DNA of 44,982 nt from Hallerella porci. GTDB lineage: Bacteria; Fibrobacterota; Fibrobacteria; Fibrobacterales; Fibrobacteraceae. Below, one piece after another: positions 1 through 44,982 of this stretch. The notes beneath the pieces are model-generated. The model did not search any database and was not told where the DNA came from. It saw only the letters and a program-made list of their open reading frames with translations. The stretch is taken from contig NZ_QGHD01000021.1 in NCBI RefSeq assembly GCF_003148885.1, positions 1 to 44,982 on the forward strand. Reading direction: 5' to 3'. Position 1 is the stretch's first letter. Each line of letters begins with the position of its first letter. The position numbers and the translations under genes were made by a program.

Positions 1-288
1 CTTTGATTTTGCTTTTCGCTTCTTCAATTTTGAAATTTCAAAGCTCTTTTTTTAGCTAACAAAAACTAAATGACACAGTTTATTTGACAGAACCTTCAAG
101 AGGGCCATGAGGCGTTTTTTTGTCCTGTTGGAATGGCTGTACTGTTGCTTCCTTTGCCGGGAAGGGGTGAATAAAAACGGCGAACCTCCTTATCCTGCGC
201 TCGCGAAGTGACTTTTTAAGGGTCAACTAATTAGATGTGATTAAAGATAACGGTAGGGAAGGGAGTAGAATAGCAAAAAGATTAAATG
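1..288. other. Gene-free left edge, possible end of an insertion element
   Basis: No convincing gene is visible here. At 86-94 the minus strand begins with GGTTCTGTCAAA, which matches 10 of 12 positions of the terminal inverted repeat of the miniature element in rloB (GGCTCTGTCAAG). Bases 1-94 could therefore be the end of a related insertion sequence running off the left edge. Bases 95-288 are a mixed-composition tail downstream of the restriction endonuclease gene, with no strong hairpin terminator that I can see. Confidence 0.3.
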
Positions 289-1104
289 TTATAAATTTTT
301 AAAGCCCTCATAATCACTGAAACCAAGCATATAAATTGCCATTGCAATTGATAAATCTGGGTTACCAAAATTCTTTTTTTCTGATAAAACTCGGAGTTCT
401 TCGATTACAGTGTCGTGTGGTACAAGAGAATTATCGAGCTCTTGAACTGCGGAATTTATAACCGAAGGTAATATCATGCACAATTGATAAAAAGCGTCTT
501 TTTGCCCCGTAATCATAGCATAAAATTGGTCAAGACTTACTCTACGAATGAGCTTGTGTCCAACTTTCTTTTTATCAACAGATGTTTCCCACTTAATATT
601 TTGTGAATGTTGGGCAATCGCTTCAACTAAAAAGCAGGCACAATCGTCATTATCTAAAATTTGAGATTGCATTTTAATAAATGTTTTTCCTGCCGATGCT
701 GAATTCATTGTGTTATGTTTATTTTTCATTTCAACATAAATTGTGTGAACAACGCCAGCATTTGGAATTTCAATTCCATTTGGATTTTCATAAATAACAT
801 CCCAGCCGCCTTCTTCACCATTTTGTGGAACTCGGCAATTTTTTATATATTGGAAAATCCTTTGATGGAAATATCCAATATCATTGTTATTTGATTTATC
901 TCGTTGTCTAAAAATTTCATTATTGATAATTTCAGCCCACGACATTTGATAAACTGATTTGTCAAAAATCAATTTGATAGGGTCAACAATATTTTTATTA
1001 AATCGCTTTAAATTAAATGATTCAAGTTTCTCACCATATTTTTTTATGGTTTCGACAACATGTTTTTTAAAGTCATTTTCTGAAATAAAATTAAGATTCC
1101 ACAT
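289..1104 (-). CDS. Type II restriction endonuclease, Eco47II-like
   Basis: A 271-aa endonuclease expected to cleave unmodified DNA at the site protected by the adjacent methyltransferase. The start is the ATG at 1104, whose A is also the last base of the methyltransferase stop codon (TAATG), so translation is probably coupled. A PD-(D/E)XK core is visible: Asp102 in GGWDVIYENP and the E-x-K of YVEMKNK (Glu125, Lys127). The N-terminal half (NFISENDF, KLESFNLKRFNKN, FRQRDKSNNNDIGYFHQRIF) resembles the Eco47II family as I recall it, whose members cut GGNCC. Family assignment is from memory and the site is inference. The gene is AT-rich relative to the chromosomal core, consistent with horizontal transfer. 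No C-protein regulator is seen. Confidence 0.8.
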   Translation of the reverse strand: MWNLNFISENDFKKHVVETIKKYGEKLESFNLKRFNKNIVDPIKLIFDKSVYQMSWAEIINNEIFRQRDKSNNNDIGYFHQRIFQYIKNCRVPQNGEEGGWDVIYENPNGIEIPNAGVVHTIYVEMKNKHNTMNSASAGKTFIKMQSQILDNDDCACFLVEAIAQHSQNIKWETSVDKKKVGHKLIRRVSLDQFYAMITGQKDAFYQLCMILPSVINSAVQELDNSLVPHDTVIEELRVLSEKKNFGNPDLSIAMAIYMLGFSDYEGFKNL

Positions 1105-2255
1105 TATAATTCCTCCAATGTTTCTTTTATTTTTTTGGCGATGTCGTATGCTAAATTTACAGGTACAGCATTCCCAACTTGTTTGTATTGCTGTCCTACG
1201 CTTCCACAAAATTTCCAATTATCAGGAAAACTTTGGCATCTTGCATTTTCACGAATAGTAAATGGTCTTGCCTCTAATGGGTGGCAGCGATCTGTTTGCT
1301 TTTGACTTGGGGAAGTTAAAACCGTTAAAGAAGGCTCATCAAGGCTCAATCTTCTTAAAATTCCAGTTCTCCCGCCTTCCATATTCCAGCAACTTTTCAT
1401 ATATTCTTTCGCAATATCTTCTGGAATATCACGCCAATAACCACCAGGAGGAACCATTTCAAAAATTTTTTTCTTATAAGCAGAATAAGGTGTTCCTTCA
1501 CTTTTCGGGCAATCTAAGAGAATATCTCTTAGAACAGGTTTATACTTATGTGGAGTTGGAAATTCAAAATGAGTCTTTTCAATCAAATCATTTCTAATTC
1601 CAATTGTAATAAGACGTTCTCTCTTTTGCGCAACACCATAATCCCAAGCATTTAAAACCTGTTTTTGAATTTTATATCCGCAAGTTTCAAAAATTTCTAG
1701 AATCGTTTTATACGTGCGCCCTTTATCATGGCTTAATAAGCCTTTTACATTTTCAAATAAAAACATTTTAGGCTGCAACTGTTCCAAAAATTTTGCATAA
1801 TGATAAAAGAGAGTTCCACGAGCATCTTCTAAGCCTAAACGTTTTCCGGCGTAAGAAAAACTTTGGCAAGGTGCTCCACCGGAAAGTAAATCTAATTCAC
1901 CTCTTTTTATTCCAAAATATTCCTGTAAATTAAGGCAAGAAATATTTTTTACATCATCATGAATAACTCTCCAATTTGGACGGTTCTTTTTTAGTGTGTC
2001 TGATGCATCTTTATCAAACTCAACAAGACCTAATGCATTAAATCCTGCTTTTTCAATTCCTAAAGCTAATCCTCCTGCGCCAGCAAAAAGCTCAATGCAG
2101 GAAAATTTTTTTTGCAATTTATGCGTATCTTTCGTAGTTTTAATTAGCGAAAGAGAATTTGCTGATAAATTTTTATTCATGGAACTTATAACAGAAACAT
2201 TTGCTGTTTCTTGCAACTTTGAAATTTTTGTATGATGAGATGTTACTGTAGTCAC
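1104..2255 (-). CDS. DNA (cytosine-5) methyltransferase
   Basis: A 383-aa C5-cytosine methyltransferase that modifies the recognition site of the linked endonuclease using S-adenosylmethionine. Conserved motifs appear in order: motif I ELFAGAGG (about 55-62), the catalytic PCQ of motif IV (Cys130 in GGAPCQSF), motif VI ENV (168-170), motif VIII QKRERL (210-215), a variable target-recognition region at about 250-340, and motif X GNAVPVNLAYD near the C-terminus. About 50 residues precede motif I; this extension may be regulatory, but no helix-turn-helix is certain. The start is a GTG at 2255 with a strong GGAGG four bases upstream. An ATG immediately overlapping it is out of frame and is followed at once by TGA. 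It ends one base into the endonuclease gene. Confidence 0.93.
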   Translation of the reverse strand: MTTVTSHHTKISKLQETANVSVISSMNKNLSANSLSLIKTTKDTHKLQKKFSCIELFAGAGGLALGIEKAGFNALGLVEFDKDASDTLKKNRPNWRVIHDDVKNISCLNLQEYFGIKRGELDLLSGGAPCQSFSYAGKRLGLEDARGTLFYHYAKFLEQLQPKMFLFENVKGLLSHDKGRTYKTILEIFETCGYKIQKQVLNAWDYGVAQKRERLITIGIRNDLIEKTHFEFPTPHKYKPVLRDILLDCPKSEGTPYSAYKKKIFEMVPPGGYWRDIPEDIAKEYMKSCWNMEGGRTGILRRLSLDEPSLTVLTSPSQKQTDRCHPLEARPFTIRENARCQSFPDNWKFCGSVGQQYKQVGNAVPVNLAYDIAKKIKETLEEL

Positions 2256-2323
2256 ATAACCTCCATATATGTATAAAATAGAAAAGTTTAATTCTAGTGT
2301 CTAAATAGTATTTTGGCAAAATT

Positions 2324-2962
2324 TCAAAATATTTTCGCATTCGTCAATGTTTGGAGTTCTTCAATCGCTTTGACATCGGTTGCGCCCATGTACGAAGTTG
2401 TGATAATGCGAAGTTCTCCGCCGTGGTCGCAGAATTCTTTGAGTTCATCGATGAAAAGGCGAAGGCCGCTCCATTTGATAAAAGAAACGAGTATGTCAAT
2501 TTTATCGGCGGAAGCGATTTCTTTTTTTAGTTCGCTGAACATTTGCGGCTCGTGCAGAGCGCCTGTGAAAAGGGAACTTTGCGCGACAGAAGTTTCGGGG
2601 CGAATTAAATCTTTCGCTTTTTTCCCGGCGGCAAGTTTCGGGTCGTTTTCTTTTAAAACCGCTAAAAGTTGTTCTGCTTTGGATTCGATTTCAAGGGAAC
2701 TGGATTTGTCGGCGGAATTTTTGAGTAGCGCAATAATTTGATTCGAAAGCTCGATTTGCGCTTTTAATTTTTCTTCGTCTTTATTCTTTTCGGCGACGAC
2801 GTTTAACGCTTTTTCTACGGCTTCTGCCAAATATTGCGCCAAAATTTTTGAGGCTTCTGCTTTGTCGATGGGCTTTACGTATTTTCTTGCTTCCGAAATT
2901 TTCCCCAATTCTTCGCTCAATTTTTTATTGACGACTTGTTCGTAAAGGCCTGCTTGCAGCAT
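2324..2962 (-). pseudogene. N-terminal fragment of a helicase with PLD-like nuclease domain
   Basis: Only 212 residues remain of what is normally a protein of about 1,000 aa: a DEAD/DEAH helicase with an N-terminal helical region and phospholipase D-like domain (DUF3427-type families). The fragment keeps the alpha-helical start (about 1-120) and the beginning of the PLD-like domain (SSLFTGALHEPQMF, KIDILVSFIKWSGLRLF, LRIITTSYMGATD). Homology breaks off after LTNAKI, before the HxK motif and the helicase, and a TGA follows immediately. A GAGG sits seven bases before the ATG, so the fragment may still be translated. The restriction-modification genes occupy the position where the rest should be. 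The family assignment is from recalled sequence patterns. Confidence 0.7.
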
Positions 2963-3080
2963 AAAAATTCCTCATCTAAAAACATGATTCAAAAGATATA
3001 ATAAATTCTTGGCAGAATTTGACAAAAACACTTTTCGCTTCAATTTGAAAATGGATTTCTCGTTTTTCGCTTGGGAAAAT

Positions 3081-3895
3081 TTACTTGTTCCTATTTTCTT
3101 CAAGCTGTTCTAAAATTTTATAAACCGCTGACGATGGGTTTGCTCCTTCGGTTAAAATTTTTGCACGAGTTAAGGCTTCAAATTTTTTGTCCCACAAATA
3201 TTTCTTTTGCGTTTCTGTAAGATTTGGCTTTTTATAATTTTGCCAAACATTTCCCATTTTTGTTAATTCATCGATGCACTTATTTGTCTGAATAAAACGG
3301 CTCTGTCAAGTCATTTTATACGGTTCCGTTGTTATAGCAAAAAATGTCGGTTTCGTAAGCCCCTCCGAAGCTGTTTATTCACTACAGAATTGCAGAATTT
3401 AGGCTATTTTGGCCATTTTTGGTTTCCGCAGCGTTTCCGTAATCATACAGTTTGGTGTGACAGAGCCGAGGTCAAAACCGCAGCAGAACCGCAGTTTTTC
3501 GGAAATAACCACGCAGCTATATAAAAAGGCTTGACAGAGCCAATAAAACTGCTTTGATTTTTACAATGCAGTAAAAACCATAACTCAATACAAGGATTAC
3601 TACAAAGGAATGTCGCTTTACAATTTTTCAATTTTTGGTTGATTGCAACAACATCTAAATCATACAGCAAAAATGTTTTTACGCAATCTCGGGAGGAAAT
3701 TTTTAATTCCTTTTTGCGTGAATCAATTAAATGTTGTGAAATGCGAGCGCCTTCTTTTTTGACAATAATTTTAATGGGAGACTTATATTCTCTTCGTAAA
3801 AAATCAAGATATTTTTCTTCTGTTTCTCCTTCGCAAAAAACAAGAAACATCGGCTTCATTTTTTTTGCAGGTCTCTCCTCTCTTCTTGTAGTCAT
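3081..3895 (-). pseudogene. rloB: RloB-family protein gene split by a miniature transposable element
   Basis: The first 118 codons (3895 down to 3542) encode the RloB start, with a Toprim-like acidic cluster: EGETEEKYL near residue 22 and YDLDVV near 78, then the family pattern NPCIELWFLLH. At 3541 the frame enters a 243-bp inserted element and runs to a stop at 3443. The missing C-terminus lies beyond the insertion at 3290-3081, reading IDELTKMGNVWQNYKKP and ending LEEN-RNK. Removing the element and one 8-bp target copy joins ...QSSFI to QTNKCIDEL in frame, giving a 187-aa protein of normal family length. RloB proteins pair with RloA ATPases in restriction-linked and PARIS-like defence loci. 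The start ATG abuts the rloA stop directly. As it stands the gene is probably inactive. Confidence 0.85.
3299..3541. mobile_element. MITE-like element inside rloB
   Basis: A 243-bp sequence without a transposase, bounded by terminal inverted repeats: left end GGCTCTGTCAAG (3299-3310), right end CTTGACAGAGCC (3530-3541). The repeat extends to 22 bp with two mismatches. Direct copies of AATAAAAC lie at 3291-3298 and 3542-3549, an 8-bp target duplication. GG-starting ends with 8-bp duplications suit ISL3-type elements, though IS256 or IS66 relatives are possible. A further TGACAGAGCC at 3458-3467 repeats the terminal motif internally, suggesting a composite or internally deleted parent. It disrupts rloB. 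Confidence 0.88.
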
Positions 3896-5134
3896 TTATT
3901 CCCCCAAAAGATTTTTTAATGTTTGAACTGAAGAATCTACATAAGGAACGGCATCAAATCGCCCTTGCAAATATCCTTTTTGCGCATCCATATTTTCTCG
4001 AAAATCTTTATAATCATATAAAGAATAAACATCTGTAGCGCCTTCGTTATTTTTATTGACAAAAACAATTTGATCTTTGCGCAGTCGTTTTACATCGATC
4101 AAATTTGTATTGTGCGAAGTAAATAAAAATTGAGCTTTTGACGAAGCGTGAATTAAATCAAGAATAAAATCGGCTAAGCGCGTATGCAGGCTTGCATCAA
4201 ATTCATCGAGCATTAAAGATTTTTGATTTTTTACCACATCGATGAGCCGAATCAATACGGCAAATAATTTTTTTGTTCCGTTCGATTCTTCGGTTTCAAT
4301 ATCAAATGAAATTTTTTCATTAAATTGATGAAATGTTTCAATTTTAATGGAATCGATTTCCGCTTCTTTGAATGCAATTTTCATTTGTTCTTCGATATTT
4401 GGGATAGGCATTTTAATTTTCTCATGAGTTAATTTCACATCAGAAATGTCGCTATCGCAAATGGCTAATGCTTTTAAAATAAGTTCTTTATATTTGCTAA
4501 ATGAATCTTCGACGAGTTTATCGTTTAAAGGAATTAACCCGAGCATCAATGTGTTTAGAAAATAGCGATAAATTTTTTGTGCAAATTCTCTGTTCATGTT
4601 ATTTGCGCGGCTTAAAAACAGATTGACATTGCTTGTGCTTTCGATAACATCTTTTACCGCAGGAATTGTGACGCTGCCAAAAGAATATTCATTTTTTTCA
4701 TTTCGCACAAAAATTTTTGCGCGTCGATTATTTGGAAAATAAAACAAGGATTCTGTTAAAATTTGACTGCGATTTAAAGTAAAGGAATATTCGTATTCAA
4801 TATTTTCACAGACAAAGTCAATGAAAAATGAACTTGGTTTTGAATCAAAATGATCAAATTTAAATGGCATAAAATTGAACATGCCACCTTCATTGTATTG
4901 ATGAGATTCTAAAATGGTTCTGCAACAAAAATGAATCGCTTTAATAATATTGGATTTTCCCGAAGCATTGGGTCCGAAAAGTCCGATTGTTTTTAGGACT
5001 TTTTGATGATTCCATTCGATGACATTATCTTGAAGTTCACGAGATTGTGCAGAATTGATATTTCCTGCTCGAAAGTCTATGCAGATTTTATTTTTGATCG
5101 AAAAGAAGTTTTCTAATTCAATTTTTAGAAGCAT
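3896..5134 (-). CDS. rloA: RloA-like AAA ATPase (defence-associated)
   Basis: A 412-aa ATPase of the AAA15/AAA21 (SMC/OLD-like) kind. Walker A is GPNASGKS (54-61), a signature-like ESNGTKKL lies near 283-290, Walker B is LMLDEFD (about 307-313), and a switch histidine lies in FTSHNTNLID (about 338-347). Such ATPases partner with RloB or Toprim-type effectors in restriction-linked and abortive-infection loci; RloA/RloB were named from Campylobacter restriction loci. The rloB start follows the stop codon without any gap, so the two form an operon. A perfect 8-bp inverted repeat (TATTTGTA-7-TACAAATA) lies just before the start, possibly an operator. The ATPase looks intact, but its partner gene is interrupted, so the system is probably non-functional. 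Confidence 0.8.
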   Translation of the reverse strand: MLLKIELENFFSIKNKICIDFRAGNINSAQSRELQDNVIEWNHQKVLKTIGLFGPNASGKSNIIKAIHFCCRTILESHQYNEGGMFNFMPFKFDHFDSKPSSFFIDFVCENIEYEYSFTLNRSQILTESLFYFPNNRRAKIFVRNEKNEYSFGSVTIPAVKDVIESTSNVNLFLSRANNMNREFAQKIYRYFLNTLMLGLIPLNDKLVEDSFSKYKELILKALAICDSDISDVKLTHEKIKMPIPNIEEQMKIAFKEAEIDSIKIETFHQFNEKISFDIETEESNGTKKLFAVLIRLIDVVKNQKSLMLDEFDASLHTRLADFILDLIHASSKAQFLFTSHNTNLIDVKRLRKDQIVFVNKNNEGATDVYSLYDYKDFRENMDAQKGYLQGRFDAVPYVDSSVQTLKNLLGE

Positions 5135-5144
5135 AAAAGTCTCT

Positions 5145-5167
5145 TATTTGTAGAATTATTACAAATA
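5145..5167. promoter_or_regulatory. Inverted repeat upstream of rloA, candidate operator
   Basis: TATTTGTA at 5145-5152 and TACAAATA at 5160-5167 form a perfect 8-bp inverted repeat with a 7-bp spacer, 10 bases before the rloA start and within the 90-bp divergent gap to the Nudix gene. Placement suits a repressor site. The function is inferred. Confidence 0.35.
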
Positions 5168-5224
5168 TACAACTTAAATTGTTGAAATCCAACTTTTGAC
5201 TCTCATTTTTTTATATTTCCCCCT

Positions 5225-5611
5225 ATGAAAACAATCGAAGTTGTGGCAGGCGTTATTCGTGATGGCGAAAAATTTTTTGCGACTCAGCGCGGTTATGGCG
5301 AATTTAAAGATGGCTGGGAATTTCCGGGTGGAAAATTGGAGCCGGGCGAAACGCCAGAAGAAGCTTTAGTGCGTGAATTAAAAGAAGAACTCGCTATCGA
5401 TATTTTGGTAAAGGATTTTATTTGCACCGTCGAATACGATTATCCGAAATTTCACTTGACGATGCATTGTTTTTATTGCGAAATTCAACGCGGCACGCCG
5501 CAATTACTCGAACACGAAAATGCGAAATGGTTAAGTCTTGCCGAACTCAATTCGGTGAATTTTCTCCCGGCAGATGTCGAAGTGGTGAAGAAAATAAAAA
5601 GAGAATTTTAG
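5225..5611 (+). CDS. Nudix hydrolase (MutT-like)
   Basis: A 128-aa protein with a complete Nudix box, GGKLEPGETPEEALVRELKEEL (about residues 37-58), matching GX5EX7REUXEEXGU except that the final Gly is Ala. Such enzymes hydrolyse (deoxy)nucleoside triphosphates such as 8-oxo-dGTP to monophosphate and pyrophosphate. The size and the C-terminal KWLSLAELNSVNFLPADVEVV resemble MutT/CTP pyrophosphohydrolases (NudG/MutT type); the exact substrate cannot be told. It stands alone, divergent from rloA and convergent with the 7TM-HD gene. There is no clear Shine-Dalgarno sequence before the ATG. Its composition matches the chromosomal core, so the defence island appears to end just before it. Confidence 0.9.
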   Translation: MKTIEVVAGVIRDGEKFFATQRGYGEFKDGWEFPGGKLEPGETPEEALVRELKEELAIDILVKDFICTVEYDYPKFHLTMHCFYCEIQRGTPQLLEHENAKWLSLAELNSVNFLPADVEVVKKIKREF

Positions 5612-5627
5612 TTTCCTAAAATTCTCT
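5588..5627 (-). terminator. Intrinsic terminator between convergent genes
   Basis: A 12-bp perfect stem (5600-5611 with 5616-5627, loop TTTC) overlaps the stop codon of the Nudix gene. On the minus strand the stem is followed by a T-rich run, so it mainly terminates the 7TM-HD transcript and may also serve the Nudix gene. Confidence 0.7.
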
Positions 5628-5647
5628 GCGGAAAAATTGGCTTGCGG

Positions 5648-7921
5648 TTATTTGCGGTAAGCTGCTGCGAATGCTTCTTTCGGATATTTGACGCGCACGT
5701 GATAGGTGCCGTCGAGACTTTTCAAAAAGATTTTGGTGAGCTGCGTAACGTCGCGCAAATTGAGACCGCTTTCCGAAAGTTGTCCTTCGTTTAAGCGGGC
5801 GGTAATCGTCGTGTTGACGAGTGCGTTGAGCTTTTCACTGTTCGGCTCGGACATGGCGCGGCTCGATGCTTCGATGACATCGGCGAGCATTAAAATCGCC
5901 GTTTCTTTGGATTGCGGTTTTGGTCCCGGATAAGTAAAATCTTCTACGCGCGTGGCAGCGTCTTGCTTTAACGCTTCTTGGTAGAAGTATTGAATGATGC
6001 TTGTGCCGTGATGTTCCAAAATGCCGTTGATAATCGCAGTCGGAAGTTTGTTTTCTTTCGCGAGTTCTGCACCTTGGGTAACGTGTTTCAAAATAATATC
6101 TGCGGATTCGCGCGGCTGAAGATTTTTGTGCGGGTTAATTCCTTGCTTTTGGTTTTCGGTAAAAAATTCGGGGCGCATCGTTTTGCCGATGTCGTGGTAA
6201 AGCGCCATCGTGCGAACGAGAAGAGAATTGGCGCCAATTCCGTCGGCGACTTTTTCGGCTAAGTTTGCCACTTGAATCGAATGGTGGAATGTTCCCGGAG
6301 CAAGATTGGAAAGTCTCTTGAGAATGGGACGATTAAAGTCCGAAAGTTCCATGAGAGTTAAGTCGGTGGTAATGCCAAAAATGCGTTCGGCAAGGTGAAT
6401 TAGAAGCACCGAAGAAACCGCGCTCCAAATGACAATGTTGATAACGCCAGCAAGGAAAGTCGGATAAATAATTTCCCAATGGAAACGGTTACGCAAAAGC
6501 AGTTGCACCGTAAGCGCAAGCGCAAAGGCGACGATTGCCGCGAGAATGCTCCAAATAAATTGCGAACGATAACGGATGCTGTTTAAATTGTGAATGCCCG
6601 CCCAGCTAATTCCAAAAGAAAGAATCGCGGTCGAAAGATCGTAGCCCGAAAGAATGCCGAGGAAAGACGCCGAAAATACGGCGAATAATGTTCCGATTTG
6701 GCGGTTGTGCAAAACGGTTGCAATCACCGGCGAAAGGATAAAGGGGAAAAACCAAATCAGGTCAATGTCTTTCGGAAGAGTCGGCGTATTCGCTTGAATG
6801 TAAGCGCCGAAGTGATGAATCGCAGCAAATGCACCGAGTTGAAGTGCCGCGAGAGCGGTTATCGACCAAAGCTCTTTGCGGTTGCGGAAATTTTGTGCGT
6901 GGAAAAAGTAAAAGTATAAGAAGAATAAAACGACGATAATGGCGATGAAAATAATTTGCCCGTAAACAGCGGTAAAGTGTCTAGAACCTTCTTCTTTTTG
7001 CATCGCATTTTGCATCGCTTCCAAACGTTCGAGTACATCTTTGGTAACGATTGCTCCTTGCGAAATCAATTCCATGCCGCGGGGAATCATGCCTTTTGAC
7101 GAATTGACTTGCTTCTCGGCGAGTTCTTGGCGGTGCTCCGTTTCTTTTTTCAAATAGAAAACATTCGGGAGAGTGAAAACGTAAAGCGCTTCGTAGAAGG
7201 CGCTCTGCATCGCTTGACTTTTAAAATATTGCTGCAAGTCGGTGAAGGTTTCATCGATGGCGCGTTCGCGCGGCTGAATGCGGCTAGCGTCAATTTTCTT
7301 TTCTTCATTATCGCGGACAAAGGAAACTTCGGATTTGGAATACGGCAAAAAGTTGACGTCTTGAATGTTGTAAGTGTCGCGGAAAAGTTGAACGCTTGTA
7401 TTGTTCGTCGCGAGTAGCGTATTTGAAACGCCTTGATCTAGCATGCGATTAAAAGCGCTTTCGAGAGAATCGCGGGCGCGTTTGCTCGACGAAAGTTGTT
7501 GCACCGCTGTATTGGAAAGTCGATTAGTTAATTTGTGAAAAATCTGAGAAGCTTGCTGCACTTTCAGTTGCGTTGACGAATCATCGGCGGCGGCAGAAAT
7601 TTCGGATTGCAAAGCTCCGTAACGCGAAAGGCTTGCAAGGTAAGACTTCAAATCATTTTGAATGCGGACAGTTTCGTCGTGATTGAATTCGAAAACCGCA
7701 TATACTTTGGCAGCGGCACGCGCTTTTTCGCCCGCGATTTCCTGTTCGGATTTCGGCACTTCAAAAGAAATGGGCGCAACGATTGTCCGCGGACTGATTT
7801 GACCCAAGTGCGGCACCTCGGACTTTTGGGCGAGGTCTTTATCGGGGAATAAAATAATTCCCAAAGCGATGATGACGAGGCATCCGAAAAGAGTGTGCAA
7901 CTTGAGAGTTTTATTTTTCAT
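5648..7921 (-). CDS. 7TM-HD family membrane phosphodiesterase (PgpH-like)
   Basis: A 757-aa inner-membrane protein. A first membrane helix (about 9-26) is followed by an extracytoplasmic 7TMR-HDED-type domain (about 30-310), a block of about seven helices (about 320-510) and a cytoplasmic HD phosphohydrolase domain (from about 530). HD-domain metal ligands are visible: HHS at 546-548, HDIGK with His576-Asp577, and LEHHGT further on. Homologues such as Listeria PgpH hydrolyse cyclic di-AMP; in this organism the substrate is inferred. The start overlaps the PhoH stop by four bases (ATGA), indicating coupled translation. PhoH followed by a 7TM-HD gene is a widely conserved pair often joined by ybeY, which is absent here. 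Confidence 0.88.
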
Positions 7922-8880
7922 TTTTTGCCTCCGGATTCGTAGGCTTTTACAATTTCACGGACAAGAGGATGACGTAACACATCGGTCGGCGGAAACGAAA
8001 TATGCGCAATGCCGCGGACTTTTGAAAGTAATCGAATCGCGTGCGCGAGTCCCGAAACTTGCTTTGGTCCGAGATCGATTTGCGAAGAATCGCCGGTGAT
8101 AATCGCTTTCGAATGTTCCCCTAAACGCGTTAAGAACATTTGCATTTGCGGAATCGTCGTATTCTGCGCTTCGTCCAAAATGATAAAGGCGTGCTTCAAA
8201 GTGCGGCCGCGCATATAAGCGAGAGGAGCGACTTCGATTTGTCCTTCTTCTTGATATTTTTTCAGTTTTTCACTTGGAAGAAGTTCCGCTAAACTATCTT
8301 GAATCGGGCGCAGATACGGGGCGATTTTTTCTTTCAAATCGCCGGGAAGATACCCGAGGGATTCTCCCGCTTCGACCGCAGGGCGCACAAGACAAATGCG
8401 TTCGACTTCGTGATTCTCTAAACTCGCAACCGCAATCGCAACCGCTAAAAATGTTTTTCCTGTTCCCGCAGGACCATCGGCAAAAATAATGTCATTCTTT
8501 TCGCACACTTTGACGAGTTCTGCTTGAGAAATGGTTTTAGGAACGACGGGAATTCCGAGTTTATTGCGGAAAATCGGCTCGGCAGGGATAAATGCTTTCG
8601 CGGATTTTTTCGTCGGCGATTTTTCTTCGCCGAGAAGACGCGCTAAATATTTTGGGGAAATGAACGTTCCGTTTTTTGCTGCGATTTTTAATTGATCGAG
8701 CAATGCGAGTGCACCCGAAATATCGGCAGACTTTCCTTTTGCTTCGATGCGAAGTCCCGAAAGTCTTGCGTGGATGATAACGGAAAAACGGTCTTCCACC
8801 ATGCGGAAAACCGTTTCATTTTCGCCGGCGATTATGCGTTTAAAATCGTCGGAAAGAGGGTAACGAACTTCTTGAACCAT
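7918..8880 (-). CDS. PhoH family P-loop ATPase
   Basis: A 320-aa PhoH-like protein starting at the ATG at 8880 (an upstream TTG is possible but less likely). The N-terminal 100 residues are the usual PhoH-like lead-in. The ATPase domain has Walker A GPAGTGKT, the [11 protein letters not shown]-type stretch ([20 protein letters not shown]), Walker [12 protein letters not shown], and the sensor region [10 protein letters not shown]. PhoH proteins are cytoplasmic ATPases implicated in RNA metabolism and ribosome-related work; the precise role is unsettled. It lies three bases after the small lipoprotein gene and overlaps the 7TM-HD gene by four, so the three are probably one transcript. Confidence 0.92.
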
Positions 8881-8883
8881 CAA

Positions 8884-9192
8884 TTATTGTGCGCTTTCCG
8901 CAGGAGCTTCTTCGGCGGCAGGTTGAGTCGAGATGCCGAGTTTCGTCTTGGCTTCGAAAATCTGACGACGGAGTTCGTGGTTTTCTTCGGTCGCTTTGAC
9001 TGCGGCTTCTTGAGTTTTCTTCAATTCATCTTCGTCAACTTGCTTTGCCTTTGCAGCAGAGCCGCCTTCGGATTCTTCGGTGTAGCCATCTTCGTTCATT
9101 TCATCACCGCCTTGACGCGAGCCTGCGCAAGCTGCCAAAGAAAGGGCACAAAGAGAAGCGAGGGCGAGTTTCCAGAGTTTAGATAAAGACAT
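8884..9192 (-). CDS. Small lipoprotein with coiled-coil region
   Basis: A 102-aa predicted lipoprotein of unknown function. The start at 9192 is preferred over an upstream ATG at 9210 because GGAGC lies seven bases before it and it gives a clean signal peptide. The lipobox is LSLAAC, with the lipidated Cys at about 22. The mature part is acidic at first and then charged and heptad-like (ELKKTQEAAVKATEENHEL), suggesting a short coiled coil, with an Ala/Glu/Pro tail. It is the first gene of the lipoprotein-PhoH-7TM-HD unit. A structural envelope role is possible but unproven. Confidence 0.75.
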   Translation of the reverse strand: MSLSKLWKLALASLCALSLAACAGSRQGGDEMNEDGYTEESEGGSAAKAKQVDEDELKKTQEAAVKATEENHELRRQIFEAKTKLGISTQPAAEEAPAESAQ

Positions 9193-9281
9193 TGTAAAAG
9201 CTCCATGCAAAAAAATGGGTTCAGTTGAAATATATATAGATTTTTTGAACTAAGAATGTTAAAAAATTTAGATTAAAGGCC

Positions 9282-10667
9282 ATGAATCGCTATTCTCAGG
9301 TTTTCCTCACGCCGGCAGGGGATGATTCTGCCGCCAAAGTGTATCATTCTCGTCGCCAAAAAATGCTCAAAAAATTGCAGACGGTGGGAATTTTTGCGGG
9401 AATGGACCGCAATCCGGGTTCCGAAGAAGTTTTTACAGAAATCGGAAACAAAATGGTGCAAGATCCGGCGATGCTTTTTTTAACGGGATTAAACGAGCCC
9501 GGTTGCCGCTTAATTTTGAATCCGTTGGCCGAAAATGCGGCGGAAAGGGAAGTGCTTTTCTTAGAAGAAAAAGATGCCTTTCGCGAATTTTGGACGGGAA
9601 TTAAAGTCGCTTATTCCGAAGAAGGATTAGACGAAATTAAAAAACTCACGGGATTTAAAACGATTCTTCCGAAACGTAAATTTTGGAATTATTTAAAGAA
9701 AATCGTCGAAGAAAAATCCATTTCAAAATTGGAAGCGTTTTATTTAGACTTTTTCTTTAGGAATAAAAAGTTTCAAACGAAAGACGATCACAACTGGAAA
9801 TTTGCGCAGGAATTGAAGAGAAAATTTAAGGGCAAATGCCAAATTGAAAGTCTTGCGTTCAAGCATTTTATGCTACGTGCTGTGCTCGATCCGATGCGGA
9901 TTGCGGATTCGCGGCGGGCGCAAGAGTGGACGAAAAATGCGTATGAAGAATTTTTGCGCAATTTTCATTCCTTCAAAACAGAACGCGATGCAGCGCTTTT
10001 CTTGAATTATAAAATGCAAGTGCAAAGCGACGGCGATTTAGCATTCCCAACGATTATGGCGTGCGGTGAAAATGCTTGCTGTTTACATTATGTGAAAAAC
10101 GATGAGCCTTTGCAAGATGGAAAATTGGTGCTCATGGATTTTGGCATCCGCGCGGGGACGCAGCACAGCGATATTTCTCGGACAATTCCTGTCAATGGAA
10201 AATTTAACGCACTGCAAAAAATTCTTTATGAAATCGTTCTCGATGCGCAAAAATTTCATCAGCAACAAGTCAAACCGGGCGAGTGTTTGTGTAAATTAGA
10301 TGCCAATGTTTGGCTTTTTATTTTGAAAGCTTTGCAAGAACGCTTTGTGAGCCTTGGCGGTAAATACAAATTGCTTTACGATAAGCGCCCGCACGGCGTC
10401 AGCCATTTAATCGGCGAACAAATTCACGAAGGCGATCCGGTTAGAATTTACCGCTATGAACCATTAGAACCCGGCATGTTAATTTCGAATGAGCCCGGAC
10501 TTTACGGCTATTTTGAAATCGATTTGAACGGCGTCCATTACGCAGAAAATATCGGCATTCGCATCGAAAATGATTTGCTCATTACCCAAAATGGCTGCGA
10601 AGATATTTCGAAAAATTTACCGCGGGAAATCGCTGAAATCGAAGCATTGATGACTCCGAAAAAGTAA
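9282..10667 (+). CDS. Xaa-Pro aminopeptidase (M24B metallopeptidase)
   Basis: A 461-aa aminopeptidase P-like enzyme that removes N-terminal residues preceding proline. The N-terminal creatinase-like domain occupies about 1-200. The pita-bread catalytic domain shows the metal-binding pattern: Asp in LMDFGIRAG, Asp in HSDISRTIPV, His in RPHGVSHLIG, Glu in ISNEPGLYG, and Glu in NIGIRIEND. The catalytic set therefore looks complete. It is probably cytoplasmic, as no signal peptide is present. It is divergent from the small lipoprotein gene and followed by an exported beta-rich protein with its own ribosome binding site. Confidence 0.92.
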   Translation: MNRYSQVFLTPAGDDSAAKVYHSRRQKMLKKLQTVGIFAGMDRNPGSEEVFTEIGNKMVQDPAMLFLTGLNEPGCRLILNPLAENAAEREVLFLEEKDAFREFWTGIKVAYSEEGLDEIKKLTGFKTILPKRKFWNYLKKIVEEKSISKLEAFYLDFFFRNKKFQTKDDHNWKFAQELKRKFKGKCQIESLAFKHFMLRAVLDPMRIADSRRAQEWTKNAYEEFLRNFHSFKTERDAALFLNYKMQVQSDGDLAFPTIMACGENACCLHYVKNDEPLQDGKLVLMDFGIRAGTQHSDISRTIPVNGKFNALQKILYEIVLDAQKFHQQQVKPGECLCKLDANVWLFILKALQERFVSLGGKYKLLYDKRPHGVSHLIGEQIHEGDPVRIYRYEPLEPGMLISNEPGLYGYFEIDLNGVHYAENIGIRIENDLLITQNGCEDISKNLPREIAEIEALMTPKK

Positions 10668-10720
10668 ACTGACTCGGGATTTAATTATCTTTTGCAGAAA
10701 TTCCTTTTTGGAGGTAACCG

Positions 10721-11548
10721 ATGAAGAAAATCCTGCTCCTTGCTGTGTTCGCATTGACAACGCTTTCTTTTGCGTGGGAAAACGAATATGGCGTCATCCA
10801 GAAAATGTTTCAGGTAGAATTGAATGGAAACATCAATTTCTACAACAGCCAATATTATGATGGCGATAAATCGGATCTTGAAGACGAAGAAACGCAGACG
10901 AATGTGATTCCGACGATTCGTGTGCGCCCAGTCCGCGGCATTGAATTCAATTTCACTTATCCGTTCCGCGATGACGGTATGAAAGATGGTACAGGCTTCT
11001 GGGGACCGATTGTGGGCTTTAAATATGGCGGACCTTCATCGGCTGGTTTCTTGCAATTCGTTTTCCCGGCGGGTGCCAAAAAGCTTCTCGGAAATAACGG
11101 AGGAAATGGTGAAAAGCCTTCGCCCGCACTTATCTTCGGTGGAACGAATTTCTTCGGCAACTGGGAATCTTTCGGAATCCGTTTACATTCTTGGTATTTC
11201 ATGGATTTCAACGATAATTCTGCGGATGAATTATTCATTCTTCTCCGTCCGGAAATCAATTTTGGGATGATTCGCATCGGCGTCGGTTTCCCGTTCGAAT
11301 TCCTCTTTGCCAATTCGTCTGTTTGGATTAGCAATACGCCGGGGACGATTCGCGCAGCTGGCCTTAGTCTCGAAGATGATGATTTTGGCTACGTGATGGC
11401 TTTCTCCATTCAACCGAAGGTGACAATCAATCTCGGTAAAATCGATTTGGAACCGTTCTTCTCCATTCCGCTTTGGAAGTACACGAATTCTTCGGCGATG
11501 ATGGCTTACGGCTTTACTCTTGGAATGGATGCCAAGATAAATTTCTGA
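10721..11548 (+). CDS. Exported protein, probable outer-membrane beta-barrel
   Basis: A 275-aa protein of unknown function. GGAGG lies seven bases before the ATG. Residues 1-18 form a signal peptide (KKILLLAVFALTTLSFA). The rest is rich in aromatic and Gly residues with alternating hydrophobic stretches, and the chain ends ...DAKINF with a terminal Phe, the usual C-terminal signal of outer-membrane barrels. It lies 21 bases ahead of the first LplT-PlsC-Aas gene, so it may be co-transcribed with the phospholipid-handling pair. That link is only positional. Confidence 0.65.
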   Translation: MKKILLLAVFALTTLSFAWENEYGVIQKMFQVELNGNINFYNSQYYDGDKSDLEDEETQTNVIPTIRVRPVRGIEFNFTYPFRDDGMKDGTGFWGPIVGFKYGGPSSAGFLQFVFPAGAKKLLGNNGGNGEKPSPALIFGGTNFFGNWESFGIRLHSWYFMDFNDNSADELFILLRPEINFGMIRIGVGFPFEFLFANSSVWISNTPGTIRAAGLSLEDDDFGYVMAFSIQPKVTINLGKIDLEPFFSIPLWKYTNSSAMMAYGFTLGMDAKINF

Positions 11549-11569
11549 TTTTTTCAAGGATAACGACTC

Positions 11570-14500
11570 ATGTGGAATGTTAAAGGTACGCTTCCCTTGT
11601 TCCTTTCCATTTTTGGAACCACCTTCGCGGTGATGGGGCACTTTGTCTTTACGCAAAAAGTTCTTTCAACGCATTACGAGGGCGGAGAGCTTCTCTTTTG
11701 GAGCGCTTGGTTTCAAGCATTTTATCTCTTGCCTTTCATCTACATGATCGTTCCGGCGAGTTTCTTCTCGAATCGCTTTCCGAAAAATCGCGTGCTCGCT
11801 TGGACGTCGGTCGTCATCACCGCTTCGTTTATTGCAACGGGCATTTTTTACACATTAAAATTTTACAACTTGGCGATTTTCTTTACGCTTTTAACGGCTT
11901 CGGCTTTTGCGGTGCATAGTCCTGCGAAATACGGCATTTTGAAAGAAATGTACGGGACAAAGCAGCTCGGCTTTGCAAACGCAGTTTTGCAAATTATTTC
12001 GGTGATTGCGCTTGCGCTCGCGGCTCTTCTTGTGCCCGGATTGGATTCGGTGGAGTCGGCTTTTGAAGGTTCGTTAACGGTCAAAGAATTCCTCGGAAAA
12101 ACGGTTGCGTGGCCGTGGATTTTTATGGGAATTAGCGCACTTTCAACGGTTGCCGCTTTCTTTGTGCCGAGCGTTCGCCGCGGTTATGCGTCGGCAAGAC
12201 GTTCTTCGGTCTTCCGGAATTTGGCGCATACTTGGAAAATTCCGACCGTCCGCGCTTGTATGGTGGGCATTTCCATTTTCTGGATTGGCGTGCAGATTTT
12301 TGTGATGGTTTTCCAGCAGCAAGCGTCGGCGTCAAACGAAACGATTGCGCTTTTTAAGAACGGCATTTTCTTCGCGGTCATCGGACTTCTTTTGGGCTCG
12401 TTGATTGTGGCGCGCGCCTCGCGGGAATTTATCGAAACCGGACTTGTGCCGATGGGCGCTCTCGGTTCTTCGATTTGCTTAGTCATCGTGCCGTTCCTTT
12501 CTTCGCAGGTGGCGATTGATATTGCATTCTTCCTTGTCGGTACATTCAGCGGAATGTTCCTTGTCACATTAAACGCTCTTTTGCAATTTAATACGGCGCC
12601 GACGAATTCGGGGCGCATTCTCGCCGTTTCGAATTTGATTCAGATTGTGCTTCTCGGCGCTTTCCTCGGACTCGAAACTATTGTGCTGCATAATGTGCAG
12701 AAATTTTTCCCCGAATATCAAAGTTGGATTTTCCCGGGCTTCTTCATCGCCTTTGCAATTCTTTCGTTTATCGGTTTTGCGTATTCGTTAAAGCATTTGC
12801 CGCAGGCGCTTTTGCGTTCACTTCTCCGCACATTCTTTAGTCCGTATAAACTCAAGGTTATGGGCCTGCAGAATATTCCCGACGAAGGGCCGGTGCTTCT
12901 TCTCGGCAACCATTTTAGCTTTATTGACTGGGCGGTTCTTCAGATGGCGACGCCGCGTCCGCTGCGCATCGCAAGTAACAAAGACCACTTTGAAAAATGG
13001 TATTTGCGCTGCATTTTAAAGCGCATGGGAATTATCCGCATTCACAAGAAAAATACAGCGGAAGCGATGGAAAAAATCCACGAAGCGCTGAAAAATGGGG
13101 AAGCGGTCGTGCTCTTCCCCGAAGGTGAAATTGCGAAAACTCCGTTTATCGGACCTTTCCGCGTGGACTATTCTCAAGCGATTCAAGATACGGAAACCGT
13201 TATCGTTCCGTTCTACATTCAAGGACTTTGGGGAAGCCGTTACGCTTATTCGAACGATACGCATCTCTTTGGCCCGACTTTAACTCGGATTATTACTGTA
13301 GCATTTGGCGAACCGCTTCCGAAAGAAACGGAGCCGAATAAAATCCGCAACATTGTCCGCGAAATTTCAATTGATGCGTGGAGCAATTCGCTGAAATATT
13401 ATAAGCCGATTGCTTCGTCTTGGCTTTATGCGTGCAAACGCGTTGTGCGTTCGGGACCTTCGATTTACAGTCCCGAAGGTGCGCATTTCTCGGGCTATAA
13501 ATTGCTTTGTGCCACATTAGCGTTTAGCCGCGTTTTCAAAAAGCGTTTAGCAGGGCAAAAGCATGTGGGGATTATGCTGCCTCCTTCTGCGGGCGGAATC
13601 ATTGCGAATCTCGCCGGTTGGGTCCGCGGAAAAATCAATGTGAATTTGAATTATACATCGGCGCCGGATATTGTCGAAAAGTGCATTGAACGCGCAGAAA
13701 TTAAAACGATTATCACGAGTCGCGTTTTCTTGGAACGCTTGAAGCAAAAGGGAACGGATTACTCGGTACTTTCACAAGTGTGCGAACTCATCTACGCCGA
13801 AGATGTGCTCAAGAGTATTCCGAAATCTGCGATGATTTTCCACATGTTTATGGGAATTCTTCTCCCGGTAAAACTCATCGAATTTTTCTATTTCAAAAAG
13901 GTGAAACTTTCGGATACCGCAGCGATTCTCTTTAGTTCGGGAACCGAAGGCACGCCGAAGGGAGTTGAACTTACCCATTATAATATGGTGGGAAATTGCC
14001 AGCAACTTTCTTGCGTTTATAATGCGAACAAATCCGACGTGATGCTCGCAGAACTTCCGCTTTTCCATTCGTTTGGTTTGACGGTGAACGTGTTGCTTTG
14101 CCTCTTGGAAGGAATTCCAATCGTCGTCGTCGCGGACCCGACCGATGTGAAAACGATGGCTCGCGTTTGCGCCGAATTCCATGTGACTGCATTTGTGGGA
14201 ACGCCGACATTCTTGCGCGCCTTTACGGTGAACCGTTGGGTGCATCCGATGTGCTTTAAGTATCTGCGTTTGATTATCGCGGGCGCCGAAAAACTTCGCC
14301 CCGAAATTTCTACCGCATTCCGTTTGAAATTCGGCAAGGAAATTTTCGAAGGCTACGGTTGCACTGAAACAGCGCCGGTGGCATCGGTCAATTTGGATAA
14401 CATTCTTCTCGACGATTATTTAACGATGCAGGTGAACAACAAACCGGGAACGGTGGGAATGCCTCTCTGCGGGACTCTTTATAAAATCGTGGATCCGGAT

Positions 14501-15013
14501 ACGAATCAAGAATTGCCCATCGGCGAAGACGGAATGATTCTTATCGGCGGCTGCCAAGTGATGAAGGGTTACCTCAAAGATTCGGAACATACGAAGAATG
14601 CGATTATCGAAATGGATGGTAGACGTTGGTACCGTACCGGCGACAAAGGCCATTTAGACGAAGATGGTTTCTTAACAATCGTCGATCGTTACAGCCGATT
14701 CGCAAAACTCGGTGGCGAAATGATTTCACTCGGTGCAGTTGAAATCCGCATCAATGAAACAAAAATTTTGGAAGGCTTCGATTATATGGTGACGACAATT
14801 CCTGACAGTGCAAAGGGTGAATGCGTCGTGCTCTTGTATTCGGGCGCCGAGATGGAACCTGCCGATGTTTTACGCGCATTGCGTAAGTCGGGAATTCCGC
14901 CTCTTATGGTGCCGGGCCTTGCTTTCAAAGTTCCGCAGATTCCCAAACTCGGAACGGGCAAAGCAGACTTCAAGGCTTCGAAGAAGCTCGCGCTTGAATT
15001 AGCAAACGCTTAA
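11570..15013 (+). CDS. LplT-PlsC-Aas fusion: lysophospholipid flippase/acyltransferase/acyl-ACP synthetase (copy 1)
   Basis: A 1147-aa three-domain inner-membrane protein. Residues 1 to about 410 form an MFS-type transporter of the LplT kind. About 420-630 is a PlsC-type acyltransferase with the HX4D motif (His448, Asp453, NHFSFID) and FPEG at 516-519. About 640-1147 is an AMP-forming acyl-ACP synthetase with P-loop FSSGTEGTPKG (788-798), GYGCTETAP and a C-terminal catalytic Lys (about 1131, GTGKAD). In Escherichia coli LplT flips lysophospholipids inward and Aas re-acylates them; here flippase and both Aas activities are in one chain. All motifs are intact. A second copy follows after 32 bases. 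Confidence 0.9.
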   Translation: MWNVKGTLPLFLSIFGTTFAVMGHFVFTQKVLSTHYEGGELLFWSAWFQAFYLLPFIYMIVPASFFSNRFPKNRVLAWTSVVITASFIATGIFYTLKFYNLAIFFTLLTASAFAVHSPAKYGILKEMYGTKQLGFANAVLQIISVIALALAALLVPGLDSVESAFEGSLTVKEFLGKTVAWPWIFMGISALSTVAAFFVPSVRRGYASARRSSVFRNLAHTWKIPTVRACMVGISIFWIGVQIFVMVFQQQASASNETIALFKNGIFFAVIGLLLGSLIVARASREFIETGLVPMGALGSSICLVIVPFLSSQVAIDIAFFLVGTFSGMFLVTLNALLQFNTAPTNSGRILAVSNLIQIVLLGAFLGLETIVLHNVQKFFPEYQSWIFPGFFIAFAILSFIGFAYSLKHLPQALLRSLLRTFFSPYKLKVMGLQNIPDEGPVLLLGNHFSFIDWAVLQMATPRPLRIASNKDHFEKWYLRCILKRMGIIRIHKKNTAEAMEKIHEALKNGEAVVLFPEGEIAKTPFIGPFRVDYSQAIQDTETVIVPFYIQGLWGSRYAYSNDTHLFGPTLTRIITVAFGEPLPKETEPNKIRNIVREISIDAWSNSLKYYKPIASSWLYACKRVVRSGPSIYSPEGAHFSGYKLLCATLAFSRVFKKRLAGQKHVGIMLPPSAGGIIANLAGWVRGKINVNLNYTSAPDIVEKCIERAEIKTIITSRVFLERLKQKGTDYSVLSQVCELIYAEDVLKSIPKSAMIFHMFMGILLPVKLIEFFYFKKVKLSDTAAILFSSGTEGTPKGVELTHYNMVGNCQQLSCVYNANKSDVMLAELPLFHSFGLTVNVLLCLLEGIPIVVVADPTDVKTMARVCAEFHVTAFVGTPTFLRAFTVNRWVHPMCFKYLRLIIAGAEKLRPEISTAFRLKFGKEIFEGYGCTETAPVASVNLDNILLDDYLTMQVNNKPGTVGMPLCGTLYKIVDPDTNQELPIGEDGMILIGGCQVMKGYLKDSEHTKNAIIEMDGRRWYRTGDKGHLDEDGFLTIVDRYSRFAKLGGEMISLGAVEIRINETKILEGFDYMVTTIPDSAKGECVVLLYSGAEMEPADVLRALRKSGIPPLMVPGLAFKVPQIPKLGTGKADFKASKKLALELANA

Positions 15014-15045
15014 CATTTCTAAGTTCTGGGCAACCAAGGATTTTC

Positions 15046-18000
15046 ATGCAAAAAAAAGGCTTGATCCCGTTTTTGATTACTGTTTTAGCTTCATCTTTTA
15101 TGCAGATGGGGCTTTTCCTTTTTTTTGAACAACGGCTCAAATATTCGGTAGCAACTCCGGAATCTTTTCCGGTTTACAGCGCTATGTTGCAGGCGATGTT
15201 CTACGGACCGTATCTTTTGCTTTTCCCGATTGCGGGCTTTTTAGCGGATCGATTTGGCAAAGGAAAAGTCATCGCTTGGTCGTCTCTCGGTTATGTCGCG
15301 GGGGCAATCGTCATCGGTGTTTTGTGGACGGTTGGACTTCCCGATATTGCGATTTGGTTTGTGCTTCTCGTTTCGTCGTCGGTTGCGCTCGGAAGCCCTG
15401 CGCGTTACGGCGTCGTCAAAGAAATGTTCGGAACGGAGCATCTTGCGACGGGAATTGCGCACATGTTTACGGTCATGCTCGCGGGCGCTTTAATCGCATC
15501 CGTCGGCGTGATAAGCCTTTACAATGAATCGGCAACTCTTCTCGGCGTCGATTATTTGCTTTGGATTTTCGTCGGGGTGGCTGTTCTTTCGGCGGTTTCG
15601 GCTTTCTTCATTCCGAAAACAGGACGCGAACGCGAATCGTTACAAATCCGTTCTCCGGGACGCATTTTCCATGCGACGTGGTATATTAGCCTTTCTCGCG
15701 TCATCATTATCGGGCTCGCCGTTTTCTGGGGACTCGCCCAAGTATTTGTACTGCTTTCGCAAAGTCTTTCGAGCGAAGGATTCTTGTATGTGGTGCGCAA
15801 TGGACTTGTCTTCTCCGCCGTGGGAATGATGTTCGGCGGTTATCTTGCCGCACGTTCTTCGCATCAATTTATCGAAGTCGGGCTGATTCCGGTTTCGGTC
15901 TTTGGTTGCGGTGTCTGCGCATTCTTCATTCCGATGGTTGAAAATCCGATTCTCATTCGGATGCTTTACGCTTTCCTCGGACTTTTCTTTGGCGCACTCG
16001 GAACGGTTTTAAATTCGCTCTTGCTTCAATATTCGCGCCCCGCGTCGACGGGTCGCATAGTCGCCGTATCCAATATGGTGACGATGCTTTTCCTCATTTT
16101 CGTCGTTGCATTCGAAGCGGCTCTTCTCGAATTTACGCACATCGACCGCGAAACCTTCCTCTTTGTCTTCTCGCTCTTTTTGCTCGCTGCTTTCGTGTGG
16201 GCGTTTATCCGATTCCCGCAATCGCTTTTGCGCACCATGTTCCGCGCTTATTACGTTTTCCGCTACAATTTAAAAGTTATCGGCAACGAAAATATTCCGA
16301 TCGAAGGCCCCGTTTTGCTTCTCGGCAATCACACGAGTGCTATCGATTGGATTCTTTTGCAAATGGCGAGTCCGCGGCCGTTGCGGATGGCGATGAACGA
16401 AGATAAATCCGAACACGGAATTTCTCGTTGGGTGTTAAAACTCCTCGGCGCAATTCGCATTAATCGGCGAAATCCCGAGCCCGCGATGGCAGAAATTCGT
16501 AAAGCGCTTTTGCACGGTGAAGCGGTGGTCATTTTCCCCGAAGGCGAACTTGCAAAGTCTTGCAACATCGGGCGTTTTTCCATCGATTATTCTTCGGCGG
16601 TGAAAGATACGAGCGCACGCTTAATTCCTTTTTACATTCAAGGAGTTTGGGGCAGCAAGTATAGCTATGCCGATGAAAGCGTGAACTTTGGCGAAAAATT
16701 AACGCGCATCGTTTCCATCGCATTTGGCAAAGAATTTCCGCTTGATACCGATCCTGCAAAACTGCGAAATATTTTGCGCGAACTTTCGATGACCGCATGG
16801 GCAAAATCCCTTTCGTATTATCCGACCATTGTGCCGTTCTGGTTAAAAGCGATGAAGCATCGGGTGCGTCACCACGTCGCCATTTACAGTCCGCTCGGCA
16901 ATCATTTGACCGGCTACGGTTTAATGCAGCAAGTGTTAATTTATGCGCACGCTCTCGGCAAAGTCGCGAAAAAAGAAGAACGCGTCGGCTTTATGCTTCC
17001 GCCTTCGCCCGAAGGAATTTCGCTTTTGCTCGGCATTTGGACCGCAGGCAAAACGAGTGTCAATTTGAATTATACATCGGGCTTAGATACCATTCTCAAA
17101 TGCATTGAACGCTCCGAAATTAAAACGGTGTTAACGAGTTGGGAATTCCTCAACAAATTGCAGCGCCGCGGACAAGATTATTTGAAAATCGGAACGGTTT
17201 GCAAACTCATTTGCATCGAAGATTTAGAAAAATTAGTCAATCCGATTTATCGGGTTTTTGCGTTCGCTTCGGCGGCTCTTCTCCCCGCGCGGACAATCAA
17301 TTTCCTCTTTGCAAAATCCGTCAAACCCGACGATACCGCAGTCGTTCTTTTCAGTTCGGGCTCCGAAGGCATGCCGAAAGGTGTCATGCTTTCGCATCGC
17401 AATTTAGTTTCGAATACGCAGCAATCCAATTCGATTTTTAACATTCGCCGAAACGATGTAATCCTCGAAGAACTTCCGATTTTCCATTCGTTTGGTTTAA
17501 CGGTCACGACGTTAATGCCTCTCTTCGAAGGCGTTCCGCTTGTCACTTGTTCGGAACCGACGGATGTGAAAACGATGGCTCGTGTTTGCGCCGAATTCCG
17601 CGTCACCATTCTCGTGGGAACGCCGACATTCTTGCGCGCTGTGGGCATTAACCGCTGGGTGCATCCGATGTGCTTCAAGCATTTGCGCCTTGTCCTCTCG
17701 GGAGCCGAAAAACTCCGCTCCGAAATTCGCGATTTGTTTGCGCGTAAATTCAAAAAAGAAATTTACGAAGGTTACGGTTGCACCGAAACGGCACCGCTTG
17801 CGACTTTCAACACCGAAGACGTTTTGCTCGACGACTTCCTCACCACCGATCCGCGCTTTAATCCGAAATCGGTCGGCATGGCGATTCCAGGAATCGGTGT
17901 CAAAATTATCGATCCCGAAACGAACGAAGAATTGCCGCAGGGCGAAGAAGGCATGATTCTCATCGGCGGCTGCCAAGTGATGAAGGGTTACCTCAAAGAT

Positions 18001-18432
18001 CCAGAACGCACGAAGAGTGTCATCCTCGAAATCAATGGACATCGTTGGTATAAAACCGGCGACAAAGGCTACTTGGATAAAGATGGCTTCGTCATCATCG
18101 TCGATCGTTACAGCCGATTTGCAAAACTCGGCGGTGAAATGATTTCACTCGGCGCAGTCGAAGCGAAATTGAACGATACCGAACTTCTTTTGGGAATGGA
18201 TTACGTCATCATCGCAATTCCCGACGAAGTCAAGGGCGAACGCATTGTGCTTTTGTATGCGGGCGATAAAGAAGCGGATGAACTTTTGCGTGAACTGCGC
18301 AAATCGGGAATGCCGCAGATGATGATTCCGGGCGCCGCATTTAAACTCGATGCCATTCCGAAACTCGGCTCGGGCAAAGCGGACTTTACGACCGCAAAGA
18401 AAATCGCCACAGAACTTTGCGCGAAGGCATAA
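15046..18432 (+). CDS. LplT-PlsC-Aas fusion (copy 2)
   Basis: An 1128-aa paralogue of the preceding gene with the same order: MFS transporter (about 1-400), PlsC acyltransferase with HX4D (His429, Asp434, NHTSAID) and FPEG at 497-500, then AMP-binding acyl-ACP synthetase with FSSGSEGMPKG from residue 769, GYGCTETAP and GSGKAD near the C-terminus. The active-site motifs are retained, so neither copy looks decayed. The MFS parts have diverged more than the synthetase parts, where stretches such as the one encoding IGGCQVMKGYLKD are almost identical at DNA level. Different substrate or acyl preference is possible. Its stop overlaps the next start (TAATG). Confidence 0.9.
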   Translation: MQKKGLIPFLITVLASSFMQMGLFLFFEQRLKYSVATPESFPVYSAMLQAMFYGPYLLLFPIAGFLADRFGKGKVIAWSSLGYVAGAIVIGVLWTVGLPDIAIWFVLLVSSSVALGSPARYGVVKEMFGTEHLATGIAHMFTVMLAGALIASVGVISLYNESATLLGVDYLLWIFVGVAVLSAVSAFFIPKTGRERESLQIRSPGRIFHATWYISLSRVIIIGLAVFWGLAQVFVLLSQSLSSEGFLYVVRNGLVFSAVGMMFGGYLAARSSHQFIEVGLIPVSVFGCGVCAFFIPMVENPILIRMLYAFLGLFFGALGTVLNSLLLQYSRPASTGRIVAVSNMVTMLFLIFVVAFEAALLEFTHIDRETFLFVFSLFLLAAFVWAFIRFPQSLLRTMFRAYYVFRYNLKVIGNENIPIEGPVLLLGNHTSAIDWILLQMASPRPLRMAMNEDKSEHGISRWVLKLLGAIRINRRNPEPAMAEIRKALLHGEAVVIFPEGELAKSCNIGRFSIDYSSAVKDTSARLIPFYIQGVWGSKYSYADESVNFGEKLTRIVSIAFGKEFPLDTDPAKLRNILRELSMTAWAKSLSYYPTIVPFWLKAMKHRVRHHVAIYSPLGNHLTGYGLMQQVLIYAHALGKVAKKEERVGFMLPPSPEGISLLLGIWTAGKTSVNLNYTSGLDTILKCIERSEIKTVLTSWEFLNKLQRRGQDYLKIGTVCKLICIEDLEKLVNPIYRVFAFASAALLPARTINFLFAKSVKPDDTAVVLFSSGSEGMPKGVMLSHRNLVSNTQQSNSIFNIRRNDVILEELPIFHSFGLTVTTLMPLFEGVPLVTCSEPTDVKTMARVCAEFRVTILVGTPTFLRAVGINRWVHPMCFKHLRLVLSGAEKLRSEIRDLFARKFKKEIYEGYGCTETAPLATFNTEDVLLDDFLTTDPRFNPKSVGMAIPGIGVKIIDPETNEELPQGEEGMILIGGCQVMKGYLKDPERTKSVILEINGHRWYKTGDKGYLDKDGFVIIVDRYSRFAKLGGEMISLGAVEAKLNDTELLLGMDYVIIAIPDEVKGERIVLLYAGDKEADELLRELRKSGMPQMMIPGAAFKLDAIPKLGSGKADFTTAKKIATELCAKA

Positions 18433-19247
18433 TGAAAATGGATTCCCAAAATGTCGGCTTCTCCAAAATGCGGACCGTCCGTGTTTTTGGAATCGGGCTT
18501 GTCTTCTTGGGAATCATTTTTGTTTCCCTCGGATTCGTCCTCAATTACGCAGATGATTTTGCGTCGCAAGTGGTCAATTTGGCGATGGCGCGGTACAGCA
18601 ATTTTACCGGAAAATTCGCACTCAATAATTTCGCCGAAGATCAGCAGTTGATGAAAATTTTGCTCTCGGTCAAAGATGATTTGTTGCCGTTTATTCAAGG
18701 CACAAAACCGTTCGTCTTTTTCGCGGGCATTTTATTTTCGCTCGCGGGCATTTTTGCGCTGATTTTTCCGCAGCCATCTTCGCTTGGACTTTTGAAACTG
18801 CGCATTTTGCATTTAGAAAACGAAGACGCAAAACCGTTTCATTTTTCGCGGAAAACGCTCTGCATTCTCGCGGGCATTTTTGCGCTTTTGTTTATCGTCT
18901 TTGGCATTGTAAAATGCTCGGATCCGAGCCGCAAAACGCCCGAAAAAATTGCGGAATTAGAGCGCGAAGCGTCGCAGATTGAAAAATTACAGCGGGAATA
19001 TTTCGGAAGGAAAAAATCTCTCGGCACATGGGAACAAATCGGCTACGCTCCCGCAGAATCCGAATATTTCCTTTTTGAAAAACGCGGCAAATTTGCGTGG
19101 CAAGCGCGAAACCGCGAAAAGTGGGAAAGCTGCCCCGATTCGAGCATTTGGAAAGTTTCCTTCGAAATCACGGGCTTCTTTTCTAAAGAACTTAAAGTGT
19201 ATAAATCTTCGCCGAAAAACTGCGTAAAAATTAGAAATGAGAAATGA
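18432..19247 (+). CDS. Membrane protein of unknown function
   Basis: A 271-aa protein coupled to the upstream acyltransferase fusion by a TAATG overlap; an alternative ATG lies two codons further on. Three hydrophobic helices are visible: about 16-40 (VFGIGLVFLGIIFVSLGFVL), about 95-115, and about 140-160. A charged segment (ELEREASQIEKLQREYF) and a soluble C-terminal domain follow. I recognise no catalytic motif. The tight coupling suggests a role with the phospholipid acyltransferases, but this is inference from position only. Confidence 0.7.
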   Translation: MKMDSQNVGFSKMRTVRVFGIGLVFLGIIFVSLGFVLNYADDFASQVVNLAMARYSNFTGKFALNNFAEDQQLMKILLSVKDDLLPFIQGTKPFVFFAGILFSLAGIFALIFPQPSSLGLLKLRILHLENEDAKPFHFSRKTLCILAGIFALLFIVFGIVKCSDPSRKTPEKIAELEREASQIEKLQREYFGRKKSLGTWEQIGYAPAESEYFLFEKRGKFAWQARNREKWESCPDSSIWKVSFEITGFFSKELKVYKSSPKNCVKIRNEK

Positions 19248-19355
19248 GTGCGCACCGCTTCGCGGTGCTTCGCTTTCGACGAGTTAGGAATTAAAGCGGT
19301 TAACTAACTCCTAATTTATTTTTATTTTTGTTTCGAATTTTTCTGAGGAAACACC
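19248..19355. repeat. GC-rich hairpin plus AT-rich intergenic repeat words
   Basis: The gap contains a GCACCGC-TTC-GCGGTGC hairpin (19251-19267) flanked by the recurrent words AGAAATGAGAAATGAG, GAGTTAGGAATTA and AACTCCTAATTTA. The same words occur in several other gaps of this window (see findings). The hairpin may also act as a transcription end for the upstream operon. Confidence 0.5.
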
Positions 19356-20912
19356 ATGACAACTACTATTGTCGTCTTCATTCTTTACCTGCTGATGATG
19401 CTTGGCATCGGCTTCTATTTTTCCAAAAAAGCGAATAGCTTGAAAGCTTACTACTTGGGCGATCGCGGCATGAACAAGTGGGTCGTAGCGATGAGTGCGC
19501 AGGCTTCGGATATGAGCGGTTGGCTTTTGATGGGGCTTCCGGGAGCCATTTACTTCAGCGGATTTTCCGAAGTGTGGATTGGCGTCGGGCTTGTCATCGG
19601 CACTTACGTCAACTGGAAAATCGTCGGGCGCAGACTTCGCAAATACTCGCATTTCTGCGGCGATTCCATTACTCTTCCCGATTTCTTCTCAAATCGTTTC
19701 CGCGATAAGCGCGGCATTTTACGCGTGATTTCGGCTGTTTTCATCTTGGCGTTCTTCCTCTTTTACACGACTTCGGGCTTTGTTGCTTGCGCAAAACTCT
19801 TTTCAACCGTGTTCGGGATGAGTTATTCTTCTGCGCTGATTTTGGGCGTAGCAGTGGTCGTGAGTTACACATTCCTCGGCGGATTTTTGGCGGTGAGTTG
19901 GACGGACTTTGTGCAGGGCATGATGATGCTTATCGCTGTTTGCTTAGTGCCGACGATGATTTTTAGCGAAGGCGGTGGATTTGCGCAAACCATTCAATCG
20001 GTGAATTCTCTCAATCCAGCTCTCTTCAATATGTTTACGAATGCGCAGACCGGAAAGGCGGTCACCCTTTTAGCGCTCATTTCTAGTCTCGCTTGGGGAC
20101 TTGGCTACTTTGGAATGCCACACATTCTCGTGCGCTTTATGTCGATTAAAGATCCCGAAGACATTAAACATTCTCGCCGTATTGCGACGACTTGGGTGAT
20201 TATTTGCCTTATCGCTGTAGCCTTCATCGGACTTATCGGACGTTATTACACCGATGCGCACGGAATCGTTATCGATGACCCCGAAAAGATTTTCATGGTT
20301 TTGGTGCAAAGTCTTTTCCATCCGGTGATTGCTTCGATTTTGATGGCGGCAATTCTCGCAGCGATTATGAGCACCGCGGACTCGCAACTTTTGGTCTCGG
20401 CTTCGGCGTTCTCCAATGACCTTTACAAACATCTCTTCCGCAAAAATGCATCGAACAAAGAAATGATGTGGGTGAGCCGCGGCATCGTCGTAGGCATCGC
20501 TGTTCTCGCGGGAACTCTCGCTTATCAAGGTCGCCCCGATGCTGCTGTGCAACATGGAAAAAGCTTCCTCGATGTGGTGATGAGCCTCGTGAGCTTTGCG
20601 TGGGCGGGATTCGGTTCGACATTTGGACCGTTAATGCTTCTCGCCCTTTTCTGGAAGCGGACGACTTTTGCAGGCGCCATCTCGGGCATGCTCGTGGGCG
20701 GAATTACCGCATTCGTTTGGAAATTTTACCTTTCGGGCTTTGCGGATTCCTGCGAAATTTTCGGGCTCTACGAACTCGTGCCCGGATTCTTCCTTTCTCT
20801 CGCTACGATTTTTGTCGTAAGCCTTTGCACGAAGAAGCCGTCGCAAGAAATCGTTGACGAATTCGATATGGTTGAAAAGACTCACTTAAATGAAATTGAA
20901 GTGAGAAAGTAA
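19356..20912 (+). CDS. putP: Sodium/proline symporter
   Basis: A 518-aa sodium:solute symporter family (SSS) protein of the PutP type that imports L-proline with Na+. About 12-13 membrane helices cover the chain. Family hallmarks are AYYLGDRGMNKWVVAMSAQASDMSGWLLMG in the first 60 residues (sodium-site serine region), an ITLPDFFSNRF loop near 105-115, and GYFGMPHILVRFMSI near 250-265. The start has GAGGAAA upstream. It has its own upstream intergenic repeat and a strong terminator, so it is probably monocistronic. A nearby proline-related partner is the Xaa-Pro aminopeptidase at 9282, but it is not in the same unit. Confidence 0.9.
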   Translation: MTTTIVVFILYLLMMLGIGFYFSKKANSLKAYYLGDRGMNKWVVAMSAQASDMSGWLLMGLPGAIYFSGFSEVWIGVGLVIGTYVNWKIVGRRLRKYSHFCGDSITLPDFFSNRFRDKRGILRVISAVFILAFFLFYTTSGFVACAKLFSTVFGMSYSSALILGVAVVVSYTFLGGFLAVSWTDFVQGMMMLIAVCLVPTMIFSEGGGFAQTIQSVNSLNPALFNMFTNAQTGKAVTLLALISSLAWGLGYFGMPHILVRFMSIKDPEDIKHSRRIATTWVIICLIAVAFIGLIGRYYTDAHGIVIDDPEKIFMVLVQSLFHPVIASILMAAILAAIMSTADSQLLVSASAFSNDLYKHLFRKNASNKEMMWVSRGIVVGIAVLAGTLAYQGRPDAAVQHGKSFLDVVMSLVSFAWAGFGSTFGPLMLLALFWKRTTFAGAISGMLVGGITAFVWKFYLSGFADSCEIFGLYELVPGFFLSLATIFVVSLCTKKPSQEIVDEFDMVEKTHLNEIEVRK

Positions 20913-20958
20913 TGCAGTAAAGTGCGAAAAAAAACGCAGTGAAAGCTGCGTTTTTTTT
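20881..20958 (+). terminator. Terminator of putP
   Basis: CGCAG (20935-20939) pairs with CTGCG (20946-20950) with flanking A and T runs extending the stem and giving eight T on the plus strand. A second inverted repeat, CTCACTT (20881-20887) with AAGTGAG (20899-20905), lies in the last codons of putP. Confidence 0.8.
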
Positions 20959-20973
20959 GTGGAAAGTTTTTGC

Positions 20974-21006
20974 AAAAAAAATCCTCGCCGGCGGCGAGGA
21001 TTTTTC
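20974..21006 (-). terminator. Terminator of purC
   Basis: A nine-bp perfect stem (ATCCTCGCC at 20981-20989 with GGCGAGGAT at 20993-21001) sits between an A run on the left and TTTTT on the right. On the minus strand the stem is followed by eight T, immediately after the purC stop, so it ends that transcript and shields it from putP. Confidence 0.85.
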
Positions 21007-21008
21007 GT

Positions 21009-21893
21009 TTAGAGTTCTGGTTCGTGTCCCGTTAAGCGGACAAAAATTTCGACGTATTTCGCCAAAGTATTTTTGACGACTTCAGGCGGAATTTCTGGAC
21101 CCGGGTAAGTCTTACCCCAATCCAAAGTTTCGAGCCAATCGCGGACATATTGCTTGTCAAAGCTTTCTTGGTTCTTGCCGACTTGATATTTGTCAGCGGG
21201 CCAGTAACGGCTAGAATCCGGAGTGAGAACTTCGTCGATTAAAACGGTCTTGCCGTCGATTTCGCCAAATTCAAACTTCGTATCGGCGAGGATAATGCCT
21301 TTTGTTGCCGCATAATCGCGCGCCTTCGTGTAAATATCCAACGAAAGATTGCGCAAATCGGTGGCGACTTTTTCGCCGACAATGTCAAAGGTTTGTTCGA
21401 ACGAAATGTTTTCGTCGTGGCCGACATCGGGCTTTGTACTCGGCGTGTAAAGCGGCTTTTCAAGTTTTTGGCAGAGCTTCAATCCGTCGGGCAAAACGTG
21501 TCCGCAGATTTTACCGGTCTTCTGATAATCCTTCCAGCCCGAGCCCACAATGTAACCGCGGACAATGCATTCCACGCTGTGACGCTTTGCTTTCTTCACA
21601 ATCATCGAACGACCGCGTAAATAATCCTTGTACTTTTGCAGCACAGCCGGATATTCATCGACGTTCGCCGTGATCAAATGGTTCGGCATTCCGAGATGCT
21701 GAAACCAGAAGAGCGAAAGCTGGTTGAGGATTTTTCCTTTGCCTGTAATCGGCGTGGGAAGCACCACGTCAAAAGCAGAAAGGCGGTCGCTAGCGACCAT
21801 TAAGAAGCTGTCGCCCAAGTCGTACATATCGCGGACTTTTCCTTGGTGGAACAGCGGAACATCGGTAATCGGAGTTTCAAATTTTAAGCTCAT
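21009..21893 (-). CDS. purC: SAICAR synthetase (phosphoribosylaminoimidazole-succinocarboxamide synthase)
   Basis: A 294-aa ATP-grasp-like enzyme that joins aspartate to CAIR to form SAICAR in purine synthesis. Family signatures: GKVRDMYDLGDSFLMVASDRLSAFDVVLP near the N-terminus, the VECIVRGYIVGSGWKDYQ region near 108-125, and the LIDEVLTPDSSRYWPAD segment near 218-234. The length corresponds to the longer form of PurC (about 290-300 aa) rather than the 240-aa E. coli type. It is a stand-alone gene divergent from coaE with 99 bp between them. I see no PurR-like or riboswitch element upstream with confidence. Confidence 0.95.
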   Translation of the reverse strand: MSLKFETPITDVPLFHQGKVRDMYDLGDSFLMVASDRLSAFDVVLPTPITGKGKILNQLSLFWFQHLGMPNHLITANVDEYPAVLQKYKDYLRGRSMIVKKAKRHSVECIVRGYIVGSGWKDYQKTGKICGHVLPDGLKLCQKLEKPLYTPSTKPDVGHDENISFEQTFDIVGEKVATDLRNLSLDIYTKARDYAATKGIILADTKFEFGEIDGKTVLIDEVLTPDSSRYWPADKYQVGKNQESFDKQYVRDWLETLDWGKTYPGPEIPPEVVKNTLAKYVEIFVRLTGHEPEL

Positions 21894-21992
21894 AGTGCTC
21901 TAAATTTAGTTAAAGGCGCTCGGATTTGGCAATGTTTGAAAAGGCTTAATAATTCGGAATTTTCGAGGAATCAATTTATTTAAATTTTTCCC

Positions 21993-22577
21993 ATGAAAAT
22001 TATCGGAATTTGCGGAAAAATCGGATCTGGCAAAAGCGCTGCCGGCGTATTTCTCGAAGAATTAGGCGGATTCGTTTTGGATTTAGATGTCGAAATGCAC
22101 ACGCTTTATGCGGAATCGTGCGAATTGCAGCAGAAAATTGCGGAAAATTTCGGCGCGGAATGTGTGAAAAATGGCTTCGTCGATCGCGTGAAACTCGCAT
22201 CCCGAGTCTTTCAACGCTTAGAAACGCTCCAAAAATTAGAATCCATCGTGTATCCGCTCTTACAAAAAAGCGTGGAGCAAAAATTGGAAGCTGCAAAAAA
22301 GGCGGGAAAAGTCAAAATTGCCGCCGTCGAAGGAGCGCTTCTTTTCAAATGGCCAGAATTTTCGCGGAATTTGGACGCAATTTGGGTCGTCGAAGCCACG
22401 GATTCTGTCCGCTTAGAAAGATTATTAAAACGCGGTTTGACAAAAGAAGACGCGGAGCGCCGCATACAAATTCAAGCGCAAGATCCGCTCCCGCCGAATG
22501 CGAAATACTTTTATTTGGATAATTCAGGGGCAATTTCTGCGTTACAGAAACGCGTCTGCGAACTCGCCGAAATTTAA
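21993..22577 (+). CDS. coaE: Dephospho-CoA kinase
   Basis: A 194-aa P-loop kinase catalysing the last step of coenzyme A synthesis, phosphorylation of the ribose 3'-hydroxyl of dephospho-CoA. The Walker A is GKIGSGKS (8-15). DLDVEMHTLY carries the conserved D-x-D-x3-H region of the family, and the lid region LLKRGLTKEDAERRIQIQ holds the expected Arg residues. Length is slightly below the typical 200 aa because of a shortened C-terminus. It is monocistronic between purC and the phosphate transporter. Confidence 0.9.
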   Translation: MKIIGICGKIGSGKSAAGVFLEELGGFVLDLDVEMHTLYAESCELQQKIAENFGAECVKNGFVDRVKLASRVFQRLETLQKLESIVYPLLQKSVEQKLEAAKKAGKVKIAAVEGALLFKWPEFSRNLDAIWVVEATDSVRLERLLKRGLTKEDAERRIQIQAQDPLPPNAKYFYLDNSGAISALQKRVCELAEI

Positions 22578-22697
22578 AATCGCAGAAAATTTCCCGAGCG
22601 ACCTTGGAGATAAGCGCGGAAATTCTAAATTGTAAAAAGTATGTTAAGAACATGTAAAAACGAAGACATTTGATGTCCTTAGAAGGATGAACTAACC

Positions 22698-24377
22698 ATG
22701 TTACTTTCGCAAATCATCCAGTGTATCGTCTTCCTCGTTGGTGGCGCTGGAATTTTTCTACTCGGCTTAAGATTTCTCTCGATGGGTCTGCAAACAATTG
22801 CGGGTCCAACACTTCAAAAACTCATCAGTAAGGTCACGAACCACCGCATTCTAGGAGTCCTAGTCGGTATGGGCGTGACCTGTCTCGTTCAATCGAGCGC
22901 GGTCACGATGGCGATGGTCATCGGATTTGTGAACGCGGGAATTATGCAGCTTGCGCAAACTCTCGGCGTGATCATGGGCGCAAACATTGGAACAACGATC
23001 ACCGGCTGGGTTTTGGTTTTGAACGTTGACCAATACGGAATGCCAATCGCAGGCGCTTGCGCTCTCGTCTATTGTTTTGCCAAAAAAGAACGTGTGAAGT
23101 ATTCGGCCCTCGCCCTCCTCGGCGTGGGTCTTGTTTTTGTAGGCCTCGCCGCGATGAAGGTTTCGCTTGCTCCGGTTTCGAGCAATCAAGACTTTTTAAA
23201 TGCGCTTGCCGTTTTCAATGCCGAAAGCCTTCCGAGTATTTGCGCGTGCATTTTCGTCGGCTTCTTGATGGCGACGATTATGCAATCGAGTTCTGCGTCT
23301 CTCGGTGTGACGATTGTGCTCGCTTCGCAAGGTTTAATCGGATTTAATACGGCGGCAGCTCTCGTCCTCGGACAAAATATCGGCTGCACCATTTCGGCGT
23401 TAATGATTGCGGTGAATACTTCGCGGCATGCGCGTCGGGCAGCGTTCTTCCATTTATTCTTCAATATCTTTGGCGCAATTTGGGTAACGATTCTCTTCGA
23501 TCCGACGATTCATTTTATGCGTTGGTTCTTGGAATCCGCAGTGGGAATTGCAAATCCGGATGATGCGAAAAATGTGACTCTCGCGATTGCTCTCTATCAT
23601 ACGACATTTAATGTGGCAAATACTTTGGTGCTCTTACCGTTTACCGGAAAAATTCCTGCGCTTTTGGATAAGCTCTTCCCGAATAAGGTGCAATCGAAAC
23701 ATGCTGTGGTGACGAAACTCGATCCGGCGTTAATCAAGTCGCCGTTTGCTGCGATTACGCAATCTGCCCGCGAAATGGGAATGATGAATCAAACCGTTTG
23801 CAATATGCTCTCGGATTTGCGCAAGGTCATCGACGGCAAAGCGGACAAAGAAGTGGTGGAACGCATTTTTGAAAATGAAGCGAAACTCGATACCGCTCAG
23901 ACCGAAGTCATTGAATTCTTGACGGGACTTCTTTCGACAAGCGTATCGAAAAGCATCGCAAACGATGCGGAACGTCAGCTTCGGATGAGCGATGACTTGG
24001 AAACCGCTTCGGATTATGTAACGCAGGTTTTAAAACTGTGGTTGCGGATGCGCGATCACAATGTCGCCTTTGACAAAGCGCATCAAGATGATATTTTATC
24101 TCTCCACGAAGGAGTCGCTAAGTTAGCGGCAGATGTCGCGACCGTTCTCGATAATCAACACAATGTCCGTAAATTGGCAGAAATTCGCCGCGAAGGGCAT
24201 GTGCTTACAGAACAAGTCCGCGAATGCCGCGCAAAGCATTGGCGTCATGTGGCCGAAACCAACGAAGATCCGCTGCTTACGACAACCTTCACCGATCTCT
24301 TGGGCGCTTACCGCAAAATCAAGGAACACTTGGTGACAGCGACACAAGCCCTTTGCGCAGAAATCGTAGAAAACTAA
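22698..24377 (+). CDS. Na/phosphate cotransporter family protein with PhoU-like C-terminal domain
   Basis: A 559-aa protein of the PNaS (NptA/YjbB-like) family. The membrane half (about 1-330) holds the two characteristic inverted QSSA/QSSS repeats: LVQSSAVTMAMV at about 64-75 and IMQSSSASLGVTI near 195. The C-terminal 200 residues are helical and resemble a PhoU domain (LDTAQTEVIEFLTGL, MSDDLETASDYVTQVLKL). It should move phosphate together with sodium, either import or export. AGAAGGA lies about 10 bases upstream of the ATG. Its own 120-bp leader has a small GGACATCAAATGTC-type inverted repeat near 22662-22678, whose function is unknown. Confidence 0.88.
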   Translation: MLLSQIIQCIVFLVGGAGIFLLGLRFLSMGLQTIAGPTLQKLISKVTNHRILGVLVGMGVTCLVQSSAVTMAMVIGFVNAGIMQLAQTLGVIMGANIGTTITGWVLVLNVDQYGMPIAGACALVYCFAKKERVKYSALALLGVGLVFVGLAAMKVSLAPVSSNQDFLNALAVFNAESLPSICACIFVGFLMATIMQSSSASLGVTIVLASQGLIGFNTAAALVLGQNIGCTISALMIAVNTSRHARRAAFFHLFFNIFGAIWVTILFDPTIHFMRWFLESAVGIANPDDAKNVTLAIALYHTTFNVANTLVLLPFTGKIPALLDKLFPNKVQSKHAVVTKLDPALIKSPFAAITQSAREMGMMNQTVCNMLSDLRKVIDGKADKEVVERIFENEAKLDTAQTEVIEFLTGLLSTSVSKSIANDAERQLRMSDDLETASDYVTQVLKLWLRMRDHNVAFDKAHQDDILSLHEGVAKLAADVATVLDNQHNVRKLAEIRREGHVLTEQVRECRAKHWRHVAETNEDPLLTTTFTDLLGAYRKIKEHLVTATQALCAEIVEN

Positions 24378-24379
24378 AA

Positions 24380-24423
24380 AAGGCGCCGAAGGCGCACGAG
24401 TTTTAAATCGCGGCGAAGCCGCC
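24380..24423. repeat. Pair of REP-like GC hairpins
   Basis: GCGCC-GAA-GGCGC (24383-24395) and GCGGC-GAA-GCCGC (24410-24422) directly follow the phosphate cotransporter gene. Both have a GAA loop. They could end transcription, but neither is followed by a good T run, so a REP-like repeat is the safer reading. Confidence 0.5.
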
Positions 24424-24438
24424 TTAACATTTCTCATT

Positions 24439-24803
24439 TAAAAAGTCTTCCCGCAACGCTGCAAGAACGAATTTGACATGTTAAATGGCTTGTCGCAGCG
24501 TTGCATGGACGAATTTGACATGTTAAATGGCTTGTCGCAGCGTTGCATGGACGAATTTGACATGTTAAATGGCTTGCCGCAGCGTTGCATGGACGAATTT
24601 GACATGTTAAATGGCTTGCCGCAGCGTTGCATGGACGAATTTGACATGTTAAAAGCCTTGCCGCAGCGTTGCATGGACGAATTTGACATGTTAAATGGCT
24701 TGCCGCAGCGTTGCATGGACGAATTTGACGTGTTAAAAGCCTTCCCGCAACGCTGCATGGACGAATTTGACGTGTTAAAAGCCTTCCCGCAACGCTGCAT
24801 GAG
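24439..24803. repeat. 42-bp tandem repeat array A (about 8.7 copies)
   Basis: Copies begin at 24439, 24481, 24523, 24565, 24607, 24649, 24691, 24733 and 24775, each 42 bp and 85-100% alike. The unit holds GCAGCGTTGCATGG and GACGAATTTGACATG. The first and last copies carry GCAACGCTGC, the reverse complement of the GCAGCGTTGC core of the middle copies. Because 42 is a multiple of three, one frame on each strand stays open across the array (14-residue repeats), but no ribosome binding site or recognisable protein supports translation. The array lies between the cotransporter and the FISUMP lipoprotein gene. Confidence 0.9.
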
Positions 24804-24861
24804 AAAAGTTTCCCTTTTGCGTTGCAAAAGGGAAAGCCTGCTTGGATTCAATTCACAATAG

Positions 24862-25049
24862 ATAATTAGCAATGCATAATTAGAGAGTTAAGCGCTTCGC
24901 GCGAATATTCCCCAAATTATTGAGGCAAACTTTCGCGTTTTCCCACGGCGGCGCCGCCGCAACATTTCTCTGCCCTAGTTTTATTAAAACACTAGCCAAA
25001 GCGTTTTTTTTCTTACATTGCTTTACAAAAAATAACCTAGGAGTGTAAT
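24862..25049. other. Leader of the FISUMP lipoprotein gene with GC palindrome
   Basis: The stretch holds the AT-rich repeat words (AATTAGCAATGCATAATTAGAGAGTTAAG), a perfect 14-bp palindrome CGGCGGCGCCGCCG at 24946-24959, and an AT-rich region from 24975 that probably contains the promoter. TAGGAG lies about six bases before the start of the lipoprotein. Confidence 0.45.
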
Positions 25050-25673
25050 ATGGAACTTCACTTGGGAATAAAATTTGTAAAGTTCGCGCTTGGCGCTGCT
25101 TTATTACTCGGGCTTTCTGCTTGTGAAAATTCAAAGATGAATTCAAAAATGACAGACAAACGCGATGGCAAAGTTTATAAGACCGTAAAAATCGGAGTGC
25201 AAACTTGGATGGCAGAAAATTTGAATTACGCTGGGAATGGCGTTTGTTATGAAAATGAGCATAACAACTGCGGAAAATGGGGACGGCTTTATACTTGGCA
25301 TGAAGCACTAAATGCTTGCCCCGAGGGATGGCACTTGCCGTCTGAAGCCGAATGGAAAATCTTAATTGATGCTGTGGGTGGAGAAGATAAAGCAGGCCTT
25401 GCTCTCAAGGCGAAAAATGGTTGGAAAGAAGGCGAAGGAAAAAGTGGTAACGGAACGGAAGCCTTTGGTTTTTCAGCGCTCCCCGCGGGAGGCAGTTACG
25501 ACCGTGGCCGCTACTACTACGCAGGCGAGTACGCTTACTTCTGGTCTAGTACCGAGCACAATAGCCGCATTGCCTACTTCATGTACTTGTACTACGACTA
25601 CGTCTACGCGGGCCTGGCCAGCCGCAATAAGGGCTATGCGTTTTCTATCCGTTGCCTAGAGAACTCCAACTAG
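25050..25673 (+). CDS. FISUMP-domain lipoprotein
   Basis: A 207-aa lipoprotein with the 'Fibrobacter succinogenes major paralogous domain' (TIGR02145). The signal peptide ends in the lipobox LSAC (Cys near 26). The domain follows: YKTVKIGVQTWMAENLNY, CYENEHNNCGKWGRLYTW, a CPEGWHLPSEAEWKILI segment, AFGFSALPAGG, FWSSTEHN and the closing FSIRCLEN. The many paralogues in Fibrobacter are cell-surface proteins of unknown function; some similarity to C-lectin/sulfatase-modifying folds has been suggested in general. A Tyr-rich loop (GRYYYAGEYAYF) sits before FWSSTEHN. It is a single gene inside a repeat-rich accessory segment. Confidence 0.9.
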   Translation: MELHLGIKFVKFALGAALLLGLSACENSKMNSKMTDKRDGKVYKTVKIGVQTWMAENLNYAGNGVCYENEHNNCGKWGRLYTWHEALNACPEGWHLPSEAEWKILIDAVGGEDKAGLALKAKNGWKEGEGKSGNGTEAFGFSALPAGGSYDRGRYYYAGEYAYFWSSTEHNSRIAYFMYLYYDYVYAGLASRNKGYAFSIRCLENSN

Positions 25674-25714
25674 GGGCGCGGAGCGGGTCGCGAAAATTTT
25701 TCAAAAAACATGTT

Positions 25715-25837
25715 GTGTCATCCTGAACGGAGAACCGTAGGTTCGTAGTGAAGGATCTAGCACTTGTTTTTGCAATAGAAAATGCTAGATCCTTCGCGTT
25801 GCTCAGGATGACACGCGGGCTCCGCACAGGATGACAC
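25715..25837. repeat. 100-bp inverted repeat with TGTCATCCTGA ends
   Basis: GTGTCATCCTGA (25715-25726) pairs with TCAGGATGACAC (25803-25814), and inside them GAAGGATCTAGCA (25750-25762) pairs with TGCTAGATCCTTC (25783-25795), leaving a 20-base loop. A further AGGATGACAC follows at 25828-25837. This design is a known class of intergenic palindromic repeat in several phyla; whether it is mobile or works as RNA is not known. It lies downstream of the FISUMP gene. Confidence 0.75.
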
Positions 25838-26002
25838 TTAATCAGCGTCTACTGACTACTGACCACTAATCACTTCTAATTTCTAACTCCTAATTTCTAA
25901 TTTTTCACTTTGTCACTTTTTGTCATCCGCTTTTTATTATATTCATTCTGCACCATTTTAAGCTTCGCTGTTTTTTGCATGTCAGCGAGGAAGGAGTGAA
26001 AA
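25838..26002. other. Leader of the Rpn-like gene with AT-rich repeat words
   Basis: The stretch contains a run of the recurrent words (CTTCTAATTTCTAACTCC, then TAATTTCTAATTTTTCAC at about 25873-25909), then CACTTTGTCACTTTTTGTCA and an AT-rich probable promoter. AAGGAG lies seven bases before the ATG at 26003. Confidence 0.4.
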
Positions 26003-26944
26003 ATGAATCGAAGCCAATATCACGCGCTTTTAAAGGCTATCAAAGAAGATCCGGCGAATCTCGCCAAATTCCGCGCACGTTTCAAGAATGTTTATCCGTT
26101 CAGCGATGCAATTTTCAAAATTTTGATGGTAAACGAGAATGACCCCACGCGACTAGTAAAATTTCTCAACGCGATGATGGGATTCGAAGGCAAAAACCGC
26201 ATCAAGGAATTTCATTTTGCACGAGAGGAATTGCCCGGCATTTTGAACAACAAAACCACAATTTTTGACATCATCGGCACAAACCAAAATGATGAGCCGA
26301 TTCTCATTGAGGTTCAGCAAACCGACAGCGATTTTTTCATGGATCGCTTACTGTATTACACCTCGCGCGTGATTACAAATCAAGTCAAAAAGTCCGAAAG
26401 CTACGAATTGCCGCATATTTATGTGCTTTCGATTCTCACTTGCAATCAATTTGAACTCGAGCCCGAAACTTACTTTCATCATGTAAATTTGACGAAAAAT
26501 GGCGAACCGTATTATCCAAAACTTGACTTTTACTTTATCGAAGTTGAGAAATTTTTGGCAAATGACGCGCACATTCCCGAAACGGAAAAGGAGCGCTCGC
26601 AGCGCGCTGAAATGCTTCGCTTTTTCGGGGATATCATTTACGAGCGTGCGTCGCACAAACAATTTTTTGACGAGGACTTTTGCAAAAAACTTTCAAAAGA
26701 TGTATCTTTAAAGCATTACGAAGATGAACTTTTCCTAAGGCAGGTTGACGGTATGACGGATTTATTATACGAAAAAGAAACAGCCTTCCGCAAGGGAGAA
26801 AAAGCTGGAATTGCGAGAGGAACTGTTGCGGGGGCTTTGAGCAAAGCTCGCGAAATGGCAAAGGAAATGCGTGACGAAGGTATTTCTATGGATTTTATCA
26901 TCCGCAGTTCTGGACTTTCTGAAGCAGAAATTCGCAAGCTGTAG
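26003..26944 (+). CDS. Rpn-family PD-(D/E)XK nuclease (recombination-promoting nuclease/putative transposase)
   Basis: A 313-aa protein of the PDDEXK_2 type. Its nuclease core shows an early Asp (YPFSDAIFK, Asp35), Asp89 in TIFDIIG and the E-x-Q variant of the active site in LIEVQQ (Glu103, Gln105), as in Rpn proteins. The C-terminus carries a charged stretch (EKETAFRKGEKAGIARG) and a closing helical tail (MDFIIRSSGLSEAEIRKL) common in this family. Rpn proteins of E. coli are DNA nucleases that raise recombination; newer work links them to phage defence. They are numerous in gut bacteria. It is an isolated gene with AAGGAG before the ATG. Confidence 0.85.
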   Translation: MNRSQYHALLKAIKEDPANLAKFRARFKNVYPFSDAIFKILMVNENDPTRLVKFLNAMMGFEGKNRIKEFHFAREELPGILNNKTTIFDIIGTNQNDEPILIEVQQTDSDFFMDRLLYYTSRVITNQVKKSESYELPHIYVLSILTCNQFELEPETYFHHVNLTKNGEPYYPKLDFYFIEVEKFLANDAHIPETEKERSQRAEMLRFFGDIIYERASHKQFFDEDFCKKLSKDVSLKHYEDELFLRQVDGMTDLLYEKETAFRKGEKAGIARGTVAGALSKAREMAKEMRDEGISMDFIIRSSGLSEAEIRKL

Positions 26945-27049
26945 TATTCATTTGGACAACGTTGCGAAAAGACTTTTTTAATTAGAAGTGAGTACGCACG
27001 GCGGCGCCGTGCCATTCCATTCCTAACTCGCTTCTAACGAAGGATGCGA
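26945..27049. repeat. GC hairpin and repeat words downstream of the Rpn gene
   Basis: CACGGC-GGC-GCCGTG (26997-27011) is flanked by TTAGAAGTGAGTACG and TTCCTAACTCGCTTCTAACG. The 13-base core CACGGCGGCGCCG also occurs at 24944-24956, on the far side of the same accessory segment. Confidence 0.5.
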
Positions 27050-28306
27050 TTAAATTGAAAAATGATATTCTAAGCCGAGTTGGATGAAGCAGTCGATGGT
27101 GGAGCCTCCGATTTCGGTGGGCTCGGAAACGGCATCGGGAGAAGGTTCTTTGTCGAGAAGGCGGCCGCGGCCTGCGATTCCTGCGCGGAGGTCGATGCCG
27201 TAATGGTCGTAGAGAATGGTGCGTGCGCCGAGAGAAACGACAGCTCCTTTGTAGAAATTGCTGAATTCAAAGCGGGATTTATACGCGCCCGAAGGCTTGC
27301 GCCCGCTTTTTGTCGCAATCGATTCTGAGAAGAAACTGTATAAGAATCCCACTTCGGCGTGTGGCACCAAGACGACATTTTTATGCAGCGGAAAACGGTG
27401 CGAAAGGACTAAACTCAATCCGATTTCGAAACGGTAAAATTTCCAGTAATCCAATTCGTTATAAATCGTATCGCGGTCATCGGTTTTCGCATCGTGTTCC
27501 GAAAAACGGAAGAAAATTTCCGTCCCGATGAAATCAAACCATAAACCGCCGACATAAACATTTAACACAGGCGAAGCGTCGTCGATAAAATTCCACGCCG
27601 AAAGAGAATCTTGCGTATTGCGATAATTCTTGATTTCGCTTTTGAGTTTGCGACGATACCACGAATGCGGCGTAAACGGAACGCGGGCTTGCGTATAACC
27701 GCCAGCGATTCCTGCCCACGCACGGAATTTCGGCATCTCGGAATAATATTCGTTGGGTTCTACTGCTTTCTTTTGCCGTTCTTCTTTGGTTAAACGCCGA
27801 TTGGTGCTGCCTTCGAAGAACATTTCGGCAATCGCATCGCCGAGGGCAATTTTGTCCGCGGTGTAGGGGAGGGAGCCTGCGACTTTCGGCTGGTAACTGC
27901 TTTCGTCAAATAAAGCCAAGGTAATGGTATTGCCGTTTTTGCAAATAAAAAGAAGATATTTATCTTCGAGCGCTGCGATTTTTTTCTGCGCTTCGGGATT
28001 TCGAATTTTCAAAAGTTCTGCGGGGACGCCTGGCTCTAAATTATTCCGAAGCCAAGACGCATAAAGCGCCATACTCGAATCGCGTTCTAATTCGCCGGCG
28101 ACGCGGACGGATGGACTTCCGATACCGCTATTGGTGCGCTTTAACGAAAGCGCAAATTCTTTCGGGTCTAACGCCGAAACGGAATCGGGCGACCAGAGAA
28201 GAATTTCGGGATCTTGCCACAGCACAAAAGAACTGCGAAAAAAAATTTCTTCGGCAAAGAGTTGAGCCGCTGCAATCAAAAGAAGAAAAAGGCCGAGGAG
28301 TTTCAT
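27050..28306 (-). CDS. Exported protein of unknown function, possible outer-membrane barrel
   Basis: A 418-aa protein with a signal peptide (residues 1-18, LLGLFLLLIAAAQLFA). The first half is a soluble domain (about 20-190). The second half, from GIAGGYTQARVPF onward, has alternating beta-strand-like stretches (NVYVGGLWFDFIGTEIFFRF, GLSLVLSHRFPL) and ends in GLEYHFSI, typical of an outer-membrane beta-barrel although the last residue is Ile. Its start overlaps the stop of the upstream lipoprotein by four bases (ATGA), so the two form one unit with pyrE. No enzyme motif is recognised. Confidence 0.7.
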   Translation of the reverse strand: MKLLGLFLLLIAAAQLFAEEIFFRSSFVLWQDPEILLWSPDSVSALDPKEFALSLKRTNSGIGSPSVRVAGELERDSSMALYASWLRNNLEPGVPAELLKIRNPEAQKKIAALEDKYLLFICKNGNTITLALFDESSYQPKVAGSLPYTADKIALGDAIAEMFFEGSTNRRLTKEERQKKAVEPNEYYSEMPKFRAWAGIAGGYTQARVPFTPHSWYRRKLKSEIKNYRNTQDSLSAWNFIDDASPVLNVYVGGLWFDFIGTEIFFRFSEHDAKTDDRDTIYNELDYWKFYRFEIGLSLVLSHRFPLHKNVVLVPHAEVGFLYSFFSESIATKSGRKPSGAYKSRFEFSNFYKGAVVSLGARTILYDHYGIDLRAGIAGRGRLLDKEPSPDAVSEPTEIGGSTIDCFIQLGLEYHFSI

Positions 28307-28989
28307 CGAATACCTCCGTCAATTCCTGCGATAAGAGAATCGGCGGCGAAGGCAGAAACTTTTGCAATGTCGCTCGCTTGAATTCCCGCGGAAATGTCGA
28401 GTGGAATTTCTGCAACGGCGCTGTAAAGAGCGCGCTGCTTTTCGTTATCCCACAATGTATACGCGAGAATTATCGTCAGATTTTCGGCGTTTTTCTTTTC
28501 GGCGGCTTCGTTTCCCGTGAGCGCGTAATCGTAGAATTCATCTTTCTTTAAATCCAATCCGAATGTGCATTCGTGAATTAAGAGAAGACGCTTCGGCGTA
28601 TTACCTGCGGGGTAAGAAAGCGGCTTTCCTTGAGCGGGGAAGTGCCCTTTGATGTAAATGCGTTCGTCGAGTTTCTGCGTTTCTTCGGGTAAATTGCTGT
28701 AAATGGAATCGGGCCAAAGAACGAGTTTGGGGTAGCGCAGGCTTTGAATTTCGCCCGCAAAAGATTCTTCAATTTGCTTTCCGAGAATGGGGTAAACCGA
28801 ATCGCGTGGAATCCCGAGACGCTTGGCGAACCATTTATCGCGGGATACGACGACGGTATTATGCAAACCGAGCATTGCGATTTCATCGTTTGCGCTCGGC
28901 GTTTCTCGGTAATAGGGATGACTTGCGCTCCATTGCTTTCCCGAACATGCGATGAGTGCAAGCGTTAAAAGCAGAAGCGCAAATTTCAT
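28303..28989 (-). CDS. Lipoprotein of unknown function
   Basis: A 228-aa predicted lipoprotein. The start at 28989 shares its A with the pyrE stop (TAATG) and directly begins a signal peptide MKFALLLLTLALIAC with lipobox LIAC (Cys15). The mature protein has a mixed alpha/beta look, including a PKLVLWPDSIYSNLPEET segment and a hydrophobic strand NLTIILAYTLWD. It resembles small periplasm-facing lipoproteins that could assist the adjacent barrel-like protein, but I recognise no family. It is sandwiched between pyrE and the barrel-like gene, overlapping both. Confidence 0.72.
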   Translation of the reverse strand: MKFALLLLTLALIACSGKQWSASHPYYRETPSANDEIAMLGLHNTVVVSRDKWFAKRLGIPRDSVYPILGKQIEESFAGEIQSLRYPKLVLWPDSIYSNLPEETQKLDERIYIKGHFPAQGKPLSYPAGNTPKRLLLIHECTFGLDLKKDEFYDYALTGNEAAEKKNAENLTIILAYTLWDNEKQRALYSAVAEIPLDISAGIQASDIAKVSAFAADSLIAGIDGGIR

Positions 28990-29657
28990 TACACACCCCA
29001 TTCCTTGCGGTAGGCGCGGACTCGGTCCAAAATGTCTTCGGGCGCACCGATTTTTTTGCGATTTTCATCGCTTTCGAGGAAGGCGATAATATCGTCGATG
29101 TTAATAATCGAATGCGCTTCAATTCCGTAGTTTTCTTGGACGGTTTCTAATGCGGACTTTCCGTTTTCCAAACGTTCGCGGCGATCGACTGAAATCAGAA
29201 GGCCTTTGATGTGAGCGTTCGGGAAATTCTTCATCGTTTGCATCGTTTCGTTGACGGAAGTGCCCGCGGTAATCACGTCTTCGATGATGACGACATCGCG
29301 ACTTTCTTTATAAGTATCACCGACTAAATTACCGCCTTCGCCGTGATCTTTTGCTTCTTTGCGGTTGTAGGTAAAGCTCAAATCGATGCCGTGCTTTTCG
29401 GCAAGGGCAATCGCTGTCGCTGCGCAAAGAGGAATTCCTTTGTAAGCGGGTCCAAATAAATTGGTCGCTTTGCCTTGGAAATGTTCCACGTAAGCTTGGG
29501 CGTAAAATTCCGAAAGGCGTGCGAGTGCTTTTCCGGTGCGGAATTCTCCGGTGTTAATGAAATACGGAGTATGGCGTCCGCTCTTGGTAACGAATGCGCC
29601 AAATTTCAAAGCTCCCGTTTGAACGAGAAAATGCACAAATTCATCTTTCTGAATCAT
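28989..29657 (-). CDS. pyrE: Orotate phosphoribosyltransferase
   Basis: A 222-aa enzyme converting orotate and PRPP to orotidine monophosphate in pyrimidine synthesis. The start at 29657 (MIQKDEFVHFL) is chosen because it follows the upstream stop by one base and a GGAGG sits 11 bases before it; a longer reading from 29720 would overlap the membrane-protein gene. The PRPP-binding loop VVIIEDVITAGTSVNET and the GPAYKGIPL and EGGNLVG segments are intact. It is the fourth gene of an apparent five-gene minus-strand run (purU to barrel protein). Confidence 0.94.
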   Translation of the reverse strand: MIQKDEFVHFLVQTGALKFGAFVTKSGRHTPYFINTGEFRTGKALARLSEFYAQAYVEHFQGKATNLFGPAYKGIPLCAATAIALAEKHGIDLSFTYNRKEAKDHGEGGNLVGDTYKESRDVVIIEDVITAGTSVNETMQTMKNFPNAHIKGLLISVDRRERLENGKSALETVQENYGIEAHSIINIDDIIAFLESDENRKKIGAPEDILDRVRAYRKEWGV

Positions 29658-29658
29658 C

Positions 29659-30156
29659 TTAGTTTGAACCTCCGCAAAGGAGCGCAAAAATCGTTCCCCA
29701 GATTTTAACACTTGTGGCAACGGTAATCACCGTCAAAATAAAGGTGAGAATGACGCAAAGTCCAATGTACCAGAAGAAAGATTTTTTGAAACCTTTAATC
29801 TTGAGTTTGAACAAAAGCCAAATAATCACCGAGAGAAGTGCGCCAAACATCCAAGCGACAGGCGCCGAAATCGCAGCGACTAAACTCACCAAATAGACGA
29901 GGGTAATTCCCGGAATGAAAAAGAAAACAATCGAAAGAACGGTGAGCAAAATAAAGCCCACGAAGAATGAAATGCCGCGGTCTTTTTTGACGACGACTTG
30001 CGGCTGCGTTTCTTTTGGCGGCTCTTTTTGGTCTGCGGGCTTTTCTTCTTTTTTCGGTTCTTCGCCCGAAGCATTGATCACTTCGACTTCGGGAACTGCG
30101 GGCGCAGGAGTTGTCGAAATGATTTCTGCATCTTGAATTTTATTTTCTTCTGCCAT
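29659..30156 (-). CDS. Small membrane protein with acidic/Pro-rich N-terminus
   Basis: A 165-aa protein. Residues 1-58 are Pro/Glu/Lys-rich and probably disordered (PKKEEKPADQKEPPKETQP). Three hydrophobic helices follow (about 62-85, 86-115 and 125-155), with a short GGSN end. It has no recognisable family. It lies eight bases after the purU stop and one base before pyrE, so it is most likely in the same transcript. Confidence 0.7.
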   Translation of the reverse strand: MAEENKIQDAEIISTTPAPAVPEVEVINASGEEPKKEEKPADQKEPPKETQPQVVVKKDRGISFFVGFILLTVLSIVFFFIPGITLVYLVSLVAAISAPVAWMFGALLSVIIWLLFKLKIKGFKKSFFWYIGLCVILTFILTVITVATSVKIWGTIFALLCGGSN

Positions 30157-30164
30157 AGGAATCC

Positions 30165-31010
30165 TTACAAGATAAAGGTGCGTCCTTCGTAAACGAATAC
30201 GCGATGTTCTAGCCAGAGTTTTACTGCGGTCGAAAGAGTGCGCTTTTCGATGTCTTTTCCGAGTTCCACCAATTCATCGATGGATGCGGTTTCGGGAACG
30301 CGCTGCACATCTTGGCAAATAATTGGACCTTGATCCAAATCTTCGGTCGCAAAGTGTGCGGTTGCCCCGATGATTTTCACGCCTTTATGCCAAGCTTGAT
30401 GGTAGGGTTTTGCGCCTTTAAACGCCGGCAAGAATCCGTGGTGAATGTTCACGACTTTATACTTAAATTCTTCGGTAAACGCTGCCGAAAGAATTTGCAT
30501 ATAGCGGGCGAGAATAATGCCGTCCGTTTTCGTTTCTTGAATGATTTCGCGGAAACGATTTTCGGAAACGGATTTTTCTTGCGTGCTCGGCACATAGTAA
30601 AATGGAACGCCGAAAGTTCCACCAACTGGCCCGAGTTCGGTGTGATTGCTCACAATGCAGCTAAATTCGCAAGGAAGATCGCCGTCGCGGTGTTTTAACA
30701 ATAAATCGTAAAGACAGTGATCGGTCTTCGAAACGAAAATAGCGAGACGTTTCACTTTCGTCGTATCGTGAAGCTTCCAAGTGAGCGAAAGATGCGGACC
30801 GATGGATTCTAAATGCCTTGAAACTTCTTCGGCAGCTTCCGGTTCACATTCAAAAACCGCTCGCAGAAAGAATGTGCCAATATCTTTGGCGGTGTGTTGA
30901 GTCAAGTCGATGATATTTGCGCCCGCTTTGGCGAGGACTTGAGTGGTTCCAGCGATAAGCCCTTTTTGGTCAGGGCAGTGAATTTGCAAAATATAACGGG
31001 TAATAGCCAT
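30165..31010 (-). CDS. purU: Formyltetrahydrofolate deformylase
   Basis: A 281-aa enzyme that hydrolyses 10-formyl-THF to formate and THF, balancing one-carbon pools and feeding formate to PurT. An N-terminal ACT domain (about 1-80; ILQIHCPDQKGLIAG) is followed by a formyl-transferase-like catalytic domain. The active-site pattern is present: NIHHGFLPAFKGAKPYHQA (Asn-His) and ATEDLDQGPII (Asp). The length equals typical PurU. It heads the run purU - membrane protein - pyrE - lipoprotein - barrel-like protein. In the upstream gap, AT-rich repeat words separate it from the GGDEF gene. Confidence 0.93.
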   Translation of the reverse strand: MAITRYILQIHCPDQKGLIAGTTQVLAKAGANIIDLTQHTAKDIGTFFLRAVFECEPEAAEEVSRHLESIGPHLSLTWKLHDTTKVKRLAIFVSKTDHCLYDLLLKHRDGDLPCEFSCIVSNHTELGPVGGTFGVPFYYVPSTQEKSVSENRFREIIQETKTDGIILARYMQILSAAFTEEFKYKVVNIHHGFLPAFKGAKPYHQAWHKGVKIIGATAHFATEDLDQGPIICQDVQRVPETASIDELVELGKDIEKRTLSTAVKLWLEHRVFVYEGRTFIL

Positions 31011-31064
31011 AAACTAAATATAGAAAAGCGAGATAAATTAGAAAGTAGGAATTAGGAGTAACTT

Positions 31065-31973
31065 CTAATTTTCCGCAGCGCAGACTTTGTTTCTTCCGCT
31101 TTCTTTGGCGGCGTAAAGCGCTTTATCGGCGGCTGCGATCATCGATTCGATCGTCGGAATATCTTTGCCTTTGAAACTAGAAACGCCGAGGGAAATGGTA
31201 ACCGGAATTTCTTTGTCTTCAAATGAAAAATGATAATTTTCCACCGCTTTGCGCAAACGTTCTGCGCTTTTCATCGCATCGGCTTTCGTCATTTCGGGAA
31301 GTAAAAACACAAATTCTTCACCGCCGTAACGAGCGAAGAGATCGCTTTCGCGTTTGTTCCGCTTAAAAATTTGCGCGATGCCTTTTAAAATCATATCGCC
31401 CGCTTGATGCCCAAACGTATCGTTGACTTTTTTGAAATGATCCACGTCGCACATAATGGCATGCATCATAAAATTTTTGCGGCGGGCTGCTGCTAATTCG
31501 CCGACAGAACGATCCATAAAAGTGCGGCGGTTGGGCGCTCGGGGCAGCGGGTCTGTCGTCGCCGCTTCAAAAAGTTCGCGGCCAAAAGCTTCTTCGCTCG
31601 GGTCTTTAAAATCGATTTTTAAAACCATCTTCCCGATTTGCAAGCGATTTTCAGAATTGATTGTCTTCGGGTGATTTGTAATCGCTGCGCCATCGACGAA
31701 AGTTCCATTCAAAGAATCTAAATCGCGAATGGTCATGCGGTTTCCGTCCCAAGCGAGCTCACAATGTTTCCGCGAAATCATTTCATCGTCAAGGCGAATA
31801 TCGGCTTCGGTACCGCGCCCGAGAACGGTTTTTCCGCGGGTCAAGGGAATTTGCTGAAACGCTGTCTGCGGATACAGAACAATCAAGTGCGGATGCGATT
31901 CTGCTGCAGGCATCGGACGCGTAAGTCCATTTGCCGCAATCGTTTTGTCCAAATTAAAATCGATAGAAGACAT
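31065..31973 (-). CDS. FHA-domain diguanylate cyclase (GGDEF)
   Basis: A 302-aa cytoplasmic protein. The ATG at 31973 is preferred over an in-frame TTG nine bases upstream. An FHA domain occupies about 27-120 (VLGRGTEADIRLDD, MISRKHCEL, DLDSLNGTFVDG), which binds phosphothreonine peptides. The GGDEF domain (about 140-300) has GGEEF at 217-221 and the inhibitory I-site RESD (208-211). The enzyme should make cyclic di-GMP from two GTP, probably controlled by a protein phosphorylation signal through the FHA domain. No kinase gene is adjacent. It is on the same strand as the sigma-factor gene upstream, with a terminator between. Confidence 0.9.
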   Translation of the reverse strand: MSSIDFNLDKTIAANGLTRPMPAAESHPHLIVLYPQTAFQQIPLTRGKTVLGRGTEADIRLDDEMISRKHCELAWDGNRMTIRDLDSLNGTFVDGAAITNHPKTINSENRLQIGKMVLKIDFKDPSEEAFGRELFEAATTDPLPRAPNRRTFMDRSVGELAAARRKNFMMHAIMCDVDHFKKVNDTFGHQAGDMILKGIAQIFKRNKRESDLFARYGGEEFVFLLPEMTKADAMKSAERLRKAVENYHFSFEDKEIPVTISLGVSSFKGKDIPTIESMIAAADKALYAAKESGRNKVCAAEN

Positions 31974-32001
31974 TTTGTTCAAAAATAAAATTTTTTGGCC
32001 G

Positions 32002-32034
32002 AAAAAACGAAACGCATCGCCAAAGCGATGCGTT
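32002..32034 (-). terminator. Terminator after the sigma-factor gene
   Basis: A 10-bp perfect stem (AACGCATCGC at 32011-32020 with GCGATGCGTT at 32025-32034) is followed on the minus strand by TTCGTTTTTTC. It lies 33 bases past the stop codon of the sigma-factor gene. Confidence 0.8.
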
Positions 32035-32066
32035 ATGGGGAATTCAAAAAGTTCTGCTCAGCGGGA

Positions 32067-32882
32067 TTAGGTTTTGTTAATCGCCGCCAAGAAAGCGTCT
32101 TTCTTTTCTTGCAAAAATTCGCGGCTGTTGTATTTGCGAATGCGGCGAAGAGCTTGGTCGCGCAACTGGCGAACGCGTTCGTGGGAAATATTCATCGATT
32201 CGCCCACTTCGCGGAGAGTTTGCGGCGCTTCCAAATTGATACCGAAAATGCCTTCGATAACTTTTGCTTCGCGTTCGGGAAGCTGTTCCATCAATTCTTT
32301 GGAAAGATTTTCCACGCTTTGAATTTCGGAATCCGATTCGGGGTTAATCGCATGTCCGTCAGCGAGTACTTCGCCGTAAGTCGCCTTAGAATCGGTTTTG
32401 AGCGGGCTATCAAAAGAAACGCCGCGTTGACCGATTTGAATGAGTTCACGGATATCTTCGCTGATTTCTTTACCGCGGGATTGTTCGTGTAACGCTTTGC
32501 GCACGCGTAAATGCTGGTTCGCCGGTAAACGAATGAGGTTACCTTGTTCGTTAATGGCGCGGGTAATGTAAGCTTTAATCCACCACACACCGTAACTGAT
32601 GAATTTTAGGCCGCGGGTATGTTCAAAGCTTTCGATGGCGCGGACAAGTCCCATAGCGCCTTCGCTCACCAAATCCGGCAGAGGAATCGGGCAGCCGCGA
32701 TATTGAATCGCCACTTTCAACACAAAACGCATATTCGCCGAAATCAATCTTTGCCGAGCAATTTTATCGCCTTCTTTTGCTTTCTGAAAGAGAATTTGTT
32801 CCTCATCGCGAGAAAGCGGGGCAGTCTTACGAATGTCGTCTAAGTAGCGTTTCAGCGTCACATCAGTTGAATCAATATGCAT
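32067..32882 (-). CDS. RNA polymerase sigma factor, RpoD (sigma-70) family
   Basis: A 271-aa sigma factor, started at the ATG at 32882 with AAGGA six bases before it (a longer reading to 32960 has no such site). Regions: 1.2 (TLKRYLDDIRKTAPLSRDEEQIL), 2 (ANMRFVLKVAIQYRG, LVSEGAMGLVRAIESFEHTRG, KFISYGVWWIKAYITRAI), 3 (about 130-190) and 4.2 helix-turn-helix (LREVGESMNISHERVRQLRDQALRRIRKY). The lack of a long region 1.1 resembles the short primary sigma factors of Bacteroidota and Fibrobacterota or RpoS-type alternative factors; I cannot decide between primary and alternative. Confidence 0.9.
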   Translation of the reverse strand: MHIDSTDVTLKRYLDDIRKTAPLSRDEEQILFQKAKEGDKIARQRLISANMRFVLKVAIQYRGCPIPLPDLVSEGAMGLVRAIESFEHTRGLKFISYGVWWIKAYITRAINEQGNLIRLPANQHLRVRKALHEQSRGKEISEDIRELIQIGQRGVSFDSPLKTDSKATYGEVLADGHAINPESDSEIQSVENLSKELMEQLPEREAKVIEGIFGINLEAPQTLREVGESMNISHERVRQLRDQALRRIRKYNSREFLQEKKDAFLAAINKT

Positions 32883-32960
32883 TTCGAATCCTTTTCCTAT
32901 GAACTTAAATATCGCTTTTTTTAGAGCAAGGAGTGTGCCAAAAGTGTAAAATTTTTTCAA

Positions 32961-33318
32961 ATTATCCTACGATTGCGCTTTTTTATCAAATTTTTGGCTT
33001 TTTAAAATAATTGGCTCCTTTCACATGCGAAATTCCTCGCATTTCTGTCGCTCGAAAAACGAAAATGTTTTGTTTTATAGTCTAAATTTTATTACGGATT
33101 AAATTTGTTGTCATAAAATGATTACAAATAATGAATGAATTTCAATTCCTCATCATTAAACTTTGCTCGTGGATTTTTCCTCACGATGAATTTCGGAAAG
33201 CCGCAGACGATAAACATCGCCAAAAAATGGCGGCTTCGCCGCAAATAAAAGCGCAAAAAAAAGCGCGGCAAAAAAATAGCGCGCTAAGAAAGCGCGCCGA
33301 AATCTTTATCAAATTTTG
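32961..33318. other. Intergenic region with a doubtful small ORF
   Basis: The region upstream of the sigma factor is AT-rich and probably holds its promoter (about 32940-33110). A 63-codon plus-strand reading frame (33131-33322) starts with a hydrophobic stretch (FQFLIIKLCSWIFP) and continues as a Lys/Ala/Arg-rich tail. It lacks a ribosome binding site, ends inside the stop of the convergent lipoprotein gene, and covers a GCGGC-TTC-GCCGC hairpin near 33230-33242. I do not accept it as a gene without homologues. Confidence 0.35.
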
Positions 33319-33738
33319 TTAGTCTATTAACGTCGCTGTTTTGCCGTCGCAGCGAGCTTTGAACGTGCAATTCTTCGATTTGTTTAAAGGGAGCGGTTCT
33401 TTTTCCATATCCAAAATTTCGTGGATCGAAGCGCTTTGCCCGCGGAATTCGAGAACGGATTTGCCGTCGACTAAAATGCCGAAATATTGCACATTATATT
33501 TTTGCGCACTTTCTTCGCATTCGCGGAGATTTTTGGATTCCATTAAGGCGCGCGTCATCGAAATCAGGCAAGTTTCTTCGAACGAAGAATCGACTGTTGC
33601 AGGCTTGTAAGAACTGTCAATTGCCGCTAAATCGCCTTGATATTCAAACCAATTTAAAGAAAGCGGAACAAATTCCGGATTGTTTTTCGCGCATCCGAAA
33701 AAGAGTGCTAACGCAAAAAGAAAAATCCACTTTTTCAT
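33319..33738 (-). CDS. Small lipoprotein of unknown function
   Basis: A 139-aa predicted lipoprotein. Its start at 33738 gives the signal peptide KKWIFLFALALFFGC with lipobox LFFGC (Cys17). The mature part carries four further cysteines (in ETCLIS, LRECEES, KNCTF and ARCDG), which could form two disulfides. No family is recognised. It is 16 bases downstream of the membrane GGDEF gene, so the two are probably co-transcribed; a sensory partnership in the periplasm is possible but only positional. Confidence 0.7.
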   Translation of the reverse strand: MKKWIFLFALALFFGCAKNNPEFVPLSLNWFEYQGDLAAIDSSYKPATVDSSFEETCLISMTRALMESKNLRECEESAQKYNVQYFGILVDGKSVLEFRGQSASIHEILDMEKEPLPLNKSKNCTFKARCDGKTATLID

Positions 33739-33754
33739 CTTGGTTCTCGCAGAA

Positions 33755-35077
33755 TTAAACTTTCTTAATCGCAGCGGTGACGCTGTTGCGCCCATTGCGC
33801 TTTGAACTATAAAGCGCTTTATCCAAACGTTCAAAGACCGATTTCGGATCTTCACCCGGAGCCATTTCGGCAACGCCAAAGGAACAAGTCACTTGTTGTT
33901 GCGAAATTAACTGCGTGTTTTCCACATTTGTGCGGAGCTTTTCAGCGAGATGTTGCGCATTTTGAAGCGGCGTGTCGCTGCAAAGGATGACGAATTCTTC
34001 ACCGCCCCAACGGACGAGTGCATCGGTTGTACGAATGCGACTGCGGATAAGCTTGGTGAGATTCACGAGAACTTCGTCGCCGACGCTATGTCCCCAAGTA
34101 TCGTTGACTTTCTTAAAGAAGTCAATGTCGAGCATGATGAACGAGAGTGCGCCGCCGCCATTGTTCAAATGTTCTTGTTCTTGAGTGAGAACGCTTGTAA
34201 AGCCTGCGCGGTTTAAGCAACCGGTTAATGCATCTTCTTTGCTCGCTTTTTCGTAGTCGGATTTTTCCACTTCCAAGACGACCAAGTTGTGCTCTAATTC
34301 TTCGCGGCGTTTCCGTTCCACATTGCGTTGAATGCTGTAATCGCGGAGACGAAGCATTAAGTAGAAGAAGAAGGTGATAAACCAAAGGGCGATGAGCGCA
34401 AACATCAACTTTTCGGCGGAAATGAGTTTTCCTTTGAAAGAAATTCCCATAATTTCCAAAGTGCCGTAGCCGAGAGGCGCATTTGTCCCCGTTTGAATTT
34501 CGATGAGAGGAATGTTGGAAAAATCAACGCGGGCACGGTGTGCGTTCACATTATTTTGCGAAACCCACCAACCGGCAACGCGGAATTCTTGCGGGACAAA
34601 AACCGCAGGGCTCGTTTCTTCGAGCGGGAAAAATTCAATTTCGTTAAATTTGAGAGTGCTTTGTTCGCCGAGTTTTGAAATCGAATCGTCCCAAGCGCGC
34701 AAGTAAAGGCGAACAGAACCTTCGCCGCGGGGCTTTACCCAAACATAAATGCTGTCGTAGTGAGAAAGATCTTTGCCGCGGCTTTTTCCGTCACCCAAGT
34801 AAATTTGCAAATTGACGTAGGGATACGGATAACCTTCGCGGAGCTCGTAATCCATAATCAAGGATGAATCGGTCCGAGAAATTTCCAAAATGGAATTTCC
34901 GCCGTCCACGGAATCCGTTTGCGCGACAATATAGGGATACGTTGCTGGCGAAATCGTGTAGATATCGTCCATCCCATACCGATACCATAAAAACCCGAGA
35001 ATCGTGACGGAGAGCAAGAATGCAATCATCAAATTCAAGCGGAATATGGACATCAATTTAATCCAAACATTTTTCAT
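33755..35077 (-). CDS. Membrane diguanylate cyclase with periplasmic sensor domain
   Basis: A 440-aa inner-membrane protein. Helix 1 (about 12-32) and helix 2 (about 223-243) bracket a periplasmic beta-rich domain (about 35-220) whose pattern (YPYPYVNLQIYLG, YDSIYVWVKPRGEGSVRLYLRAW, LIEIQTGTNAPLGYGTLEIMGISF) looks like a galactose-binding/CBM-type jelly roll. A short coiled coil (RKRREELEHNLVVLEVEK) leads to the GGDEF domain with GGEEF at 358-362 and I-site RTTD (349-352). It should make cyclic di-GMP in response to an extracellular ligand; a carbohydrate ligand is an inference from the fold-like pattern. Confidence 0.88.
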   Translation of the reverse strand: MKNVWIKLMSIFRLNLMIAFLLSVTILGFLWYRYGMDDIYTISPATYPYIVAQTDSVDGGNSILEISRTDSSLIMDYELREGYPYPYVNLQIYLGDGKSRGKDLSHYDSIYVWVKPRGEGSVRLYLRAWDDSISKLGEQSTLKFNEIEFFPLEETSPAVFVPQEFRVAGWWVSQNNVNAHRARVDFSNIPLIEIQTGTNAPLGYGTLEIMGISFKGKLISAEKLMFALIALWFITFFFYLMLRLRDYSIQRNVERKRREELEHNLVVLEVEKSDYEKASKEDALTGCLNRAGFTSVLTQEQEHLNNGGGALSFIMLDIDFFKKVNDTWGHSVGDEVLVNLTKLIRSRIRTTDALVRWGGEEFVILCSDTPLQNAQHLAEKLRTNVENTQLISQQQVTCSFGVAEMAPGEDPKSVFERLDKALYSSKRNGRNSVTAAIKKV

Positions 35078-35095
35078 ACTTTCCTGTAAAATACA

Positions 35096-36079
35096 TTAAA
35101 TACATTTTTTTTGCTCAAAGTGTGTGTTAATTTTTTGAAATAATTTATTGGCCATCGCTTCGTGGCGGCTTAAATTCGGGTGAAAATCCAATCCAGAATT
35201 TTGCGGAGTCGGCAAATAAATGTGTGAAATATCGCGGTTTCCGCGGGAAAGTTCGCGCGAAAAGACGGACTCAATGCGTTCGGGCAAGAAATTTTGCGGG
35301 AAAATATCGGTGGAAAGCAAAAAGATGTGGGAAAGTTGATGCTTTGAACGGATAAAATCCAAAAAATCCGAATAAGCTGCGTCAAAAATTGCGGGATTTG
35401 GATGCGAACCTTCGCCTTGCCAGTCGTTTATTCCGATGAAAAGGCAGAGAATATCGGGGTGAAATGCAGAAAAATCCCAAGAGGGAGAATTGCCGAGGGG
35501 AGATTCGCCACCGAGAGTGTATAAATAGAGCTGCGGAATGGTCCAGCGGGGCGCAATTTGCATATAATTTTGCACAAGTCCGCGTCCACTGTAAGCGTTG
35601 ACTTGAAAATCTGCATGAAATTTTTCGGCGACAAGCGCTGCGTAACTGCGGGTAGCGTCCGTCGTGGAAAATGCGGTTCCCGTAATCGGATTCGGCGCAG
35701 AATTGCCGAAGCCGACGGTGTAAGAATCGCCGATGAATTCCATTTTGAGCGGAAAAGTTTTCGTTTTTTGCGGAATGGGTTCGGGGTAAATTTTCCAAAG
35801 CGAGATGCTTCCGAATTCGGTCTCGGTCATTTTTCGAACGCGGGCTTCGTGAATGCCGTTTTCGAGGTCTGCAGCGACGGGATAAATTTTACGCTCGCGA
35901 GTTTCTAAAATGGAAAAATCTTTGCCGTCGATTTCAATGCGAAAACGCGCTTCGCCTTCGAGTTCTAAAGCCAAAGAGGCGCCTTCAAAGGCAAAAGAAA
36001 ATTCCGCGGCGGGCGCACAAACGCGGGGAATTCCTTGCAAATCCCAACGTCCACAAAAGGTAACAGATGAAAATGTCAT
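35096..36079 (-). CDS. SGNH/GDSL hydrolase, CE2-like acetyl esterase
   Basis: A 327-aa esterase. An N-terminal jelly-roll-like domain (about 1-100) precedes an SGNH hydrolase domain: block I EFIGDSYTVGFG with nucleophile Ser119, an FIGINDW block near 215-221, and a C-terminal DFHP with the catalytic His (about 304). This order is that of CE2 carbohydrate esterases, which remove acetyl groups from xylan and other plant polysaccharides. It lacks a signal peptide with the ATG at 36079, unlike typical CE2 enzymes, so it may be cytoplasmic and act on imported acetylated oligosaccharides. It lies 18 bases ahead of the GGDEF gene on the same strand. Confidence 0.82.
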   Translation of the reverse strand: MTFSSVTFCGRWDLQGIPRVCAPAAEFSFAFEGASLALELEGEARFRIEIDGKDFSILETRERKIYPVAADLENGIHEARVRKMTETEFGSISLWKIYPEPIPQKTKTFPLKMEFIGDSYTVGFGNSAPNPITGTAFSTTDATRSYAALVAEKFHADFQVNAYSGRGLVQNYMQIAPRWTIPQLYLYTLGGESPLGNSPSWDFSAFHPDILCLFIGINDWQGEGSHPNPAIFDAAYSDFLDFIRSKHQLSHIFLLSTDIFPQNFLPERIESVFSRELSRGNRDISHIYLPTPQNSGLDFHPNLSRHEAMANKLFQKINTHFEQKKCI

Positions 36080-36142
36080 AAAAGGAAAATAGAAAGAAAA
36101 ACGCGGCGAAGCCGCCTCACACCTAATTTCTAATTTATTCTC

Positions 36143-36697
36143 GTGGATTTTCGCAGAATAAAAAAGTGCGCTTGGATTTTGCCGGTTGCTTATGCGGTGG
36201 CTTTTTTTTCGGATGTTTGCTTGGGCGAAGCGGAGGCGCCGGCGCCGGGTTCTGCGGGGGATACGCTGACCGTCGAAGATAAACGGATGGCTTATCTCGT
36301 TTACAATTTATTGGATTCAAATGGGATGATTCTCGGGGCGGATACGGCTCGCGGACGAAAATTGTTTTTTCGCAACTGCGCGCCTTGCCACGGACGCGAT
36401 GGACGTCGCATGAATCTTTCGCATGATTTGAGAAATCCGCAATACATCGGGACGACCGCGCACGATGAAGCGCCGACATTTTGGTATATGATGAACTTCG
36501 GCGATTCTATCCGCGGAATGCTCCCGTATTTTGATGAAATTCCGCTTTCCGAGATGATCGATATTGCAGGATTTGCGCAGACTTTGCCACGGCATCCGTG
36601 GACCCGCGAAGAAATGGAAATCGTCGATCGTGAAAATGAAAAGCGCAAAGCGGAACGAGAACGTTTAGAAAAAATTTCTTCGGAAAATTCCCCATAA
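36143..36697 (+). CDS. Monoheme c-type cytochrome-like protein
   Basis: A 184-aa exported protein, apparently started at a GTG (36143) with no good ribosome binding site. An N-terminal hydrophobic stretch (ILPVAYAVAFFSDVC) acts as signal peptide or anchor. The heme-binding motif CAPCH (Cys79, Cys82, His83, in LFFRNCAPCHGRDG) is followed by Met residues (FWYMMNFGDSIRGMLPYF) that could give the axial ligand, then a closing helix typical of class I cytochrome c (EMIDIAGFAQTLP). The C-terminal tail is highly charged. It is a single gene between divergent CE2 esterase and a terminator, with no oxidase or cytochrome-biogenesis genes in view. Confidence 0.78.
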   Translation: MDFRRIKKCAWILPVAYAVAFFSDVCLGEAEAPAPGSAGDTLTVEDKRMAYLVYNLLDSNGMILGADTARGRKLFFRNCAPCHGRDGRRMNLSHDLRNPQYIGTTAHDEAPTFWYMMNFGDSIRGMLPYFDEIPLSEMIDIAGFAQTLPRHPWTREEMEIVDRENEKRKAERERLEKISSENSP

Positions 36698-36727
36698 AAA
36701 AGCGAACCAATTCGGTTCGCTTTTTCC
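36691..36727. terminator. Bidirectional intrinsic terminator
   Basis: AGCGAACC (36701-36708) pairs with GGTTCGCT (36714-36721), with an A run on the left and TTTTT on the right. It serves the cytochrome gene on the plus strand and the convergent periplasmic-protein gene on the minus strand. Confidence 0.85.
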
Positions 36728-36742
36728 ATTTTTTTTCAAAAT

Positions 36743-37312
36743 TTAGTTCGGCATCATATCCGAGAAATCGTGCTTTTTCGCTTTCTTGGCAGCGGGTTCT
36801 TTCGCAAATTTCCGATTGGTGACGGAACCGACTGTGTAATAGCGTCCGTCTTTATAAATAATTGCCGTATAAATATTTAGCGTCTTGTGATTCGTCCACT
36901 GCTTGTAAAGATTGTGAACGCTCGGTTTGATATCGGCTTCTTGTAATTCGGTGGTGCGCACCTTTTTGCCGTAGCGATCCGAGAATTTGTCGGACATATA
37001 ATCCAACGCTTCAAAGACTTTCGGTAAACGATCGACTTCCATGCGTCCGGTGCGGACTTCGAAAGCGTAAAAATGATCGTTCTTGTTAAAGAGGAAATCG
37101 ACCTGCACAGGCAGTTCATCCATCATATAAACAGGAATCACAACGCGATCTGCGCCATCGGATGAACCGAGCGGGTCGTATCCCAACTTCATAATTTCTT
37201 CAATCACATGCTCCCGATCAATGCCAAAATTGATTCCGGCGAAACCAGTCGGTGATTGAGCCCAAATTTGAGCTGTGAAGAGGGCGAAGATAATGAAAAC
37301 AATTTTTTTCAT
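36743..37312 (-). CDS. Periplasmic protein of unknown function
   Basis: A 189-aa protein started at 37312, which gives a clean signal peptide (KKIVFIIFALFTAQIWA). The mature part begins SPTGFAGINFGIDREHVIEEIMKLGY, a pattern seen in small periplasmic proteins where one helix controls a beta domain. It then has LPVQVDFLFNKNDHFYAFEVRTG and LNIYTAIIYKDGRYYTVG strands, ending in a Lys-rich tail (KEPAAKKAKKHDF). No catalytic motif is seen. It is monocistronic and divergent from aroC. Confidence 0.7.
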   Translation of the reverse strand: MKKIVFIIFALFTAQIWAQSPTGFAGINFGIDREHVIEEIMKLGYDPLGSSDGADRVVIPVYMMDELPVQVDFLFNKNDHFYAFEVRTGRMEVDRLPKVFEALDYMSDKFSDRYGKKVRTTELQEADIKPSVHNLYKQWTNHKTLNIYTAIIYKDGRYYTVGSVTNRKFAKEPAAKKAKKHDFSDMMPN

Positions 37313-37466
37313 AAAGTCTCTTGTGAAGCCACACACTGTAAAACATAGTAAACAAAAATAAAAACTGCCGCCGGGAAACTTCAAAAAAGGGATGAAAAAC
37401 ACAAAAATGAGATGAAATGCAGAAAAAATGCGAGAAATGCGCCTATATTGTTATATTTCGCACTGT

Positions 37467-38552
37467 ATGTCTAGCATTTACGGAAAGTTATTTTCGGTCT
37501 CCACCTGGGGAGAATCTCACGGTGAAGCGGTGGGCGTCGTCATCGATGGCTGCCCCGCAGGATTGCCCTTAACCCAAGAAGAAATTCAGCGAGCGCTGGA
37601 TCGTCGTCGTCCGGGACAAAATTCTCTCGTGACACCGCGAAAAGAAGCGGATACCATTCATATTCTTTCGGGAACTTTCGAAGGAAAAACGACGGGAACG
37701 CCGATTTGTTTAGCCGCTTGGAATGAAAATCAGCATTCGGGCGATTATGCGGAAATGGTGAATTGGTATCGTCCGGGCCACGCCGATTTGACTTACGATT
37801 TGAAGTATGGCTTTCGCGATTACCGCGGCGGTGGACGCGCTTCGGCGCGAGAAACTTTGGCACGCGTTGCAGCGGGAGCGGTCGCTTCGAAAATTTTAAA
37901 ACTTTCTTGTGGCACCGAAATCTTGAGCTGGATTGAATCGGTCGGAAATGTCAAAGCGAATATCGATCCGTCGCAGGTCACCGCCGAAGCGATTGAAGCG
38001 TCGCCGGTTCGCTGTCCCGATTCCGAAGCATCGCAGAAAATGGCCGCGCTCATTCAAGAAGTGCGCATGGCGAAAGATTCGGTGGGCGCAGTTCTCGCCC
38101 TCGAAATTCGGAAGCCGCCGGTCGCTATCGGGGAACCGGTTTTTGAAAAAGCGCAAGCGGTTCTCGGCGGGGCGATGCTTACGATTCCTGCGGTCAAAGG
38201 ATTTGAAATCGGCGAAGGATTTGCGGCGTCAACGATGCGCGGATCGGAACACAATGATGTGATTCGCTTTGAAAATGGCGGTTATCACACGCTGACGAAT
38301 CATGCGGGCGGAATTCTCGGCGGCATTACCAATGGCGAAACCATTCATTGTCGGATTGCGTTTAAGCCGACGGCGACGATTGCGCAAGAACAAGAAACCG
38401 CTGGATGCGATCATCAAAATGGGAAGTTAATCGCCCGTGGACGTCATGATCCTTGCGTCGCAGTGCGTGCGCCTGTTATCGTCGAAAGTATGGCGGCACT
38501 CGCATTGGTGAATTTGTTCTTAGAACAAAAAGCGCGAACATTCCAATTTTAA
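37467..38552 (+). CDS. aroC: Chorismate synthase
   Basis: A 361-aa enzyme that forms chorismate from EPSP, the last shikimate-pathway step, using reduced flavin. The start at 37467 (MSSIYGKLFSVSTWGESHG) matches the conserved N-terminus; an upstream in-frame start adds unrelated residues. Signature elements: GESHGEAVGVVIDGCP, RRRPGQ, FRDYRGGGRASARET (flavin and substrate-binding arginines) and HDPCVAVRAPVIVESM. The length is normal. It is monocistronic with its own terminator. Confidence 0.96.
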   Translation: MSSIYGKLFSVSTWGESHGEAVGVVIDGCPAGLPLTQEEIQRALDRRRPGQNSLVTPRKEADTIHILSGTFEGKTTGTPICLAAWNENQHSGDYAEMVNWYRPGHADLTYDLKYGFRDYRGGGRASARETLARVAAGAVASKILKLSCGTEILSWIESVGNVKANIDPSQVTAEAIEASPVRCPDSEASQKMAALIQEVRMAKDSVGAVLALEIRKPPVAIGEPVFEKAQAVLGGAMLTIPAVKGFEIGEGFAASTMRGSEHNDVIRFENGGYHTLTNHAGGILGGITNGETIHCRIAFKPTATIAQEQETAGCDHQNGKLIARGRHDPCVAVRAPVIVESMAALALVNLFLEQKARTFQF

Positions 38553-38570
38553 TTTTCAAAATGATTTCAA

Positions 38571-38598
38571 AAAAAACACCGCAACTGCGGTGCTTTTT
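38571..38598 (+). terminator. Terminator of aroC
   Basis: CACCGC (38577-38582) pairs with GCGGTG (38587-38592), with flanking A and T runs. It lies between aroC and the convergent DEAD-box helicase gene and may work both ways. Confidence 0.8.
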
Positions 38599-38603
38599 TG
38601 CAT

Positions 38604-40520
38604 TTACTTTCTTCCGAATCGACGCGTTTTGCGGAACGGTTTATCGTCGCGTTCGCGGAACGGGCGCTCGTGAAAATCTTTCTTTCCGTGGCGGCGTTCT
38701 TTGCGGTTTACCGAATCGCGGTTGCGCTTGAAACTTTCGCGTTCTTTGGGGAACGGCTTGTCGTCGGTCATAAGACGGAAGCGCGAAGGATTTCCGCGGA
38801 TGGTCATCTCTTCTAAGATGAGTTTGATTTCGGGAGCGAGACCTTCGGGAAGTTCGACGGTGCTGAAACGGTCGAATAATTTAATGCGGCCGATTTCTGC
38901 GGAATCCATTCCCGATTCGCCTGCGATAGCGCCGACGATGTCGCGCGGTGAAATATGATCGCGACGTCCAACTCCTAAATAGTAACGTTCAAAGCCTTCT
39001 TCGATGCCGTTTTCGTTTTCGATGCGCGGGGAATGTTCGCGTTCTTCGCGCGGACCGTTGCCGAATTTATCTTCGCGGGCCTTTCTGCGCTCTTCGCGGA
39101 GAGTAACCGCTTTGAGCTCGGGCAAGTCGGCGGGGAAGAGCGGTTGCCCTGCTTGGGCGAGTTTCGTTACCGCAGCCGCGACATCGAGAGCGGGAATGCC
39201 TTTTTCTTCGACGAGGCTTTCGACCAAATTGCGAAATTCTTCTAAGCCGCCCGCTTCGATTGCGTCTAACACTTTTTGTTTAAATGCGGAGACGCGGCGT
39301 TCGCTGATTTGTTCGCCGGTCGGAATTTCCATCGGGTCAATGGATTTGCGGGTCGCGCGCTCAATCATTTTGAGCAGACGACGTTCGCGCGGTGTGATGA
39401 AGAGAATCGCGTTTCCTTCGCGGCCAGCGCGGGCGGTTCTCCCGATGCGGTGCACGTAGGATTCGGTATCGTAAGGAATGTCGTAATTGATGACGTGAGA
39501 AATTCTATCCACGTCCAGTCCGCGGGCAGCGACATCGGTTGCGACGATGATATCGATTTTTCCTTCTTTCAATCGATTGATCGTGCGTTCGCGGAGCGCT
39601 TGCGCTAAGTCGCCGCTGAGAGGTGCTGCGTTAAATCCGCGGGCTTCTAACCGTTCGGCAACTTCGGCGGTGAGCTGCTTCGTGCGGACGAAGATAATTA
39701 CGCCGTCGTAAATTTCGCCTTCGAGAACGCGGGTGAGCGCTTCCATTTTTTGTTCGGCGCGGACGGTCAAATAACGCTGACGGACTTTGTCTACGGTCGC
39801 GGTTTTCGCTTCGATGCAAGCTTCTTCGTAATCGCCGAGATAGCGGTCGATGATTTTTTTCACATTCGCGGGCATCGTCGCACTAAAGAGTCCGCGCTGC
39901 GCATTCTCGGGAACTTTGGAAAGAATCTCTTCGACTTCTTCCATAAATCCCATGTCGAGCATTTCATCGGCTTCGTCGAGGACGACAGTTTGCACTTTTT
40001 CTAAGCTAATCGTGCCGCGTTTTAAATGGTCTATTAAACGCCCAGGAGTCGCGACGACGATTTGCGGAGTCCGCTTTAACGCGCGGAATTGAATGCCGAT
40101 ATCTTGTCCGCCGTAAACGGGAACGATATGTAAATGCGGCATCGCAATAGCGAAATGCTGAATCGCTTCGGCGACTTGAATCGCTAGTTCGCGGGTCGGC
40201 GAAAGCACGAGCATCGATGTTTCATTCTTCTTAAACGCAATCCGCGAAAGCAGAGGCAATGTAAAGGCTGCGGTTTTGCCGGTGCCGGTTTGAGCGGTGC
40301 CGAGAAGATTTTTCCCCGAAAGGAAAATGGGAATCGCTTTCGCTTGAATCGGCGACGGAGTTTCAAAACCGGCTTTTTGAACGCCTTCGAGAACCTCGGG
40401 TGAGAGTCCTAAATCGTCAAATTTAAGGGTGTCGGCCAAAGAATCGGTATTTTCTGGCGGAATTTCGGTAGAATTCGGGTTGTTCCCGAGGGAATTTTCG
40501 GAGTCGTTTGTATAATTCAT
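38604..40520 (-). CDS. DEAD-box RNA helicase (DeaD/CsdA-like)
   Basis: A 638-aa ATP-dependent RNA helicase. A short N-terminal extension is followed by the Q motif (GFETPSPIQ), Walker A AQTGTGKT (76-83), PTRELA, TPGRLID, DEAD (LDEADEMLDMG), SAT, and the second RecA domain with IIFVRTK, ATDVAARGLD and HRIGRTARAGREG. Residues about 490-600 form a DbpA-type RNA-binding domain, and the tail is rich in Arg/Lys/Phe (RKERRHGKKDFHERPFRERD). DeaD proteins help ribosome assembly and mRNA decay, often in the cold. A long acidic N-terminus (NDSENSLGNNPNSTEIPPEN) may be disordered. Confidence 0.93.
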   Translation of the reverse strand: MNYTNDSENSLGNNPNSTEIPPENTDSLADTLKFDDLGLSPEVLEGVQKAGFETPSPIQAKAIPIFLSGKNLLGTAQTGTGKTAAFTLPLLSRIAFKKNETSMLVLSPTRELAIQVAEAIQHFAIAMPHLHIVPVYGGQDIGIQFRALKRTPQIVVATPGRLIDHLKRGTISLEKVQTVVLDEADEMLDMGFMEEVEEILSKVPENAQRGLFSATMPANVKKIIDRYLGDYEEACIEAKTATVDKVRQRYLTVRAEQKMEALTRVLEGEIYDGVIIFVRTKQLTAEVAERLEARGFNAAPLSGDLAQALRERTINRLKEGKIDIIVATDVAARGLDVDRISHVINYDIPYDTESYVHRIGRTARAGREGNAILFITPRERRLLKMIERATRKSIDPMEIPTGEQISERRVSAFKQKVLDAIEAGGLEEFRNLVESLVEEKGIPALDVAAAVTKLAQAGQPLFPADLPELKAVTLREERRKAREDKFGNGPREEREHSPRIENENGIEEGFERYYLGVGRRDHISPRDIVGAIAGESGMDSAEIGRIKLFDRFSTVELPEGLAPEIKLILEEMTIRGNPSRFRLMTDDKPFPKERESFKRNRDSVNRKERRHGKKDFHERPFRERDDKPFRKTRRFGRK

Positions 40521-40602
40521 CGGCGCGCAATATAGAAATTGAAATCTTTTTTTGAAACCCCCTCGTATTTTTCAAAAAATTTTATACATTTGGTGCACCA
40601 AC

Positions 40603-40691
40603 GGAGAGATGTCGGAGTTGGTCGATCGAGACGGTCTCGAAAACCGTAGACTCCTTATAGGGGTCCGAGGGTTCGAATCCCTCTCTCTCCT
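40603..40691 (+). tRNA. tRNA-Ser (CGA anticodon)
   Basis: The acceptor stem GGAGAGA (40603-40609) pairs with TCTCTCC (40684-40690). The D-arm is TCG/CGA, the anticodon stem ACGGT/ACCGT closes the loop CTCGAAA with anticodon CGA (reading UCG), a long variable arm marks the serine type, and the T-arm is GAGGG-TTCGAAT-CCCTC. CCA is not encoded. The discriminator base appears to be T at 40691, unusual because bacterial tRNA-Ser nearly always has G there. Confidence 0.93.
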
Positions 40692-40694
40692 CGC

Positions 40695-40728
40695 AAAAAA
40701 GCGAACTCGTTTGAGTTCGCTTTTTTTT
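40695..40728 (+). terminator. Terminator after tRNA-Ser
   Basis: GCGAACTC (40701-40708) pairs with GAGTTCGC (40713-40720), followed by eight T. It ends the tRNA transcript and, with A runs on the other side, may also end the convergent gene at 40756. Confidence 0.85.
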
Positions 40729-40755
40729 GTTTTGAGTTTTTGTGATGATTCCGAT

Positions 40756-41496
40756 TTATTCAAGGGGAGAATTTTCGGCGGGGGATTCCTCTGTTTTCGT
40801 TTTTCTTTTCGAAACGACACTTTGCTTATATTCCGCAATTTGCGTGTTCACGAAAGTGGCAAAAGCTTCGTAAGCCGCTTCCCCTTCGAGCATCATCCGC
40901 GCGTTAATGTGATTGATTAAATCGCGGTAAGCGTTATCCGAGGCGATTCTCGCTTGCTTCGTCGCGCCGGCAACTTTGACAGAGCGTTCGTTGGTGCGAA
41001 CGTCTGTGTGTTCACGCACCGTTTCGTTCGCCGCCTTCAAATGGTCTACAAAACGAGTCAAATTCAAAGTTTCAACGAGGTTTTTGTGAATGGTTTCAAG
41101 ATCTTTAATAAAGCCTACAAGGGCACCCGTTTCTTTATGAAGTTGATCTAACACATTGATGTTATAATCGATAATGTGCTGATTCAAAATCTTTGCAGCG
41201 TTGGCGCAGTCTGCATCTGGAAAATCCAAATACGCACTCACGCTACGCTTGTAACCCAAATAAAGTTTGTCGCGCAAACGGTCCGCTTCAGCAATCTTGT
41301 CTGTCGCAAGACTTTTGTTCGAAATATTCGAACAAGCATCTTCTTCTTGAACCGCTTTTTGTAACGCTTCAACTTGCGCAGCGCAATTTTTGGTGATATT
41401 AGAATCGTTACTAGCACGATCCACGATATCTTTCAAAAAAAGAAAATGAGCGGAATTGTTGATGTTGGTTAATGCAATGGTTGATACTTGAGCCAT
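40756..41496 (-). CDS. Helical protein of unknown function (DUF6261-like)
   Basis: A 246-aa cytoplasmic, almost wholly alpha-helical protein. It resembles the DUF6261 family of Bacteroidota and Fibrobacterota in size and organisation, judged only from memory: an N-terminal INNSAHFLFLKDIV segment, several amphipathic helices (KIAEADRLRDKLYLGYKRSVSAYL, TGALVGFIKDLETIHKNLVETL) and an acidic/basic tail (SKRKTKTEESPAENSP). No enzyme motif is seen. It has an AT-rich upstream region with TGTAA/TTACA repeats and stands alone, close to the tandem array B. Confidence 0.65.
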   Translation of the reverse strand: MAQVSTIALTNINNSAHFLFLKDIVDRASNDSNITKNCAAQVEALQKAVQEEDACSNISNKSLATDKIAEADRLRDKLYLGYKRSVSAYLDFPDADCANAAKILNQHIIDYNINVLDQLHKETGALVGFIKDLETIHKNLVETLNLTRFVDHLKAANETVREHTDVRTNERSVKVAGATKQARIASDNAYRDLINHINARMMLEGEAAYEAFATFVNTQIAEYKQSVVSKRKTKTEESPAENSPLE

Positions 41497-41747
41497 TCAA
41501 GCCTCCAAATAGAGTGTTAGTGTTTATGCCTTCGCCCCAATTTGCGAAAGCGGATTTAATATAAACTTCATTTTTGTAAAATCTTACAATTTTATTGTAA
41601 AAAATTATTTGTGAAAATAAAGTTAACTGCTTATTTCGATTCTATTTTGTAAAGAAATTAAGACGAATTCAGCCAATTAGGATTGTGAGCGCTTTGTTTC
41701 ATCCTTCTGATTCTCCCTAAAAAGTGCAGGGAAGTTAGAAAAGCCTT
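41497..41747. promoter_or_regulatory. AT-rich upstream region of the helical gene with TGTAA/TTACA repeats
   Basis: TGTAA (41575-41579), TTACA (41584-41588) and TGTAA (41596-41600) are spaced to form an operator-like cluster about 80-100 bases before the start at 41496. The remaining stretch to 41747 has no gene; its last 20-30 bases are a degenerate partial unit of array B. Confidence 0.35.
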
Positions 41748-42006
41748 CGGACAGTCTCATTTGATTTGCAGGGAAGCTCGCCGAGGTCTCGGACAGTCCC
41801 ATTCGGTTTGCTGGCATACTCGCCGAGGTCTCGGACAGTCTCATTCGGTTTGCTGGCATACTCGCCGAGGTCTCGGACAGTCCCATTCGGTTTGCTGGCA
41901 TACTCGCCGAGGTCTCGGACAGTCCCATTCGGTTTGCTGGCATACTCGCCGAGCCCTCGAACAGCACATTCGGTTTGCAGGGATGCTAGCCGAGGCCTCG
42001 GACAGG
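41748..42006. repeat. 42-bp tandem repeat array B (about 6 copies)
   Basis: Copies begin at 41748, 41790, 41832, 41874, 41916 and 41958, with a partial seventh at 42000. The unit holds CGGACAGTCCCATTCGG, TTTGCTGGCATACTCGCC and GAGGTCT; inside are two small palindromes, GGACAGTCC and CTCGCCGAG. The outer copies are more divergent than the central ones. Two frames per strand stay open because the period is a multiple of three, but no start signal supports a protein. The sequence is unrelated to array A although the period is the same. Confidence 0.9.
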
Positions 42007-42144
42007 GCAATTTTAGTTAGGAATTAGGCAATAGCCTTAACACGAATCGCTTTAGCGATTTTTGGTTCAACTTCTAACTCCTTACACCTCATTTCTCATT
42101 TAACTATATTTGTTGCCACGCCCAAAATTTAAGGAGCATAATCG
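42007..42144. other. Leader of the type ISP restriction gene with repeat words
   Basis: The stretch carries AGTTAGGAATTAGG, an AATCGCT-TTA-GCGATTT hairpin (about 42044-42061) and CTTCTAACTCCTTACACC, the recurrent intergenic words. AAGGAG lies about eight bases before the ATG at 42145, and CTATATTT near 42104 may belong to the promoter. Confidence 0.4.
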
Positions 42145-44850
42145 ATGACGTTTCAAGATGTTCTTTTCGAAATCCGTAAAAAAAGTGCAACAGAACGTGA
42201 AAAGGGTTTTTTATTTGAAAAGCTGATGCAGCGTTTTTTAAGAGAAGATAACCGTTATCAAGAAGAATTTGAAGAAGTTTGGCTTTGGAATGAATTCCCC
42301 TACAAAAATGAATTTAGCGACAAAGGGCAAGATTTAGGCATTGACCTGGTCGCAAAACTGGAAATGGGGGGATTTTGCGCGATTCAATGCAAATGTTATA
42401 ACGAAAATACCGTGATAGAAAAGCCGATGGTCGATTCGTTTATCGCGACTTCGGGAAGGTCGTTTGGAAAACAAGAATCGACGGGGCAAGAATTTATTTT
42501 TACCGAGCGCCTCTGGATTTCGACGACGAATAAATGGGGAAAAAACGCCGAAGATACTTTGAAAAATCAATATCCGCCGGTCGAGCGCCTGAGCGCCCAA
42601 GACTTAGAAGAAAGCAATGTGGATTGGGAGCGTTTAATTAAAAACGAAAAGAATATCCAAAAAACGCCCAAGCATATTTTGGACCATCAAAAAGAAGCCG
42701 TTGAAAAAGCTCTTTTGCATTACCAAGAAAATGAACGCGGAAAACTCATCATGGCATGCGGTACGGGGAAAACTTTTACCGCACTCCAGATTACCGAAAA
42801 TATGCTGAAGGATGGCGGGCTTGTCTTATTTATGGTGCCGTCGATTGCGTTACTCGGCCAAGCGTTGAATGCGTGGATGCAAGATAAAAAGCTCCCGATG
42901 ACACCCATTGGCGTGTGCTCGGATTCTTCGGCATCGAGCGTTAACGACGACATTGCCGAAAGCCTAATCGATTTACCGCTCCCTGCGACAACGAATGCCG
43001 AAACGATTGTCTCTGCCATTTTAAAAGCGAAGAAAAAGGCGAAAGAGAAAAATGAAAACCGCTTAATCGTCGTATTTTCGACGTATCAATCGATAGATCA
43101 AGTGGAGCGTGCACAAAAAACATTACGAGAAAAAATCGATGATGCTGAGTTTGATTTGGTCATTTGCGACGAAGCGCACCGCACAACAGGAGTTAGCTTT
43201 GATATTCAAGGCAAAGAAAAGAAGGACGCCGACTTTGTTAAAATTCACGACGGGAACTTTATCCAGGCAAAGCATCGCCTTTATATGACGGCAACGCCGC
43301 GCGTTTACAGCAGCGAATCGAAAAAAGAAGCGAAAAAGCAAAAAGAAAATGGAAGCGTCAACGATTGCGTTTTATTTTCGATGGATGATGAATCGGTTTA
43401 CGGCAAGGAATTTTACCGCGTAGGCTTTGGTTATGCGGTTGAACACGGGCTTTTGACCGATTACCGCGTGATGGTTTTGACCGTGAGCGATTCGAATTTA
43501 CCGCAAAAGGTAAAAGATGATATTTCGAATAACGAAGGGAATTTGGATTTTGACGAAGCGTGTAAACTCGTGGGCTCTATCAATGCCCTTGCCAAATGCG
43601 TCGAAGGCGATAATGAGCTCATCAAATCGCTAGACCCGAGCCCCATGAAGCGCGCCGTCGCATTCTGTTCCAAAATTGGAAAAGTGGGGGTGAATGATAG
43701 TTCCAAAAATACTGCCGAAGCATTCCCTATTTTGGCTCTTGAGCGCAACGAAGAAATTGCAAAAGAAAATGACGATAACCGCATTCCGTTAAATATCGAA
43801 GCGCGCCATGTCGATGGCTCGATGAAAGCGACCGAAAGAAATGAAATTTTGGATTGGTTAAAAGAAGATACCGAAGAAAACACTTGCCGTATCGTGACCA
43901 ATGTGCGCTGCCTTTCGGAAGGGGTCGATGTCCCCGCCCTCGATGCGGTGCTATTCCTTTCGCCGAGAAATTCGCAAGTCGATGTGGTGCAAAGTGTCGG
44001 TCGCGTCATGCGAAATTTTAAGAAGGGTCTTGCGGGCGAAAAACGCTACGGATACATTATTATCCCGGTTGCGGTGCCCACTTCGCAAGAAGCCTACAAA
44101 GCCTTGGACGATAATAAACGCTACAAAGTCGTGTGGCAAGTGTTAAACGCTTTGCGTTCTCACGATGACCGTTTTAATGCCGAAATTCAACGCGCTTCTT
44201 TGGATTCGCAGCTGCAGCGCATTATTGTCGCAACACCAAAGCCCAAAAAGCCAAGTGAGGTCGCAGGCGGTGCCGTTAATCCGAGCGACCCCAGCCAAAC
44301 AGCAAAAGTTGTCGACGCGATTCAAACTTCCCTCGAATTTGAAGAATATCAAGCCAAATTCAAAGCGCGCCTCGTCGAAAAATGCGGCGAACGCGAATAC
44401 TGGGAAACTTGGGCGGGTAAAGTCGGCGAATATGCGAAGACGTATATCGAAAGAATTAAAAGCTTGGTCCGTGTCCAGGGTGAAATCCAAGATGAATTCC
44501 AAGAATTTGTAAACCAGCTGCGAAAGAATTTAAACCCGAGCATTCAAGACGACGACTGTATCGAAATGCTCGCCCAGCACATGATTACGCGCCCGGTATT
44601 CGAAGCGCTCTTTAGCGATTACCGCTTTGTGGGCAATAATTCGATTTCGCGTTCGATGCAAAAGATGATTGACCTTTTGCAAAAGCAAAATGTCGATATG
44701 GAAAATAGCACTCTCGAAAAGTTCTATGAATCCGTAAAAATGAATGTGAGCGGCATTGATAAATTAGATGGGAAACAAAAAATCATTAAAACCCTTTACG
44801 AAAAATTATTGCTGTCCGGTAAAAGTTCCAACATAAGCACAATATGCTGA
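42145..44850 (+). CDS. Type ISP restriction enzyme, nuclease-helicase part (truncated)
   Basis: A 901-aa product corresponding to the front half of LlaGI/LlaBIII-type single-chain restriction-modification enzymes. The N-terminal Mrr-like nuclease has Asp67 (GIDLVA) and Q-x-K (Gln81, Lys83 in AIQCKCY). The helicase has Walker A ACGTGKT (204-210), DEAH near residue 340 (VICDEAHRTTG), MTATPRVY and the QSVGRVMRN motif VI, then a helical coupler (about 680-887). After LYEK (residue 887, base 44805) the expected continuation into the adenine methyltransferase and target-recognition domains (full length about 1,500-1,650 aa) is replaced by 14 unrelated residues and a TGA. The protein should lack modification and site recognition. 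Confidence 0.8.
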   Translation: MTFQDVLFEIRKKSATEREKGFLFEKLMQRFLREDNRYQEEFEEVWLWNEFPYKNEFSDKGQDLGIDLVAKLEMGGFCAIQCKCYNENTVIEKPMVDSFIATSGRSFGKQESTGQEFIFTERLWISTTNKWGKNAEDTLKNQYPPVERLSAQDLEESNVDWERLIKNEKNIQKTPKHILDHQKEAVEKALLHYQENERGKLIMACGTGKTFTALQITENMLKDGGLVLFMVPSIALLGQALNAWMQDKKLPMTPIGVCSDSSASSVNDDIAESLIDLPLPATTNAETIVSAILKAKKKAKEKNENRLIVVFSTYQSIDQVERAQKTLREKIDDAEFDLVICDEAHRTTGVSFDIQGKEKKDADFVKIHDGNFIQAKHRLYMTATPRVYSSESKKEAKKQKENGSVNDCVLFSMDDESVYGKEFYRVGFGYAVEHGLLTDYRVMVLTVSDSNLPQKVKDDISNNEGNLDFDEACKLVGSINALAKCVEGDNELIKSLDPSPMKRAVAFCSKIGKVGVNDSSKNTAEAFPILALERNEEIAKENDDNRIPLNIEARHVDGSMKATERNEILDWLKEDTEENTCRIVTNVRCLSEGVDVPALDAVLFLSPRNSQVDVVQSVGRVMRNFKKGLAGEKRYGYIIIPVAVPTSQEAYKALDDNKRYKVVWQVLNALRSHDDRFNAEIQRASLDSQLQRIIVATPKPKKPSEVAGGAVNPSDPSQTAKVVDAIQTSLEFEEYQAKFKARLVEKCGEREYWETWAGKVGEYAKTYIERIKSLVRVQGEIQDEFQEFVNQLRKNLNPSIQDDDCIEMLAQHMITRPVFEALFSDYRFVGNNSISRSMQKMIDLLQKQNVDMENSTLEKFYESVKMNVSGIDKLDGKQKIIKTLYEKLLLSGKSSNISTIC

Positions 44851-44982
44851 ATACGCGCCGATTTCGACAGAAAGCGGTGCCTTTGCGTTTGCGGGTCCCC
44901 TAGACAAGATTTAGCTGGAGCTGGCCGGGTGGTGAACGGCCCCCGACAAAAGAGCTTGCAGCAACCCGTTCTGGATTTTCGA
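44806..44982. mobile_element. Probable insertion-element border at the right edge
   Basis: From about 44806 onward the sequence no longer fits the restriction gene, and from 44850 it is clearly GC-richer than its neighbours. The border reads GCTGTCCGGTAAAAG, followed by an AGCACAATATGCT near-palindrome. On the minus strand two frames are open from the window edge inward, one ending near 44890, as expected for the end of a transposase gene followed by a short non-coding end. The transposase itself lies outside the window, so this is an inference; a different kind of insertion cannot be excluded. Confidence 0.4.

Follow-up and report, generated by a model that had tools for sequence, protein, structure and literature searches.

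A miniature transposable element with an exact 8-bp target duplication splits the AbiL-type effector gene rloB of Hallerella porci and belongs to a gene-carrying family of Fibrobacteraceae

The analysed window is a stretch of 44,982 nucleotides that makes up contig C21 (NZ_QGHD01000021.1) in the draft genome of Hallerella porci (2.85 Mb in 78 contigs). Near one end of it lies a predicted two-gene defence locus of the AbiL or RloA/RloB type, the second gene of which is interrupted by a short element, with the following features:

3896-5134, minus strand: rloA/abiLi, an intact AAA_21 ATPase of 412 aa (PF13304 matched over positions 3-304 of 304; AbiLi E 2.5e-77).
3550-3895, minus strand: 5' part of rloB/abiLii, which with one copy of the target duplication encodes residues 1-118 and holds E22, D79/D81 and NPCxE (PF13707 E 6e-16; AbiLii E 1.8e-17; alignment).
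3443-3895, minus strand: the interrupted readable ORF of 150 aa, consisting of 118 RloB residues and an element-encoded tail (ORF list).
3081-3298, minus strand: 3' part of rloB/abiLii, residues 119-187, severed from its start and free of internal stops (joined frame, alignment).
3299-3541, no strand assigned: non-autonomous transposable element (MITE) of 243 bp lacking a transposase ORF, with 12-bp perfect terminal inverted repeats (TIRs) inside a 46-nt, 76% inverted repeat.
3299-3310, plus strand: left TIR, GGCTCTGTCAAG (repeat analysis).
3530-3541, minus strand: right TIR, reading CTTGACAGAGCC on the plus strand (repeat analysis).
3458-3467, minus strand: inner copy of the right TIR, TGACAGAGCC, 74 bp inward of the outer one; the same tandem-end layout occurs in relatives.
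3291-3298, no strand assigned: first copy of the target-site duplication (TSD), AATAAAAC, its 8-bp length backed by family statistics.
3542-3549, no strand assigned: second copy of the TSD, AATAAAAC, read from the sequence.

The stop codon of rloA directly adjoins the ATG of rloB, and an AAA_21 gene immediately followed by an RloB-domain gene resembles, in both gene order and domains, the AbiL system of Lactococcus lactis (the AAA ATPase AbiLi with AbiLii/RloB) and the RloA/RloB pair; AbiLi and AbiLii are also the best PADLOC models for RloA and for the truncated RloB, respectively. In contrast to AbiL, the effector gene here is cut by a MITE after codon 118, making the locus a broken member of the group. 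Relatives of RloA were sought in 84,980 species genomes and turned up at 19 loci, in Treponema, Fibrobacter and Bacteroidales among others; in 17 of these an uninterrupted RloB-like ORF follows the ATPase (34-53% identity), including two genomes of the same family (G022, locus L039, and G019, locus L040). Of the two remaining loci, L164 yielded no RloB-like ORF in the search and L169 matches RloA only in part. Hence, the empty site is the ancestral state. When the element and one copy of AATAAAAC are deleted from the window, the flanks join into an uninterrupted 187-aa frame (...NQSSFI-QTNKCIDEL...), and 16 homologues align with the resulting protein along its entire length. The original prediction, that an insertion splits rloB into halves corresponding to consecutive parts of RloB, that its removal restores the frame, and that the ATPase gene is intact, is thus borne out, as are both of the comparisons by which it was to be checked, namely a search for the empty site in related genomes and alignment of the reconstructed protein to RloB.

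Next to the AbiL genes, an Eco47II-type restriction endonuclease is paired with a C5 cytosine methylase (289-2255), and a type ISP-like restriction enzyme is encoded at the far end of the contig (42145-44850). Positions 11570-18432 encode two successive large proteins, each of which fuses MFS transporter, acyltransferase and AMP-binding domains. Elsewhere in the genome a second RloA-like ATPase, 26% identical, is present (L058, G000:C25:11717-12934).

The element at 3299-3541 has the features of a MITE: it is 243 bp long, carries no ORF of transposase size, ends in TIRs that are perfect over 12 bp and imperfect over 46 nt (76% complementary), is flanked by two copies of AATAAAAC, occurs twice in its own genome and belongs to a family detected in 52 of 101 Fibrobacteraceae genomes. 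The second copy (C1, 286 bp) is bounded by a TSD of its own, GGCGCACC. The duplication had been predicted to be intact and is indeed exact on both sides; the span originally given to the element, 3291-3549, places it at the right site but counts in both TSD copies. The earlier description of the insertion as recent is reasonable, given perfect TIRs and TSDs and an orphaned 3' part of rloB that has acquired neither stop nor frameshift. The second copy with its own TSD, the 8-bp statistics described below and the full-length alignment of the joined RloB together argue that the arrangement is not due to chance. A -35-like hexamer, TTGACA, reads outward at both ends of the element, and insertions might form hybrid promoters in flanking DNA.

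The family was traced by its end pattern, GGCTCTGTCNRGNCNNNNYRTA; as a control, the reversed pattern gave a single hit in each of two genomes. Complete members are 233-286 bp long and have a common tandem-end layout, the inner second TIR copy at the right end being a trait of the whole family. Among full-length relatives, the rloB element is closest to two copies in G063 (95% identity), and an element of G077 matches its right 84 bp without a difference, which suggests that modules are exchanged between elements. Among 235 end pairs from about 80 fetched loci, 22 share a flanking 8-mer, and repeats of 5, 6, 7, 9, 10, 11 and 12 bp at the same end pairs number 0, 0, 2, 2, 0, 0 and 0, respectively; the duplication is therefore 8 bp long. 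The flanks are A/T-rich (A 0.34, T 0.30). Neighbouring elements are often separated by exactly 8 bp (16 listed cases, amounting to 15 distinct ones since L073 and L121 overlap), less often by 9 bp (3 cases), and only two other gaps of 40 bp or less occur. Such 8-bp-spaced neighbours are seen at L068, L069, L072-L074, L077-L079, L083, L120, L129 and L137, with 8-mers that sometimes differ along an array; our guess is that these arrays arise by insertion into an existing duplication and recombination between copies. We also considered a tyrosine-recombinase reading, in which adjacent copies would represent inverted arms around an 8-bp spacer, and dropped it, since every insertion that stands alone is flanked by an 8-mer of its own, which is what transposition would produce. 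No family element was found in plasmid and phage records; one viral-collection contig starts inside a related element, which is probably host flank. A literature search found no description of the TIR sequence or of a Fibrobacter MITE, and the family is apparently undescribed.

No transposase was found in any copy of the family, nor did we find an autonomous element that shares the complete TIR. The genome of H. porci does contain an IS256-family insertion sequence (Transposase_mut) whose end, GGTTCTGTCAA, matches the MITE end at 10 of 11 terminal bases. This end occurs at 13 contig ends of the genome, one of which is position 1-94 of the window, where the contig starts within the IS end (reverse complement GGTTCTGTCAAATAAACTGTGTCATTTAGT...); its presence at 12 further contig ends indicates that the IS is multicopy and fragments the assembly. 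All its copies lie at contig ends and no two of their flanks match. Subterminal similarity between IS and MITE, judged against shuffled sequences, is weak and suggestive for the left arm alone (p 0.008, against p 0.27 for the other). IS256-family elements typically generate 8-bp A/T-rich TSDs (PMC7780238), and the duplications of the element family are likewise 8 bp and A/T-rich. The IS of the same genome is the best candidate for a mobiliser acting in trans. The IS256 homologues of related genomes, although present in several copies, have different ends, as do the transposase relics recovered by protein searches. Mobilisation by an IS1595- or ISL3-type transposase would fit in general, since both generate 8-bp duplications, the GG start of the TIR is compatible and the genome encodes one IS1595-type gene, but we regard it as improbable: of 15 genomes that bear the element, 12 have no IS1595, and those IS1595 copies that do exist lack the TIR, whereas ISL3 gave no match in 20 genomes.

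The consequences for RloB can be gauged from its conserved positions. Upstream of the insertion point the alignment shows invariant E22, D79, D81, N100-P-C-x-E104 and H110; after it come the conserved positions Y137, K139, L142 and A157 together with an NPS motif, which all or nearly all relatives share. E22, D79 and D81 resemble the E...DxD motif of TOPRIM nucleases. According to PMC10440598, RloB is related to OLD_TOPRIM domains; a fold search of its model against the PDB gave only weak topoisomerase matches, with nothing below E 0.001, and its sequence matched no PDB sequence. In the predicted structure of a Fibrobacter relative (mean pLDDT 81) the beta/alpha core lies before residue 110, and hence before the cut at residue 118, with only helices following. 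The truncated 150-aa product thus keeps the predicted catalytic residues and loses the conserved helical C-terminus of 69 residues, so that loss of function is likely. The defence had originally been called inactivated; the missing C-terminus speaks for this, while the persistence of the predicted catalytic residues makes it a matter of inference. That same persistence, along with the whole predicted core, might favour a working shortened effector, the insertion having tuned the system rather than killed it, yet the near-universal retention of Y137, K139, L142, A157 and the NPS motif in the lost part makes this very improbable in our estimation. Simple decay, with the insertion as one step of pseudogenisation, is the fate we judge probable, and it is compatible with our overall account. 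In AbiL the toxic effector is AbiLii, and in AAA-TOPRIM pairs the AAA protein neutralises its partner (PMC10440598). If the AAA partner is a neutraliser, losing the effector but keeping the ATPase is the direction that is tolerated, as in toxin-antitoxin-like pairs (PMC10440598), and an orphan RloA, flagged at first as noteworthy, becomes unremarkable in itself. Beside the paralogous ATPase at L058 the search found no RloB-like ORF within 1.5 kb, which agrees with decay; against it, rloA and the 3' part of rloB show no other lesion.

The original prediction went further in calling the inactivation still reversible and in suggesting a population that switches by excision, and neither claim is supported: no excised copy was seen, and empty sites were found only in other species. 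For such a switch, in which precise excision in part of the population would restore defence, one may cite the perfect TSDs and the ability of the element to fold (DNA fold z -2.8), which would allow slippage excision, as well as a possible precedent in the phase variation of staphylococcal biofilm genes by IS256. The references in PMC5649170 include reports of this phase variation, of transposase-independent precise excision and, from Hennig and Ziebuhr (2008), of precise excision of IS256 in staphylococci. However, the element here is a MITE and not an IS, and the IS256 family transposes by a copy-out/paste-in route that keeps the donor copy (PMC7780238). Hence, if the mobiliser is indeed of the IS256 type, transposition would not restore rloB. 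By analogy, slippage excision of the rloB element is possible, but a switch of this kind we regard as unlikely.

Pairs of family elements also enclose 1-9 kb of unrelated genes, for example:

L033/L133 (G029), L087 (G084), L077 (G090), L116 (G035) and L131 (G070), 1.0-1.2 kb: cassette with a class-I glutamine amidotransferase and perfect 8-bp TSDs.
L134, 6850-9671, 2.8 kb: cassette with an SBF-family (ACR3-like) transporter, TSD AACGCTAT.
TSD-bounded unit of 4.2 kb: radical-SAM and alcohol-dehydrogenase genes.
TSD-bounded unit of 4.8 kb: Fib_succ_major, DUF4423 and zinc-ribbon genes.
L086, 1243-10707: 9-kb mobilisable element (Mob_Pre relaxase, tyrosine integrase, AAA_25) between two MITEs of the same orientation.

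The glutamine amidotransferase cassette occupies four different sites in five genomes, as judged by comparison of its unrelated flanks. In L134 a small gene beside the transporter is one that we take to be ArsR-like, and the unit is possibly an arsenic-resistance cassette. No transposase was found among the annotated TSD-bounded cargo units. In a further set, the cargo is flanked by two elements of the same orientation that are nearly identical (at most one difference over 233-253 bp for three pairs), and the 8-mers that match are those facing the cargo. Such inner matches are present in 9 of 83 pairs, two of which (L122, L145) may be element-internal and are left out of the argument, while no such match exists at 5-7 or 9-12 bp. 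In L086 matching 8-mers occur both outside (TTTGGCAT) and inside (CTTATCCA) the elements, and this is the outcome expected after a DNA circle with one element has entered the chromosome, whether through cointegrate formation or through recombination with a copy already there. Genes for Fib_succ_major (PF09603) are repeatedly found among the cargo that elements enclose (L068, L070, L072, L115, L122), and the elements may be a route for the expansion or spread of this lineage-specific domain.

The nearest analogues of the gene-carrying family are the TIMEs, which are Tn3-derived miniature elements, and the TIME-COMPs, the composites that they bound (PMC4133298, PMC13367494). Like these and the mobile insertion cassettes (MIC231), it has transposase-free ends of about 250 bp around unrelated cargo, which can include replicon parts, with TSDs outside the composite. 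This organisation is seen at L086, L115, L134 and others, and is thus a property of the wider family rather than of the copy in the window. Unlike those systems, the duplications here are of 8 rather than 5 bp, the ends are IS256-like rather than Tn3-like, and in several cases the two copies are also adjoined by matching 8-mers where they face the cargo. MITEs with IS256-like ends (compare IS256 and ISCth4) are similarly short and transposase-free with TIRs, and their TSDs, as in ISCth4, are exact, 8 bp and mostly A/T-rich (PMC7780238); the present family differs in having tandem terminal repeats at one end, in a full TIR that matches no autonomous IS found and in being confined to Fibrobacteraceae as far as searched. 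Tentatively, with the balance tilting somewhat against it, we propose that the rloB element could be a unit of Fibrobacteraceae-wide, transposase-free gene shuffling, whose copies would serve both as cargo-carrying transposition ends and as portable sites of entry for circles. The proposed signature of such shuffling is a cargo with a matching inner 8-mer on either side, an element beyond each inner 8-mer and a matching outer 8-mer beyond each element, an arrangement that is clean in L086.

Taken as a whole, the account that we consider highly probable is the following: 1) a 243-bp MITE transposed into rloB (abiLii), which gave rise to the two copies of AATAAAAC and broke the 187-aa protein behind residue 118; 2) AbiLi, the AAA ATPase, remains alongside a shortened effector, with the defence most likely off; 3) the element belongs to a Fibrobacteraceae-wide family that makes exact 8-bp duplications and occurs as single or adjacent insertions and as pairs bounding 1-9 kb of genes; and 4) the transposase-less element was most likely mobilised in trans by a transposase of the IS256 family. 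The split rloB offers a natural example of an abortive-infection system that has lost its effector and kept its presumed neutralising partner. A broken AbiL effector is ordinary in itself, and the part worth following is the gene-carrying, transposase-free family. With its ends known, annotators can spot such cassettes, and trans-mobilisation by an IS256-type transposase is easily testable. The family moves metabolic, transporter and surface-protein genes among the Fibrobacteraceae, fibre-degrading gut bacteria, without a transposase of its own.

Follow-up and report, generated by a model that had tools for sequence, protein, structure and literature searches.

Array B, a tandem array of 6.2 copies of a 42-bp unit on the forward strand at 41747..42005 of the window (the whole stretch of DNA analysed here, 44,982 nucleotides of Hallerella porci), is probably one locus of a dispersed class of non-coding, MITE-like minisatellites of the Porphyromonas gingivalis kind, which lie between genes in this species and inherit their unit length by turnover within arrays. 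We put the probability of this reading at roughly 60%. Family B, to which the array belongs, joins the class by anatomy and period, its sequence descent being unproven. Inherited length alone does not explain why units of 41-42 bp make up both B and the unrelated arrays of a sister species (G005). A length-setter other than descent is a tentative possibility: a protein that loads every 41-43 bp, roughly four turns of the helix, or an amplification step of the same size, would then have acted on sequences without relation in two or more sister species.

Two arrays of one period in the window

Tandem Repeats Finder (TRF) called array B with 90% matches, no indels and a score of 392. An earlier note on this DNA had placed it at 41748-42006, and the array is real, with both ends one base off. 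Among 16 TRF rows in the window (score of at least 40), only two arrays had a period above 23. The other, array A (24447..24801, minus strand, taken as the strand on which its core CATTTAACAYGTCAAATTCGTCC reads), comprised 8.5 copies of a unit assigned to family A of a superfamily A/C/E/G, and its period was likewise 42, as the same note had said. Its further statement that the two sequences are unrelated also stood: more than 3 of 100 shuffles equalled the best circular ungapped match over both strands, a profile comparison gave p >0.05 with windows of 16 and 21, and no homology between A and B was detectable at the sequence level. In both arrays the units abut head to tail with no unique spacers between them, which rules out a CRISPR array.

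The flanks of array B recur in part at other B loci. A leader edge of the CCTAAAAA type (41716..41746, plus strand) was also present at the array on contig C4 and, more loosely, at that on C8, while the C15 array looked alike by eye only. The loose form of this pattern occurred at three of the four B loci, yet it had 62 matches in 1.24 Mb and is a weak test on its own. The tail edge, TCGGACAGGGCA (41998..42014, plus strand), was by eye common to the C4 array. Heptad-like CTAACTC/CTCATTT words, recognized from the sequence and from word counts, adjoin array B at 42070..42102 (plus strand) and are of a kind met around many arrays. At array A the leader edge AACATTTCTCATTTAAAAAGT (24426..24446, plus strand) is like the inner leader segment of other A loci, and the longer CATCATCTACATT leader is absent. 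The A leader pattern had eight matches, five of which adjoined A units, three of these being arrays; only some A loci showed CTCATTT/AAATGAG ends on inspection by eye.

To the left of array B lies a gene for a DUF6261 protein (Pfam PF19775; 40756..41496, minus strand) and to its right, divergently oriented, one for a type ISP restriction-like protein (Pfam Mrr_cat_2, ResIII, Helicase_C and ISP_coupler; 42145..44850, plus strand). Array A sits between a Na/Pi transporter gene and a gene for a FISUMP-domain (Fib_succ_major) protein (25050..25673, plus strand), a domain in keeping with Fibrobacterota; by eye this protein has a tyrosine-rich C-terminal stretch that could be a diversified target. 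The suggestion that the arrays lie next to accessory genes is partly right, but other arrays adjoin ordinary genes, such as those for a penicillin-binding protein (PBP) and rlmN, and an accessory-gene neighbourhood is no rule for arrays.

A dispersed and species-private class of strict unit length

We surveyed repeat periods in 960 kb of this genome, sampled as 48 stretches of 20 kb that were picked regardless of arrays: 28 in a first set and 20 in a second, the latter on a rough grid drawn once some array positions were known. TRF (period 20-200, score of at least 80) found 23 arrays, 11 with a period of 42, two with 41, and one each with 44, 22, 32, 33, 36, 51, 87, 90, 99 and 140. A lag scan independent of TRF, with a minimum of 17 matches in 21, gave 1811 strongly matching positions in 16 clusters at lag 42, against no cluster at 40, four at 41, one at 43, three at 44, none at 46 and six each at 39 and 48; lag 7 likewise gave 16 clusters but just 92 positions. 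Periods were therefore far from evenly spread, in keeping with the over-representation of 42 bp that the earlier note had proposed to look for, and no other long repeat distance in the 960 kb comes close to 42 in frequency. The sample held 11 non-coding arrays of 41-44 bp, eight of them at 42, or about 33 per genome by proportion, so that perhaps some thirty non-coding arrays of about 42 bp are dispersed between the genes of H. porci. Two G-family arrays lay at contig ends (G000:C8:100301-100720, on a contig of 100742, and L153 1-95, on C26); arrays are therefore likely to interrupt the assembly and to be under-counted. One longer array, of 3.2 copies of 140 bp (L149 6532-6976), had no frame open throughout.

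The units fall into seven named families, A to G, of which D is mostly 43 bp; a 41-bp unit, H, and a 44-bp array (L059) stand apart. As H is close to one of the forms of G (none of 100 shuffles did as well), it was not counted as independent. Family B has four loci in this genome (the window and contigs C4, C15 and C8), and family A has many. A 23-bp half of roughly CATTTNACNCGNCAAATNYGTCC is common to units of A, C, E and G, with register and strand preserved, and the remaining 19 bp differ more; the four derive from one ancestor. The A-E link was weaker than A-C, C-E and E-G, D was linked to A, and F weakly and tentatively to E, the E-F match of the profile comparison (windows 16 and 21) falling on the strand opposite to an in-register junction counted by hand in L063. 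Family B had no link to any other family in the profile comparison; B-D and B-F links seen at 1-2 of 100 shuffles, with 91 pairs compared, were lost there and dropped. Some arrays are mixed: L046 passes from A to C with a 41-bp step and L051 from C to A with a 42-bp step, and by eye E follows F in L063, an A piece follows G in L050, and A pieces flank D in L023. Since the shared half keeps its register and arrays mix families, part of the equal period is common descent. The earlier view that equal period reflects a common mechanism rather than descent is partly supported, by the enrichment of 42 and by unrelated 41-42 bp units in G005, but not by A, C, E and G.

Unit length was strict. Units were located by their similarity to a consensus, a method biased towards whole ones. 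On that basis, 131 of 142 steps below 60 bp between neighbours of the same family were 42 bp, five were 41 and six were 43, all of the last in D. Across 19 chained arrays with 140 units, D left out, the step was 42 in 116 of 121 cases and 41 in five, against about 501 substitutions counted on minimum spanning trees. Bacterial mutation accumulation yields about one indel per ten substitutions, and changes of length therefore look rare. Removal of out-of-register units by recombination would equally yield strict length.

Families B and A/C/E/G are private to H. porci among the genomes searched. Family B matched none of 59 other genomes, five of them of the same genus, and A/C/E/G matched none of 40; the core pattern had no record in genome_contigs, from which the species itself may be left out. 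One viral contig matched an 18-base B pattern; it held no TRF array, and the match was taken as chance. Of five relatives in the genus, G005 is the nearest by RlmN (95% identity, the others 92-93%). No array was found in 200 kb of G002. A first sample of G001, G003, G004 and G005 (304 kb) had seven TRF arrays, none with a period of 41-44, and lag 42 topped its cluster counts with six weak clusters and 25 positions. A larger G005 sample (379 kb, its part of the first sample included) held arrays X (41 bp), Y (42 bp) and Z (41 bp). A joint BLAST query with these units gave 23 matches on ten G005 contigs, X and Z being dispersed and Y at one place, and none in the H. porci genome or in G001-G004, so that X, Y and Z are unrelated to A-G as judged by BLAST only. 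Stops interrupt all six frames of X and Y and five of six in Z. Between the sister species, unit length seems to have been kept at 41-42 bp while sequence turned over.

One locus has an empty-site feature. Between the PBP gene and rlmN, the 686-bp gap of H. porci contains a C array along with heptads and further repeats, and in four of the five relatives (G001-G004) the gap is 101-102 bp and unrepeated. In G005 it measures about 1.0 kb and contains heptad runs and repeats of other kinds, with no 42-bp array; the gap was thus filled independently in the two sister species, or once and then turned over. At another locus, before a phosphoglucomutase-family gene (L051), the upstream gene was different in all five relatives. 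Words of period 7 (TAAGNTC, CTAATTC/CTCATTT, CCACTAA) were seen in much intergenic DNA (L042, L046, L048, L056, L064 and others), and G005 has heptad arrays of its own before rlmN, of 6.4 and 4.7 copies.

A dispersed minisatellite of this kind would arise when an element made up of a leader edge, a number of units and a tail edge arrives in a gap. Its copy number would then shift via recombination or slippage between units, and new sequence families would emerge within old arrays through register-keeping replacement. Because such replacement keeps register, unit length would be passed on even as the sequence changes, and units out of register would be rare. Something may be bound at a protected inverted motif, at least in A/C/E/G. 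Mobility, the route of amplification and any binding protein are inferred. Against this reading, leaders are only partly shared, the window's own array A lacks the A pattern, and the G005 gap between the PBP gene and rlmN is not empty.

Alternative causes of the 42-bp period

Alternatively, each unit might be the site of an architectural or regulatory protein that needs a spacing of four helical turns, with about 42 bp selected whatever the sequence; we consider this unlikely. The exact 42-bp steps in spite of many substitutions are what it would predict, as are the unrelated 41-42 bp arrays of G005, and A/C/E/G units carry a protected inverted motif. The 13 A/C/E/G arrays compared left out the three-unit G array of L041, whose steps are 41 bp, as well as the lone A-type units at the ends of L046 and L051. 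In these 13, the seven columns that form the TTT and AAAT arms, named from the between-family alignment, were variable in 9 of 91 array-columns, compared with 201 of 455 for the other 35 columns. The probability was 5e-5 when the same seven columns were drawn for all arrays, and none of 20,000 draws of A/T columns per array was as low. The TTT...AAAT motif, as far as sequence conservation can tell, suggests that at least A/C/E/G units bind something. Inverted repeats pooled over 12 units also exceeded all 300 shuffles; unit by unit, however, they did so only in D, F, G and Z, and not in A or B. Over the same number of units, the 10.5-bp harmonic of AA/TT was marginal, at p 0.046, and that of A+T content was absent (p 0.35). 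The 960 kb held no array at 52-53 bp, the sole one at 32 bp had 2.0 copies, the protected motif comes from the one superfamily examined for it, and the binding protein is hypothetical. The helical phasing of a DNA-binding protein, which the earlier note had offered as an example of a common mechanism, thus came out weak.

A replication, repair or transposition process of the lineage could instead duplicate about 42 bp at a time and so give unrelated sequences the same period, an idea we regard as distinctly improbable. It would accommodate families with no detected relation, namely A/C/E/G and B in H. porci and X, Y and Z in G005 (the latter compared with A-G by BLAST only), and also arrays within genes. 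Period 42 (14 codons) recurs in four of these, L048 12855-13133, which encodes a serine-rich linker, L034 1208-1401, L147 4849-4939 and L152 3592-3672; three fall in the 960 kb and the fourth, with 1.9 copies, in the gene-context set described below. A passage of PMC4679880 relays a suggestion that 7-nt repeats mirror a polymerase contact length. On the other side are the many other periods, those of 22, 32, 33, 36, 44, 51, 87, 90, 99 and 140 in H. porci and of 19, 25, 30, 36 and others in G005, and no enzyme or intermediate is known. A link to a reverse transcriptase gene amounts to two of the six genus genomes: PF00078 matched in H. porci and G005, the two in which 41-42 bp arrays were seen, a weak coincidence that may be chance.

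A reverse transcriptase fragment was observed at a contig edge in H. porci (L137 3-428, at the start of C5), with a D-like 42-bp array downstream at 496-583. Its nearest NCBIfam models, of group II and Drt types, all scored short of the cut-off, and its YVDD context also recalls the reverse transcriptases of diversity-generating retroelements (DGR). A REP/RAYT system was rejected, as Y1 transposases do not track arrays: G002 had five PF01797 matches and no array in 200 kb, and the single match in H. porci, on contig C33, was in a fetched locus with no TRF array (period of at least 15, score 60). Contig C33 (locus L083), on which sequence that looks by eye like the end of a tRNA synthetase gene accompanies the Y1 transposase, may be foreign or contaminating.

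Structured RNA elements, in which unit hairpins would act in transcripts as terminators, 3' UTR elements or attenuators, are very unlikely. Folding was better than in dinucleotide shuffles for array A (z -7.8) and for a C array over its first 300 nt (z -2.8). Inverted repeats are strong in the units of D, F, G and Z, and when the controls were tandem shuffled units, G (z -3.9) and Z (z -2.3) stood out on one strand. Array B, however, was indistinguishable in folding from shuffles, with z -0.54 on one strand and -0.18 on the other, A, B and C were unremarkable against tandem shuffled units, and compensatory cells were few, 0 to 11 per candidate helix among those listed. Gene orientation gave no further support. 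The gene-context set consisted of 29 arrays of period 40-44 from 60 stretches and the window, of which six were flagged as coding, four at stretch ends were left unclassified and 19 were classified. Two of the six (L034 5494 and L056 8879) were treated as non-coding, because ORFs only run into them and families C and E have no coding signal. The classified arrays lay in nine co-directional, five divergent and five convergent gaps, much as all 86 gaps of at least 400 bp did (39, 27 and 20). Arrays thus showed no preference for gene orientation, and a terminator, promoter or UTR role misfits the class as a whole.

Translation into 14-residue peptide repeats is hardly credible, for although 42 bp is 14 codons and some frames are often open, synonymous changes were in no marked excess in any frame of six families (the largest was B, 25 against 19.7 expected) and odd steps of 41 and 43 occur, never 39 or 45, so that coding does not explain unit length. 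Frames free of stops were present on both strands, as had been noted earlier (three of six in B and three of six in A), and no ORF of at least 100 aa overlaps array B; with the coding signal absent in every frame, the open frames mean little.

Relation to known repeats and significance

Descriptions of bacterial minisatellites usually concern a single family of a single period. MIRU-VNTR of Mycobacterium tuberculosis are dispersed intergenic minisatellites at many loci, with lengths of about 50-100 bp and related sequences, and heterocystous cyanobacteria carry STRR heptamers together with a single family of 37-bp LTRR. Like MIRU-VNTR, the H. porci arrays are one class of dispersed intergenic minisatellites at many loci, but their length is near-constant where that of MIRU-VNTR varies. 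Like STRR and LTRR, they combine intergenic heptads with longer tandem units of one length, but in several 42-bp families rather than one. Among the papers listed from the open library searched, none was a report of such arrays in Fibrobacter.

The closest likeness is one of description. PgRS/MITE464 of P. gingivalis, according to PMC4596501, consists of dispersed, species-private 41-nt tandem repeats whose flanking segments are themselves repetitive and whose terminal inverted repeats match IS elements. On that description the H. porci arrays are alike in privacy, dispersal, near-equal unit length and repetitive flanks, and unlike in belonging to another phylum and in having several families of one period where PgRS has one. 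IS-matching terminal inverted repeats are likewise a PgRS feature; the MITE-likeness of the H. porci arrays is drawn with no transposase, target-site duplication or such ends. The nearness of 41 nt to 42 bp is striking and may be coincidence. BrickBuilt, a second MITE of P. gingivalis described in PMC4596501, has 23-nt dispersed intergenic tandem units with no spacers and a non-repetitive leader and tail, is present in P. gingivalis and a close relative, and has reported promoter activity; the H. porci arrays, too, are dispersed intergenic tandem units with no spacers, but of 42 bp.

In practice, the arrays are candidates for strain typing and likely breakers of assemblies, and chance ORFs within them should not be annotated as proteins. 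For the biology of the lineage, families with no detectable relation occur at nearly one period in one genome, and others in its sister species, which allows unit length to be studied as a matter distinct from unit sequence. Should the length be set by a process or a protein, this lineage would be a natural system for finding that cause.
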